From assembly GCF_001693735.1 (NCBI RefSeq), contig NZ_LWDV01000005.1, forward strand, positions 129,523 through 177,666: a stretch of DNA of 48,144 nucleotides. The letters are read 5' to 3'. The notes below the pieces were generated by a model. That model was not told the origin of the DNA, made no database searches, and saw only the letters and a list, made by a program, of their open reading frames with translations. Origin of the DNA: Orenia metallireducens. Its GTDB lineage: Bacteria > Bacillota > Halanaerobiia > Halobacteroidales > Halobacteroidaceae. The translations under genes and the position numbers were made by a program. Positions 1-48,144 of the stretch are shown one piece after another. Positions within the stretch are counted from its first letter, which is position 1; every line of letters begins with the position of its first letter.

Positions 1-45
1 CTTGGGGTTTAATTATGAAAGTAGAGAAGATTCAATAGTAATTAC

Positions 46-77
46 AAGAGTACTCATCTATCTAGAAGAGTACTCTT
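46..77 (-). terminator. Inverted repeat downstream of the chemoreceptor gene
   Basis: AAGAGTACTC (46-55) is complementary to GAGTACTCTT (68-77), a 10-bp stem with a 12-nt loop just past the chemoreceptor stop on the minus strand. No clear U-tract follows, so termination is only possible, not certain. Confidence 0.4.
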
Positions 78-102
78 ATTTAAGAAGTGTGTTTTTAATT
101 AT

Positions 103-2022
103 TTATACTTTAAATTTATCTATTAAATTACTTAACTCTATAGACATATTAGATAATTCTTGAGCTGAATAGGCTATTTCATCTGACATATTTTTAATCT
201 CATTGGTAGATTCAGTGATTTGACTACTATTTTGAGCCAATTCATGGGTAGCTTTAGCTGTTTCTTCAATTTGAATAGATGTCTCTTCACTAGCAGAGCT
301 AATCTCTGCAAAGACCTCTCCAGTTTTTGATACCACATCTTCACCATGCTTGGTTATATTCGCTACCTCATTAATTACCTCTATCCCTAAAGTAGTCTTA
401 TCTTTGGTTTCAGAGATTAATTTTTTAATCTCTTCTGTAGCTTTATTTGTCTCCTCGGCCAAGTCTCTTATCTCATCTGCAACTACTGCAAAACCTTTAC
501 CAGCTTCTCCAGCTCTAGCAGCTTCAATGGCAGCATTGAGAGCTAGTAAGTTAGTTTGATCTGCAATATTAGTAATCATTTCTATAATTTGCTCAATCTT
601 TTGAGAGGTATTATTCAAAGTATTAACAACAGTTACTGCTCTTGCAACAGTTTTACTAATATCAGTCATAGTTGCTAAGGTATCCTGAATGTTAATAGTA
701 CCTATTTCTGTCTTTAAATTTGATTCTTGAGCAAAGTTAGCTACTCGTTCTGCACTTGCAGATATTTGTTCTATGGTAGCAGTAATATTTTCTATTAATT
801 CATTAGTACCTTCAATAGATGTAGTTCCTTCTTCAGCAGAAGCTGATAATTCTTGACTTGAACTAGCCATCTGTTCAGAGATATTCATCAGTTTTCTTAT
901 CATATCTCTTAAATTATTGGACATTGTATCAAAGCTAATTGCTAATTTACCTATTTCATCAGCTCTTTTGGTATATTTACTAGGAATATCTTTAGTAAAA
1001 TCCCCTTGGGAAACAAATTGACTGAACTGACTGGTAATAGTTATTGGGTTTATAACAAGATATTTTAACAAATAATATAGGATTATCATAAATAGGATTA
1101 AACTAAAAATTGAAGTTATTAATGAAAAGATAACTTTCTCCTTAATGCCTAAATCCTTTAAAGGAAAGGTTAATATAAGTTTTAAACCTGTATTACCAAT
1201 AGATGAATAAGCAATAAAGTAATCTTCACCAGCTAGTTGTTTATTGATTATTTGGGTATTCTCTTTGGATAAAATTTCAGAAGCAAAGCCACTAAATTTA
1301 CTTTTAGCTTTATCTTTAATATTAATACTGTGCTCACTATGGTCAGGGCTAACGATAAAGTTACCAATATCATTTATTAAATAGACTTGTCCATTTTCAC
1401 TGACTTTAATATTTTTAATATAATTAATCATATCTTTTAAACTTATATCTAGAGTTGTTACCCCTATAACCTCATTATTGGAATAAATAGGGGTAGTATA
1501 TGTCATCATGGTTATTTCTGAAACTTCATCATAGTAAGGCTCAGTCCAAGTTGAGTCTTTGCTCTTAAATCCATTTTTATACCAGTCATAATTAAAGTAA
1601 TCATAATCACTATTACTATAATCCCAAGTTAGTATGATGTCATCATTATCCTTATAGAGATAGGGACCAAAATATTTTTGATTCTTACTATATTTATAAG
1701 GTTCCATCCAAAAGCCAGAGCCAATAACTAAATCTATATCCTTAATTAAACTTCTTATATATTCTAGATTTAAATCAGTATTATTCTCTTTATTTGCAGC
1801 TATAAGAGAGGCTAATCCTTTTGCTCCTTGATCTATTCTTAAGAAATCACTATTAATCTTTTCAACCTCTTGATTGGTTTTGGCTATTAAGTACTCTTTA
1901 GCATTATTTGTCAGTCTAGTCAATTCTGAATTTGTAGTTAAATAAATTTGAATTGAGAATATTAGAGTTGCAGATATCAACATAGCGGTAATGATTTTTG
2001 CTGCCAGCGAATTTAATCTCAT
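103..2022 (-). CDS. Methyl-accepting chemotaxis protein with dCache-type sensor
   Basis: This is a transmembrane chemoreceptor of 639 residues that would pass ligand signals to CheA/CheW. An N-terminal membrane helix (about 8-30) is followed by a large extracytoplasmic region (about 31-290). That region has the layout of a double-Cache sensor, with [17 protein letters not shown] and GVTTLDIS stretches. A second helix lies near 296-322. A HAMP linker follows (NPI..., [10 protein letters not shown]), then a long coiled coil whose signalling tip around 480-510 has the conserved [16 protein letters not shown] core. The start ATG follows a GAGGG ribosome site. No chemotaxis genes adjoin it. The ligand cannot be told from sequence, although dCache domains often bind amino acids or organic acids. 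Confidence 0.95.
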
Positions 2023-2376
2023 AAATTACCCTCTTTCTTTTTATATTTTTAATTTATTAAATAAGGTTATTTTTGAATATTAAATCTTTGATTAACTATA
2101 TATTTGTGTTTTTACAAAGAAAACTAACAAAGACTATAATTATTAATCTAATAGTTATAAAATTAGATGAAATTAGACAAATTCCTTTTACCATTTTTTT
2201 ATTTAATATAAATTTAACATTATATCCTTAAAGAGATAAAAATAATTAATTATTTCAATCCTTATTTTTGGGTTTAAAGAATATTTTACAAAACATATCA
2301 CTACAAACCTTTTTATAGAATATTATAGATAGAGATAGATTAAGTATCTTTAATAATTAGAAAGGAGGGGAGAATT
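2023..2376. other. Gene-free divergent intergenic region
   Basis: These 354 very AT-rich bases separate the divergent chemoreceptor and LysM genes and should hold both promoters. I see no reliable promoter pair, no small reading frame with a ribosome site, and no strong hairpin. Confidence 0.5.
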
Positions 2377-2985
2377 ATGCGTTATAGAGTTAAACCAGGA
2401 GATACTCTTTATGAGATTGCCCAACGTTTTGGAACTACTGTCCAGACTTTGATAGATTTAAATGATATTGAAAATCCTGACATGATAGAGGTAGGTCAAA
2501 TAATAATAGTACCTGATAGAGGCGTCGATAGGGATTTTGACAGGGATATCGATAGAGATGTAGGGAGAAGGGTAGAAGTAAGAACTAAGAATTTTGACTA
2601 TACTGTCGTTAATGGTTTATTAATTGTAATGTTCACTAATAAGGATATATATAATCCAGGTGAAAATATTAGAGTTACTTTAGTAAAGACTAATATTACT
2701 AATTCACCTATTAAATTAAGCTATAGCTCAGGGCAAAGGATTGAGCTAGTGGCTTATGATAGTGGAAGGAGAATTTGGACTTGGTCAGCTAATAGAAGCT
2801 TCGTTCAGGCTACAAAGGTAATAACCTTAGAACCTGGACAGTCTTTAGTCTATAAGGAGATATGGAATCAAGATAATAACGACAATGTAGGGCTTGATGA
2901 AGGAGTATATCGTATCCAAGGCTGGAATGTAGCTAAAGAACTTAGTGATGATAGATTAGATGTTTTTATTAGAATTGAAGAGTAA
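2377..2985 (+). CDS. LysM domain protein with C-terminal BsuPI-like domain
   Basis: This 202-residue protein starts directly with a LysM peptidoglycan-binding module (residues 2-47: YRVKPGDTLYEIAQ, then VGQIIIVPD). A short Asp/Arg-rich linker (about 49-70, repeated D-R-D units) leads to a beta-rich domain (about 80-200). That domain resembles the intracellular proteinase inhibitor BsuPI family (SGQRIELVAYDSG, GVYRIQGWN). There is no signal peptide, so it may act in the cytoplasm or be placed on the spore surface by the mother cell, as many LysM spore proteins are. The ribosome site AAAGGAGGGG is very strong. The inhibitor role is family inference only. It is a single-gene unit closed by a hairpin terminator. 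Confidence 0.85.
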   Translation: MRYRVKPGDTLYEIAQRFGTTVQTLIDLNDIENPDMIEVGQIIIVPDRGVDRDFDRDIDRDVGRRVEVRTKNFDYTVVNGLLIVMFTNKDIYNPGENIRVTLVKTNITNSPIKLSYSSGQRIELVAYDSGRRIWTWSANRSFVQATKVITLEPGQSLVYKEIWNQDNNDNVGLDEGVYRIQGWNVAKELSDDRLDVFIRIEE

Positions 2986-2993
2986 GAGTAGTG

Positions 2994-3020
2994 GGGCAGA
3001 AATCAATTCTGCCCTTATTT
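2994..3020 (+). terminator. Bidirectional terminator between convergent genes
   Basis: GGGCAGAA (2994-3001) pairs with TTCTGCCC (3007-3014) around a 5-nt loop, followed by a T-rich run. It lies between the convergent LysM and YbjQ genes and can serve both. Confidence 0.75.
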
Positions 3021-3338
3021 CAACTTAACAGCAGTCCCATAAGCTAAGATCTCCGATGCCCCTGCCATAACTTGAGAAGTAGTAAACCTGGCATTTAGGA
3101 TAGCATCAGCTCCTAAATTTTCAGCTTCTCTTCTCATTCTTTCAAGGGCTTCATCCCTTGCTTCATCAATCATCTTGGTATACCCTTTGACTTCTCCTCC
3201 TACCAAGTTTCTTAGCCCTGCTCCAATGTCACTTCCAATATGCCTAGCTTTAATGGTACTTCCTTTGACTAATCCTATAGTGTTCTCTACCTCTTTTCCA
3301 GCAACATAATCAGTACTGACAATAATAATTTTAATCAT
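3015..3338 (-). CDS. YbjQ/UPF0145 family protein
   Basis: This is a 107-residue cytoplasmic protein of the YbjQ (UPF0145) family, which forms small pentameric beta-rich assemblies. Family traits visible here are the N-terminal GKEVENTIGLVKGSTI strand pair, the central GDIGAGLRNLVGGE-like stretch (read here as DIGAGLRNLVGGE) and the C-terminal GADAILNARF and EILAYGTAV segments. The family is sometimes called heavy-metal-binding, but no biochemical role is secure. The start ATG is preceded by GGGGAG. It appears monocistronic. Confidence 0.9.
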   Translation of the reverse strand: MIKIIIVSTDYVAGKEVENTIGLVKGSTIKARHIGSDIGAGLRNLVGGEVKGYTKMIDEARDEALERMRREAENLGADAILNARFTTSQVMAGASEILAYGTAVKLK

Positions 3339-3831
3339 CTCCCCTGTATAGAAATTGTTAAGTTATCTGTATATACTCCGTATTTAGTATAACTCTAAAT
3401 AGAGCTATTAATCCAAGCTACTATTATCTAGATAATCTAAAATCTAAAGATTTGGATGGGTGATCAGTCTGCCGGATATAGCAGACTAAATTATTGTTTT
3501 AACAGTTATTCTGGATTAATATAATTTTTATTAAATTTTTGTTCAACTTTTTGTGTCCAAGATATTGACATAGGTCCAATAGTTAAAAGACTAAAAGCTT
3601 TATATCTTAAGGTTTTGAACTTAAACTATCGATTATACACTGATGTAAAAGTGTTACAATATCTCTCTACTTTATCATTGTTTAATAGCAGAGATTATAA
3701 CTATAATTTTTAATAAAGGTATTAGGCTAGTTTTATCGTATTCTATTAATAGTAATTATTATTGATTGATATCGATTAAAATATAAGATGATATTCAAGT
3801 ATTATTTTAAGTAAGTTGGGAGGGAGCTAAG
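3339..3831. other. Gene-free region with a small hairpin and a repeat remnant
   Basis: These 493 bases hold no convincing gene. A dyad AGTCTGC (3466-3472) / GCAGACT (3481-3487) is present without a T-run. The part from about 3610 to 3665 resembles one arm of the TGCGACA-ended palindromes seen at 9929-10094 and 26856-27090. The photolyase promoter must lie in the AT-rich tail, but I cannot place it. Confidence 0.5.
3610..3665. repeat. Degenerate arm of the TGCGACA-ended palindrome family
   Basis: The stretch reads GAACTTAAACTATCGATT, then TACACTG, then AAAAGTGTTACAATATC. It parallels the reverse complement of the left arm of the copy between cooS and cooF, with an internal deletion. Only one arm is convincing. 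Confidence 0.45.
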
Positions 3832-5217
3832 GTGATTCAGCAGAGTAGAATTAAAGCTTTGAATAATAATCCTATCAAAAATGGAGAATATATTCTTTAT
3901 TGGATGCAAGCATCACAACGGACTGAATATAATCATGCTTTAGAGTTTGCCATAGATAAAGCTAATGAACTTCAACAGCCATTGGTAGTTTTGTTTGGTT
4001 TGACTGATGATTTTCCTGAGGCCAATCTCCGCCATTATTATTTTATGTTAGAAGGATTAGAGGAGGTAGCAGAGAGTTTGGCTCAACGGGGGATTAAGTT
4101 CATTATTAGAAAGGAGAGCCCAGAGCTAGGAGTACAGAAGCTAGCTAAAAATTCATCGATGGTAATTGTTGATAAAGGATATCTGAGAATAGAGAGAAGA
4201 TGGCGACAGATAGTAGCAGAGAGTATTAGTGTACCTTTAATAGAAGTAGAGAGTAATGTAGTTGTACCTATAGAAGAGGTCTCTGATAAAGAAGAGTATG
4301 CTGCTTATACTATCAGAAAGAAGATACATCGTCAGTTAGATAAGTACTTAGTTCCTTTAGAAGCAAGAAGTATAGATATCTCTTCTTTAGATTTTGACTT
4401 AGAGACTTTGGATATCAGTCAGATAGATAGGATTATTGAAAGTTTAGATATTGATGATAGTATTAGCAGGGTAGAGAAGTTCAAGGGAGGTACCTCTCAA
4501 GCAATCAAGTATTTTGAAGATTTTATGGAGAATAAGTTGGACAAGTATGGGAAACTACGAAATGACCCTACTTTAGATTATACCTCTAACTTGAGCCCTT
4601 ATCTCCATTTTGGACAGATTTCTCCACTCTATATAGCCCTTGAAGTAGATAATGTTTGTAGCAAAGGAAAAGAGGACTTCTTAGAGGAATTGATAGTGAG
4701 AAGAGAGTTGAGTATCAACTTTGTCTATTATAATCAAGCTTATGATGCTTCCTTGAAGGATATCTTAGCTGATTGGGCTTATCAGACTTTAGCAGAGCAT
4801 AAGAATGATTTGCGAGAAGATGTTTATACTAGAGAAGAGTTTGAACAAGGATTGACCCATGATATCTATTGGAATGCAGCTCAGATGGAGATGGTCTTGA
4901 CAGGTAAGATGCAAGGGTATATGAGGATGTATTGGGGTAAGAAAATCTTAGAATGGACTGAAAGTCCAGAAGAAGCCTTTCAGATAGCCCTTAATCTTAA
5001 TAATAAGTATAGTCTTGATGGTAGAGACCCCAATGCTTTTGCAGGGATAGCTTGGTGCTTTGGAAAGCATGATAGGGCTTGGACTGAGCGGGAGATATTT
5101 GGTAAGGTCAGATATATGAATGCTAATGGCTTAAAGCGGAAGTTTAAAATTGATAAATATGTAGATAAAATCGCTAAATTGTGCCAAGCTAAAGGTGTAG
5201 ATGTAAAATTAGCATAA
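3832..5217 (+). CDS. phrB: Class II deoxyribodipyrimidine photolyase
   Basis: This is a light-driven DNA repair flavoenzyme of 461 residues that splits cyclobutane pyrimidine dimers. Class II features are clear. The N-terminal antenna-binding half begins YWMQASQRTEYNHAL. The FAD half carries SPYLHFGQIS (about 253), EELIVRRELSINF, KMQGYMRMYWGKKILEW and DGRDPNAFAGIAWCFG, with the class II tryptophans of the C-terminal block. Translation starts at GTG 3832 behind GGGAGG. A DUF523-DUF1722 protein follows 590 bases downstream. An equivalent gene, ybgA, neighbours phr in E. coli, so the pairing is probably functional. The cofactor in the antenna site cannot be read. Confidence 0.95.
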   Translation: MIQQSRIKALNNNPIKNGEYILYWMQASQRTEYNHALEFAIDKANELQQPLVVLFGLTDDFPEANLRHYYFMLEGLEEVAESLAQRGIKFIIRKESPELGVQKLAKNSSMVIVDKGYLRIERRWRQIVAESISVPLIEVESNVVVPIEEVSDKEEYAAYTIRKKIHRQLDKYLVPLEARSIDISSLDFDLETLDISQIDRIIESLDIDDSISRVEKFKGGTSQAIKYFEDFMENKLDKYGKLRNDPTLDYTSNLSPYLHFGQISPLYIALEVDNVCSKGKEDFLEELIVRRELSINFVYYNQAYDASLKDILADWAYQTLAEHKNDLREDVYTREEFEQGLTHDIYWNAAQMEMVLTGKMQGYMRMYWGKKILEWTESPEEAFQIALNLNNKYSLDGRDPNAFAGIAWCFGKHDRAWTEREIFGKVRYMNANGLKRKFKIDKYVDKIAKLCQAKGVDVKLA

Positions 5218-5289
5218 TTAATTGTACTGACTGAATTTAATTGTATAAAGTGATGGTTAATGGGTATATTGAAATACTTTTACTTTTTA

Positions 5290-5645
5290 AAAAGTAGAGA
5301 AAATATTAGGTTTCACCCCAGAGTACTTCTTCAGGCGTAGTGCCTTCAGGGCGAAAAAGTAACCAAACCTACAGGTTCATAAATTTATTACGGAAGGTTT
5401 TTAGTAAAAACCTGTAGGGAAACTTCCGTGGCAAGACCAGCCCAATCAAGAAGAAATATACCTACGAGTCTAACCTACGGGTTTAAAAAGCGAACCCTTC
5501 GTGGTAAACCCGATCAAGACTCTTCGTGGCAGAGCCCACTCACTACGCAATCAATATTCATTGAAATTAAGAAAACTAAGAGTCTTAATTCAAAGATTAT
5601 CTTAAACCTGTTGTTTTTTTAGAGTATTTGCTTCGTTCAAAGACT
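5290..5645. repeat. Structured, GC-richer intergenic repeat tract
   Basis: This tract is richer in G and C than its flanks and is packed with short inverted and direct motifs. Examples are GCGTAGTGCCTTCAGGGCG at 5335-5353, AACCTGTAGG recurring as CCTACAGG, ACGGAAGTTT-like and AACTTCCGTGG elements, TACGGGTTT and AACCCTTCGTGG, and ACTCTTCGTGGC. It has the look of a dispersed non-coding element of the kind found in multiple copies in related genomes. A 64-codon frame at 5428-5622 runs through it without a good ribosome site or plausible protein character, and I treat it as spurious. Confidence 0.5.
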
Positions 5646-5803
5646 AATTTCCTTCGGTTTAAAAACCTTTAAAATCTTTTAATTTTCAATTTTGCATTTT
5701 CCATTCTCCATTTCAAGAAAAGTTAACAATATCCATTCTATTGTATTAATGTTTTTATTAGCACAACAGGTTATAATAACTGTATTTTAGGGAGGTATAA
5801 ATA

Positions 5804-6772
5804 ATGCAATTTGTGAAACCAATTGTAGTCGTTAGTAAATGTCTAGAGTTTGATAAATGCCGCTATAATGGTGTGATGATAAGTGATGAGTTTGTCAAGA
5901 AGCTCAAGGATTATGTAGAGTTTATTCCAGTCTGCCCTGAAGTAGAGGTAGGATTAGGTGTTCCCAGAGAGACGATTAGGCTTGTAAAAGAGGATGATGA
6001 GATTAGATTAGTCCAACCAGCTACTAAAAGGGATATAACCGATAAGATGAAGCAATTTAGTGCAGAGTTTTTGGATTCATTAGAGCAGGTAGATGGATTT
6101 ATCTTAAAAGACCGTTCTCCCTCCTGTGGGACTAAGGATTCCAAGGTCTATTCTAGTATCGATAAAAGCTCGATGGTAATAGAGAAGTCTAATGGGTTAT
6201 TTGCTCAAAAAGTTGAAGAAATATTTCCATATGCAGTTGTGGAGAATGAGGGTAGGTTGAAGAACTTTAGAATTAGAGAGGATTTTCTTACCAAGTTATT
6301 CTTATTGGCACGCTTTCGTAAGGTTAAAGAGTCTAAGTCTATGAGTAATTTGGTTCAGTTTCAGGCAGAGAACAAGTTATTATTCTTTGCTTATAAGGAA
6401 GTGGAAATGAGAGAGATAGGGAAGATTGTGGCTAACCATCAAAATTCTCCTTGGGATGAAGTGATTAAGGAATATGAAGAACATTTACATAAACTATTAA
6501 AAGGCATGACTACCTATAAAGCCAATATTAATGCTTTAATGCATGCCTTTGGTTATTTTTCTAAAGAATTGTCTAGTGAAGAGAAGAGGTTCTTTCTAGA
6601 TACCTTGGATAAATACCGTGATAATAAAGTTCCTTTGAGTGTACCTAATAATATTCTAGAAGCCTGGATTATTAAGTATGATAAGAAATATTTAAAGGAG
6701 CAGAGTTTCTTCCATCCTTATCCTGAAGAGTTGATAGAGATTAAAGACTCAGGGAAGGGAAGAGACTATTAA
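5804..6772 (+). CDS. DUF523-DUF1722 protein (YbgA-like, TudS-type Fe-S domain)
   Basis: This 322-residue two-domain protein has a DUF523 region (about 1-150) with cysteines at SKCLEFDKCRYNG (13, 19), VCPEVEVGLG and SPSCGTKDSKVY. This cysteine layout is that of the [4Fe-4S] thiouracil desulfidase (TudS) family. The second part (about 190-305) is DUF1722 (LLFFAYKEVEMREIG, HMLFG-like HAFGYFSKELSSEEKRFF). E. coli YbgA has the same architecture and sits beside photolyase, as this gene does. A role in removing sulfur from damaged or thiolated pyrimidines fits the family, but is inference. A strong GGGAGG site precedes the ATG. Confidence 0.85.
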   Translation: MQFVKPIVVVSKCLEFDKCRYNGVMISDEFVKKLKDYVEFIPVCPEVEVGLGVPRETIRLVKEDDEIRLVQPATKRDITDKMKQFSAEFLDSLEQVDGFILKDRSPSCGTKDSKVYSSIDKSSMVIEKSNGLFAQKVEEIFPYAVVENEGRLKNFRIREDFLTKLFLLARFRKVKESKSMSNLVQFQAENKLLFFAYKEVEMREIGKIVANHQNSPWDEVIKEYEEHLHKLLKGMTTYKANINALMHAFGYFSKELSSEEKRFFLDTLDKYRDNKVPLSVPNNILEAWIIKYDKKYLKEQSFFHPYPEELIEIKDSGKGRDY

Positions 6773-6846
6773 TGAATAATTATTCATCTTTATCACAGAT
6801 TAAATAATAATAATATTTAAAGATTTTTAAGGAGCGGTGTTAGAGT

Positions 6847-7365
6847 ATGGTAAAGAAGTTAATTTTTCTACTTGTTATTGTATTAAGTGTGGTCTTTGTG
6901 ATTTACCACAATAATAATTCGACTCAAGATTTAGCCAATAAGCAAGAGGATAATATCTTTAATCCCCAAGAGGTTAAACTAGGTGACAAGATTGTTGGTA
7001 TGACGATAGATTCATTATCTCTACATCAGATTCAAAATAGTGATAGATACTCAGCAACGGTTCAATTTTTAGGAGAAGTAATAGTTGATGGAAGATATAT
7101 AAATTATGAAGATGATGAATTTCTAGGAGATTCAGTTGCCTTTGAGGTAAGTAGTGAAACAGAACATAGACTTCCTAAATTAAATTTTGATGAACGAAGA
7201 ACATGGTTTGTTTTTAATAATCAAGATATGGCTAAAGATATCTTTGGGAAAAGAGCCCCTGATGGCTATGCCAAAGTAGCTATAAAAGACTATCTAATCT
7301 GCTATGCACCAACGGAGGTCTTTAACGAAGCCCGATTAGTTGAAGTAATAGATGTAGCAGATTAA
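6847..7365 (+). CDS. Small exported protein of unknown function
   Basis: I do not recognise this family. The 172-residue product has an N-terminal hydrophobic segment (residues 4-20, after MVKK) with no lipobox or obvious cleavage site. It is therefore probably anchored with its body outside the membrane. The mature part is acidic and predicted beta-rich (VGMTIDSLSL, SATVQFLGEVIVDGRYI, YAKVAIKDYLICYAP). The ribosome site AAGGAG is good. It stands alone between the DUF523 gene and the Rrf2 regulator, which has its own promoter. Confidence 0.7.
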   Translation: MVKKLIFLLVIVLSVVFVIYHNNNSTQDLANKQEDNIFNPQEVKLGDKIVGMTIDSLSLHQIQNSDRYSATVQFLGEVIVDGRYINYEDDEFLGDSVAFEVSSETEHRLPKLNFDERRTWFVFNNQDMAKDIFGKRAPDGYAKVAIKDYLICYAPTEVFNEARLVEVIDVAD

Positions 7366-7416
7366 TTAAGTATAGAAACTCTGATAATGATAATCATTCA
7401 TAAATTCATCCAATTC

Positions 7417-7445
7417 TTGACATAAGTATACCTAAGTGGTATAAT
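7417..7445 (+). promoter_or_regulatory. Sigma-A promoter of the Rrf2 regulator gene
   Basis: TTGACA (7417-7422), a 17-nt spacer and TATAAT (7440-7445) form a consensus promoter about 46 bases before the regulator ATG. A perfect dyad in the spacer overlaps the -10 box, so repressor binding here would block RNA polymerase. Confidence 0.85.
7427..7443. promoter_or_regulatory. Operator dyad 1, TATACC-N5-GGTATA
   Basis: TATACC (7427-7432) and GGTATA (7438-7443) form a perfect 6-bp dyad with a 5-nt centre inside the promoter. The identical dyad occurs again before cooS, which suggests autoregulation by the adjacent Rrf2-type protein. Confidence 0.75.
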
Positions 7446-7491
7446 TTAATCGTTAGTAAGTTGCTCTATGATTAAGAAATGAGGTAATTAG

Positions 7492-7908
7492 ATGAGATTA
7501 AGTCAGGCAGCAGATTATGCTTTACGTGCTGTATTATATTTGGCAAGGCAAGGAGAAGGAACTATAGTAGATGCACAGACTATCTGTGAAGAGGAGAGTG
7601 TTCCCAAGAGATTTCTCTTAAAAATCTTTAGGGAGTTGGCTCAAACTAAGATTATTGAATCTTATCGAGGTAAGAATGGTGGCTATGCTTTAGGAATAGA
7701 CCCAGCAAAGATAACCTTAAGGGATGTAATAGAAGCAGTAGATGGACCAATTGTGGTAAATCGTTGTTTAATTGATCCTGCTGAGTGTAATAAGATAAAT
7801 GGTAATTCATGTAGAACATGTACAATTCATGAAGCTTTATTTGATGTACAGCAGACAATTGTTAATAAGTTAGAAGAATATACCTTTGCAGACTTATTAA
7901 ATAGCTAA
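7492..7908 (+). CDS. Rrf2-family Fe-S cluster transcriptional regulator
   Basis: This is a 138-residue winged-helix regulator of the Rrf2/IscR/NsrR family. It begins MRLSQAADYALRA, with the recognition segment SVPKRFLLKIFRELAQ and the wing YRGKNGGYALG. Three to four cysteines (C92, C99, C107, C110) sit where IscR and NsrR ligate an iron-sulfur cluster. It lies immediately upstream of cooS, and matching palindromes precede both genes. I therefore infer that it senses redox state, iron or CO/NO through its cluster and represses itself and the CO dehydrogenase operon. Which signal it reads is not visible. Confidence 0.92.
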   Translation: MRLSQAADYALRAVLYLARQGEGTIVDAQTICEEESVPKRFLLKIFRELAQTKIIESYRGKNGGYALGIDPAKITLRDVIEAVDGPIVVNRCLIDPAECNKINGNSCRTCTIHEALFDVQQTIVNKLEEYTFADLLNS

Positions 7909-7927
7909 TAGTTATAACTATTGGCTA
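7902..7927 (+). terminator. Hairpin at the end of the regulator gene
   Basis: TAGCTAATAGTT and AACTATTGGCTA form an imperfect stem with a tight loop overlapping the regulator stop codon. Only a weak T-rich stretch follows, so it may attenuate or process rather than fully terminate. Confidence 0.45.
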
Positions 7928-7944
7928 AATATTTTAATTAAAAG

Positions 7945-7961
7945 TATACCAAAAAGGTATA
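7945..7961. promoter_or_regulatory. Operator dyad 2 upstream of cooS
   Basis: TATACC (7945-7950), AAAAA and GGTATA (7956-7961) repeat exactly the dyad of the regulator promoter. A degenerate third copy, TATACA-N5-AGTGTA, lies at 7994-8010 closer to the cooS start. Confidence 0.75.
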
Positions 7962-8029
7962 TTTACAATTTAGATTTATTTTTTAACTAAAAGTATACAA
8001 GAATAGTGTAGTTATAAGGGGGATTTATA

Positions 8030-9910
8030 ATGGTTAAAGAAAGATGTACTTCTGCTGATTGTAGGTTATGTGAGTTTTTAGATAGTAAGCCAGAATTGGA
8101 GACTTCATTTAATCGTGAACCTAAGCAGTCTGTGAAATGTGGTTTTGGAAAGAAGGGGGTCTGCTGTCGTCTCTGTTCAAATGGACCCTGCCGAATTACT
8201 CCTAAATCACCAAGAGGAGTTTGTGGTGCCGATGCTGATACGATTGTAGCCCGTAATTTCTTAAGAAATGTAGCTGCAGGAGCAGCTTGTTATCTCCATG
8301 TAGTTGAGAATACAGCTAATAATTTAAGAGAAGCTGGTCTAGGTAATTATGCTACAGAGTTAAAAGGGTTAGAAATGTTAGATGAATTGGCTGAACTCTT
8401 TGATGTTGAGGCTGAAGATGTAAATGAGAAAGCAGTTCAAGTAGCTGAGAAGGTATTGGCTGATTTATATAAGCCACGTTATAAAAAGATGGAATTAGTA
8501 GAGAAGCTAGCTTATTCTCCAAGGCTTAAGAAATGGAAGGAGCTAGACATCATACCAGGGGGAGCTAAATCAGAAGTTTTTGATGCCCTTGTGAAGACAA
8601 GTACTAACTTATCAAGTGATCCAGTTGATATGTTAATGCATGTACTTAACTTAGGAATCTCTACAGGATTATATGGATTACATATGACTAATTTGCTCAA
8701 TGATGTGATGTTAGGAGAGCCAGAAATCACCCAAGATAAGGTTGGCTTTAAGGTTGTAGATGAAGATTATATCAATATCGTTGTAACAGGGCATCAGCAT
8801 ACAATGATTGCTCATTTGCAGGATGCTTTAATTACAGAAGAAGCTACTAAGATGGCTCAAGATGTTGGGGCAAAAGGATTTAAAATAGTCGGTTCAACCT
8901 GTGTAGGTCAAGACTTACAGTTGCGTGGAGCCCATTATAAGGATGTCTTTGCTGGTCATGCTGGTAATAACTATACAAGTGAAGCTTTATTGGCTACTGG
9001 TGGAATTGATTTGGTAATATCTGAGTTCAATTGTACAATTCCAGGCTTAGAGCTGGTAGCAGAAAAGTATCAAGTTAAGATGATTGCTATTGATGATGTA
9101 GCTAAGAAGACAACTGCTGAGATGCTTAAATTTGATCCAGCTAAAGCACCAGAGATTACTGATAAGCTGATTAAAGCAGCAGTGGAGAGTTATCAGAATC
9201 GCCGTAGTAAAATTGAGATTGATATTCCAAAGGACCATGGCTATGATGATGTAGTAACAGGGGTAAGTGAAAAATCCTTACGTAAGTTCTTAGGAGGTAA
9301 TTATAAAGCATTAATTGATTTGATTGCTAGTGGTAAGATCAAAGGGGTAGCTGCTGTAGTAGGATGCTCTAACTTAACAGCCAAAGGGCATGATGTCTTC
9401 TCTGTAGGATTGACTAAGGAGCTAATCAAACGTGATATCTTAGTCTTATCGGCTGGTTGTACTACAGGGGGATTAGAGAACTGTGGATTGGTATCACCAA
9501 GTGCAGCTAAGTTAGCAGGAGATAATCTAAGAGAGGTCTGTGAAGAGTTAGGAATCCCTCCTGTACTTAACTTTGGACCTTGTTTATCGATTGGTCGTGT
9601 AGAAGAAGTAGCTGTTGAATTGGCTAAGGCTTTAGATGTTGACTTACCACAACTTCCAGCAGTATTGTCAGCGCCCCAATGGTTAGAAGAGCAAGCATTA
9701 GCTGATGGTGCCTTTGGATTGGCTTTAGGTTTGCCATTACATTTAGCTTTACCTCCCTTTGTCACAGGAAGTGAGATTATAGTTGATACTCTAACTAAGA
9801 ATCTACCTGAAATTACTGGAGGTCAACTAATTATCGATACTGAGATTGAGAGTGCAGCTGATAAGTTAGAAGAGATTATTCTTGATCGTAGAAGTGGGCT
9901 GGGATTGTAA
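8030..9910 (+). CDS. cooS: Anaerobic Ni-Fe carbon monoxide dehydrogenase catalytic subunit
   Basis: This 626-residue enzyme interconverts CO and CO2 at a Ni-4Fe-5S C-cluster and works as a homodimer. Expected ligands are visible. C37 and C45 fit the intersubunit D-cluster; C46, C49, C54 and C65 the B-cluster; and H255, C291, C335, C446, C477 and C518 the C-cluster (GSTCVG, SEFNC, VGCSN, SAGCTTGG, FGPC). An extra N-terminal trio C6/C11/C14 is present. The segment after VAAGAA reads CYLHVVEN where well-studied enzymes have a row of histidines. The WLEEQALADG motif has Gln where I expect the catalytic-network lysine. With cooF and an oxidoreductase downstream, electrons probably go to ferredoxin and NAD(P). 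Confidence 0.97.
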   Translation: MVKERCTSADCRLCEFLDSKPELETSFNREPKQSVKCGFGKKGVCCRLCSNGPCRITPKSPRGVCGADADTIVARNFLRNVAAGAACYLHVVENTANNLREAGLGNYATELKGLEMLDELAELFDVEAEDVNEKAVQVAEKVLADLYKPRYKKMELVEKLAYSPRLKKWKELDIIPGGAKSEVFDALVKTSTNLSSDPVDMLMHVLNLGISTGLYGLHMTNLLNDVMLGEPEITQDKVGFKVVDEDYINIVVTGHQHTMIAHLQDALITEEATKMAQDVGAKGFKIVGSTCVGQDLQLRGAHYKDVFAGHAGNNYTSEALLATGGIDLVISEFNCTIPGLELVAEKYQVKMIAIDDVAKKTTAEMLKFDPAKAPEITDKLIKAAVESYQNRRSKIEIDIPKDHGYDDVVTGVSEKSLRKFLGGNYKALIDLIASGKIKGVAAVVGCSNLTAKGHDVFSVGLTKELIKRDILVLSAGCTTGGLENCGLVSPSAAKLAGDNLREVCEELGIPPVLNFGPCLSIGRVEEVAVELAKALDVDLPQLPAVLSAPQWLEEQALADGAFGLALGLPLHLALPPFVTGSEIIVDTLTKNLPEITGGQLIIDTEIESAADKLEEIILDRRSGLGL

Positions 9911-9928
9911 GATTGAGATAATAGAAGG

Positions 9929-10094
9929 ATAATGCGACACTTTTTACCTAAGTATACAGTTGACAGTGTACAATGTACAGTTAAGTTCAATAATACTTAA
10001 ACCTTTATATTATAGAGCTTTTATGAAGTTTTTAATCTTTTAACTGTAAATTGTCAACTATACACTGTCAACTGACACGAAAGTGTCGCAATAT
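9929..10094. repeat. Long palindromic element between cooS and cooF
   Basis: The left end ATAATGCGACACTTT (from 9929) mirrors the right end AAAGTGTCGCAATAT (to 10094). Inside, CAGTTGACAGTGTA and TACAGTTAA on the left are matched by TTAACTGTAAATTGTCAAC and ACTGTCAACTG on the right. It is a roughly 166-bp imperfect inverted repeat with MITE-like ends, placed inside an apparent operon. A related copy lies at 26856-27090. Confidence 0.75.
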
Positions 10095-10113
10095 CTCTAG
10101 AAGGGGTGAATAT

Positions 10114-10563
10114 ATGGAACGTATATATATAGACCGTCAGCTATGTGAAGCATGTAAAGGGTGTATGCTAGCTTGTATGGCTAAGCATAATGGTGAGAAT
10201 ATCGATACACTGGATTTATTAGATACAAGTAATCAGTCAGCTAATTTAATTGAACAGAGCAGTCAAGGAGAAGTAGCTCCAATCTTCTGTCGCCATTGTG
10301 ACAAGCCAGAATGTGTTGAAGCCTGTATGTCTGGTGCTTTAACTAAGGATAAAGAGACTGGGATTGTCTCTTTAGACCAGAATAAATGTGCAGGATGTTG
10401 GATGTGTGTGATGAGTTGTTCCTATGGAATGATAAATAAGGATACTAATGCTAATGTTGCTTTTAAGTGTGACTTATGTAAGGATAGAGAAAAGTCAGCC
10501 TGTATAGAGAACTGTCCCACAGGGGCTATAGAATTGATTGAAGTAGGGGAGGGGAGAGCATGA
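10114..10563 (+). CDS. cooF: CooF-type ferredoxin, electron carrier for CO dehydrogenase
   Basis: This is a 149-residue polyferredoxin with four [4Fe-4S] motifs. They are CEACKGCMLAC near the N-terminus, CRHCDKPECVEAC in the middle, CAGCWMCVMSC, and CDLCKDREKSACIENC at the end. This is the layout of CooF and DMSO-reductase-like beta subunits. It would take electrons from CooS and hand them to the oxidoreductase encoded next. I choose ATG 10114 behind AAGGGGTG. An in-frame TTG 63 bases earlier falls inside the palindromic element and lacks a ribosome site. The gene overlaps the next one by ATGA. Confidence 0.93.
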   Translation: MERIYIDRQLCEACKGCMLACMAKHNGENIDTLDLLDTSNQSANLIEQSSQGEVAPIFCRHCDKPECVEACMSGALTKDKETGIVSLDQNKCAGCWMCVMSCSYGMINKDTNANVAFKCDLCKDREKSACIENCPTGAIELIEVGEGRA

Positions 10564-11810
10564 GATATGTAATTGTTGGTGCTAGTGCAGCAGGAATTAG
10601 TGCTGCTAAGAAGCTACGAGAATTAGATGATGATAGTGAGATAACTATTATCTCTAAAGATGATAAGGTCTACTCCCGTTGTATGCTCCATTATCTAATT
10701 GGTGGGCAGAGGGATGTAGAGGAATTAAACTTTATCCCTAAAGACTTTTTTATAGAGAATAAGATTAACTGGATTAAAGGGAAGACTGTTAGCTCTGTTG
10801 TACCTAATCAAAAGTCACTTATATTAGAGGATGGAAAGAGTATCTTCTATGATAAGTTATTGCTAGCTACAGGAGCAAGCTCTTTCTTCCCACCTATTGA
10901 AAATTTGTCTGAGACTGAAGGTATCTATGGATTGAGAAATTTAGATGATGCTCTAGAGATTAAAGATTCAGCTAAAGAGATTGAGCAAGCTATAGTTATT
11001 GGAGCAGGGTTAGTAGGAATAGATGCAGCGATAGGGCTAGCTGAGCTAGGAGTTAAAGTATCTGTTATTGAGATGGCAGATAGAATCTTACCACTGCAGC
11101 TAGATGATAAATTAGCAGCTAAATATCAGGCTAAGTTTGAAGAGAGTGGTATTGAGATAATTACCAATGCTAGAGCCAATAAGGTCTTAGCTGATAATGA
11201 GAATTATGTTAGAGGTTTAGAATTAACTGATGGTCAGATAATAGATGGAAAGTTAATTGTAGTAGCTACAGGTGTTAGACCAAATATAGGTTTGATTAAA
11301 GGTACAGAGATTGAAGTTGATCAGGGCATAATAGTTGATGAATATCAACAGAGTAGTTTAGAAGATATTTATGCAGCAGGGGATGTGGCTCAGTCAAAGG
11401 AGTTATTTACTAACGAATTAGCTCTAACACCTATCTGGCCTTTAGCTATTAAACAAGGAGAGGTAGCTGCCTGTAATATGGTAGGAATCACCACTAGGCT
11501 AAGTGATAATTTTGCCTATCAAAATTCAATGCGTTTTTTAGGATTATCAACTATCACTTATGGTTTAATAGAAGCAGAGGATGATGGCTATCAGACTTTA
11601 ATTAGAGAGGATAAGGATAACTATCAAAAGTTAATCCTACAGAATAATAAATTAAAGGGAGCAATCTTCCAAGGAGAGATAAATGGCTCAGGGGTTTATG
11701 GGAGATTGATTAAAGATAAAATAGACTTAAGTGATAAGCTAGATGATATCTTCAATTTGACATATGCTGATTTCTTTAAAGAGAATAAGGATGGAGTTTT
11801 TAGTTATTAA
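10560..11810 (+). CDS. FAD/NAD(P)-dependent oxidoreductase partner of CooS-CooF
   Basis: This 416-residue pyridine nucleotide-disulfide oxidoreductase family protein has an FAD-binding fold at the N-terminus (VIVGASAAGISAA) and an NAD(P) fold at 140-170 (AIVIGAGLVGIDAA). The flavin-binding block DIYAAGDVA lies near 275. A cysteine in KVYSRCMLHYLIGG lies where NADH oxidases and CoA-disulfide reductases carry their redox cysteine. Translational coupling (ATGA) to cooF and the order cooS-cooF-oxidoreductase match clostridial CO dehydrogenase loci. A likely role is transferring CO-derived electrons from CooF to NAD(P)+ or to a stress reductase. The acceptor is not shown by sequence. Confidence 0.9.
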   Translation: MRYVIVGASAAGISAAKKLRELDDDSEITIISKDDKVYSRCMLHYLIGGQRDVEELNFIPKDFFIENKINWIKGKTVSSVVPNQKSLILEDGKSIFYDKLLLATGASSFFPPIENLSETEGIYGLRNLDDALEIKDSAKEIEQAIVIGAGLVGIDAAIGLAELGVKVSVIEMADRILPLQLDDKLAAKYQAKFEESGIEIITNARANKVLADNENYVRGLELTDGQIIDGKLIVVATGVRPNIGLIKGTEIEVDQGIIVDEYQQSSLEDIYAAGDVAQSKELFTNELALTPIWPLAIKQGEVAACNMVGITTRLSDNFAYQNSMRFLGLSTITYGLIEAEDDGYQTLIREDKDNYQKLILQNNKLKGAIFQGEINGSGVYGRLIKDKIDLSDKLDDIFNLTYADFFKENKDGVFSY

Positions 11811-11815
11811 GCTTA

Positions 11816-11843
11816 GACCTCGAATCTTTCGAGGTCTTTTTTT
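11816..11843 (+). terminator. Intrinsic terminator of the cooS operon
   Basis: GACCTCGAA (11816-11824) pairs with TTCGAGGTC (11828-11836) around a 3-nt loop, followed by seven T residues. This is a textbook strong terminator. Confidence 0.93.
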
Positions 11844-11939
11844 GGATGATTGGATAATAGTAAGATGATTTAAATAAACTAAATATATCTTAAATTCTAG
11901 AATAAGTAATAGACAAGTTTACCTTAGGAGGGTTAAAAT

Positions 11940-13025
11940 ATGAAAGAACGGATAAGTAGCCAACAAATCTTTTATTTAAGCATAATAATAGTTATGCCCA
12001 CACTTATCCTATCAGTGCCAGCCAGTTTAGCTAAAGATGCTGGAACAGCTGGATGGATATCAATTATATTAGGTGGGTCAGTAGTTGCAATTCTCCATTA
12101 TATTCTTTTAAAACTTAGTTTAGATTTTTCTAATTATAGTGTTATAAAGGATTTTAAGATTATTTTGGGTCCAATTTTGGGAAGGATAATTCTTCTTCCT
12201 TATATTATTGTAATTGTACTTGATACTCCATTCATTCTTCTTGAAACTGTTGATTTTATTAATTTTAATATGTCTGAAGTAAATACGATTTTCTTTTATG
12301 TTACTATAAGTATATTAGCTGTTTATTTAGTAAATAATGGTGTTGAAGTTTTATCAAGAATGTCAAAAATTGTGACAATAATAATGATTTCTATTATTAT
12401 TATTATAATCCTATTTATTATATTAAAGAGTAATACAGTAGACTGGAATAGACTTCAGCCTTTAAAGTTTAATTTAAAATCTATTATTAAAGCAAGTATT
12501 TTACCGATGCTTTGGCTTATTATGATACCTAATCTCTTATTAATGTTTAAACCCTATTTAACAGAAAATAAACAAAGTATAAAAAAGAGTTTATATGCAA
12601 ATATATTTGTTCAAGTGGCAATAGCTTTTTTATTTATAATTACTATCATTACTTTAAGTATTAATTTAACCTCATTATCGAAGTTCCCTGTGTATGATGT
12701 TACTAAACTGACTATAAGAGGATTTGAAGTTATAGTTTTTGTTACTTGGGTTATGGGTACATTTTTAAAGGTATCATTATTTTATTTTGTTTCTACTAAG
12801 ATTATTGCAGAATTATTTGAACTAAATAATTCTAAAAGTATTCTTATACCACTTGCTATTTTAGTTACAGCTGTCGCTATTTTCTCGTCTCAAAATATAT
12901 TGTTAGAGAATATTTTAGGAAACATTATAGTAGCTCAATTATTTTTTGGGTATGGATTATCATTGATATTATTTATTGTTGTCTATTGGCTATTTGGTAA
13001 GAGAAAGAATATAAAAGATAGTTAA
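11940..13025 (+). CDS. GerAB-family spore germination / amino-acid permease-like protein (orphan)
   Basis: This integral membrane protein of 361 residues has about ten hydrophobic helices and the GerAB (ArcD/ProY/APC-type) layout. It begins MKERISSQQIFYLSI, followed by AGTAGWISIILGG and the cytoplasmic SRMSKI loop. The central LQPLKFNLKSIIKASILPMLWLIMIPNLLLMFKPY block is typical of the family. GerAB subunits are the germinant-binding part of spore germinant receptors. No GerAA or GerAC gene adjoins it, so it is either a free subunit that pairs with distant partners or a relic paralogue. A good AGGAGG site precedes the ATG. Confidence 0.87.
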   Translation: MKERISSQQIFYLSIIIVMPTLILSVPASLAKDAGTAGWISIILGGSVVAILHYILLKLSLDFSNYSVIKDFKIILGPILGRIILLPYIIVIVLDTPFILLETVDFINFNMSEVNTIFFYVTISILAVYLVNNGVEVLSRMSKIVTIIMISIIIIIILFIILKSNTVDWNRLQPLKFNLKSIIKASILPMLWLIMIPNLLLMFKPYLTENKQSIKKSLYANIFVQVAIAFLFIITIITLSINLTSLSKFPVYDVTKLTIRGFEVIVFVTWVMGTFLKVSLFYFVSTKIIAELFELNNSKSILIPLAILVTAVAIFSSQNILLENILGNIIVAQLFFGYGLSLILFIVVYWLFGKRKNIKDS

Positions 13026-13324
13026 GTTAGCTCTTTAAAAAATTTAGTTCAACTTATATATGGAAAAGTTTAACATTAAAAAATATAATTAATCACTCAA
13101 AATAATAAGACTAAAATAATTTTTTATGTTTTGATGTTTCATCTTTGTTAATCCGTGTCTAATAATTTTTTTTATTTTATATACAGATATTAGATTGTAC
13201 AATTTTTATTTATTTTATTTACATTATTTTTTAAATGAGAGATCATAATTAAGCATAAAAAATAGTTTAAATTTTTGATTATTCTCCTTTAAAGAGTTAT
13301 TATAATAAGAGGGGAGGGAAGATT
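13026..13324. other. Gene-free AT-rich region with a decayed repeat
   Basis: I see no gene in these 299 bases. The part at about 13136-13175 (TTTCATCTTTGTTAATCCG, then TGTCTAATAATTT) looks like a degraded, shortened right arm of the CACAGAT palindrome found intact at 21189-21284. Confidence 0.5.
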
Positions 13325-14245
13325 ATGACAGTTGCCATAGAAATCGAACATGTTAACAAAAATTATGGTGAGTTAAAAGCTCTAAAGGATATAAATTTAA
13401 CTATTCAGCAAGGAGAATTTTTTGGATTATTAGGACCTAATGGTGCTGGTAAGAGCACCTTGATTGGAATTTTAGGGGGATTAGTTAATAAGGATTTTGG
13501 GAGAGTTACTGTTCTAGGTAAGGATATTATCACTAATTATAGAGAGACTAAAAAATCCTTAGGAATTGTTCCACAAGAGGTTACCTTTGACCCTTATTTT
13601 AATGTCAGAGAGACCCTTGAGATTCAGTCTGGTTACTTTGGAATTAAGAATAATGATAAGAAGATTAATGAACTTCTTGAGGCTTTAGGACTTACTGATA
13701 AAGCAGAGATAGGACCACGCCAATTATCTGGTGGTATGAAAAGAAGGTTATTGATTGCTAAAGCTTTGGTACATGACCCAGAGATAATCGTCTTAGATGA
13801 ACCTACAGCAGGGGTGGATGTAGAGTTGAGAAATAGCTTATGGGATTATGTTATCAAGCTTAATCGCCAAGGAAAGACGATTATTTTAACTACCCATTAC
13901 TTAGAAGAGGCAGAGACATTATGTGATCGGATTGCGATTATGAATAAAGGTGAAATAGTTAAGATTGATACCAAAGAGAATTTAATCAACTCTATTGATA
14001 AGAAGGTTATTAGTGTCAAATTTGCTGATTCAGTTATTGGATTATCGGAAAAACTAGCAGAAACTAACTGTAAAATAGATGAAGAGAATAATAGAATCGA
14101 GATAGAAGCAAGTAAGAATGATCTAGATGATCTGCTTAAATTTATTAATAATTTAGACTTACATATTGTTGATATGAATATTGAGAGTGCAAAGCTAGAA
14201 GATGTCTTTATTAAGTTGACTAATTTAGGGGGTGATGACAATTAA
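13325..14245 (+). CDS. ABC transporter ATP-binding protein
   Basis: This is a 306-residue ATPase of the drug/polysaccharide-type ABC-2 exporter family. Walker A is GPNGAGKST (about 38), the Q-loop is IVPQEV, the signature is LSGGMKRR, Walker B is IIVLDEPTAGVD and the switch histidine is TTHYLEEAE. A C-terminal extension of about 80 residues follows, typical of the DrrA/CcmA/YadG group. It is translationally coupled to the permease gene and forms a two-gene exporter. The cargo is unknown. GGGGAGGG precedes the ATG. Confidence 0.95.
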   Translation: MTVAIEIEHVNKNYGELKALKDINLTIQQGEFFGLLGPNGAGKSTLIGILGGLVNKDFGRVTVLGKDIITNYRETKKSLGIVPQEVTFDPYFNVRETLEIQSGYFGIKNNDKKINELLEALGLTDKAEIGPRQLSGGMKRRLLIAKALVHDPEIIVLDEPTAGVDVELRNSLWDYVIKLNRQGKTIILTTHYLEEAETLCDRIAIMNKGEIVKIDTKENLINSIDKKVISVKFADSVIGLSEKLAETNCKIDEENNRIEIEASKNDLDDLLKFINNLDLHIVDMNIESAKLEDVFIKLTNLGGDDN

Positions 14246-15002
14246 TACTGTTACTTTCTATAGTCTTGTCAAAAGAGAGGTATCTAGATTCGCTAAGGTG
14301 GCTATTCAGACTATCTTTGCCCCTTTAATCTCTACAGGATTATATCTGATTATCTTCTCTTATTCTTTTAAGAGTAGAGAGGTTGTAGGATATGGAATCC
14401 CTTATATTAATTTTATCGTTCCAGGTCTGATTATGATGAGTTTAATTCAAAATTCCTTTGCCAATACATCATCATCTTTGATCGGAGCTAAGTATAATGG
14501 TAATATTATTGACTTCTTATTGGCTCCTTTCTCCTATATTGAACTTACTTTAGGTTTTATGATTGGTGGAATTGTCAGAGGTATGTTGGTAGGTAGTGTA
14601 ATCTATTTGGTATCTATCTTATTTTATGGAGGAGAGGTTGCCCATCCTTTATTAGCAATCTTATTTGCCTTTATGGTTTCTGCAATCTTCTCTTTACTAG
14701 GAATTATTGCAGGTTTATGGGCTGAGAAGTTTGACCATGTCTCTATCTTTTCTAACTTCTTTATTACACCTTTAACCTTCTTAAGTGGTGTATTCTATTC
14801 TGTTAAAGGGTTACCTGGTATTTGGAGTAAGGTCTCCTTATTTAATCCAGTCTTTTATATGGTAGATGCTACTAGATATGCTTTTGTAGGTCAATCTGAT
14901 ATAAATCCTAGCGTTTCAGGAATAATAATTGGGGGTTTGGTTATTGGATTATTACTTTTAGTTACTTATTTATTTAAAATAGGATATAAGGTTAAGAGCT
15001 AA
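14235..15002 (+). CDS. ABC-2 type transporter permease
   Basis: This is a membrane subunit of 255 residues with six predicted helices and the ABC2_membrane pattern. It begins FYSLVKREVSRF, with cytoplasmic N-terminus, and has IFAPLISTGLYLIIFSYSF, IAGLWAEKFDHVS and FLSGVFYSVKGLP. It overlaps the end of the ATPase gene by 11 bases, so the pair is coupled. A GTG three bases upstream is an alternative start. I prefer ATG 14235 because the GGGGG run then sits at a workable distance. It resembles YadH-like exporters. Confidence 0.93.
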   Translation: MTINTVTFYSLVKREVSRFAKVAIQTIFAPLISTGLYLIIFSYSFKSREVVGYGIPYINFIVPGLIMMSLIQNSFANTSSSLIGAKYNGNIIDFLLAPFSYIELTLGFMIGGIVRGMLVGSVIYLVSILFYGGEVAHPLLAILFAFMVSAIFSLLGIIAGLWAEKFDHVSIFSNFFITPLTFLSGVFYSVKGLPGIWSKVSLFNPVFYMVDATRYAFVGQSDINPSVSGIIIGGLVIGLLLLVTYLFKIGYKVKS

Positions 15003-15228
15003 AATGTATTATTCATCACTTAAAAAAATATACAATTTGTTATATAATTAGATTAATATTCTAGATAGCTTAGAAATTAACTAAATAAAGCTTGATTTGT
15101 TATAATGATATATTACTTTTAAACCCTCAGAGAAATTTGCAGGTTTTTATAATAGTATGAAGAAATTATATATTTATATGATTTTATTTAGAATACTAAC
15201 TCTTTTTATAAAGTGGTGGTAACTTAAG

Positions 15229-17175
15229 ATGGGATTAATAGATTATAAAGCTGAAGAGATATGCCCTGATTTAATTGTTGATAAAGGATTGTTATTGAAA
15301 TTTAAGGAGCAGTTGAGTCTACCTGATTATATAATAGAGCAGTTGATAATTAAATATAACGGGGAAAAGACTAGTGATAAAGAGGTTCAACTGATTGCTC
15401 AAACTATTAAGGATAAGATAGTTAAAGCTAGGGACAGTTTAGAGGTACAATCTAGGATTATAGAAGAGGGTAGTAGTTTGGTTATAGATAAGGTTAGAAC
15501 TATCTTCAATAATGACAAACAAGAGTACCAATGTCAGTTATCCAATTTAGATATTAAAGATGTAATTATCCCTCGTAAATTAGCTATAAAGTATACTTAT
15601 CTGTTAAATAATAGTCTGTGGTCAGAAATTAAGTTAAAATATTGTAATGAAAAGAAGAGGTTTGAAATTGAAGAGTTAGAGCCTCTTGAATTTAAGGATT
15701 TTAATTTAGAGGATTTTAAAGAACGGAGAAAGAAATTTACTACTTTTCAATGGACTTGTCTGCTGTTAAGAAGTGTAGGTCTTGAGCCTTTAGAGCTATC
15801 TAAAAGGAAGAAACTATTGTATCTAAGTAGATTAATCCCCTTTGTTGAAAAGAATTATAACTTTGTTGAATTGGGCTTAAGGGGGACAGGCAAGTCTTAT
15901 TTATATCGGCAGTTCTCTAGAGAATCAATCTTGGTTTCAGGAGGAAAGACTACAGTAGCCAATCTATTTTACAACATGGGGACTAGAACGATTGGATTAG
16001 TTGGTGATAATGATGTTGTTGCCTTTGATGAGGTAGCATATATAGACTTTAAAGATAAGACAGCAATTCAGATTTTAAAGGATTATATGGAATCTGGCTC
16101 TTTTAGTCGTGGCAAGGAAGAGATTAATACCGATGCTTCAATGGTCTTTTTAGGAAATATTAATGAGGATATATCTATGTTATTAAATAGGAGCCATTTA
16201 TTTGCCCCTTTGCCAGAACTGATGCAGGATATAGCCTTAATTGACCGCTTCCATTTTTATTTACCTGGTTGGGAGATGGACAAGCTTAAAGATAATAAGT
16301 TTACCAAGCATTATGGGTTACAGAGCTCCTATTTAGCTACAGCTTTAAATCACTTGCGTGAATTAGATTTCACCCAAGTGGTAGATGATTACTTTCTGCT
16401 AGATGATAAGCTGGATATTAGGGATGAGCGAGCTATTAAGAAAACCCTTTCTGGATATATTAAGTTATTACATCCTGCTGGGGACTTTACTAAAGAGGAC
16501 TTAAAGCTGTACTTAGATATTGCTTTAGAGGGAAGGAAGAGAGTTAAAAAGCAGTTGATTAAGATGGGGTCCTTTGAATATAAAGAAGTTGGCTTTAAAT
16601 ATATAGATATAGAGTCAAAGGAGGTCTATCGTACTTTCCTTCCTGAAGCAAAAACAGGGCTTAAGTATAAAATCTTACCTCCAGGGACTGTTTATATCGG
16701 CGAGGTTGTTGGTGATGATAAATTTGCCTTGTTAAAGCTAGAGATACATTGTAAGGCTGGAAAAGGGAAGCTAATCTTTAGAGGAGAGCTTGACCAAGGG
16801 TTAAAGAAGAATATTAGAAAGACTTTTTTAATTATTAAGGCTAAAAGGTTACATGGAGATTTGAAGGAGCAACTCAATAATAATGATTTTTATGTTACAG
16901 CTACTCCAGTTTTAAATGAAGTTACTTCTGATATAAGCAATCCCTTTTTGATTGCAATCTACTCCTTATTAAATAACAAATCTGTGGCTGAAGGATTACT
17001 AGTTACTGAAAATAGTAGTTTTTATAGAAAGTATAAGGTCAACCAATCTATCAAGACAATTAAAGTAGAAGGGGATAATGGACAGATTAAAATTCTATTT
17101 CCACTAAAGAGTAATATCTTTGTGGAGGTTCCTAGTAAGATAGGCTTTGATATCTTATCATTTCTAGTTGTTTAA
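15229..17175 (+). CDS. BrxL-like AAA+ / Lon-related protein, not in a BREX cluster
   Basis: This 648-residue protein matches BrxL, the Lon-like ATPase of BREX phage-defence systems, over most of its length. An N-terminal region (about 1-200) includes SRIIEEGSSLVIDKV, SNLDIKDV and FTTFQWTCLLLRSVGLEP. The AAA+ core follows with Walker A GLRGTGKS (216-223), SGGKTTVANLFYNM, Walker B VVAFDEVA (263-270), DYMESGSFSRGKE and sensor FLGNIN. The C-terminal third (about 470-648) has a Lon-protease-like outline (GKGKLIFRGELD) but no clear Ser-Lys active site. No pglX, pglZ, brxA, brxB or brxC homologue lies in the window. It has its own terminator. The GTGGTGG ribosome site is weak. Confidence 0.88.
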   Translation: MGLIDYKAEEICPDLIVDKGLLLKFKEQLSLPDYIIEQLIIKYNGEKTSDKEVQLIAQTIKDKIVKARDSLEVQSRIIEEGSSLVIDKVRTIFNNDKQEYQCQLSNLDIKDVIIPRKLAIKYTYLLNNSLWSEIKLKYCNEKKRFEIEELEPLEFKDFNLEDFKERRKKFTTFQWTCLLLRSVGLEPLELSKRKKLLYLSRLIPFVEKNYNFVELGLRGTGKSYLYRQFSRESILVSGGKTTVANLFYNMGTRTIGLVGDNDVVAFDEVAYIDFKDKTAIQILKDYMESGSFSRGKEEINTDASMVFLGNINEDISMLLNRSHLFAPLPELMQDIALIDRFHFYLPGWEMDKLKDNKFTKHYGLQSSYLATALNHLRELDFTQVVDDYFLLDDKLDIRDERAIKKTLSGYIKLLHPAGDFTKEDLKLYLDIALEGRKRVKKQLIKMGSFEYKEVGFKYIDIESKEVYRTFLPEAKTGLKYKILPPGTVYIGEVVGDDKFALLKLEIHCKAGKGKLIFRGELDQGLKKNIRKTFLIIKAKRLHGDLKEQLNNNDFYVTATPVLNEVTSDISNPFLIAIYSLLNNKSVAEGLLVTENSSFYRKYKVNQSIKTIKVEGDNGQIKILFPLKSNIFVEVPSKIGFDILSFLVV

Positions 17176-17204
17176 GGGTTTGAATATATTCAAACCCTTT
17201 TTTT
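17174..17204 (+). terminator. Terminator of the BrxL-like gene
   Basis: AAGGGTTTGAATA (17174-17186) is followed directly by its exact complement TATTCAAACCCTT (17187-17199) and then T residues. The stem is strong and overlaps the stop codon, isolating this gene from the next. Confidence 0.92.
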
Positions 17205-17278
17205 GATATAATAATTATATTATTTATTGTTAATTTGCTAGTATAGATAAGTAATGTCAAAGTGAGGCGTAATAGAGA

Positions 17279-17386
17279 TAATGGGATATTCAGTAACTAG
17301 TGACAAGTGATGAGTAACCAGTAAAGAACTTAACTTTTCACCTGTTACTCGTCACTCGTTACTGTCTGAATATACCCATATACCAA
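17279..17386. repeat. Long palindrome, GTAAC/GTGAC family copy A
   Basis: The left arm reads ATGGGATATTCAGTAAC, then TAGTGACAAGTGATGAGTAAC. It is mirrored by a right arm GTTACTCGTCACTCGTTACTG, then TCTGAATATACCCAT. Arms of about 45 bases fold into a long hairpin between the BrxL-like gene and the HD gene. Copies of the same core lie at 19568-19645 and 40381-40460. Confidence 0.8.
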
Positions 17387-17408
17387 CTCAAAGCCAAAGG
17401 AGGTTGAA

Positions 17409-18674
17409 ATGATGAAAGAGAAGGTCTTTAAAGACCCAGTACATAATTTTGTATATGTTTATGATCAAGTTATTTTAGACTTAATTGATAGTAAAGAGAT
17501 GCAACGGTTAAGAAGGATTAAGCAACTGGGTATATCTTATGTAACCTATCATGGTGCTGAACATAGTCGATTTGCTCATTCTTTAGGAACTTATGAAGTG
17601 ATGAGAAAGATTATATCTAAGCTAGCCCGTAAAGGAGAGTTGGTCTTATCAGAAAAAGAGGAACTATTATGTAAGGTTACTGCCTTGTTACATGATATAG
17701 GTCATGGTCCTTTCTCTCATTCTTTAGAGAGTGTCTTTGGTGGCAATCATGAGCTTTGGAGTAAGAGAATTATAGCTGGTGATAGTGAAGTTAATAAGAT
17801 ATTAGCAGAGGTTAGCCCTGATTTTCCTAATGAGGTAGTACAGGTCTTAGATGGAAAGCACCCTAATAAGCTGATAGCAAGCTTAATATCAAGCCAGATT
17901 GATGCTGATCGGATGGATTATCTATTACGGGACTCTCAAGCAACTGGGGTTATATATGGAAACTTTGATTTAGATAGGATTATTAGGGTAATGAAGCCTA
18001 CTGAAGGACAAGTTCTATTTAGAGAAGCAGGAATGCACTCGATTGAAGCTTATATCTTAGCCCGCTATGCTATGTATTGGCAAGTCTATTTTCACCCAAC
18101 TAATCGTAGTGGAGAGATAATTTTGAAGAAGATATTTGAAAGGGTAGTTGATCTCTATGAAGCAGGATTTGATTTTTATTTACCAGAGAGTTTGAGAAAT
18201 ATTTTAAGAGGAGAGATAAATCTAGTTGATTATTTAAGATTAGATGATTCTTTAATCTTAACACTCTTTCAAGAATGGAGAGATTGTTCTGATCAAATCT
18301 TAGCTGATTTAAGCTCTAGAATCTTAGACCGCAGACTCCTAAAGAGAATCGAATGTGAAGATAAGGATGGATTATATGAAAGGTTAATACCATTATTTGA
18401 GAAGGTAGGAATCAACCCTAAATATTACTTAGTTATAGATCATCCATATCATATTCCTTATGATTATTATCAACCAGAGGATGAGCATAGCAAGAATCCA
18501 ATCTATCTGCAGAGTAAAAATGGAAGTATAAAAGAGCTCTCTCAGCTGTCAGATCCAGTGAAGGCTATAGCTGGTAAAAGAGAGGTTATGTATAATCTCT
18601 ACTATCCAAGGGAGCTTATCTTAGAAGGTCAAGGACAAGAATATGAAGAGATTCGGCAGATATTAGGGTATTAA
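17409..18674 (+). CDS. HD-domain phosphohydrolase (YwfO-like)
   Basis: This 421-residue protein belongs to the HD superfamily. Metal ligands are apparent in HSRFAHSLG (H52, H57), LLHDIGHGPFSH (H95-D96, H99) and a downstream aspartate in QIDADRMDYLLRD. It resembles B. subtilis YwfO and the dGTP triphosphohydrolase-related group, so a nucleotide phosphohydrolase activity is likely, with substrate unassigned. An AAAGGAGGTTG site supports ATG 17409 or 17412. It has its own transcription unit between a palindromic repeat and a small membrane protein gene. Confidence 0.9.
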   Translation: MMKEKVFKDPVHNFVYVYDQVILDLIDSKEMQRLRRIKQLGISYVTYHGAEHSRFAHSLGTYEVMRKIISKLARKGELVLSEKEELLCKVTALLHDIGHGPFSHSLESVFGGNHELWSKRIIAGDSEVNKILAEVSPDFPNEVVQVLDGKHPNKLIASLISSQIDADRMDYLLRDSQATGVIYGNFDLDRIIRVMKPTEGQVLFREAGMHSIEAYILARYAMYWQVYFHPTNRSGEIILKKIFERVVDLYEAGFDFYLPESLRNILRGEINLVDYLRLDDSLILTLFQEWRDCSDQILADLSSRILDRRLLKRIECEDKDGLYERLIPLFEKVGINPKYYLVIDHPYHIPYDYYQPEDEHSKNPIYLQSKNGSIKELSQLSDPVKAIAGKREVMYNLYYPRELILEGQGQEYEEIRQILGY

Positions 18675-18745
18675 TAAAATGACCTTTTAAATAATATTTG
18701 AATATAATATAGTTGACTATATTATTAGAAAGGAGTGAGGTTATT

Positions 18746-19072
18746 ATGTTAACTTCAGACCAAAAGATTTTAGCTACTATTGCTCATATAGGAATTTTAT
18801 TTGGAGCACCGATTTTGGCTCCATTAATTATCTATTTATTGAGTGAAGACTCTTTTATTAGGGTTCAAGCTAGAGAAGCTTTATTCTTTCAAGGGGCAAT
18901 GGTAGTGGCTACAGTGATTAGTGCAGTCTTAACTTTTGTGCTGATTGGTTTTGCTTTTTTAGCAGTAATTGGTCCTCTATCGATTATTGCAGCTATTGTT
19001 GCTACTGTGAAAGTATGGAATGACTATGACTTCTCTTATCCAATTACAGGTAAATGGGCTAGGAGATTGTAG
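18746..19072 (+). CDS. DUF4870 / Tic20-like small membrane protein
   Basis: The 108-residue product has three hydrophobic segments (about 10-33, 50-75, 78-95) and the family opening LTSDQKILATIAHIGIL. The internal motif is VQAREALFFQ, and the tail is aromatic (NDYDFSYPITGKWAR). The DUF4870 family has no settled function. I place the start at ATG 18746 because AAAGGAGTGAGG lies right before it. An earlier TTG in frame would include that ribosome site. Confidence 0.85.
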   Translation: MLTSDQKILATIAHIGILFGAPILAPLIIYLLSEDSFIRVQAREALFFQGAMVVATVISAVLTFVLIGFAFLAVIGPLSIIAAIVATVKVWNDYDFSYPITGKWARRL

Positions 19073-19157
19073 TGTTAGTAAATTTGACAACTCTACCTTA
19101 GAATGTTATCATAATTAGAGCATATATAAAATAAAAAGGTTTTTGGAGGGGATCTCT

Positions 19158-19490
19158 ATGTTGAACTTAGGCGAAGCATTTGCCAAAGCGGGAGTTGTTG
19201 ATGATAGTAGAGTAGAGAAAGTTAATAAAGAAGCTAGAAAAGCTAATACAAGTAATAATACTACTAAAGTGGTAGAAGATGATGGAGAAAGATTAAATGG
19301 TCAAGTAAAATGGTTTGATAGTGAAAAAGGATTTGGTTTTATTGAAAGAGAAGATGGAGACGATGTATTTGTTCACTTCTCTGCAATCAATGAGGATGGA
19401 TTTAGAAACCTTGAAGAAGGTGAAGATGTAGAATTCTCTATTGAGGAAACTGATAAAGGACTACAAGCTCAGAATGTAGTTAAGCTATAA
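19158..19490 (+). CDS. Cold-shock-domain protein with an N-terminal extension
   Basis: This 110-residue protein has a C-terminal cold-shock domain (about 46-110) carrying RNP1 KGFGFI and RNP2 VFVHFSAI, which bind single-stranded RNA or DNA. Ordinary Csp proteins are about 66 residues. Here about 45 extra residues precede the domain: [16 protein letters not shown], then a charged helix ending in an Asn/Thr-rich linker. The opening recalls the N-terminus of DUF2058 (YaiL-like) proteins. GGAGGG lies eight bases before ATG 19158; an upstream TTG is less likely. A strong terminator follows. Confidence 0.9.
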
Positions 19491-19496
19491 ATCTTA

Positions 19497-19533
19497 AAAG
19501 AGTGCTTAGGGATTTCCTAGACACTCTTTTTTT
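19497..19533 (+). terminator. Terminator of the cold-shock-domain gene
   Basis: AAAGAGTG (19497-19504) pairs with CACTCTTT (19522-19529), with inner TAGG/CCTA pairing and a T-run after it. Confidence 0.88.
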
Positions 19534-19567
19534 ATTTATAGGGTCATAAGTAGAATAGATATCTAGG

Positions 19568-19645
19568 AAGTGATGGGTGAGAAGTAACTAGTGATGAAAA
19601 AAGATTTCTATTTCTTACTCATCACTAAATTATCGTAACATCTCT
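19568..19645. repeat. Palindrome, GTAAC/GTGAC family copy B
   Basis: AAGTGATGGGTGAGAAGTAAC on the left is mirrored by TTCTTACTCATCACT on the right around a short AT-rich loop. It is a shorter, more diverged copy of the element at 17279-17386 and again sits between two genes. Confidence 0.65.
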
Positions 19646-19693
19646 GAATTGAAATCCTATATATAGTAGAAGATATATATAGGAGGTGGAAAG

Positions 19694-20239
19694 ATGGCTA
19701 ATTCAATTACTGTTCTAAAAGGTAAAGATAGAGTTAAGAAAATAGAGCTAGAAGAGTCTACTGGAATAGTTAAAGATGTCTTTTTAGATATCAAAGCACA
19801 GAAAGGTAGTATTCCCAATCTCTTTAAGACTTTAGCTCATAAACCTCAAATCTTAAGGTCAACTTGGAATCGGATGAAGTCTATTATGAAGGATGAAGAA
19901 TTACCAGTAAAGGTAAAGAAGCTAGTAGCTTTACGAGTATCCATCTTAAATAATGCTGAGTATTGTATCAATGCTCATTATAATGGCTTGATCCAGTTAG
20001 GTTATCCACCAGAAGTATTGGAGAAAGTTAGAGAAGGAGATTATCAGTTATTGACTGAGGTGGAAGCTAGAATCTTAGAATTTGTAGATAAAGCTACTAA
20101 TAATTTTTGGGAATTAGGTGATGATGATTTTGATGAACTAGCTCTACAAGAAGAGGAGCTATTAGAGTTAATAGCAGTAATTGATTTATTTTCAGGGTTA
20201 AATCGTACCACAGCAATATTGGATATAGAAAAAGATTAA
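19694..20239 (+). CDS. AhpD/carboxymuconolactone-decarboxylase-like protein
   Basis: This 181-residue all-helical protein belongs to the CMD/AhpD superfamily. The conserved segment VKKLVALRVSILNNAEYCINAH holds C91 and H95. True AhpD has a CxxC pair before that histidine; here the second cysteine is missing, so disulfide reductase activity is doubtful. Relatives are annotated as peroxidase-related proteins. An AGGAGG site precedes the ATG. It converges on a ferritin-like gene with a shared terminator, and both may serve oxidative-stress defence, which is inference. Confidence 0.82.
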   Translation: MANSITVLKGKDRVKKIELEESTGIVKDVFLDIKAQKGSIPNLFKTLAHKPQILRSTWNRMKSIMKDEELPVKVKKLVALRVSILNNAEYCINAHYNGLIQLGYPPEVLEKVREGDYQLLTEVEARILEFVDKATNNFWELGDDDFDELALQEEELLELIAVIDLFSGLNRTTAILDIEKD

Positions 20240-20260
20240 CCTCCATGGAGGTTAATCTTT
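20231..20260. terminator. Perfect 30-base palindromic bidirectional terminator
   Basis: The 15-base arm AAAGATTAACCTCCA and its exact reverse complement abut, giving a perfect palindrome with terminal A and T runs. It sits between convergent genes and should terminate both. It overlaps the AhpD-like stop codon. Confidence 0.9.
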
Positions 20261-20264
20261 TTAT

Positions 20265-20753
20265 TTATGATATAGCACTCTTTAATACTTCTAATTTGAT
20301 TAAGTGGCGTTTCTCTTCAATTATTAATTTTTCTAAAGCATCAAGGGTCTGTTCATCGATCTCCATCTCTAATAATTCACTATAAAGTAATAGAGAGTTC
20401 TTTTCAGCCTTAATACCTACCTCAATCGCTTCAAGTAGATTGTGAGCGATATCATCAGTAACCTCTTCATCATCAGGAAATATCTTAGTATCGACCAAAG
20501 CACGTAAATATTGATTGACCTCTGGGTCATATAGATAGTCTCTGGTGATACTTTTATCCTCTTCATCAAAGATTTCTAGTAACCTTTTAAAGTATTGATA
20601 ATGCTCTTGTTCGTCCTCTTGTAATTCTTTGAAAACCGCCTTAACTTCTGGTTCAGAGTTGACTTCTACACATCTTTTATAGAAGTTCTCTCCTTGTTTT
20701 TCAACATTCATAGCAATCTTTAATATCTCTAAAGCATTAAATTGAGTTGACAT
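20265..20753 (-). CDS. Ferritin-like / rubrerythrin-type diiron protein
   Basis: This 162-residue four-helix protein has diiron-type ligands in two ExxH motifs (E48-H51 in EDEQEHYQ; E147-H150 in EEKRH). Further acidic residues on the partner helices are EKQGENFY near 18-25 and EVGIKAEKNS near 111-120. It lacks the C-terminal rubredoxin domain of classical rubrerythrin, so it is an erythrin-like peroxide scavenger or iron-handling protein. AGGAGGTG precedes the ATG. Its opposite neighbour is an AhpD-like gene. Confidence 0.85.
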   Translation of the reverse strand: MSTQFNALEILKIAMNVEKQGENFYKRCVEVNSEPEVKAVFKELQEDEQEHYQYFKRLLEIFDEEDKSITRDYLYDPEVNQYLRALVDTKIFPDDEEVTDDIAHNLLEAIEVGIKAEKNSLLLYSELLEMEIDEQTLDALEKLIIEEKRHLIKLEVLKSAIS

Positions 20754-21395
20754 AAATTACACCTCCTCTCTATATAATACTAAGTTTTGATAGGTTTATC
20801 AATCATAGCTATTAAAGTAACACAATTCAAATAATTCTACTTACTTTAATTTAAGGCACTCTTAAATTGTAGAGTATTTAGAGGAAAAAGAACTCCCACA
20901 TTCAATTTCACTTATAATTAAGACCATAAACATAAAGATTAGTAATGAAAATTTTATGAATTTTAAATTGTTTTTTTATCTAAATCTCTTAATTCTATCG
21001 TTAATGATATAACTAAACTTTTAAATCATATTTTTTATTTTGGATAAAAATATCTTTAATTAGTAAAAATAAAGGTTATAAGTGTGAGATCAATTTTGAA
21101 ATAGTTGTTTAGATTAAAGGTAAGCTGAATTAATTTTATATTATCAAGAATTATCTATATATAAACCGATAAAGATTTCATATTTTTCGCCACAGATGAA
21201 CATGGATTTTCACCGATTAAAACTAAACAATGATTATATTTTTAACTAGTTTTTCATCTATGTGCATCTGTGTTAATCTGTGGCTAATTATTTAATTTCT
21301 TTTTCGTGTTCTATATATCATAATAATATTTTTAATAATTATTAGCTAAATAGTTAAAGTTATTAATAAACATTATTATCAGAATAGATGATTAG
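20754..21395. other. Gene-free AT-rich region containing a CACAGAT palindrome
   Basis: Apart from the palindrome at 21189-21284, I see no gene or clear promoter in these 642 bases. The low G+C and the neighbouring gerAB remnants suggest decayed sequence. Confidence 0.5.
21189..21284. repeat. CACAGAT-type imperfect palindrome
   Basis: GCCACAGATGAACATGGATT on the left is mirrored by CATCTGTGTTAATCTGTGGC on the right. The arms are about 34 bases. Palindromes built from CACAGAT/ATCTGTG words occur as dispersed repeats in many bacterial genomes. A worn copy lies near 13136-13175. Confidence 0.75.
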
Positions 21396-21744
21396 ATGAA
21401 GCAGAAAATAAGTTGGTTTTCAAGTCTTTTGGATCTCGATAGGCTTAATATTGCCAACTGTCGTTGTGGGGATACCAAACTTTGTTCTTATTTAAGCTGG
21501 ACAGATGGGTTGGATATTTATCATAAGATGGCTACCTTGCTTGGTTTGGAATTGGAGATTATAAGAAAGTAATGATACCCTTCTTTATTTTAATTTTAGG
21601 GCTAATCCTTTATGGCACCCAGATGCCTGTACCTAAATTACAGATTAAGTATGCATTATAGGTTTTTTAACAGTAATAAGTTTGCCAACAGTCTTCTTAC
21701 TTAGCATAGCTTATTTAATGAGTTTCAAAAGGGCTAAAGGGTGA
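21396..21744 (+). pseudogene. Decayed gerAB copy 1 (large internal deletion, frameshifts)
   Basis: Stitching frames gives GerAB-like pieces. The start reads MKQKIS; a shifted frame continues VFWISIGLILPTVVVGIPN, and then a stop interrupts. The sequence jumps directly to a C-terminal piece DYKKVMIPFFILILGL that matches the last quarter of the intact gene (YKNLILPFMIFTVSLG), ending in SFKRAKG and a stop. At about 350 bases against 1,080 for an intact gene, most of the middle is gone. It is the first of three tandem gerAB units. Confidence 0.82.
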
Positions 21745-21791
21745 GCATTGAACTCTGTTAAGTTAATAACACCTTATAGTTAGGTGATAAA

Positions 21792-22472
21792 ATGAGTGAA
21801 AAGATAAGTAGATTTGAAGTTTTTTTGGATAGGAATAGCAGTTATCCTACCTACTATCGTTATTACTGTTCCAGATATTGTAATTGAAGCATGTGGTGGT
21901 CTTGCTTGGGTATCTATGATAGTAAAGAGATATTTGGAAAAATAATTAGGTAAGGTGATTTTGTTGCCATATATTTGCATTTTAATTATCACCAATTCCT
22001 TTCTACTGGTCTTTAGTACTGGTTATATTTAATTTGTTATGGAGAAAGCAGGTGTAGTCAGCCTGTGGATTGCTATTAGTATTTTAGTAGCATATTTATC
22101 TTATTAGTTGGTATAGTTATTATTTTACTAACAACTCCCTTAGTTATAACTATAAACTTAGATAATTTGAAGCTTTTAATCTTTGACTTTAAAAAGGTTA
22201 TTGCTAGTAGTTAGCATCTTAGTTATCTTATTAGTTGCTACTTTTGGCAAGGAATTAGCTGTCAAGCTGATTGCCGACTTGTTTGAATTAAAAGACTATA
22301 AGAAGATAGTAATACCTTTTTAATTCTTTCTTTAGCAGCATATAGTACCGATATTCGTCTGTGTAGTTTAGATATTAAATATTTTGTTATTGGTGCATTA
22401 TTAACTGTTAGTCTACCTACTAGTTTATTATTAACACTGGCATATGCTTTAGCCAGTAGGAGGAATGGGTAG
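21792..22472 (+). pseudogene. Decayed gerAB copy 2 (frameshifts, stops, partial deletion)
   Basis: ATG 21792 opens MSEKISRFEVF, then the frame shifts to GIAVILPTIVITVPD. This aligns with SLNVILTTIVLLVPS of the intact downstream gene. Later pieces VILLPYICILIITNSF, DNLKLLIFDFKKVIAS and LIADLFELKDYKKIVIPF match the mid and C-terminal parts. Several stops and frameshifts and a deletion of roughly 400 bases separate them. The leader TTAGGTGATA(A/T)AATG is shared with the intact gene, showing tandem duplication. Confidence 0.87.
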
Positions 22473-22510
22473 ATGGATACACAATACTAAAATTTATATT
22501 AGGTGATATA

Positions 22511-23584
22511 ATGTCAACGAAAAAGATAAGTAATAAGCAAGCCTTTCTATTGTCATTAAATGTAATCTTAACAACTATTGTATTACTTGTACCAAGTGAA
22601 ATGATTATGTATGCTGGGAGAGGGGCTTGGATTTCAATTATTTTTGCCAGTCTTTTCATTCTAGTTATACATTATGCAGTATTCAAATTAAGCTGTCAAT
22701 TCTCTAATCAAAGCCTTGTCCAAGATTGTATAGATATTTTTGGTAAAGTATTGGGAAGGCTGATTTTAATTCCTTTTATCATGTTAAATATACAATTAAC
22801 TATCTTAATAATATACGAGAGTGTTGGATTTGTAGAATTTGTAATGCCTACTAAAGGAGAAATAGGGATCTGGATTGCTAATGCTTTGATTGCAGGTTAT
22901 TTGTCTTATAAAGGGATAGAAACAATTATGAGGGTAAATGGTTTTGCAATATTTACTATGTTGTCTTCATTTTTTATCATTATCTCAACAAACTATGGTG
23001 TAATCGACTTTGCTAGGTTACAACCTATAGGAGTAGACTTTAAACAGATAGTTAAAGGTAGTTTATTACCATTACATTGGTTTTTAATAATTCCTAATCT
23101 ATTTCTAGTATACAAACCTTTTTTTAAAGATAAGACTAAGACCCTTAAAGTTAGCTTATTGGGTAATTTAACCAGCATGATTATTATCTCAGTCTTATTA
23201 GTTATTACTGTTGCAATATTTGGAAGTCAGCTAGGCGGTAACTTGGAATATTCTTTTTATGCATTGAGTACATTATCTATTAGTGGATTGGACGTAACTG
23301 TTTTTCTAGCTTGGATTATGGCAACAATGATTAAGGTAGGATTTTATTACTTTACATCTTTATATTTAATCAAGGAATGGTTTAAGTTAAGTAGTTATAA
23401 GAATTTAATTTTACCATTTATGATATTTACAGTCTCTTTAGGTTATTTCCAAACTGATATTTATTATTTAAAGACTTTATTTATATATATTATTACGGTA
23501 ATTATATTTGTTGTAGAGATTCCCTTTGTTCTGTTATTAATTGGTGCTTATACCTTTAAAATTAGAAAGAAATCTAATTCATAG
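22511..23584 (+). CDS. Spore germination receptor subunit B (GerAB/GerKB family)
   Basis: The product is an integral membrane protein of 357 residues with about ten helices, of the APC-like GerAB family. Subunit B carries the germinant-binding pocket in characterised receptors. Visible blocks are the N-terminal KISNKQAFLLSLNVIL, the central LQPIGVDFKQIVKGSLLPLHWFLIIPNLFLVYKPF and the C-terminal hydrophobic bundle. It is the only intact member of a three-copy tandem. It begins the operon gerAB-gerAA-gerAC-small protein, 121 bases ahead of gerAA. The ribosome site TAGGTGAT is modest. Expression is expected in the forespore under sigma-G, but I cannot place the promoter. Confidence 0.9.
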   Translation: MSTKKISNKQAFLLSLNVILTTIVLLVPSEMIMYAGRGAWISIIFASLFILVIHYAVFKLSCQFSNQSLVQDCIDIFGKVLGRLILIPFIMLNIQLTILIIYESVGFVEFVMPTKGEIGIWIANALIAGYLSYKGIETIMRVNGFAIFTMLSSFFIIISTNYGVIDFARLQPIGVDFKQIVKGSLLPLHWFLIIPNLFLVYKPFFKDKTKTLKVSLLGNLTSMIIISVLLVITVAIFGSQLGGNLEYSFYALSTLSISGLDVTVFLAWIMATMIKVGFYYFTSLYLIKEWFKLSSYKNLILPFMIFTVSLGYFQTDIYYLKTLFIYIITVIIFVVEIPFVLLLIGAYTFKIRKKSNS

Positions 23585-23705
23585 ATATTTAAATAGAATT
23601 TATGATAAATTAATAAATAATCTGAAGTTGTATACAATAGGTTCTATAAGTTAAATTTACATCTATTTTGATACTCCTATATACATAAAAAGGATGGGAT
23701 AATCA

Positions 23706-25343
23706 ATGAGTAAGAAGATGAAAAAACCTTTAACAATAGAAGAGAAGAAGAGAAGGGATGAAGAAGAAGCTTTAGAAAGGTTAGAAGAAAAATATATTAA
23801 TGATATAGATATTAATAATTTAAAAGTATATAGTAGCCTTGAAAAGAACCTAGTTTATCTTGAGGCTTTATTTAATAAAGCAAGTGATTTTAATACTAGA
23901 AATTTTAAGTTAGGTGATGAAAAAGAAGTTAAGGCTACTTTGGTATATGTTCAAGGTATAGTAAATAAAGGTTTTATTAATGATACTATTTTAAGAGAGT
24001 TAATGATTATTAGTAGAGACCAAGATATAAAATCATTAGAAAGGTATTCAAATCTGATTGATTTAATAGAAGATAAACTATTGACTATGGGGACTATAAA
24101 AAGAAGAGATAGATTTTCTACAATAATTGATGATATGTTATGTGGACATGTGGTATTGTTCATAGATGGCTATGATGAGGTAATTTCTATACCGATTCCA
24201 ACCCGTGAGGTTAGAAATGTAGCTGAGCCTGAGACTGAAAGTGTTGTAAGGGGACCTAGAGAAGGGTTTGTAGAGAGCATAGACATTAATTTATCTTTAG
24301 TAAGAGGAAGAATTAAGACAACTGATTTGAAGTTTGAGAGCTTTAGATTAGGTAGGGTTAGCAAGACTGATATCACCATTGCTTATATTGAGGGTATCGC
24401 CCCTCAGGATTTAATAGATGAAGTGATGAATAGAGTTAAAAGGATAGATGTAGATATGGTTAATGAAAGTAGTATTATAGAGCAGCTAGTTGAAGATGAT
24501 CCCTTCTCTCCCTTCCCCCAAATCTCTAATACAGAACGCCCTGATGGGGTTGCCTCATCTTTAAATGAAGGTAGGGTGTGTATATTTGTTGATGGTACTC
24601 CTTTTGTACTTGTTATGCCCAGTGTCTTTGTCCATTTCCTACAGGCAACTGAGGATTATTATCAGAGATTCTTTTTCTCCTCATTTGTAAGAATATTGAG
24701 GTTTACAGCTTTTTTAGTTGCTTTACTAGGTCCATCTGTCTATATTGCTATCACTACTTTTCATCAAGAGATGATTCCCACCAAATTACTTTTAAGTATT
24801 GTTGCTTCAAGAGCTGGGGTTCCCTTCCCTGCCTTAGTAGAAGCACTAATTATGGAAATTGCCTTTGAATTCTTGCGTGAAGCAGGTATAAGATTACCTA
24901 AGACCGTTGGACAGGCAGTCAGTATCGTAGGAGCCTTGGTTGTTGGGGAAGCAGCAGTTCAGGCAGGGTTGGTCTCTCAAGCTATGGTTATTGTGGTGGC
25001 ATTGACAGGTATTGCTTCATTTATGATTCCAGCCTATAATTTTGCCTTGGGTGTAAGGTTAATTCGTTTTGGAGTAATGTTCCTGGCAGCTAGCTGGGGA
25101 ATGTTTGGGATTACTTTTGCAATTTTAGCACTGTTAATCCACTTATGTAGTCTAAGAACCTTTGGTATACCCTATTTATCACCGATTACTCCAGTAGATT
25201 GGGAAGGTTTAAAAGATTCCTTTGTCAAGGTTCCAGAGTGGTTTAAAAATAGCAGACCACCTTACTTGGTGAAAGATGATAATCAAAGAATTCGCTCTAA
25301 TATTAAGCCTTCACCAGCCAAAGGGGATGATGAAGATGAGTAG
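23706..25343 (+). CDS. Spore germination receptor subunit A (GerAA/GerKA family)
   Basis: This 545-residue protein of the GerA family has a cytoplasmic N-terminal region that is highly charged (residues 1-40 are Lys/Glu-rich). The conserved core includes FNTRNFKLG-type and DGYDEVISIPIPTREVRNVAEPE-like stretches, here DEVISIPIPTREVRN. Family motifs seen are ESVVRGPREGFVE, EQLVEDDPFSPFPQ and ERPDGVASSLNEGRV. A membrane domain of about five helices follows (around 320-515), including PFPALVEALIMEIAFE. The A subunit oligomerises into an ion-conducting channel in germinosomes. Its end overlaps the gerAC start. Confidence 0.96.
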   Translation: MSKKMKKPLTIEEKKRRDEEEALERLEEKYINDIDINNLKVYSSLEKNLVYLEALFNKASDFNTRNFKLGDEKEVKATLVYVQGIVNKGFINDTILRELMIISRDQDIKSLERYSNLIDLIEDKLLTMGTIKRRDRFSTIIDDMLCGHVVLFIDGYDEVISIPIPTREVRNVAEPETESVVRGPREGFVESIDINLSLVRGRIKTTDLKFESFRLGRVSKTDITIAYIEGIAPQDLIDEVMNRVKRIDVDMVNESSIIEQLVEDDPFSPFPQISNTERPDGVASSLNEGRVCIFVDGTPFVLVMPSVFVHFLQATEDYYQRFFFSSFVRILRFTAFLVALLGPSVYIAITTFHQEMIPTKLLLSIVASRAGVPFPALVEALIMEIAFEFLREAGIRLPKTVGQAVSIVGALVVGEAAVQAGLVSQAMVIVVALTGIASFMIPAYNFALGVRLIRFGVMFLAASWGMFGITFAILALLIHLCSLRTFGIPYLSPITPVDWEGLKDSFVKVPEWFKNSRPPYLVKDDNQRIRSNIKPSPAKGDDEDE

Positions 25344-26550
25344 AAAGTTTGTTAGTTTATTCTTATTACTACTACTAGTAGTTAATTTAACTGCTTGTGC
25401 TGGAAAAAGAGAGATGGATGAATTGGGGATTGTTGGTCTAACTGCTATTGATTGGGATCCAAAGCGACAGAAATATGAAATTATGGTACAGGTGATTGTT
25501 CCTACTAGAGGAGGTGGTGGAATGGGCGGTAGTGGAGATATTCAAATCTGGAATGCTACTGCTACCGGAAACACTTTGATGAGAGCTAGTAAGAATTTGA
25601 GATCTAGAGTTTCTAAAAAGTTGGTCTGGTTTCATAGTAGGCTGATAATCATTGGAAAGCGAGCAGCTACAAAGGGTTTAAAGGATATAATCGATTTTTT
25701 TGCTCGAAATAAAGAGATTAGGTATAATAGCTGGATTCTAATTACTGAATATCCTGTTAAGGAGACCTTGGAGTCTAATCCACGCTTTGAAGGAAGCCTT
25801 CCTGCCGAGATTCAAGGTTTAATTGAGAATAATCAAACAGATTGGGCAGAATCTTATGCTATTAACTTAAAGGACATGTTAATCAGATTAGCCGATGATG
25901 ATTTTGATGAAGTTACTGGTAAGTTAACCAATCACCGCCCTCAGCTAGCACCAGAAGGAACCTATGAACAGTTAGATTTAGTAAAAAATGTTCCTATTGA
26001 TTTAAGGGATGTAGTTGCTCTGTCAGGAATGGCTGTTTTAAAGGATGGTAAATTTAAAGGCTGGCTTGATAGAGTAGAATCTAAGGGTTATCTATTTATA
26101 GTTGATGAAATTGAAGGTGGAGCTATTGCAGAATATGTTAAGGGAAAGGAGAAGTTTTCAGCAGAGGTATTGAGTAATAAGTCTAAGTTAAAGCCAGAAT
26201 TTAAGAATGGAAAGCTAAGCTTTAAACTAGAGGTTAAGACAGATGTAACAATCACTGAAGCGATTACTGAGTTAGACCTTACTAAAAGTGAGGATATTAA
26301 GTTATTGCAGAAGGATTTAGCTAAACAGATTAAAAAGAACATAGAGATAACTTTAAAGACGGCTCAACATAAGTATAATGCTGATATCTTTGGTTATGGG
26401 AATGCTATCTATCGAAGTTACCCTGATAAATGGAAAGAGATTAAGGATGATTGGGATAAAATCTTTCCTACAGTAGTGACAGATATTAAAGTGGAGGTTA
26501 CTATCAAAAGATTAGGAATGATCTCTCAACCAATCACTAAGCCTCAATAA
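25336..26550 (+). CDS. Spore germination receptor lipoprotein subunit C (Ger(x)C family)
   Basis: This 404-residue precursor has a signal peptide (SRKFVSLFLLLLLVV) and lipobox LTAC, so it is a membrane-anchored lipoprotein on the outer face of the spore inner membrane. Family blocks are KREMDELGIVGLTAIDWD at the mature N-terminus, LVWFHSRLIIIGK, FARNKEIR, GMAVLKDGKFKGWL and the C-terminal helical part ending KVEVTIKRLG. I choose ATG 25336, nine bases after AAGGGG, overlapping the end of gerAA by 8 bases. In-frame ATGs at 25327 and 25330 are alternatives. Confidence 0.93.
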   Translation: MSRKFVSLFLLLLLVVNLTACAGKREMDELGIVGLTAIDWDPKRQKYEIMVQVIVPTRGGGGMGGSGDIQIWNATATGNTLMRASKNLRSRVSKKLVWFHSRLIIIGKRAATKGLKDIIDFFARNKEIRYNSWILITEYPVKETLESNPRFEGSLPAEIQGLIENNQTDWAESYAINLKDMLIRLADDDFDEVTGKLTNHRPQLAPEGTYEQLDLVKNVPIDLRDVVALSGMAVLKDGKFKGWLDRVESKGYLFIVDEIEGGAIAEYVKGKEKFSAEVLSNKSKLKPEFKNGKLSFKLEVKTDVTITEAITELDLTKSEDIKLLQKDLAKQIKKNIEITLKTAQHKYNADIFGYGNAIYRSYPDKWKEIKDDWDKIFPTVVTDIKVEVTIKRLGMISQPITKPQ

Positions 26551-26565
26551 GGGAGTAGATAACAG

Positions 26566-26799
26566 ATGAAGATAATATCTTTAACCTTATTTTTCATGAT
26601 TTTAATTTATTTTCAAGCAAAAGAGCTACTTAAGAAAAAGAAATGGAAAGAGTTATTTGTATATACATTATTAATATCGATAGGAGTGTTATATAGCTAT
26701 GGGGTACTTTTAGATCTATCATTACCTAATCCTATTTTGATATTGTCAAATTTATTTAAACCATTGTATGAATATATTTTTAATCAATTATTAGCATAA
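26566..26799 (+). CDS. Small two-helix membrane protein, last gene of the ger operon
   Basis: This 77-residue product has two hydrophobic helices (about 3-17 and 30-49) separated by the basic stretch KELLKKKKWKE. It begins 15 bases after gerAC and is followed by a strong terminator, so it belongs to the receptor operon. Size, topology and position match the so-called D subunits (about 75 residues, two helices) described with some Bacillus GerA-type receptors, where they modulate germination. That assignment rests on architecture, not on residue identity. Confidence 0.75.
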   Translation: MKIISLTLFFMILIYFQAKELLKKKKWKELFVYTLLISIGVLYSYGVLLDLSLPNPILILSNLFKPLYEYIFNQLLA

Positions 26800-26832
26800 A
26801 AAGAGTTGAGGAATTCTCCTCAACTCTTTTCT
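26800..26832 (+). terminator. Terminator of the ger receptor operon
   Basis: AAAGAGTTGAGGA (26800-26812) pairs perfectly with TCCTCAACTCTTT (26817-26829), followed by T residues. Confidence 0.93.
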
Positions 26833-26855
26833 GTATATAATGAGAGAATAGATAG

Positions 26856-27090
26856 ATAATGCGACAGTTTCTACTTTAGTGTACAGTTGACGGTTGACAG
26901 GTAACAGTTAAGTTCAAAACCTCAGACCTCACCCCTTAATCCCCCTACAAGTAATACAGTTCAATTACTCTTCGTACACAACCAGTCTCTCCTTAACTAA
27001 TGAGAGGGGAAACTCTTTCTCTTTTACTTTTCTCCCTTCTCTAAGAGTAGGAGAAGGGTTGGGGATGAGGTGTGAAAACTGTCGCAATAG
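26856..27090. repeat. Composite palindromic element with TGCGACAGTTT ends
   Basis: The left end ATAATGCGACAGTTT mirrors the right end AAACTGTCGCAATAG. After the left end come GTACAGTTGACGGTTGACAG and CAGTTAAGTTC, the same words as in the cooS-cooF copy. The inner part is a different palindrome (ACCTCACCCCTTAATCCCC on the left, GGTTGGGGATGAGGTG on the right). It appears to be one repeat inserted into or recombined with another, between convergent ger genes. Confidence 0.72.
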
Positions 27091-27102
27091 CCCCATTAAA
27101 CA

Positions 27103-28185
27103 TCACTCTTCATCTTTGATAAATAATTTCTTTATATAATAAACCACCAGACTGATTATCGGTAGATAAACCCCCACTGCTATATTAATCCAAAGGGAAG
27201 GACCTAAGCCAAATTCTAGATGTTGCATTCGACCAGGAGCGATAATAATTGATAGATATCCTGCTATTATAGGTAGTATCATCAATAATCTTTTATAAGA
27301 GAGATTAAAGAGATTTGAAAATCCTTTTATAGCACCATACATTAAAAGCTTGATCTTTTCAAATAGAATCAAGGTAGTGCTTAAAGAGATAAAAAAGTCT
27401 AATTTTAATAGGTTGCCACCAATTATTTGACCACTTCTAATTAAGGGGTAAGTCGTATTCTCTGCTAATTCTATACCCAAAACTGAAACGATAGTAATAG
27501 TATTTATAATTAATATTAAAAATGCAAAGATAATAGCGGTAATAAAATATTGCTTATTCTTTTTATAATCATTGACTCTAGGAAAGACCATAGTAAAGAC
27601 TATCAGTTCAGCAATAGGAAAAGCGAGAATTCCTGGATATATCTCCTTCCAGATTGGGGTCAGCCCCTCAGCTAAAACAGGTTGTAGGGTTGTAAGATCA
27701 GCACTGAAGAATAATAAGTAAAGAGTACTAGGTATTAAGAGTAATAATGCTAGTACAAGAGTAAAGGTGGTAACTCTTCCTATCATCTCAATATTATAAT
27801 GGATACAATATATTATCATAATAACTATTAATAAGGTAAGTGATTTTATGTCTGTTTGTGTAACTAGAAAATGGGTAAGCTCTCCTGTAAAATCTCTGAG
27901 ATTTCTAATAGATATATATAAAAAGAAGGAACAATAAATAAAGCTGATTAGCCCTCCTAGATATCTACCGAATATCTGTTCATCTATTTCAATTAGACTC
28001 TTATTAGGGTCTATAGAGCTTATCTTTATATAAATTATTGCTACAATAATAGCTAAAGGTATGCCAATTGCCATAACCAGATAAGCATTTTGTTTAGCTC
28101 CAATGCCTAGGGGAAATAGGATAGCACTGCCAAGCAGAAAGTTAACGACAATTATAAAGAACTGTGAATTGGAGATTTTTTTCAT
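27103..28185 (-). CDS. GerAB/YndE-family spore germination protein (orphan)
   Basis: This 360-residue membrane protein with about ten helices belongs to the endospore germination permease group. It opens MKKISNSQFFIIVVNFLLGSA and has EIDEQIFGRYLGGLISF, LQPVLAEGLTPIWKEIYPGILAFPIAELIVF and a short charged C-terminal tail. It differs from the two other GerAB-like proteins here and resembles the YndE/GerXB branch. It has no A or C partner next to it and converges on the receptor operon. It may supply an alternative B subunit to the same A/C pair. Confidence 0.9.
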   Translation of the reverse strand: MKKISNSQFFIIVVNFLLGSAILFPLGIGAKQNAYLVMAIGIPLAIIVAIIYIKISSIDPNKSLIEIDEQIFGRYLGGLISFIYCSFFLYISIRNLRDFTGELTHFLVTQTDIKSLTLLIVIMIIYCIHYNIEMIGRVTTFTLVLALLLLIPSTLYLLFFSADLTTLQPVLAEGLTPIWKEIYPGILAFPIAELIVFTMVFPRVNDYKKNKQYFITAIIFAFLILIINTITIVSVLGIELAENTTYPLIRSGQIIGGNLLKLDFFISLSTTLILFEKIKLLMYGAIKGFSNLFNLSYKRLLMILPIIAGYLSIIIAPGRMQHLEFGLGPSLWINIAVGVYLPIISLVVYYIKKLFIKDEE

Positions 28186-28347
28186 ATAATCACTCCGTAC
28201 ATATATGTAATTAGTATAATTTATTTTTTGTATTTATGATAATTTTATACCATAGTATTCAAATAAAAGTCTTTAACCTACTTTCTATTCATCCAAATCT
28301 AGAAGTATGGTTTATGGAGATAAAAATAAAAAAATTTAAATTCACAT

Positions 28348-28377
28348 GTATAACTCCTGTTATTGGTGTCAATGCTA
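28348..28377 (+). promoter_or_regulatory. Possible sigma-F/sigma-G type promoter of sigG-spoIIR
   Basis: GTATA (28348-28352) and CAATGCTA (28370-28377) are separated by 17 bases and resemble forespore promoter elements. They lie about 40 bases before the sigG start. The match is partial and unverified. Confidence 0.35.
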
Positions 28378-28414
28378 TTACTAAGAAAATATGGTATAAA
28401 ATAGGAGTGATAAT

Positions 28415-29197
28415 ATGGAAAAGGTAAAGTTAACTGGGGTTAATACTTCACAATTACCTATCTTATCAAATAAAGAGATGATGGAATTATTCAATAAAAT
28501 CGATAATGGAGATACAGAAGCCAGAACAGAGATAGTTAATGGTAATTTGAGGTTGGTTTTAAGTGTATTGCAAAGATTTAGAAATAGTAGTCATCCAATA
28601 GATGATTTATTTCAAATAGGCTGTATTGGGCTGGTTAAAGCCGTTGATAATTTTAAAGTAAGTAAAGGTGTTAGATTTTCTACTTATGCAGTACCAATGA
28701 TTTTAGGGGAGATCAAGCGATATATTAGGGATAATCGTGAAGTCAGAGTAAGTCGTTCTTTAAGACAATTGGCTTATCGGGCTTTAAGAACAAGAGACAA
28801 ATTACGTAAAAAGACTGGAAAAGAACCTAGTTTAGATGAGATTTCAAAGATAATTGATGTTCCTAGAGAGGATATAGTTTATGCTTTGGAAGCGACTAAG
28901 AATCCTATCTCTATCTTTACTCCAATCTTTGAAGATGAAGGGGATCAGTTGAGGATAATGGATCAATTAAGTGATGATGGGGAATTAGATTGGACAGAAG
29001 AGATTAATATTAAACAGGCTTTTGCCGTCTTATCTGCTAGGGAGAGATTTATTATTAATTTGAGATTCTTTCAAGGGCAGACACAAGCAGAGGTTGCTGA
29101 AAGAATTGGTGTATCCCAAGCACAGGTCTCTCGTATCCAAAAGAAGGCTCTACAAAAATTAAGAAATGAAATTGAATTAAAGGAGGAAGCAAAATGA
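28415..29197 (+). CDS. sigG: RNA polymerase sporulation sigma factor, sigma-G
   Basis: The 260-residue product directs late forespore transcription after engulfment. The sigma-G-specific N-terminus KVKLTGVNTSQLPILSNKEM is present; this part is involved in anti-sigma binding in Bacillus. Region 2 follows (DDLFQIGCIGLVKAVDNF, RFSTYAVPMILGEIKRYIRDN), then region 3 and region 4 with the helix-turn-helix QAEVAERIGVSQAQVSRIQ. The gene has a GGAGTGAT site and overlaps spoIIR by 4 bases. In many Bacilli and Clostridia sigG lies next to spoIIGA-sigE instead, so the partner here is different. Confidence 0.96.
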   Translation: MEKVKLTGVNTSQLPILSNKEMMELFNKIDNGDTEARTEIVNGNLRLVLSVLQRFRNSSHPIDDLFQIGCIGLVKAVDNFKVSKGVRFSTYAVPMILGEIKRYIRDNREVRVSRSLRQLAYRALRTRDKLRKKTGKEPSLDEISKIIDVPREDIVYALEATKNPISIFTPIFEDEGDQLRIMDQLSDDGELDWTEEINIKQAFAVLSARERFIINLRFFQGQTQAEVAERIGVSQAQVSRIQKKALQKLRNEIELKEEAK

Positions 29198-29856
29198 GAA
29201 GAGTAAAATTTATATTAGTTATTACAGTTACCTTAATTATATTATCAATACTAGGGAGTAGAACAGCTTTTGTATTAGAGAGAAGAGATTATAATCCTGA
29301 CAATTTATTGAGATTACATGTTGTTGCAAATAGTAATACCTTGGCTGATCAAGCATTAAAGAGATTAATTAGAAATAAAATTACTGAGTCAACTAAAGAA
29401 CTCTTTAAAGATGTTAAAGATATAACTGATGCTAGTAGGATAGCTAAAGCCAATATTGGTTATTTAACTCAAATAGTAAAAGAGGAGATCAGCAAAAGGG
29501 GAAAAGATTACAAGGTAGCAGTTAAGGTAGAAGAAACATACTTTCCAACTAGAACTTATGGGAGTGTAACCTTACCTGAAGGTAATTATCAAGCAGTCAG
29601 GGTGATTTTAGGTGATGGTAATGGAGCTAATTGGTGGTGTGTATTATTTCCTCCTCTATGTTTTGTAGACTCTGCTGATTCAGTAAATGCTACCTCTCCT
29701 AATCTGGTTGAAGCAAAGGCTAACAACTCTACTGTAGGAGAAGATAAAGAGATAGAAGTAGAGTTTAGATTAAAATTTTTAGATTATATTAAGGATAATC
29801 CAGATTTGATTAAGAAGAATTTAAAACTGGCTAAAATATTCTCTTTTGGTAAATAA
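29194..29856 (+). CDS. spoIIR: Stage II sporulation protein R
   Basis: This is a secreted forespore signal of 220 residues that triggers SpoIIGA to process pro-sigma-E in the mother cell. A hydrophobic N-terminal segment (about 4-22) acts as signal or anchor. The family core LLRLHVVANSNTLADQALKRLIRN follows, along with GSVTLPEGNYQAVRVILG and the NWWCVLFPPLCFVD block. Length is close to B. subtilis SpoIIR. Coupling to sigG by a 4-base overlap with AAGGAGG upstream implies co-expression. Both genes are sigma-F targets in Bacillus, so a shared forespore promoter is sensible. Confidence 0.95.
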   Translation: MRRVKFILVITVTLIILSILGSRTAFVLERRDYNPDNLLRLHVVANSNTLADQALKRLIRNKITESTKELFKDVKDITDASRIAKANIGYLTQIVKEEISKRGKDYKVAVKVEETYFPTRTYGSVTLPEGNYQAVRVILGDGNGANWWCVLFPPLCFVDSADSVNATSPNLVEAKANNSTVGEDKEIEVEFRLKFLDYIKDNPDLIKKNLKLAKIFSFGK

Positions 29857-29935
29857 GAAAGACCTTGTTAAACCTTCCTAATAACTAAATAATCTTTTCA
29901 CCAATTGCTATTTATTACATATGATGTTATAAAGT

Positions 29936-30051
29936 GAATCTTGACGAAGCGACTGTTTTTGTCGCAGAGTCTTAGATGAACTTATCCAGTGGGCAAAGTA
30001 GAATCTTGACGAAGCGACTGTTTTTATCGTAGAGTCTTAGATGAACTTATC
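29936..30051. repeat. Two tandem 51-bp direct repeats with internal hairpins
   Basis: GAATCTTGACGAAGCGACTG begins at 29936 and again at 30001. Each unit of 51 bases ends GTCTTAGATGAACTTATC, and they differ at two positions. The spacing is 65 bases. Each unit contains GCGAC...GTCGC (second copy ATCGT), able to form a hairpin around a T5-type loop. The change in copy 2 weakens its stem. The repeats lie between spoIIR and the NlpC/P60 gene. Confidence 0.85.
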
Positions 30052-30161
30052 TTATTTAAGATAGTAGACCTTTTACTGCTAATTGTTATAACAGCTAGAT
30101 ACCCTATTTTTATTAGCATATATGTTATCAATTGGGAAAATAATAAGAGGGAGGTGGATTC

Positions 30162-30593
30162 ATGCGGAAAGACATAGATATAGATAAGAAGATGGAGGAG
30201 ATAGTCAATAAATATCGGAATATACCTTATAAGCATAATGGTAGATCTTTGACTGGTTTAGATTGCTTAGGATTATTGATACATGTATATAGAGAATTTG
30301 GAATTGAAATACCATCAGATGACGGTGCATATATCTCTGAAGAATGGTATAAAGAGGATCCTGATCGTTATTTAAGAGGTATTATAAATATAGGTGAAGC
30401 TGTTGAATTTGATCAATTGCAGACCTTGGATTTAGTTTACTTTGAGTTACTAGATGGAATTGTAACCCATTCAGGTGTTATGATTAATGACCATGAATTT
30501 ATTCATATTTTACAGAGAAGGAATGTAGAGGTTAGCCGTTTTAATAGATTTTGGAGAAAGAAGTTCGCTGGAGCAAGAAGGTTAAAAAGATAA
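30162..30593 (+). CDS. NlpC/P60-family cysteine peptidase-like protein
   Basis: This 143-residue protein is essentially a single NlpC/P60 domain. The catalytic cysteine is in GLDCLGLLIHVYREFG (about residue 35), the histidine in VTHSGVMI (about 106), and a polar third residue in HEFIHI. Such enzymes cut gamma-D-glutamyl-diaminopimelate or N-acyl links in peptidoglycan. There is no signal peptide, so it resembles the short phage-tail or cytoplasmic forms. GGGAGGTGG precedes the ATG. Given the sporulation neighbours, a spore cortex or coat role is possible but unproven. Confidence 0.85.
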   Translation: MRKDIDIDKKMEEIVNKYRNIPYKHNGRSLTGLDCLGLLIHVYREFGIEIPSDDGAYISEEWYKEDPDRYLRGIINIGEAVEFDQLQTLDLVYFELLDGIVTHSGVMINDHEFIHILQRRNVEVSRFNRFWRKKFAGARRLKR

Positions 30594-30735
30594 TCTAGTA
30601 TATCATAGAAATAAGCTGGTTATTTATAAATAGTATAAAGAATTAGTGTAGATAAAATTGTTGAGAGCAGCTATAAAATATAATATAATGTTTATATTAA
30701 TACCGATATTAATAGTAAGAAAAGGAGTCGAAAAT

Positions 30736-31260
30736 ATGAGTAGTTTATTACAATCAATTATAAATAGAGATGTTCAACTCTTCTATCTGATTAATCATAA
30801 GATTAAATGTGAACTTCTAGACTGGTTTATGCCTAAGATAACTCATTTAGGAGGGGCTTTATTTACAATTACTTTTACTCTTTTATTGGTTCTATCTGGT
30901 CAAGATAGATTTCGTGAGGTAGGGTGGCAAGCCTTAATAGCTTTATTCACCAGTGGCATAGTAGTACAGATTGTCAAGCATATTGTCAGTAGGACCCGTC
31001 CTTATTTAGCATTAGAAGAAGTCAACTTTAAGAAACCCCCCTTTGGTGAACACTCTTTTCCTTCTGGTCATACAACGGCTGCTTTTTCTCTAGCAATTGT
31101 TTGCGGAGCTAACTTTCCAAGCCTTTATCCTTTTAGTCAAGCGGTAGCAGGTCTAGTTGGAATTTCAAGAGCCTATATAGGAGTTCATTATCCTTCTGAT
31201 ATAATTATAGGCGCTTTGATTGGGATTTATTTTTCTAATTGGGCCCTAATCTTACTTTAA
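30736..31260 (+). CDS. PAP2-family membrane phosphatase 1
   Basis: This 174-residue membrane protein has the three phosphatase signature blocks: KHIVSRTRP (K...RP), SFPSGHTTA (PSGH) and SRAYIGVHYPSD (SR...H). Such enzymes dephosphorylate undecaprenyl pyrophosphate, phosphatidic acid or phosphatidylglycerol phosphate. I set the start at ATG 30736, behind AAAGGAGTCG. An upstream in-frame TTG would add 26 residues without a ribosome site. It is followed by a terminator and a close paralogue. Confidence 0.92.
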   Translation: MSSLLQSIINRDVQLFYLINHKIKCELLDWFMPKITHLGGALFTITFTLLLVLSGQDRFREVGWQALIALFTSGIVVQIVKHIVSRTRPYLALEEVNFKKPPFGEHSFPSGHTTAAFSLAIVCGANFPSLYPFSQAVAGLVGISRAYIGVHYPSDIIIGALIGIYFSNWALILL

Positions 31261-31288
31261 TTGAAGTTAAAATTTAATAGATCAAATA

Positions 31289-31321
31289 AAAAACTAGCTA
31301 TAATTTTATAGCTAGTTTTTT
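31289..31321 (+). terminator. Terminator after PAP2 gene 1
   Basis: AAAAACTAGCTATAA and TTATAGCTAGTTTTT flank a 2-base centre, giving a strong stem with a T-run. Confidence 0.92.
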
Positions 31322-31559
31322 GTGCTAATATCTCTATATCAGTACAGTACATAAATTTATTTGATTAGATTATTTACATATATCACATAATAGAAGTAAT
31401 AGGCAATCACTAACATTTACTTGTTATTTATTAGCCCCTAAGTGGTGGGAAAAGATACCAGTTAAGTTTTACATTTAATTAATTTAAAGTTAACAACTCT
31501 TTAATACTTTATTAGTATAATCTTATTAAGAATATTTTCCTTATCAAGGAGGTAACCTT

Positions 31560-32090
31560 ATGAATAGACTAACAAATCAATTGTTGACTATGGACTTGCA
31601 ATTATTTGATTTTATTTATACTAAGAAGCGGTCAGCCTTTCTAAATTACTTAATGTCTTGGATAACCCATTTAGGTGGGGCGGTCTTTACAGTTGTTTTA
31701 CCTTGCTTATTTGTAATTTTGGCTAATAGTGAATCAGACAAGGTTGGATATGAGGCATTGTTAGTATTGTTAAGTAGCCATTTATTAGTTCATATTATTA
31801 AGAGAATTACCAATCGCTCAAGACCCTATAAACTATTAGAAGATATTGAAGTATTAGAGATCCCTTTCGAAGAATATTCCTTCCCTTCTGGACACACCAC
31901 TGCCAGTTTTTCTTTAGCAATTACTTTTAGCTTCTATTTTCCCTTATTTAGTGTGCTGTTCTTATCTCTTGCTCTTTTAGTTGGAATCTCAAGAATATAT
32001 TTGGGAGTACATTATCCTTCTGATGTGATTGTTGGAATAATTATTAGTGTATTATTCTCCTCTATAATACATTTATTATTAACCTTATAA
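31560..32090 (+). CDS. PAP2-family membrane phosphatase 2
   Basis: This 176-residue paralogue of the preceding gene opens similarly (LLTMDLQLFDFIYTKKRSAFLNY against the first copy's SIINRDVQLFYLINHKIKC). Signature blocks are KRITNRSRP, SFPSGHTTA and SRIYLGVHYPSD. The shared ITHLGGA(L/V)FT segment shows recent tandem duplication. A glycosyltransferase gene starts 38 bases downstream, so the two are probably co-transcribed and may act on lipid carriers or glycolipids. A strong AAGGAGGT precedes the ATG. Confidence 0.92.
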   Translation: MNRLTNQLLTMDLQLFDFIYTKKRSAFLNYLMSWITHLGGAVFTVVLPCLFVILANSESDKVGYEALLVLLSSHLLVHIIKRITNRSRPYKLLEDIEVLEIPFEEYSFPSGHTTASFSLAITFSFYFPLFSVLFLSLALLVGISRIYLGVHYPSDVIVGIIISVLFSSIIHLLLTL

Positions 32091-32128
32091 GGGTAGTTTA
32101 TCAATAAAGTTATTTAAGGAGGTTAATC

Positions 32129-33283
32129 ATGAAAGTTGCTATCTTTACTGATACTTTTTTTCCTCAGATTAATGGTGTAACGAAGACTTTAGGTAAGCTC
32201 AAGGAGTATTTTGATCAAAAAGGGATTGATTATATAATCTTTGCTCCTGATGATTCCAAAAATAGTAATGACAGCTTTGAAGATAATACCCAACGGATGA
32301 TAAGTTTTAGATTCTTCTTATACCCAGAGTGTAGGTTGTCAGTTCCTAATTACTTTAGAATTAGAAATAAGCTAAATGAGTATAAACCAGATTTAATTCA
32401 TATAGTAACACCCTTTAACCTTGGATTGTGTGGGTTGAAGTATGCTACTAGCTATAATATTCCTTTAGTTTCGTCATATCACACTAATTTTACCCATTAT
32501 CTTGATTATTATAATTTAAATCTATTAGAGAAACCCATTTGGAGTTTCTTTAAATGGTTCCATGATCATTGTCAAATGAATTTTTGCCCTTCGCAAGCAA
32601 CATTAGAAGAGCTAAGAAAGAATGGAATTAAGGATTTAGCAATTTGGGATAGGGGTATTGATACTAGTCTTTACTCTCCTGATTATCAAAATGATGATTT
32701 AAGAAGGAAATACGGATTAAAGGATAAGATAACTCTGTTATATGTAGGTCGTTTAGCACCAGAGAAAAATTTAAGTCTATTAATTAAGAGTATGAAGATA
32801 CTTAATCAGAAGTATCAAGATAAAGTCAAGCTATTAATTACTGGTAATGGTCCATTGTTAGATGAACTAAAAGCAGATTCACCTGAAAATGTTATCTTTA
32901 CTGGATATCTGAAGGGTAAAGAGTTAAGCCAAGTATATGCTTCAGCAGATATCTTTGCATTTCCATCAATAACTGAGACCTATGGGAATGTAATCTTAGA
33001 AGCAATGGCTTCAGGGCTACCTGTTGTTAGTTTTCTAGAAGGGGGAGTTAGAGAAAATCTGATAGACAATTATAATGGTTTAGCTTGTGAAGAGATAGAT
33101 CCAGAGGATTTCTCTATTAAATTAGAGAAGTTGATTATAGATAGAAAATTGAGGACAGAGTTGGGCAATAATGCCTATAAATATGCTCTAAATAAATCAT
33201 GGGATAATGTATTTAAAAGGTTAGTTGCTAACTATCAAAAAGTAGTTGATTATCAATCTAGAGAAGCCTTTATATCTGCTTAG
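32129..33283 (+). CDS. GT4-family glycosyltransferase
   Basis: This 384-residue retaining glycosyltransferase with GT-B fold has the N-terminal glycine-rich loop FFPQINGVTKTLGKL and the nucleotide-sugar-binding half VGRLAPEKNLSLLIKSM. The EX7E motif lies in SITETYGNVILEAMASGLPVV. It is similar to mannosyl- or glucosyl-diacylglycerol and PimB-like enzymes. With a PAP2 phosphatase directly upstream, a job in membrane glycolipid synthesis is plausible. Donor and acceptor are not readable. AAGGAGG precedes the ATG. Confidence 0.92.
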   Translation: MKVAIFTDTFFPQINGVTKTLGKLKEYFDQKGIDYIIFAPDDSKNSNDSFEDNTQRMISFRFFLYPECRLSVPNYFRIRNKLNEYKPDLIHIVTPFNLGLCGLKYATSYNIPLVSSYHTNFTHYLDYYNLNLLEKPIWSFFKWFHDHCQMNFCPSQATLEELRKNGIKDLAIWDRGIDTSLYSPDYQNDDLRRKYGLKDKITLLYVGRLAPEKNLSLLIKSMKILNQKYQDKVKLLITGNGPLLDELKADSPENVIFTGYLKGKELSQVYASADIFAFPSITETYGNVILEAMASGLPVVSFLEGGVRENLIDNYNGLACEEIDPEDFSIKLEKLIIDRKLRTELGNNAYKYALNKSWDNVFKRLVANYQKVVDYQSREAFISA

Positions 33284-33292
33284 ATTTAAATA

Positions 33293-33327
33293 AAAAAGGT
33301 GGTGCTTTAATAAGCGCCACCTTTTTA
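33293..33327. terminator. Bidirectional terminator between glycosyltransferase and cotJC
   Basis: AAAAGGTGGTGCTT (33294-33307) pairs with AAGCGCCACCTTTT (33312-33325), with T-runs on both strands. Confidence 0.88.
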
Positions 33328-33348
33328 TATCCCTATAAAATTTTTAAA

Positions 33349-33930
33349 TTAATATTCTCTTCGTCTATTTTCATTTTCCAAATAGTCTCTAACAATATCC
33401 AAGGTCTCTCCAAATCTTTGGAAATGAACTACTTCTCTTTCTCTTAAAAAGCTTAAGGTATCAATTACCCCAGCATCATTGCTAAGATTGATTAGATTTT
33501 CATAAGTAGCCCTTGCTTTTTGTTCAGCAGCCAAGTCCTCATGCAAAGTAGCTATAGGGTCCTCCATAGATTGGATATAAGCGGCAGTCCAAGGGACCCC
33601 TGCTGCATCATGAGGATATAAGTTCTTACCATGTTGAGCATAATGAGCACCTAGCCCTGCATCTCTTAAAGTCTGAACTGGAACCCCTTCAGTTAATTTA
33701 TAAATTAAAGTACCCAAAATTTCCCAGTGGGCTAACTCTTCAGTTCCAATCTCTGTTAAAGTAGCTTTAGCCTCATCAGTAGGCATAACATATCTTTGAG
33801 TTAAGTATCTAATACCTGCTGATAACTCACTATCAGGTCCTCCATATTGAGCATAAAGGTATTTAGCCATTTCCAAGTCATTTTTACTAACCTTAACTGG
33901 ATATTGGAGTATTTTATCATAATTCCACAT
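33349..33930 (-). CDS. cotJC: CotJC spore coat protein, manganese-catalase family
   Basis: This 193-residue protein of the manganese catalase/CotJC family has metal-ligand helices in GTEELAHWEILGTLIYKL (E and H ligands near 65-70) and DLAAEQKARATYENL. The opening MWNYDKILQYPVKV is typical of CotJC. CotJC is made in the mother cell and deposited in the spore coat. It is the third gene of the cotJABC operon, 17 bases after cotJB. Confidence 0.95.
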   Translation of the reverse strand: MWNYDKILQYPVKVSKNDLEMAKYLYAQYGGPDSELSAGIRYLTQRYVMPTDEAKATLTEIGTEELAHWEILGTLIYKLTEGVPVQTLRDAGLGAHYAQHGKNLYPHDAAGVPWTAAYIQSMEDPIATLHEDLAAEQKARATYENLINLSNDAGVIDTLSFLREREVVHFQRFGETLDIVRDYLENENRRREY

Positions 33931-33947
33931 AGCTTATTTTCCTCCTT

Positions 33948-34199
33948 TTAATATTCAATTTGCCATGGCCATTCTGTCTCTATATATTGCCATGGATATT
34001 CACTGACACAGCCAATACATAATGGACCATATCTTCTGACATAATCCCTTCTTAATTCTTCATACTGTCTAGCTATTCTATTATGGTCTTCCAATGCTTG
34101 TCGATTGTCTGGATGGGTATTAAGAAATAGACTAAGTTCTACTAGATAAAAGTCCAGAGCCATAAGTTCTTTAAGCATTTCTAGTTGTTCTCTAGTCAT
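33948..34199 (-). CDS. cotJB: CotJB spore coat protein
   Basis: This 83-residue member of the CotJB family contains LMALDFYLVELSLFLNTHPDN in its N-terminal half and YGPLCIGCV near the end. The ribosome site AGGAGGTG is excellent. In Bacillus, CotJB is encoded with CotJA and CotJC in one sigma-E-controlled operon and is required for proper coat assembly of the set. The same order is kept here. Confidence 0.93.
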   Translation of the reverse strand: MTREQLEMLKELMALDFYLVELSLFLNTHPDNRQALEDHNRIARQYEELRRDYVRRYGPLCIGCVSEYPWQYIETEWPWQIEY

Positions 34200-34223
34200 C
34201 TTTTCACCTCCTTATTTATCTGA

Positions 34224-34400
34224 TTAGATTCTTCTGCGCCTATATGGTCGATATAAATCCACAAAGATAGTCCCTTTGCGTAATGCTTCCCTTAGGTTAT
34301 AGCGGCGTCCATAATTTTGGAAGGGAATATAAGCTTCTGCTAATTCAAAATCAGGAGTAGGGTAGTGTTCCCTTTCCATATTTGGTCGATTATGAGCCAT
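34224..34400 (-). CDS. cotJA: CotJA spore coat protein (short gene)
   Basis: Reading the minus strand from ATG at 34400 gives a 58-residue protein beginning MAHNRPNMEREHYP. It has AEAYIPFQNYGRRYN in the middle and ends VDLYRPYRRRRI. Proline-rich start, the YIPFQ block and the basic Arg tail are hallmarks of CotJA. GGAGGTGATTTA precedes it, and cotJB begins 24 bases after its stop. It is the first gene of cotJABC. Confidence 0.93.
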   Translation of the reverse strand: MAHNRPNMEREHYPTPDFELAEAYIPFQNYGRRYNLREALRKGTIFVDLYRPYRRRRI

Positions 34401-34784
34401 TAAATCACCTCCATATTTGAGCTAATATATCCTATTCCTGCTAATGACAAAGTGTTAATTTATTTTGCAAAGATTAAAGGAAAATTTTGCTAAAGATTAT
34501 TTACAACTTTTATAAGTAATAGGCTTGACTTTTCTAAAAGCTTATAATATAATCATAAGTAACAACAAACAATCATAATCAATCACAAATGATTAAATCC
34601 GAAGGTTTTGTATGAGATTGAAAATTAAATATAATTTCAATTTAAGTGGATAGATGGGATAAGATAATATAAGAGCATAATCCCCACTTTCAATTTCTAT
34701 TTGCAAAGCCAGATAGTGTAAAATTGAGGGTGGGTATTTTTGTTTAGCTAGTTGAAAGTTTTTAAACAGATATTAAGATAAGAG
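34401..34784. other. Divergent regulatory region of cotJABC and the fructose operon
   Basis: No gene lies in these 384 bases. They contain the fructose operon promoter at 34525-34553. AATCAT/ATGATT words just downstream (about 34572-34595) form a possible operator for the DeoR-type regulator. A long AT-rich leader precedes that gene. I could not place a sigma-E promoter for cotJABC. Confidence 0.55.
34525..34553 (+). promoter_or_regulatory. Sigma-A promoter of the fructose operon
   Basis: TTGACT (34525-34530), 17 bases and TATAAT (34548-34553) form a near-consensus promoter about 230 bases before the regulator gene. Inverted AATCAT...ATGATT words follow closely and may bind the DeoR-type repressor. 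Confidence 0.7.
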
Positions 34785-35549
34785 GTGATTAAAATATTTG
34801 CAGAAGAACGACAGCTTAGAATAGTAGAGATACTTGAAAAGAATAATTCAGTTACAGTAAATCAATTATGTGAGAGATTTAATGTATCTGCTTCTACAAT
34901 CAGAAGAGATTTACAACTATTAGAAGAACAGAATTTAATTCAACGGACTCATGGAGGAGCAGTAGCTAAGGGTGGTACTAAATTTGAGCCATCCTTTATA
35001 GAAAAAGAAAAAGAACATCATCAAGCCAAAGTAGATATTGGTCATAAGGCTGCAGAATTAATCAATGAAGGGGATACTATAATTTTAGATGCTGGTACAA
35101 CTACAACTGAATTGGCTAAGCATTTAGGAAATTATCAAGATTTAACAGTTGTGACAAATGGGGTCAACATTGCATTAGAGTTAGCACAAAGTAACTGTGA
35201 AGTGATCTTAATTGGAGGACATTTAAGAAAACATACTTTGGCTATGGTAGGACCAGTTGCTGAAGATAATTTAAGCAAATTCTCTGCTGATAAAGTCTTT
35301 TTAGGAACCAATGGTATTCATTTAAAGGCAGGGATAACAACCCCTGATTTAGTAGAAGCCAACACCAAAAAGATGATGCTAGAAAGAGCCAAAGAGGTAA
35401 TTGTATTAGCAGATTACAGTAAGTTTGGAGAGACAGCCTTTGTTAAAGTGGCTGAAATTGAAGAGGTAGATATTATTATAAGTGATAAGAGTTTAAAGAA
35501 GGAATTAGTAGAAAGCTTTAAAGAGAAGGTTGATATTATTTTAGCTTAG
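34785..35549 (+). CDS. fruR: DeoR-family regulator of fructose utilisation
   Basis: This 254-residue regulator has an N-terminal DeoR helix-turn-helix (EERQLRIVEILEKNNSVTVNQLCERFNVSASTIRRDLQLLEEQ). The C-terminal sugar-phosphate sensor (DeoRC) domain has VTNGVNIALEL, GGHLRKHTLAMVGP and VLADYSKFGETAF. First in an operon with fruK and the fructose PTS, it most likely senses fructose-1-phosphate. The start is uncertain. GTG 34785 overlaps the only good ribosome site (AGAGGTGAT), while homologues usually begin MFAEERQ, which would need ATA at 34794. Confidence 0.92.
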   Translation: MIKIFAEERQLRIVEILEKNNSVTVNQLCERFNVSASTIRRDLQLLEEQNLIQRTHGGAVAKGGTKFEPSFIEKEKEHHQAKVDIGHKAAELINEGDTIILDAGTTTTELAKHLGNYQDLTVVTNGVNIALELAQSNCEVILIGGHLRKHTLAMVGPVAEDNLSKFSADKVFLGTNGIHLKAGITTPDLVEANTKKMMLERAKEVIVLADYSKFGETAFVKVAEIEEVDIIISDKSLKKELVESFKEKVDIILA

Positions 35550-35560
35550 GGGGTGAGAAG

Positions 35561-36493
35561 ATGATTATAACAGTAACTTTAAATCCTGCTATAGACAAGA
35601 CTGTTGAATTATTAGATTTTAAGGTTGGAGCATTAAATCGGATTAAATCTGTTAGAAAAGATGCTGGTGGTAAAGGGATTAATGTATCAAAGGTAATTGC
35701 TGAATTAGATGGTAATACAAAAGCTTTAGGTTTTGTAGGAGGCAGTAATGGTCAGTTTATTAAAGATAGGTTGACTGGTGCTGGAATTAAGCATTCTTTT
35801 ACTGAAGTAGAAGGTGAGACTCGTACCAATTTAAAGATTATTGATCTTGCTACTACTGATGAGACAGAGGTCAACGAACCAGGTCCCAATATTAGCAGAG
35901 ATGATTTAGTTAATTTAGAAGAAAATTTATTAAATAATATCACAAAGGAGAGTCTAGTAGTAGTAGCTGGCAGCCTGCCTTTAGGTGTTCCAGAAGACTT
36001 TTATGCTCAATTAATAGATAAACTACATGGTAAAGGTGTTAAAGTCGTCTTAGATACATCAGGGCTTCCTTTAATGAAGGCTTTGGAAGCAAAACCTTAT
36101 CTAATCAAGCCAAATCTAGATGAACTGGAGAAGTTAATTAACAAATCATTGAAAGAAACTGAAGAGATTATTGGTGCAGCTAAAGAACTCCATCAAAAAG
36201 GGATTGAGATTATAATTGTTTCTTTAGGCGGAGATGGTTCAATAGTTGTCAGTGAGGCTGGAGTCTTAAAAATAAAGCCTCCTAAGATTGAAGTGGCCAG
36301 TTCTGTCGGGGCAGGTGATACCTTAGTAGGAGCTCTATCCTTGAAACTAAGTCAAGGAGAAGACCTAAAAGAAGCTATCCGTTATGCTACTGCAGCTAGT
36401 GCTAATACTGTTATGCAGGCAGGTACCCAAATCTGTAAAAAGGATGAAGTGGAAGAGTTATTAGGTCAAGTTGAGATAGAAATTTTAGAATAA
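35561..36493 (+). CDS. fruK: 1-phosphofructokinase
   Basis: This 310-residue PfkB-family kinase converts fructose-1-phosphate to fructose-1,6-bisphosphate. The first PfkB pattern is in GGKGINVSKVIAEL (near 38). The C-terminal pattern has the catalytic base in VGAGDTLVGAL (near 250). The FruK/LacC opening TVTLNPAIDKTVEL and the SLGGDGS block are also present. GGGGGTGAG precedes the ATG. It lies 11 bases after fruR and 15 before the EIIA gene, so all are one transcript. Confidence 0.96.
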   Translation: MIITVTLNPAIDKTVELLDFKVGALNRIKSVRKDAGGKGINVSKVIAELDGNTKALGFVGGSNGQFIKDRLTGAGIKHSFTEVEGETRTNLKIIDLATTDETEVNEPGPNISRDDLVNLEENLLNNITKESLVVVAGSLPLGVPEDFYAQLIDKLHGKGVKVVLDTSGLPLMKALEAKPYLIKPNLDELEKLINKSLKETEEIIGAAKELHQKGIEIIIVSLGGDGSIVVSEAGVLKIKPPKIEVASSVGAGDTLVGALSLKLSQGEDLKEAIRYATAASANTVMQAGTQICKKDEVEELLGQVEIEILE

Positions 36494-36508
36494 GGGAGTT
36501 GAAAATAG

Positions 36509-36961
36509 ATGAAAATTAGTAATTTAATGAGGGAAGATTTAATCAAGCTTAATTTAGCTAATAATACTAAAAATGAAGTTTTAGCAGAGATGGTAGATTT
36601 ATTAGATGCTGCTGATAAAATCACTTCTAAGGATGAGTTTTATCAGACAATTTTAGCCAGAGAAGCTAAGAGCACAACAGGTGTAGGAAATGGAATTGCT
36701 ATTCCTCATGGTAAAAGTGATGTCGTTAAAGAGCCGACTTTAGTTTTTGCTAAGTCAGAGCAAGGTGTTGATTTTGATAGTTTTGATGATCAGCCAGTAA
36801 AAATCTTATTTATGATTGCAGTACCTGAAGGTAAGAATGATGAGCATCTTAAAGTATTGGCTCAATTATCTCGTAAATTGATGCATGCAGATTTTAGAGA
36901 AGCATTGATGAATGCTAATACAAAAGAAGATATCTTGACAGTTATCAAAGAAAATGAGTAA
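36509..36961 (+). CDS. PTS fructose-specific EIIA component
   Basis: This is a 150-residue single EIIA domain of the fructose/mannitol family. The phosphorylated histidine is in GVGNGIAIPHGKSD (about residue 66). VKILFMIAVPEGKNDEHLKVLAQLSRKLM is the other typical block. In many bacteria this domain is fused to EIIBC. Here it is a free protein encoded 147 bases ahead of the EIIBC gene. Confidence 0.94.
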   Translation: MKISNLMREDLIKLNLANNTKNEVLAEMVDLLDAADKITSKDEFYQTILAREAKSTTGVGNGIAIPHGKSDVVKEPTLVFAKSEQGVDFDSFDDQPVKILFMIAVPEGKNDEHLKVLAQLSRKLMHADFREALMNANTKEDILTVIKENE

Positions 36962-37108
36962 TTCTTAAGAGTAATCAATCTAGTAGCTAGAGTAGATTCC
37001 ATAAATAATTCTATAAGATCCCCAATCATAGTATCTTCACTTAAGAGGGTATTAGTAGATGGAGTTTACTAAAATATAAATAACTATTATTTTAAAGGGG
37101 GAAATAAA

Positions 37109-38485
37109 ATGAGAATATTAGCTGTAACTGCTTGTCCAACTGGTGTAGCTCATACTTATATGGCTGCAGAGGCTTTAGAAGGAGCTGCTAAAGAAAAAGG
37201 GATTGATATTAAAGTAGAGACTAGGGGTTCTGTAGGGATAGAGAATGGATTAACTCCAGAGGATATTAAGGAAGCAGAAGCAATTATTGTTGCTGCTGAC
37301 ACTGATGCAGATGTAGATCGTTTTAAAGGAAAGGCTGTTATATCAGTACCTGTAGGAGCTGCCATTAAGGACCCTAAAGGCTTGATTGAAGAGGCTTTAG
37401 AGAAGGCTAAAGACTTTGAACCAGAAGAGGATTTATTAGATAATGTCCAACAACACAAAGCAGAAAGAAGTTCTCAAAGAAGTGGATTCTATAAGCACTT
37501 AATGAATGGTGTTTCTAATATGCTACCCTTTGTGGTTGCTGGTGGTTTGGCAATTGCCCTCTCCTTTGTCTTTGGTATTAAGGCTTTTGAGCAAGAGGGA
37601 ACTTTGGCTGCAGCATTAATGACAATTGGTGGAGGAACAGCCTTTGCTTTGATGATTCCAGTATTGGCAGGATTTATCGCTAGCTCTATTGCAGATCGTC
37701 CTGGTTTTGCTCCTGGTATGGTTGGTGGTATGCTGGCTGCTAATATCGGTGCTGGTTTCTTAGGTGGACTAGTAGCAGGTTTCTTAGCTGGTTATATTAC
37801 TAAGTTCTTAAATGACAACATTAAGTTACCTAAGAACTTCCAAGGATTAAAGCCAGTCTTGATTCTACCTTTGTTATCTGTATTAATTGTTGGTTTATTG
37901 ATGGTTTATGTACTTGGAACACCGATGAAGAATATTATGGATGCTCTTACTGCTTGGTTACAAGGTATGTCTGGAACCAATAGAGTACTATTGGGATTGA
38001 TTTTAGGTGCAATGATGGCCTTTGATATGGGTGGACCTGTTAATAAAGCTGCTTATACCTTTGCAACTGGATTATTGGCATCTGAGGTTTATGCACCAAT
38101 GGCAGCTGTAATGGCAGCTGGTATGGTACCTCCATTAGGTCTTGCTTTGGCTACATTTATTGCTCCAAAGAAATTTGATAAGCAACAGAAAGAAGCTGGT
38201 AAGGCAGCAGCAGTACTAGGTATCTCCTTTATTACAGAAGGTGCAATCCCATTTGCAGCAGCTGACCCAGTGAAGGTTATTCCTTCTATTATTGTTGGAT
38301 CTGCTACAACAGGTGCCTTATCAATGTTATTTAATGCTACTTTAAGAGCACCTCATGGTGGAATCTTTACTGTATTCATTCCTGGAGCTGTAGGAAATGT
38401 AGTTATGTATGCAATATCTATCTTGGTTGGTACTATAGTTTCTGCTGTTCTAATCAGTATTTTAAAGGATGAAGTGAAAGCTTAA
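37109..38485 (+). CDS. fruA: PTS fructose-specific EIIBC component
   Basis: This 458-residue sugar transporter has an EIIB domain (1-100) with the phosphocysteine in TACPTGVAHTYMAAEAL (C9). A charged linker leads to a membrane EIIC domain (about 125-455) with GGLAIALSFVFGI, DMGGPVNKAAYTFA, FITEGAIPFAAADP and LRAPHGGIF, all typical of the fructose family. It imports fructose as fructose-1-phosphate for FruK. AAAGGGGG precedes the ATG. The EIIA gene is separate. Confidence 0.96.
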   Translation: MRILAVTACPTGVAHTYMAAEALEGAAKEKGIDIKVETRGSVGIENGLTPEDIKEAEAIIVAADTDADVDRFKGKAVISVPVGAAIKDPKGLIEEALEKAKDFEPEEDLLDNVQQHKAERSSQRSGFYKHLMNGVSNMLPFVVAGGLAIALSFVFGIKAFEQEGTLAAALMTIGGGTAFALMIPVLAGFIASSIADRPGFAPGMVGGMLAANIGAGFLGGLVAGFLAGYITKFLNDNIKLPKNFQGLKPVLILPLLSVLIVGLLMVYVLGTPMKNIMDALTAWLQGMSGTNRVLLGLILGAMMAFDMGGPVNKAAYTFATGLLASEVYAPMAAVMAAGMVPPLGLALATFIAPKKFDKQQKEAGKAAAVLGISFITEGAIPFAAADPVKVIPSIIVGSATTGALSMLFNATLRAPHGGIFTVFIPGAVGNVVMYAISILVGTIVSAVLISILKDEVKA

Positions 38486-38502
38486 TATTGAGTTAATACC
38501 AG

Positions 38503-38529
38503 AAAGAGGGGAGAAATCCTCTCTTTTTT
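38503..38529 (+). terminator. Terminator of the fructose operon
   Basis: AAAGAGGGGA (38503-38512) pairs with TCCTCTCTTT (one G-U pair), followed by a T-run. Confidence 0.85.
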
Positions 38530-38588
38530 ATTTTGTTTTTTGGGGTAAGATATTATATAATTGATTTTAAGAAAAAGTAGGTGATAAT

Positions 38589-39587
38589 GTGAAAAAGAGT
38601 TTAGACCGTAGAGAGAAGGTACTTGATTTACTCTATCAAAATCAAGATAGATATCTCTCTGGAGAAGAGTTGAGTAATAAATTAGGAGTATCTAGAACTT
38701 CAATTTGGAAGTATATCAATTATTTAAGGGAAGCAGGTTATCAGATTGAATCTTCATCAAAGATTGGTTATCGATTGATTACCCCTGCTGATAATCTATT
38801 ACCAGAAGAGATTAAACGTAATTTAAATACAGAGATAATTGGACAAGAGATAATTTATTATAAAGAGATAGAGTCGACCAATGATGCAGCTAAGAAGTTA
38901 GCTCAAAGCGGTTTGCAAGAGGGAGCAGTAGTTATAGCAGAAGAGCAGAAGAGAGGGAAAGGGCGCTTAGGCAGAGAGTTCTGTAGTCCCTTAGGGGGGA
39001 TTTGGTTATCTTGTATTCTACGCCCTGATATCAAGCCGACATTGGCTACTAGAGCCACTTATATTGCTTCCTTAGCTATAGTAAAGACGATAAGGAAGCT
39101 AAGTGCTGTAGATGCCAAGATAAAGTGGCCTAATGACATTCTAGTTGGTAATAAGAAGGTCAGCGGAATCTTGACTGAAATGGGTGCTGAGTTAGATAAG
39201 GTTGATTATTTGATAGTGGGAATGGGGATTAATCTCAATTTTCCTTTAGATACATTCGATGAATCTTTACATAATAAAGTAACTACAATTTATCATGAGA
39301 CAGGTAAGAAGATAAGTAGGGTTAAATTTGTACAAGCTCTGTTAGAAGAGATAGAGATGGTATACAAAAAATTATATGACTTTAAAGATATATTAAAAGA
39401 GTGGAAAGCTTACTCTTATACTCTTGGCAAGGTGGTTAAAATAGATAATAAGAAGGAAGAGATAGTAGGAGAAGCTGTTGATATAGCTGAAGATGGAGCA
39501 TTGCTTGTTAAGGTTGATGATAAAGTTAGAAAGTTCTATTCTGGTGAAGTATCTTTATATCATCAGAGCTTTAATTCTGGCAATTGA
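38589..39587 (+). CDS. birA: Biotin-protein ligase / biotin repressor
   Basis: This 332-residue bifunctional BirA has an N-terminal helix-turn-helix ([32 protein letters not shown]). The ligase domain contains the biotinyl-AMP loop [28 protein letters not shown] and a small C-terminal domain. It attaches biotin to acetyl-CoA carboxylase and probably represses biotin genes. Translation starts at GTG 38589 after AGGTGATAA. The downstream coaX gene is coupled closely, a frequent arrangement in Firmicutes. Confidence 0.95.
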
Positions 39588-39613
39588 TAATAAGTTATAA
39601 GGAGAGAAAGAAG

Positions 39614-40384
39614 ATGATTTTAGCTATTGATGTGGGTAATACTAATATTGTATTAGGATTATATCAGAATGATGAGTTATTAATAGATTGGAGAATCTCC
39701 ACTGACAAAGGTAAGACTGTAGATGAATATGGTATATTACTGATTAACCTTTTTGAGAGTAATGGTTTTAAGCTAGAGGATATCAAAAAGATTATTATTT
39801 CATCAGTTGTACCCCCAATTATCAATACCTTAGATGAGGTAGCGATGAAGTACTTTGGGGTAGAAGCCTTAGTAATAGGTCCAGGGGTTAAGACTGGAAT
39901 TAATATTAAGATGGATAACCCTAGAGAAGTAGGTGCTGACAGAATAGTAAATGCTGTTGCAGCTAGTGAATTATATAGTGGTCCAGCTATTATTGTCGAT
40001 TTTGGTACAGCAACTACCTTTGATGCCTTATCTGCTAAAGGCGAATATCTTGGGGGGGTTATTGCTCCTGGAATAGGTATCTCTACTGAAGCTTTATTTG
40101 ATAGAGCAGCTAAGTTGCCTAAAATAGAATTAAAGTTTCCTAAAAATGTGATTGGAAAGAATACTCATGATGCATTACAGTCAGGAATCCTATACGGATT
40201 TGTAGGGCAAGTAGATGGAATAGTTAGAAGGATGAAAGAGGAGTTTGCTAAAGATGCTAAGGTTATCTCTACAGGAGGCTTAGCAGAGCTAATCAGTCCC
40301 CGTTCTGAAGAGGTTAATATTGTCAATGAATTCCTTACTTTAGAAGGGTTAAGAATTATTGAAAAGATGAATAGGAGCAATTAG
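39614..40384 (+). CDS. coaX: Type III pantothenate kinase
   Basis: This 256-residue ASKHA-fold kinase catalyses the first step of coenzyme A synthesis. Motifs are [15 protein letters not shown] (phosphate 1), [23 protein letters not shown] (phosphate 2) and [11 protein letters not shown] 39614 is preceded by AAGGAGAG. An in-frame TTG at 39584 overlaps the end of birA but lacks its own site. A GTAAC-type palindrome starts at its stop codon. Confidence 0.95.
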
Positions 40385-40460
40385 TGACGAGTAACAAGTG
40401 ATGGGTCACGGGGAACCAGCTTTTTACTGGGCACTCGTCACCTGTTACTTGTTACTATTA
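40381..40460. repeat. Palindrome, GTAAC/GTGAC family copy C
   Basis: AGTGACGAGTAACAAGTGAT on the left is mirrored by CACTCGTCACCTGTTACTTG, then TTACTA, on the right, with CCAGC and ACTGG near the centre. It starts at the coaX stop codon and may double as a transcript end, though there is no T-run. Confidence 0.75.
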
Positions 40461-40531
40461 TTAGGGGGACACTTTGAGGTTTCCCTTTTAACTTTGTACA
40501 TCAATTAATCATAGAAGAGGTGATGATTTTG

Positions 40532-41500
40532 TTGAAGATAGGAGATGTAATAATAGATAATCCAGTTATTTTGGCACCAATGGCTGGTATCACAGACTTA
40601 CCTTATAGAAAGCTGGTTAAAGGGATGGGATGTGGCTTGGTTTGTACAGAGATGGTCAGTGCCAATGGTTTAGTTTATGAGAATCAAAGGACTGAGAAGC
40701 TGTTGGAGGTTGCTCAAGAAGAGAGACCAGTTTCACTCCAGATATTTGGTAATGATCCTGAAGTGATGGCTCAAGCAGCTAAGAAGGTAGAAGAGGAGAG
40801 TAATCCAGAGATAATCGATTTAAATGTAGGTTGTCCTACCCCCAAAATAGTTAAGAATGGCTATGGTTCAGCTTTAATGAAGGAGCCTAAGTTATTGGGA
40901 GAGGTTATCAAAGCTATGGTAGAGGCAGTAAATAAGCCTGTCACCGTTAAAATTAGAACTGGTTGGGACCAAGATAGTATCAATGCTGTAGAGATAGCTC
41001 AAGTTGCTGAGGAGAATGGAGCTAAAGCTATTGCAGTTCATGGGAGGACTAGAAGTCAGTTCTACAGTGGTAAAGCAGATTGGGAGATTATAGCCCAAGT
41101 TAAAGAAGCTGTATCAATACCTGTAATAGGAAATGGTGATATCTTTAAACCAGAGGATGCTTTAAAGATGATTGAGATGACAAAGTGTGATGGAGTAATG
41201 ATCGGCAGAGGTGCTCAAGGTAATCCATGGATATTTAAAAGAACTTCTCATTATCTTAAAACTGGTGTGTTATTACCTCTTCCTACTCCAGTAGAGAAGA
41301 TAGAGACAGCGATTGTACATTTGGAGAATTTAGTTAATTATAAAGGGGAATATGTAGCAGTTAGAGAGATGCGTAAACATGCTAGTTGGTATATCAAGGG
41401 ATTGAAAAACTGCACATCTATTAAAGATCTTTTAAATCAAACAGAGAGTGTAAATGTGATGAATAGAATATTAAGAGAGTATCAAGAAAAGTTGAGCTGA
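40532..41500 (+). CDS. dusB: tRNA-dihydrouridine synthase
   Basis: This flavin enzyme of about 322 residues reduces uridines in tRNA. Family marks are the N-terminal VILAPMAGITDLPYRKL, NVGCPTPKIVKNGYGSALM with the catalytic cysteine, VKIRTGWD, AVHGRTRSQFYSG and GDIFKPEDAL, then MIGRGAQGNPWIF. Homologues begin MKIG, matching TTG 40532, eight bases after the AGAGGTGAT site. GTG 40520 and ATG 40523 are in frame but overlap that site. A strong terminator follows. Confidence 0.93.
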   Translation: MKIGDVIIDNPVILAPMAGITDLPYRKLVKGMGCGLVCTEMVSANGLVYENQRTEKLLEVAQEERPVSLQIFGNDPEVMAQAAKKVEEESNPEIIDLNVGCPTPKIVKNGYGSALMKEPKLLGEVIKAMVEAVNKPVTVKIRTGWDQDSINAVEIAQVAEENGAKAIAVHGRTRSQFYSGKADWEIIAQVKEAVSIPVIGNGDIFKPEDALKMIEMTKCDGVMIGRGAQGNPWIFKRTSHYLKTGVLLPLPTPVEKIETAIVHLENLVNYKGEYVAVREMRKHASWYIKGLKNCTSIKDLLNQTESVNVMNRILREYQEKLS

Positions 41501-41530
41501 CATTCTAAAGATTGTCAGCTTTTTTTTTCT
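41495..41530 (+). terminator. Terminator of dusB
   Basis: AGCTGACA (41495-41502) pairs with TGTCAGCT (41513-41520), followed by eight T residues. It overlaps the dusB stop codon. Confidence 0.93.
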
Positions 41531-41607
41531 TTTATACATAAATTTAAAATTATTATCACATATTAAAGTGAGAGTTCTTTAGTTTTAAACCTCAAGAGGT
41601 GAAATAT

Positions 41608-42522
41608 ATGAAAAGAGTAGTAAGCATAAGTTTAGGATCTTCTGCTAGAGACCATCGGGTACAACGGGAGATATTAGGAGAGCAGTTCATTATTGAGCGG
41701 ATAGGTACCGATGGTGATATGGATAAGGCTATTAAGATGTTTAATAATCTTGATGGTAAGGTAGATGCTTTTGGTTTAGGTGGAATAGACTTATACCTTT
41801 ATGCAGGTAAGAAACGATATCTGTTAAGAGATGCCAAGAAGATTATAAAAAATATCAATAAGACACCTATTGTTGATGGTAGTGGATTAAAAAATACTTT
41901 AGAGCGCAGGGCAATCAAGCAAGTTAACAAGAAAATTAACTTAAAAGATAAAAGGATTTTAATGGTTTGTGCTTTAGATAGATTTGGAATGGCAGAAGCC
42001 CTTAAAGATACTGGAGCTAAACTCTTGATTGGTGATTTAATCTTTGGATTGGGGATACCTATTCCTCTTAAATCATTAGGTACATTACATAATATAGCAC
42101 AGTTTATTATGCCTATTGTTAGTAAATTACCCTTTAAATTACTATACCCTACAGGAAGTAGGCAAGAAGAGATCAGAGATAAGTATAGCAAATATTATGA
42201 GTGGGCGGATATTATAGCAGGGGATTTTCATTATATAAAAAGATATTTACCAGCAAATTTAGGAGAAAGAATAATAATTACAAATACAGTCACACCCTCA
42301 GATATAGAGTTATTAAAGGAGAGAGGGTTAAGTAAATTAATCACAACAACACCAGAGTTTAGAGGTCGTTCTTTTGGTACTAATGTGATGGAAGCAATCT
42401 TAGTAACCTTGCTAGATAAGCCCTTAGATGAGATAAGGGTTTCAGATTACCTAAATATATTACGTGAAATTGATTTTGAGCCAAGGGTAGAAGAGTTTAA
42501 TCAGGGGTATTTAATCAGATAA
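41608..42522 (+). CDS. Conserved protein annotated in relatives as quinate 5-dehydrogenase-like
   Basis: This 304-residue protein opens MKRVVSISLGSSARDHRVQ and has VDAFGLGGIDLYLY, TPIVDGSGLKNTLER, ILMVCALDRFGMAEAL and a C-terminal TTPEFRGRSFGTNVMEA block. From memory, Firmicute relatives carry the name quinate 5-dehydrogenase. I see no unmistakable NAD-binding glycine motif to back that name. It is followed 87 bases later by an acyl-ACP-reductase-like gene and may work with it. ATG 41608 sits behind AAGAGGTG; an in-frame GTG nine bases earlier overlaps the ribosome site. Confidence 0.6.
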   Translation: MKRVVSISLGSSARDHRVQREILGEQFIIERIGTDGDMDKAIKMFNNLDGKVDAFGLGGIDLYLYAGKKRYLLRDAKKIIKNINKTPIVDGSGLKNTLERRAIKQVNKKINLKDKRILMVCALDRFGMAEALKDTGAKLLIGDLIFGLGIPIPLKSLGTLHNIAQFIMPIVSKLPFKLLYPTGSRQEEIRDKYSKYYEWADIIAGDFHYIKRYLPANLGERIIITNTVTPSDIELLKERGLSKLITTTPEFRGRSFGTNVMEAILVTLLDKPLDEIRVSDYLNILREIDFEPRVEEFNQGYLIR

Positions 42523-42609
42523 CTCCGTCTAGAAATGAGGGTATAAGATTCAAATTAGTAATATTGGTAGTTAGAAATTAATGAATCGTGATAATAAGGA
42601 GGCAAATTA

Positions 42610-43680
42610 ATGAAGAAATTTGGGTTTATAATTCACCCTCTTGATGTCAGTGATGTAGCAAGAAAATTTCCTGTCTCTAAATTCTTCTCTGATAGGTTAT
42701 TAGAGAATGTGCTTAAGGTAGTACCACCCTTTAAGGCATCACATATTACAGGAGTTGAATCAATTAAAGCTATTAAAGCCGAAGGGTGGTTTATCTGTTG
42801 TCCTTTAACTGCTAGACAGATGATTGAATTACCAACAGAAGATGTTATAGAGAAGATTATTGGAGCTGGAAGAAAGGCAGAAGAGCTAGGTGCAGATATT
42901 GTGGGATTGGGTGCATTTACTTCTGTGGTAGGAGATAAAGGTCTTACAGTAGCTAAAGCTCTTAATATTCCAGTGACTACAGGTAATAGTTATACAGTAG
43001 CTACAGCATTAGAAGGAATTGGTTTAGCAAGTGATATCATGGGGATAGATATGGGAAGAAGTAATATATTAATTGTAGGAGCTACTGGTTCTATAGGTAA
43101 AGCTTGTAGTAAAATATTAGCAAAAGATAATAAATATTTAATGTTGGTAGCTAGAAAAGAGGAGAAATTAAAGGAGTTAGCTGGTGAGTTGAAGAATAAT
43201 TATAATGTTCAAGTTGAAATTGGTACAGATTTAAATAGATTATTGCCAGAAGCAGATATTGTAGTGACTGTATCTAGTTCAGTAGATAGTTTAATTGATG
43301 TAAATCTATTGAAATCGGGAGCAATAGTCTGTGATATTGCTAGACCTCGTGATGTTGCAGAAGAGATAGCACTTAAAAGAGATGATATTTTAGTTATAGA
43401 TGGAGGGATAGTAGAGGTTCCAGGAGAAGTTGAATTTAATTTGAATTTTGGTTTTCCTAAAGGTACGTCTTATGCTTGCATGGCAGAGACTATGATCTTA
43501 TCTTTAGAAGGAAGATATGAAAATTATAGCTTAGGACCAGAGTTAGATTTAGAAAAAGTAATTGAAATCAGCAATTTAGCTGATAAGCATGGGTTTAGAT
43601 TATCAAGTTTGAGAAGCTTAGAGAGAGAGGTTACTTTACAACAGGTCAGTAAAGTGAGGAGAATAGTTAGCTCTACTTGA
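42610..43680 (+). CDS. Acyl-ACP-reductase-like dehydrogenase (COG5322)
   Basis: This 356-residue protein resembles cyanobacterial long-chain acyl-ACP reductase (AAR) throughout. Matching parts are FGFIIHPLDVSDV at the start, GADIVGLGAFTSVVG (about 94-108), VTTGNSYTVATALE, the Rossmann loop VGATGSIGKA (156-165), VIDGGIVEVPGE and SYACMAETMILSLEGRYENYSLG. C290 falls where AAR has its acyl-thioester cysteine, and KHGFRLS ends the conserved region. A fatty aldehyde-forming or other acyl-thioester reductase role is inferred. No aldehyde-deformylating oxygenase is seen. AAGGAGG precedes the ATG. Confidence 0.8.
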   Translation: MKKFGFIIHPLDVSDVARKFPVSKFFSDRLLENVLKVVPPFKASHITGVESIKAIKAEGWFICCPLTARQMIELPTEDVIEKIIGAGRKAEELGADIVGLGAFTSVVGDKGLTVAKALNIPVTTGNSYTVATALEGIGLASDIMGIDMGRSNILIVGATGSIGKACSKILAKDNKYLMLVARKEEKLKELAGELKNNYNVQVEIGTDLNRLLPEADIVVTVSSSVDSLIDVNLLKSGAIVCDIARPRDVAEEIALKRDDILVIDGGIVEVPGEVEFNLNFGFPKGTSYACMAETMILSLEGRYENYSLGPELDLEKVIEISNLADKHGFRLSSLRSLEREVTLQQVSKVRRIVSST

Positions 43681-43725
43681 CAATTTTTACAAGTTGGATT
43701 ATAATAATTTATTAAAGTGGGATAA

Positions 43726-43765
43726 ATAGTGTTAAGTCAATATGTCTTGACACTATTTTATATTT
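43726..43765 (+). terminator. Terminator ahead of greA
   Basis: ATAGTGTTAAG (43726-43736) pairs with CTTGACACTAT (43746-43756, one G-U pair), then TTTATATTTTT. TTGACA within the right arm could also be the -35 box of a greA promoter. Confidence 0.75.
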
Positions 43766-43812
43766 TTGAAATAATAAATATATTATAAAATTTAAGAAAA
43801 GGGGTATCTAGG

Positions 43813-44289
43813 ATGAAAGAGGAGAGAATTGTTATATCTCAGGAGGGTTTAGATAAATTAAAAGAAGAGTTACAACACCTTAGAGGGCCTAAACGGAAAG
43901 AGATTGCCAAAAGAATTAAAGAAGCAAGAGCATTGGGAGATATTAGTGAGAATTCAGAATACGATGATGCTAAGAATGAACAGGCCTTTATTGAAGGAAG
44001 AATTAGAGAATTAGAGCAGATGTTAAAGAATGCCGAAGTTATAAATACAGAAAACATTGATACTGGTAAAGTAAGCTTGGGAACTACAGTTAAAGTTAAA
44101 GATCTAGAGTTTGATGAGGAAGAGGAGTTTAAAATTGTAGGTCCTACTGAAGTCGATCCAGATGAAAATAGAATTTCTAATGTTTCTCCAATTGGGAAGG
44201 GCTTAATTGGTCATAAAGTTGGAGATACTGTTGAGATTGAAGTACCAGTAGGAACAGTAAAATTTGAAATATTATCAATTGAAAAATAA
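43813..44289 (+). CDS. greA: Transcription elongation factor GreA
   Basis: This factor of 158 residues rescues backtracked RNA polymerase. The N-terminal coiled coil (about 1-75) has [53 protein letters not shown] features; the acidic tip pair is in [13 protein letters not shown]. The C-terminal FKBP-like domain has [21 protein letters not shown]. The length is the family norm. It lies directly ahead of lysS, a common Firmicute order. Confidence 0.97.
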
Positions 44290-44336
44290 ATAATTTAAAT
44301 AGTAATAAATTTATGAAACTTGGGGGTATAGAGGTT

Positions 44337-45809
44337 ATGGTAGAAAATGAATTAAATGAGTTGATGATGGAACGTCGTAAAAAATTAGATGATTTGAATG
44401 AGGCAGGGATTGAAGCTTATAGTAATGAGTTTAACCGTGAGGATATAGTAGCGGATATATTAGAGAATTTTGAAGAGTTAGAAGCAGAAGATAAGGTTAT
44501 TAAGGCTGCTGGTCGTATCATGGCCTTTAGAAACCATGGCAAATCTTCTTTTGCAGATATTGTGGATATGTCTGGAAGGGTTCAAGTTTACGCTCAACAG
44601 AATAAACTTGGTGAAGAGCTTTATGAGTTATTTACTAGTCTAAATATCGGTGACCATGTTGGAGTAGAAGGTACTGTCTTTAAAACTAGACGTGGAGAAA
44701 TTAGCATTAGAGTTAAGAGCTTTAAATTATTGTCTAAATCTTTACGGCCATTACCAGAGAAATGGCATGGTTTAAAGGATGTTGAGCTAAGATATCGCCA
44801 AAGATATGTTGATTTAGTAGTAAACCCTGAAGTAAAAGAGAAATTTATTTTAAGAAGTCGGATTTTACATAAGATCAGAAGTTATTTAGAAGAAAAAGGT
44901 TTCTTAGAGGTTCAAACTCCCCTGATGCATCCAATTGCTGGTGGAGCATCTGCCAGACCTTTTGTAACCCATCACAATGCTTTGGATATCGATTTATATA
45001 TGAGAATTGCACCAGAGCTTTATCTAAAGAGATTATTAGTTGGTGGATTTGAAAAGGTATTTGAACTTGGTAAGAATATGAGAAATGAAGGGCTATCAAC
45101 TAAACATAATCCAGAATTTACTTCTTTGGAGTTATATGAGGCTTATGCTGATTATGAAGATATGATAGATATCACTGAAGATTTAATTAAAACAGTTGCT
45201 CAAGATGTATTAGGAACTTTAGAGATTTCATATGATGGTTTAGAAATTAATTTGGGTAATTGGGATAGAATAACTATGGTTGATTCTATTAAGAAATATG
45301 CTGGAGTTGATTTCTCTAAAGTAAGTACAGTAGAGAAAGCAAAGGCTTTAGCTAAAGAAAAAGGTGTTAACGTTGATGATAAGACATCTGTTGGGGAGAT
45401 TATAAATGAATTTTTTGAAGAGTTTGTAGAAGCCAAATTAATCCAACCAACATTTATCACACAATATCCTGTAGAAGTATCTCCATTGGCTAAACGTAAT
45501 CCAAATAATCCTGATTTTACAGATAGATTTGAATTGTTTATCGCAGGAAATGAGATAGCTAATGCTTTTTCTGAGCTTAATGACCCAATTGATCAAAAGA
45601 AAAGGTTTGAAGCTCAAGTATCCCAAAGAGAAGCAGGAGATGATGAAGCTCATATGATGGATGAAGACTTTATTAGGGCATTGGAGTATGGAATGCCACC
45701 TGCAGGAGGATTAGGGATTGGAATAGATAGATTAATCATGTTATTAACAGATTCACCATCTATTAGAGAGGTTATCTTCTTCCCTCATTTAAGACCAGAG
45801 GTAAAATAA
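44337..45809 (+). CDS. lysS: Lysyl-tRNA synthetase (class II)
   Basis: This 490-residue class II enzyme has an N-terminal OB-fold anticodon-binding domain (about 55-150, [17 protein letters not shown]). The catalytic core carries motif 1 around [13 protein letters not shown], motif 2 [17 protein letters not shown] and motif 3 [16 protein letters not shown] 44337 matches homologues ([14 protein letters not shown]) and follows GGGGG and GAGG. An in-frame ATG 24 bases earlier is possible. It is 47 bases from greA and is ended by a terminator. Confidence 0.97.
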
Positions 45810-45841
45810 GAATATCTTTAGTATTTTATAGATTCTTCTTC

Positions 45842-45867
45842 AAGAGGTGGTATCTCCACCTCTTTTT
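45842..45867 (+). terminator. Terminator of lysS
   Basis: AAGAGGTGG (45842-45850) pairs with CCACCTCTT (45856-45864) around TATCT, followed by T residues. Confidence 0.92.
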
Positions 45868-45973
45868 GTTTTTTTATCTAATAAATTTATATAAAAAGCA
45901 CCTCTAACATATGTTATAATAAGATTTAGGATAATAATTAGAGACAATTGCTAAATAATAAGAGGTGTTGAGA

Positions 45974-47224
45974 GTGTTAAAAAAAATAGCAGTAATTGTA
46001 ACGACATTGTTTTTAGCTTTATTATTTTCTTTTAATGTTGATGCGGGATTTGTGTTGGAGTATAAAAGTAATTTAGATTTAGAAGATTATAGTCAAATTA
46101 ATATGGATCAAAAATCCCTTATATCTAATAGGATTACTCTCAATTTTCCTGTCAGGGATAAAGGAGATTATAGTTTAAGTAAGGAGGAATTAGTATCTCC
46201 TCATTATACTTATTCTAAAGATGTTAGAGGTATATATATAAATGGTTGGGTAGTAGGCAATGAAAGAAAGACTGATAATTTGATAAAAGAGGTTGAAGAG
46301 AGTAATTTGAACTCTATTGTAGTTGATCTAAAGGATGTAACAGGTCGTATTATCTTTTCTAAGAATCAGAGAGATATTTCACAGTTGTTTGAAAACGGGC
46401 TGAAAGAGTTAATAGATAAAGCTCATAAAAAGGGTATATATGTTATTGGAAGGTTAGCCGTTTTTAAAGACCCTGTTTTAGCTAATAAAGATTCGAAATA
46501 TTCTTTGAAATATATATCAGCTAGTGATAATGAAACTATAATTAACAGTGATGTTTGGGTTAGTCCTTATTCAAAAGAGGTTTGGGAGTATAATATAAAG
46601 ATATCAGAACAAGCAGTTAAATTAGGATTAGATGAGATTCAGTTTGATTATATTAGATTCCCTACTTTGGCAGTAAATAGTAAGTTGATTATCAAAACAG
46701 AAGAGAATAAGTCAAGAACAGATGCTATAGTAGGTTTTTTGAAGTTTGCTAATGAGAGGTTAAAAAAATATAATGTTTTGATTTCTGCAGATGTATTTGG
46801 CTTAACTACAACCGCTAAAGGTGATTTAAAGATAGGACAGGATATTACAAGATTAGTAGATTATGTAGATTATCTATCACCAATGATTTATCCTTCTCAT
46901 TATAGTTCGGGATTCTATGGAATAGATAATCCTGATAGTAATCCATATGATATAATTTTTGAAAGCTTAGAAGATGCTAGAGAGAAGTTGGGAGATAAGA
47001 GTTATAAATTAAGACCTTGGTTACAAGATTTTTCTTTAAGACATATATATACAGATAAAGAAGTTAAGGAACAGATAAAAGCCGTAAAGGATAATCAGAT
47101 ATCTAGTTGGTTATTATGGAACCCTAGATCAATTTATACAATTAGTGCAGTAAAAGATGATAGTAAGAAGGGAATGGAAGAAAGATGGAATTTACAGGGG
47201 AGCGAGTTATTCCAGAAGAGATGA
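45974..47224 (+). CDS. Secreted DUF4015-type putative glycoside hydrolase
   Basis: This 416-residue exported protein has a signal peptide (LKKIAVIVTTLFLALLFSF, cut near VDAG). A TIM-barrel-like domain (about 75-400) of the DUF4015 family follows. Motifs are RGIYINGWVVG, SIVVDLKDVTG, IQFDYIRFP (a likely acidic catalytic strand), ISADVFGLTT and LSPMIYPSHY. It probably acts on a wall or exopolysaccharide, but no substrate has been set for the family. AGAGGTG lies six bases before GTG 45974; GTG 45965 is the alternative. Its end overlaps the next gene by 40 bases. Confidence 0.88.
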   Translation: MLKKIAVIVTTLFLALLFSFNVDAGFVLEYKSNLDLEDYSQINMDQKSLISNRITLNFPVRDKGDYSLSKEELVSPHYTYSKDVRGIYINGWVVGNERKTDNLIKEVEESNLNSIVVDLKDVTGRIIFSKNQRDISQLFENGLKELIDKAHKKGIYVIGRLAVFKDPVLANKDSKYSLKYISASDNETIINSDVWVSPYSKEVWEYNIKISEQAVKLGLDEIQFDYIRFPTLAVNSKLIIKTEENKSRTDAIVGFLKFANERLKKYNVLISADVFGLTTTAKGDLKIGQDITRLVDYVDYLSPMIYPSHYSSGFYGIDNPDSNPYDIIFESLEDAREKLGDKSYKLRPWLQDFSLRHIYTDKEVKEQIKAVKDNQISSWLLWNPRSIYTISAVKDDSKKGMEERWNLQGSELFQKR

Positions 47225-47787
47225 ATCCTAGAAATGGTTTAGTGATTGAACATATAGCTAGATATAAATTTGCTAGTAGATTTGCTAGGGGAAGGGTTTT
47301 AGATATCGCCTGTGGAGTAGGGTATGGAAGCGAAATTTTAATGGCAATGGGTGAAGGGATTGATGAGATAGTAGGAGTAGATATAGATGAAGAGTCAATT
47401 GAATATGCAAAAAGGGTATATAAGTATCCTTGGAATAGTTTTTTAGTAGGAGATGTTAATGATGAGGGTCTCTGTGATGAAATAGGTAAGTTTGATACTA
47501 TTGTTAGTATGGAAACAATAGAGCATATTAAAGATGATTACACTTTTGTTAATAATTTAAAAAGTTTATTAAAGGAAGATGGTTTATTGATTATATCCAC
47601 TCCTTTTGGAAGAGGTAGAGACTTTGAATGTGTTAATCCATATCACTATAGACAATATACTGAAGAAGAATTTAGAGAAGTATTAGGTTTATTTTCAGAA
47701 ATAGATTTGTATTGCCAATGTGATAAGACCATAGAAAAGCCGATTAAAGGTAAAGATTACTATCTAATGGTCGCTTTATGTAAATAA
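47185..47787 (+). CDS. Class I SAM-dependent methyltransferase
   Basis: This 200-residue methyltransferase has the AdoMet motif VLDIACGVGYGSEIL (about 38-52), the acidic ribose ligand in VGVDID, motif II around FDTIVSMETIEH and a post-loop LLIISTPFG. The opening EFTGERVIPEEMNPRNG is typical of a small-molecule or polysaccharide-modifying group. The gene begins 40 bases inside the end of the preceding secreted protein gene, so translation is coupled. The substrate is unknown. Confidence 0.9.
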   Translation: MEFTGERVIPEEMNPRNGLVIEHIARYKFASRFARGRVLDIACGVGYGSEILMAMGEGIDEIVGVDIDEESIEYAKRVYKYPWNSFLVGDVNDEGLCDEIGKFDTIVSMETIEHIKDDYTFVNNLKSLLKEDGLLIISTPFGRGRDFECVNPYHYRQYTEEEFREVLGLFSEIDLYCQCDKTIEKPIKGKDYYLMVALCK

Positions 47788-47801
47788 AGATAAAAAAGAT
47801 G

Positions 47802-47849
47802 TCTATACTCAGTATCTACAGTTTTTGTAGTATTAAGTATAGATTTTTT
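47802..47849 (+). terminator. Terminator after the methyltransferase gene
   Basis: TCTATACT...CTACA (47802-47820) pairs with TGTAGTATTAAGTATAGA (47826-47843), followed by six T residues. Confidence 0.88.
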
Positions 47850-47915
47850 CTTTAATAAATGAGAGTTAATTTTTAGAGGTTATAATGAGTAATGCAAATT
47901 TGTTGTTAATAAGTA

Positions 47916-47944
47916 TTGACAACTTATATTTAAGATGTTATTAT
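47916..47944 (+). promoter_or_regulatory. Sigma-A promoter P1 of a downstream unit
   Basis: TTGACA (47916-47921), 17 bases and TATTAT (47939-47944). It lies in otherwise gene-free DNA, and no start codon with a ribosome site follows within the window. Confidence 0.7.
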
Positions 47945-48058
47945 ATTAAACGTTGTTCACAAGAATTATAAAAAAGAGGGTTCTATATATAGCTTCTTAA
48001 TCAAAATGTTAGTTATATTACTAAGTATAGTTAATTAGCTTAAATTTCAAAATTCCTC

Positions 48059-48087
48059 TTGACAATCAACTTGAAAGTTGGTATAAT
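48059..48087 (+). promoter_or_regulatory. Sigma-A promoter P2 with consensus boxes
   Basis: TTGACA (48059-48064), 17 bases and TATAAT (48082-48087) match consensus exactly. The spacer contains the dyad CAACTT-GA-AAGTTG. A further TTGACA lies at 48126-48131, 67 bases on, too close to the edge to see its -10 box. Confidence 0.85.
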
Positions 48088-48144
48088 TCTTTTTGTTGAA
48101 TATTAAGAAATCTTTTAAAAACTTCTTGACAGAGATTCTCTTAG

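Follow-up and report, generated by a model that had tools for sequence, protein, structure and literature searches.

Two adjacent genes of Orenia metallireducens, here called A and B, lie within the window (the whole 48,144-nucleotide stretch of DNA analysed, positions 129,523 to 177,666 of contig NZ_LWDV01000005.1), and on balance we favour, with modest confidence, the reading that B is a reductase of the AAR/PigE/TamH kind, that a separately encoded transaminase turns its product into an amine and that A is a constant partner with a probable fold like that of acyl-ACP reductase (AAR). We infer that an acyl chain would pass from ACP or CoA onto Cys290 of B, that hydride from NAD(P)H would free it as an aldehyde and that a class III PLP aminotransferase, encoded by its own gene, would convert the aldehyde into a primary, probably lipophilic amine, in effect a split version of the single-chain activity of PigE or TamH. 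The most likely role of protein A is to join the AAR-domain enzyme in a complex or to handle that enzyme's acyl substrate. Reactions of the kind ascribed to B are already known; in the literature that we found there is no description of its split arrangement, of partner A or of the repeated emergence of pseudoenzymes reported below. If right, this reading would assign a function that can be tested to two genes with poor names, carried by most species in a large group of anaerobic Firmicutes. It would also predict lipophilic amines of a class so far unreported in these organisms, and supply a natural series in which copies of one enzyme, next to an unvarying partner, run from active through freshly dead to fully decayed.

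A conserved gene pair between dusB and greA

Gene A (41608–42522, 304 aa) and gene B (42610–43680, 356 aa) follow dusB (40520–41500) and precede greA (43813–44289) and lysS (44313–45809), all on the forward strand. The open reading frame of A could begin at 41599 or 41608, and the ATG at 41608 agrees with the starts of its homologues. The pair is common among anaerobic Firmicutes and, of 80 loci sampled from a total of at least 550, most kept the order dusB-A-B-greA-lysS, bearing out the conservation of the two-gene order that the first-pass annotation had proposed as a check. Approximately 70 columns were invariant among 25 homologues of B (47–76% identity to the window protein), as were 55 among 22 homologues of A (52–71%); given these conserved columns neither gene is a chance open reading frame, and the earlier description of A as a conserved, uncharacterised partner upstream of B holds. 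Elsewhere in the window, positions 35561–38485 resemble a typical fructose PTS operon, with genes for a phosphofructokinase-like kinase, an EIIA-like protein and EIIBC, and 45965–47224 encodes a putative glycosyl hydrolase (DUF4015) whose end overlaps a methyltransferase gene at 47185–47787.

Family and active site of B

Full-length homology together with the catalytic cysteine places B in the AAR/PigE/TamH thioester reductase superfamily (COG5322-like), within which family scores suggest a nearer relationship to PigE's reductase domain than to cyanobacterial AAR. Residues 3–352 matched the PigE model NF053554 (NCBIfam) with 238 bits (E = 2.4e-70), below its equivalog cut-off of 850 bits and over the reductase part only, whereas the cyanobacterial AAR model TIGR04058 gave 128 bits (E = 4.6e-37) against a cut-off of 449.7. 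Similarly, the best sequence match in the PDB was PigE (4ppm, 1e-40), with AAR (6jzq) at 6e-26, and the Pfam match was to Shikimate_DH, through the Rossmann part. We placed B by these scores since a tree of B with AAR and PigE, in which a single AAR sequence sat on a branch of length 3.1 among weak forks, cannot decide which of the two is nearer; the same tree united the transaminase-AAR fusions in one clade (100/98).

The active site itself is that of the family. In a phmmer alignment to 6jzq, Gly157, Gly160 and Gly163 of B correspond to Gly162, Gly165 and Gly168 of AAR, in a GATGSIG nucleotide-binding loop (codons 157–163, positions 43078–43098, forward strand; AAR 162–168), and the putative acyl-cysteine Cys290, within YACMAE (codon at 43477–43479, forward strand), is invariant and corresponds to AAR Cys294. 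Intact copies of B retain Cys290, the GxxGxxG pattern and TTGNSYT (residues 123–129 here). The loop and acyl-cysteine picked out in the first-pass annotation thus align as it had supposed; its epithet ‘cyanobacterial-type’ did not survive, in view of the family scores and of the patch through which AAR docks aldehyde-deformylating oxygenase (ADO), which is mostly gone. Of the three AAR residues concerned, Arg73, Arg79 and Lys80 (PMC7089970), the first two are replaced by Pro75 and Glu81 in B and Lys80 alone is retained. No match to the ADO family PF11266 was found in the whole genome (the control genome of S. elongatus was positive), as the annotation had also claimed, so any aldehyde would have another fate.

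B shares with cyanobacterial AAR (TIGR04058) a fold family, the GATGxIG loop, the acyl-cysteine and about 30% identity, and differs from it in its changed residues, in the lack of ADO and in having the partner A. With PigE, B aligns over its full length to the N-terminal domain, and the separate transaminase matches the C-terminal domain; in contrast to PigE, there are two genes here, without a PigD/PigB cluster, with the extra partner A and with a conserved position among housekeeping genes. On plasmids, no relative of A was found, and the relatives of B there were mostly annotated as class III aminotransferases.

Co-occurrence of A, B and a transaminase

We surveyed 61 relatives and, as a second set, 249 genomes drawn evenly from the phylum. 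Gene A was present in 38 of the 61 relatives, accompanied in 28 by a standalone B (one of them a contig-edge fragment), in nine by a transaminase-AAR fusion elsewhere in the genome and in one by a decayed B, and none of the 23 relatives without A had either B or a fusion. Losses of A are scattered over several families, including one inside the window's own family (genome G003). Across the 249 genomes, 187 had A, 159 an AAR domain and 156 both (Fisher p = 3e-30, uncorrected for ancestry). An AAR domain is thus almost always accompanied by A, and A can occur without one, as in 31 of the 187 genomes at the threshold used.

With the transaminase domain of the fusion as query and a floor of 250 bits, a class III aminotransferase was found in 25 of the 28 relatives that have a standalone B, as against none of the 23 relatives lacking both A and B; in the nine fusion relatives the fused copy was the sole such transaminase. 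ArgD-type paralogues scored lower and started later in the query. The second set gave the same picture, with 23 of 25 genomes with intact B, none of 24 with A only and two of 17 with neither carrying the transaminase (23/25 against 0/24, Fisher p = 6e-12, uncorrected for ancestry); this association, like that of A with B, is confounded by phylogeny.

In O. metallireducens (genome G000) the transaminase lies at about 592864–594105 of contig 8, a different contig from A and B, and lies next to a gene for a START/polyketide-cyclase-like protein at about 594471–594929, a pair that is adjacent or nearly so in this and five other genomes. It scored 540 bits against NF008570 (cut-off 612) and could, from its sequence, be a putrescine aminotransferase; the separate transaminase at locus L229 had PigE as its best family (537 bits). 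The separate transaminase adjoins a monoglucosyldiacylglycerol-synthase-like glycosyltransferase at L229, L230, L231, L234 and L239, and at L229 also lies near a GT9 glycosyltransferase and a flippase-like protein. A glycolipid context for the transaminase was considered and set aside as too local, the diacylglycerol-glucosyltransferase-like neighbour being confined to these five loci. In Syntrophomonadaceae (L179, L181, L183, L185 and L187) a DUF1285_N-like gene adjoins the transaminase-AAR fusion, and one relative of the window organism encodes a second AAR-type protein with the domain order of PigE, AAR and then transaminase (L061:2601–7615; G009 contig 10), preceded by an 808-aa protein where PigD stands in prodigiosin clusters.

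Fate of the aldehyde and nature of the substrate

The route inferred for the window organism, from acyl thioester through aldehyde to amine, is the best supported because of published activities of related proteins: PigE couples thioester reduction to transamination (PMC8341465), PtTamH converts acyl thioesters into amines (PMC9594044) and fusions from the thermophilic Firmicutes Thermincola and Thermaerobacter have transaminase activity (PMC10829540). Elsewhere in the clade, fusions homologous to PtTamH, PpKTFusion and TfFusion stand in for B and the separate transaminase, whereas the genome of the window has the split form; the available text of the published accounts makes no mention of gene A.

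The aldehyde could instead be destined for an alcohol, a plasmalogen or a storage lipid, as the first-pass annotation had suggested, with the link to the transaminase reflecting shared ancestry only. Cyanobacterial AAR does release a free long-chain aldehyde (PMC7089970), this genome has no ADO to consume it, and in most genomes the separate transaminase lies outside the A-B operon. However, the transaminase tracks B, is fused to an AAR domain elsewhere in the clade, and stands inside the operon in two loci, L137 from Ca. Oleimmundimicrobium (HTH-A-transaminase-START-B) and L145 (A followed by a transaminase-AAR fusion). We therefore regard these fates as improbable beside the amine, and of the earlier claim retain only that the aldehyde does not go by way of ADO.

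A second possibility, which we also consider rather unlikely, accepts the reductase-transaminase chemistry and supposes a substrate other than a fatty acyl chain, such as a polyketide or amino-acyl thioester, leading to a small specialised amine or alkaloid precursor. In keeping with this, PigE, the KecF-type fusions and TamH serve specialised-metabolite pathways (PMC8341465, PMC10829540, PMC9594044), Tyr247 of the acyl tunnel of AAR is Arg245 in B, and Tyr23 and Tyr26 are Val22 and Phe26. Against it, A and B sit amid housekeeping genes, with no biosynthetic gene cluster found around them in the window or the conserved loci, A is as widespread in the phylum as the survey above indicates, and the protein adjoining the transaminase is START-like and lipid-binding, so that a fatty acyl substrate and a lipophilic amine product remain our preferred reading.

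Recurrent decay of B beside A

Most B genes retain all catalytic residues. In many genomes, however, a decayed B occupies the place between A and greA; its cysteine has become Ser, Trp, Asp, Arg, Ala, Tyr or Gly, its loop is broken and usually TTGNSYT is too. The B of genome G169 is near-normal (4e-157) yet carries C290S and GATVSIG, and further AAR-domain matches in that genome are consistent with a fusion. A series of stages can be followed through loci L204, L206, L207, L208, L210, L263 and L269, of which L206 and L263 retain the cysteine and have a changed loop. In Syntrophomonadaceae, the protein at the place of B has no detected sequence similarity to B; its predicted model (pLDDT only 70, from seven sequences) nonetheless matched carmabin TAD with Z 13.6 and AAR with Z 12.8, the next fold reaching 6.9. 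Mapped on a tree of LysS, the dead state of B required 14 label changes, of which well-supported branches forced 13; the figure counts gains or losses of the dead label and not inactivations as such, and we put the independent inactivations at about a dozen.

Such repeated loss of cysteine and loop, with the gene retained in place and, in Syntrophomonadaceae, with an AAR-like fold predicted after all similarity is lost, would be expected if A and B, live or dead, formed mainly a sensory or regulatory complex, in which the AAR fold binds acyl-ACP or acyl-CoA and NADPH, catalysis is dispensable and A relays a signal with an adjacent HTH protein. The occurrence of A without B fits this, as does an HTH gene that separates dusB from A in most other genomes; the protein, of approximately 180 aa and beginning ‘..RIGDKLI’, is encoded directly 5′ of A at L076:4402–4944, L162:949–1476 and most of L083–L160. 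Yet the HTH gene is absent from the window (between 41500 and 41599), and the prevalence of intact catalytic residues argues for an enzyme. Furthermore, a second AAR domain was present in seven of 14 genomes with a dead B as opposed to two of about 112 with a high-scoring B, most of the latter judged by score and not by reading the cysteine (249 genomes; Fisher p = 1e-6), as expected if the activity had been replaced. A purely sensory role is accordingly one to which we give little credence, slightly less than to either alternative above, and a working reductase followed by a transaminase remains the better account of intact B.

The partner A

Protein A is known by the database name quinate 5-dehydrogenase, in name only: it had no match in Pfam (E ≤ 1), in NCBIfam or, by sequence, in the PDB, and a literature search found no published work on the gene. 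Its 22 homologues share the signature motifs GTDGD, DRFGMA, GD(L/I)IF, TNTVT and GRSFGTN, and lack both GxxGxxG and a conserved cysteine. The many invariant polar residues suggest that A binds or acts on something. Its predicted model (pLDDT 87.5) likely adopts an AAR-like Rossmann fold; when the thousand best chains from Foldseek were aligned with VIA-align, AAR came top (Z 13.2 over 250 residues, rmsd 4.8), followed by carmabin TAD (Z 12.8) and then glutamate dehydrogenases (10.5), whereas in Foldseek's own ranking periplasmic binding proteins led with low TM-scores and AAR fell outside the top 50. Carmabin TAD (PDB 9e4x, name as deposited) is an AAR-fold domain with a reactive cysteine that matches both A and the decayed B-like proteins in structure; it differs in being part of a carmabin biosynthesis protein, and its likeness to A is at fold level only. 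A profile comparison gave a 1.4% probability of a link between A and B, and a sequence-detectable paralogy of the two was dropped, structure alone hinting at it. That A acts as a genuine dehydrogenase of quinate or shikimate, forming a shikimate-type pair with B, is highly implausible: apart from the name, which the first-pass annotation had rightly doubted, it has in its favour a shikimate dehydrogenase among the structural matches (Z 9.2), well below AAR, and neither the Pfam Shikimate_DH match nor the glycine-rich loop that such an enzyme would call for.

The 31 genomes that have A without any AAR domain, together with the lack of the transaminase in all 24 of the A-only genomes examined, indicate that A does something independent of the pathway. 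More tentatively, we speculate that A and its neighbour form a lasting two-subunit complex of AAR folds, in which A would be an obligate non-reductive subunit, a substrate gate or acyl-ACP sensor, and B could be live, replaced by a fusion or reduced to a dead scaffold. Were this so, acyl thioesters would be processed or sensed by a complex of a new type, tied to an unreported lipophilic amine and carried by most species in a large clade of spore-forming anaerobes. Sporulation was rejected as the explanation for the distribution of A, since B is more tightly correlated with A than the spore-coat ATPase SpoIVA is, and some genomes with A have no SpoIVA. Spo0A was present in nearly all relatives and, among the 249 genomes, A was much commoner in those with SpoIVA (178/213) than in those without (9/36).
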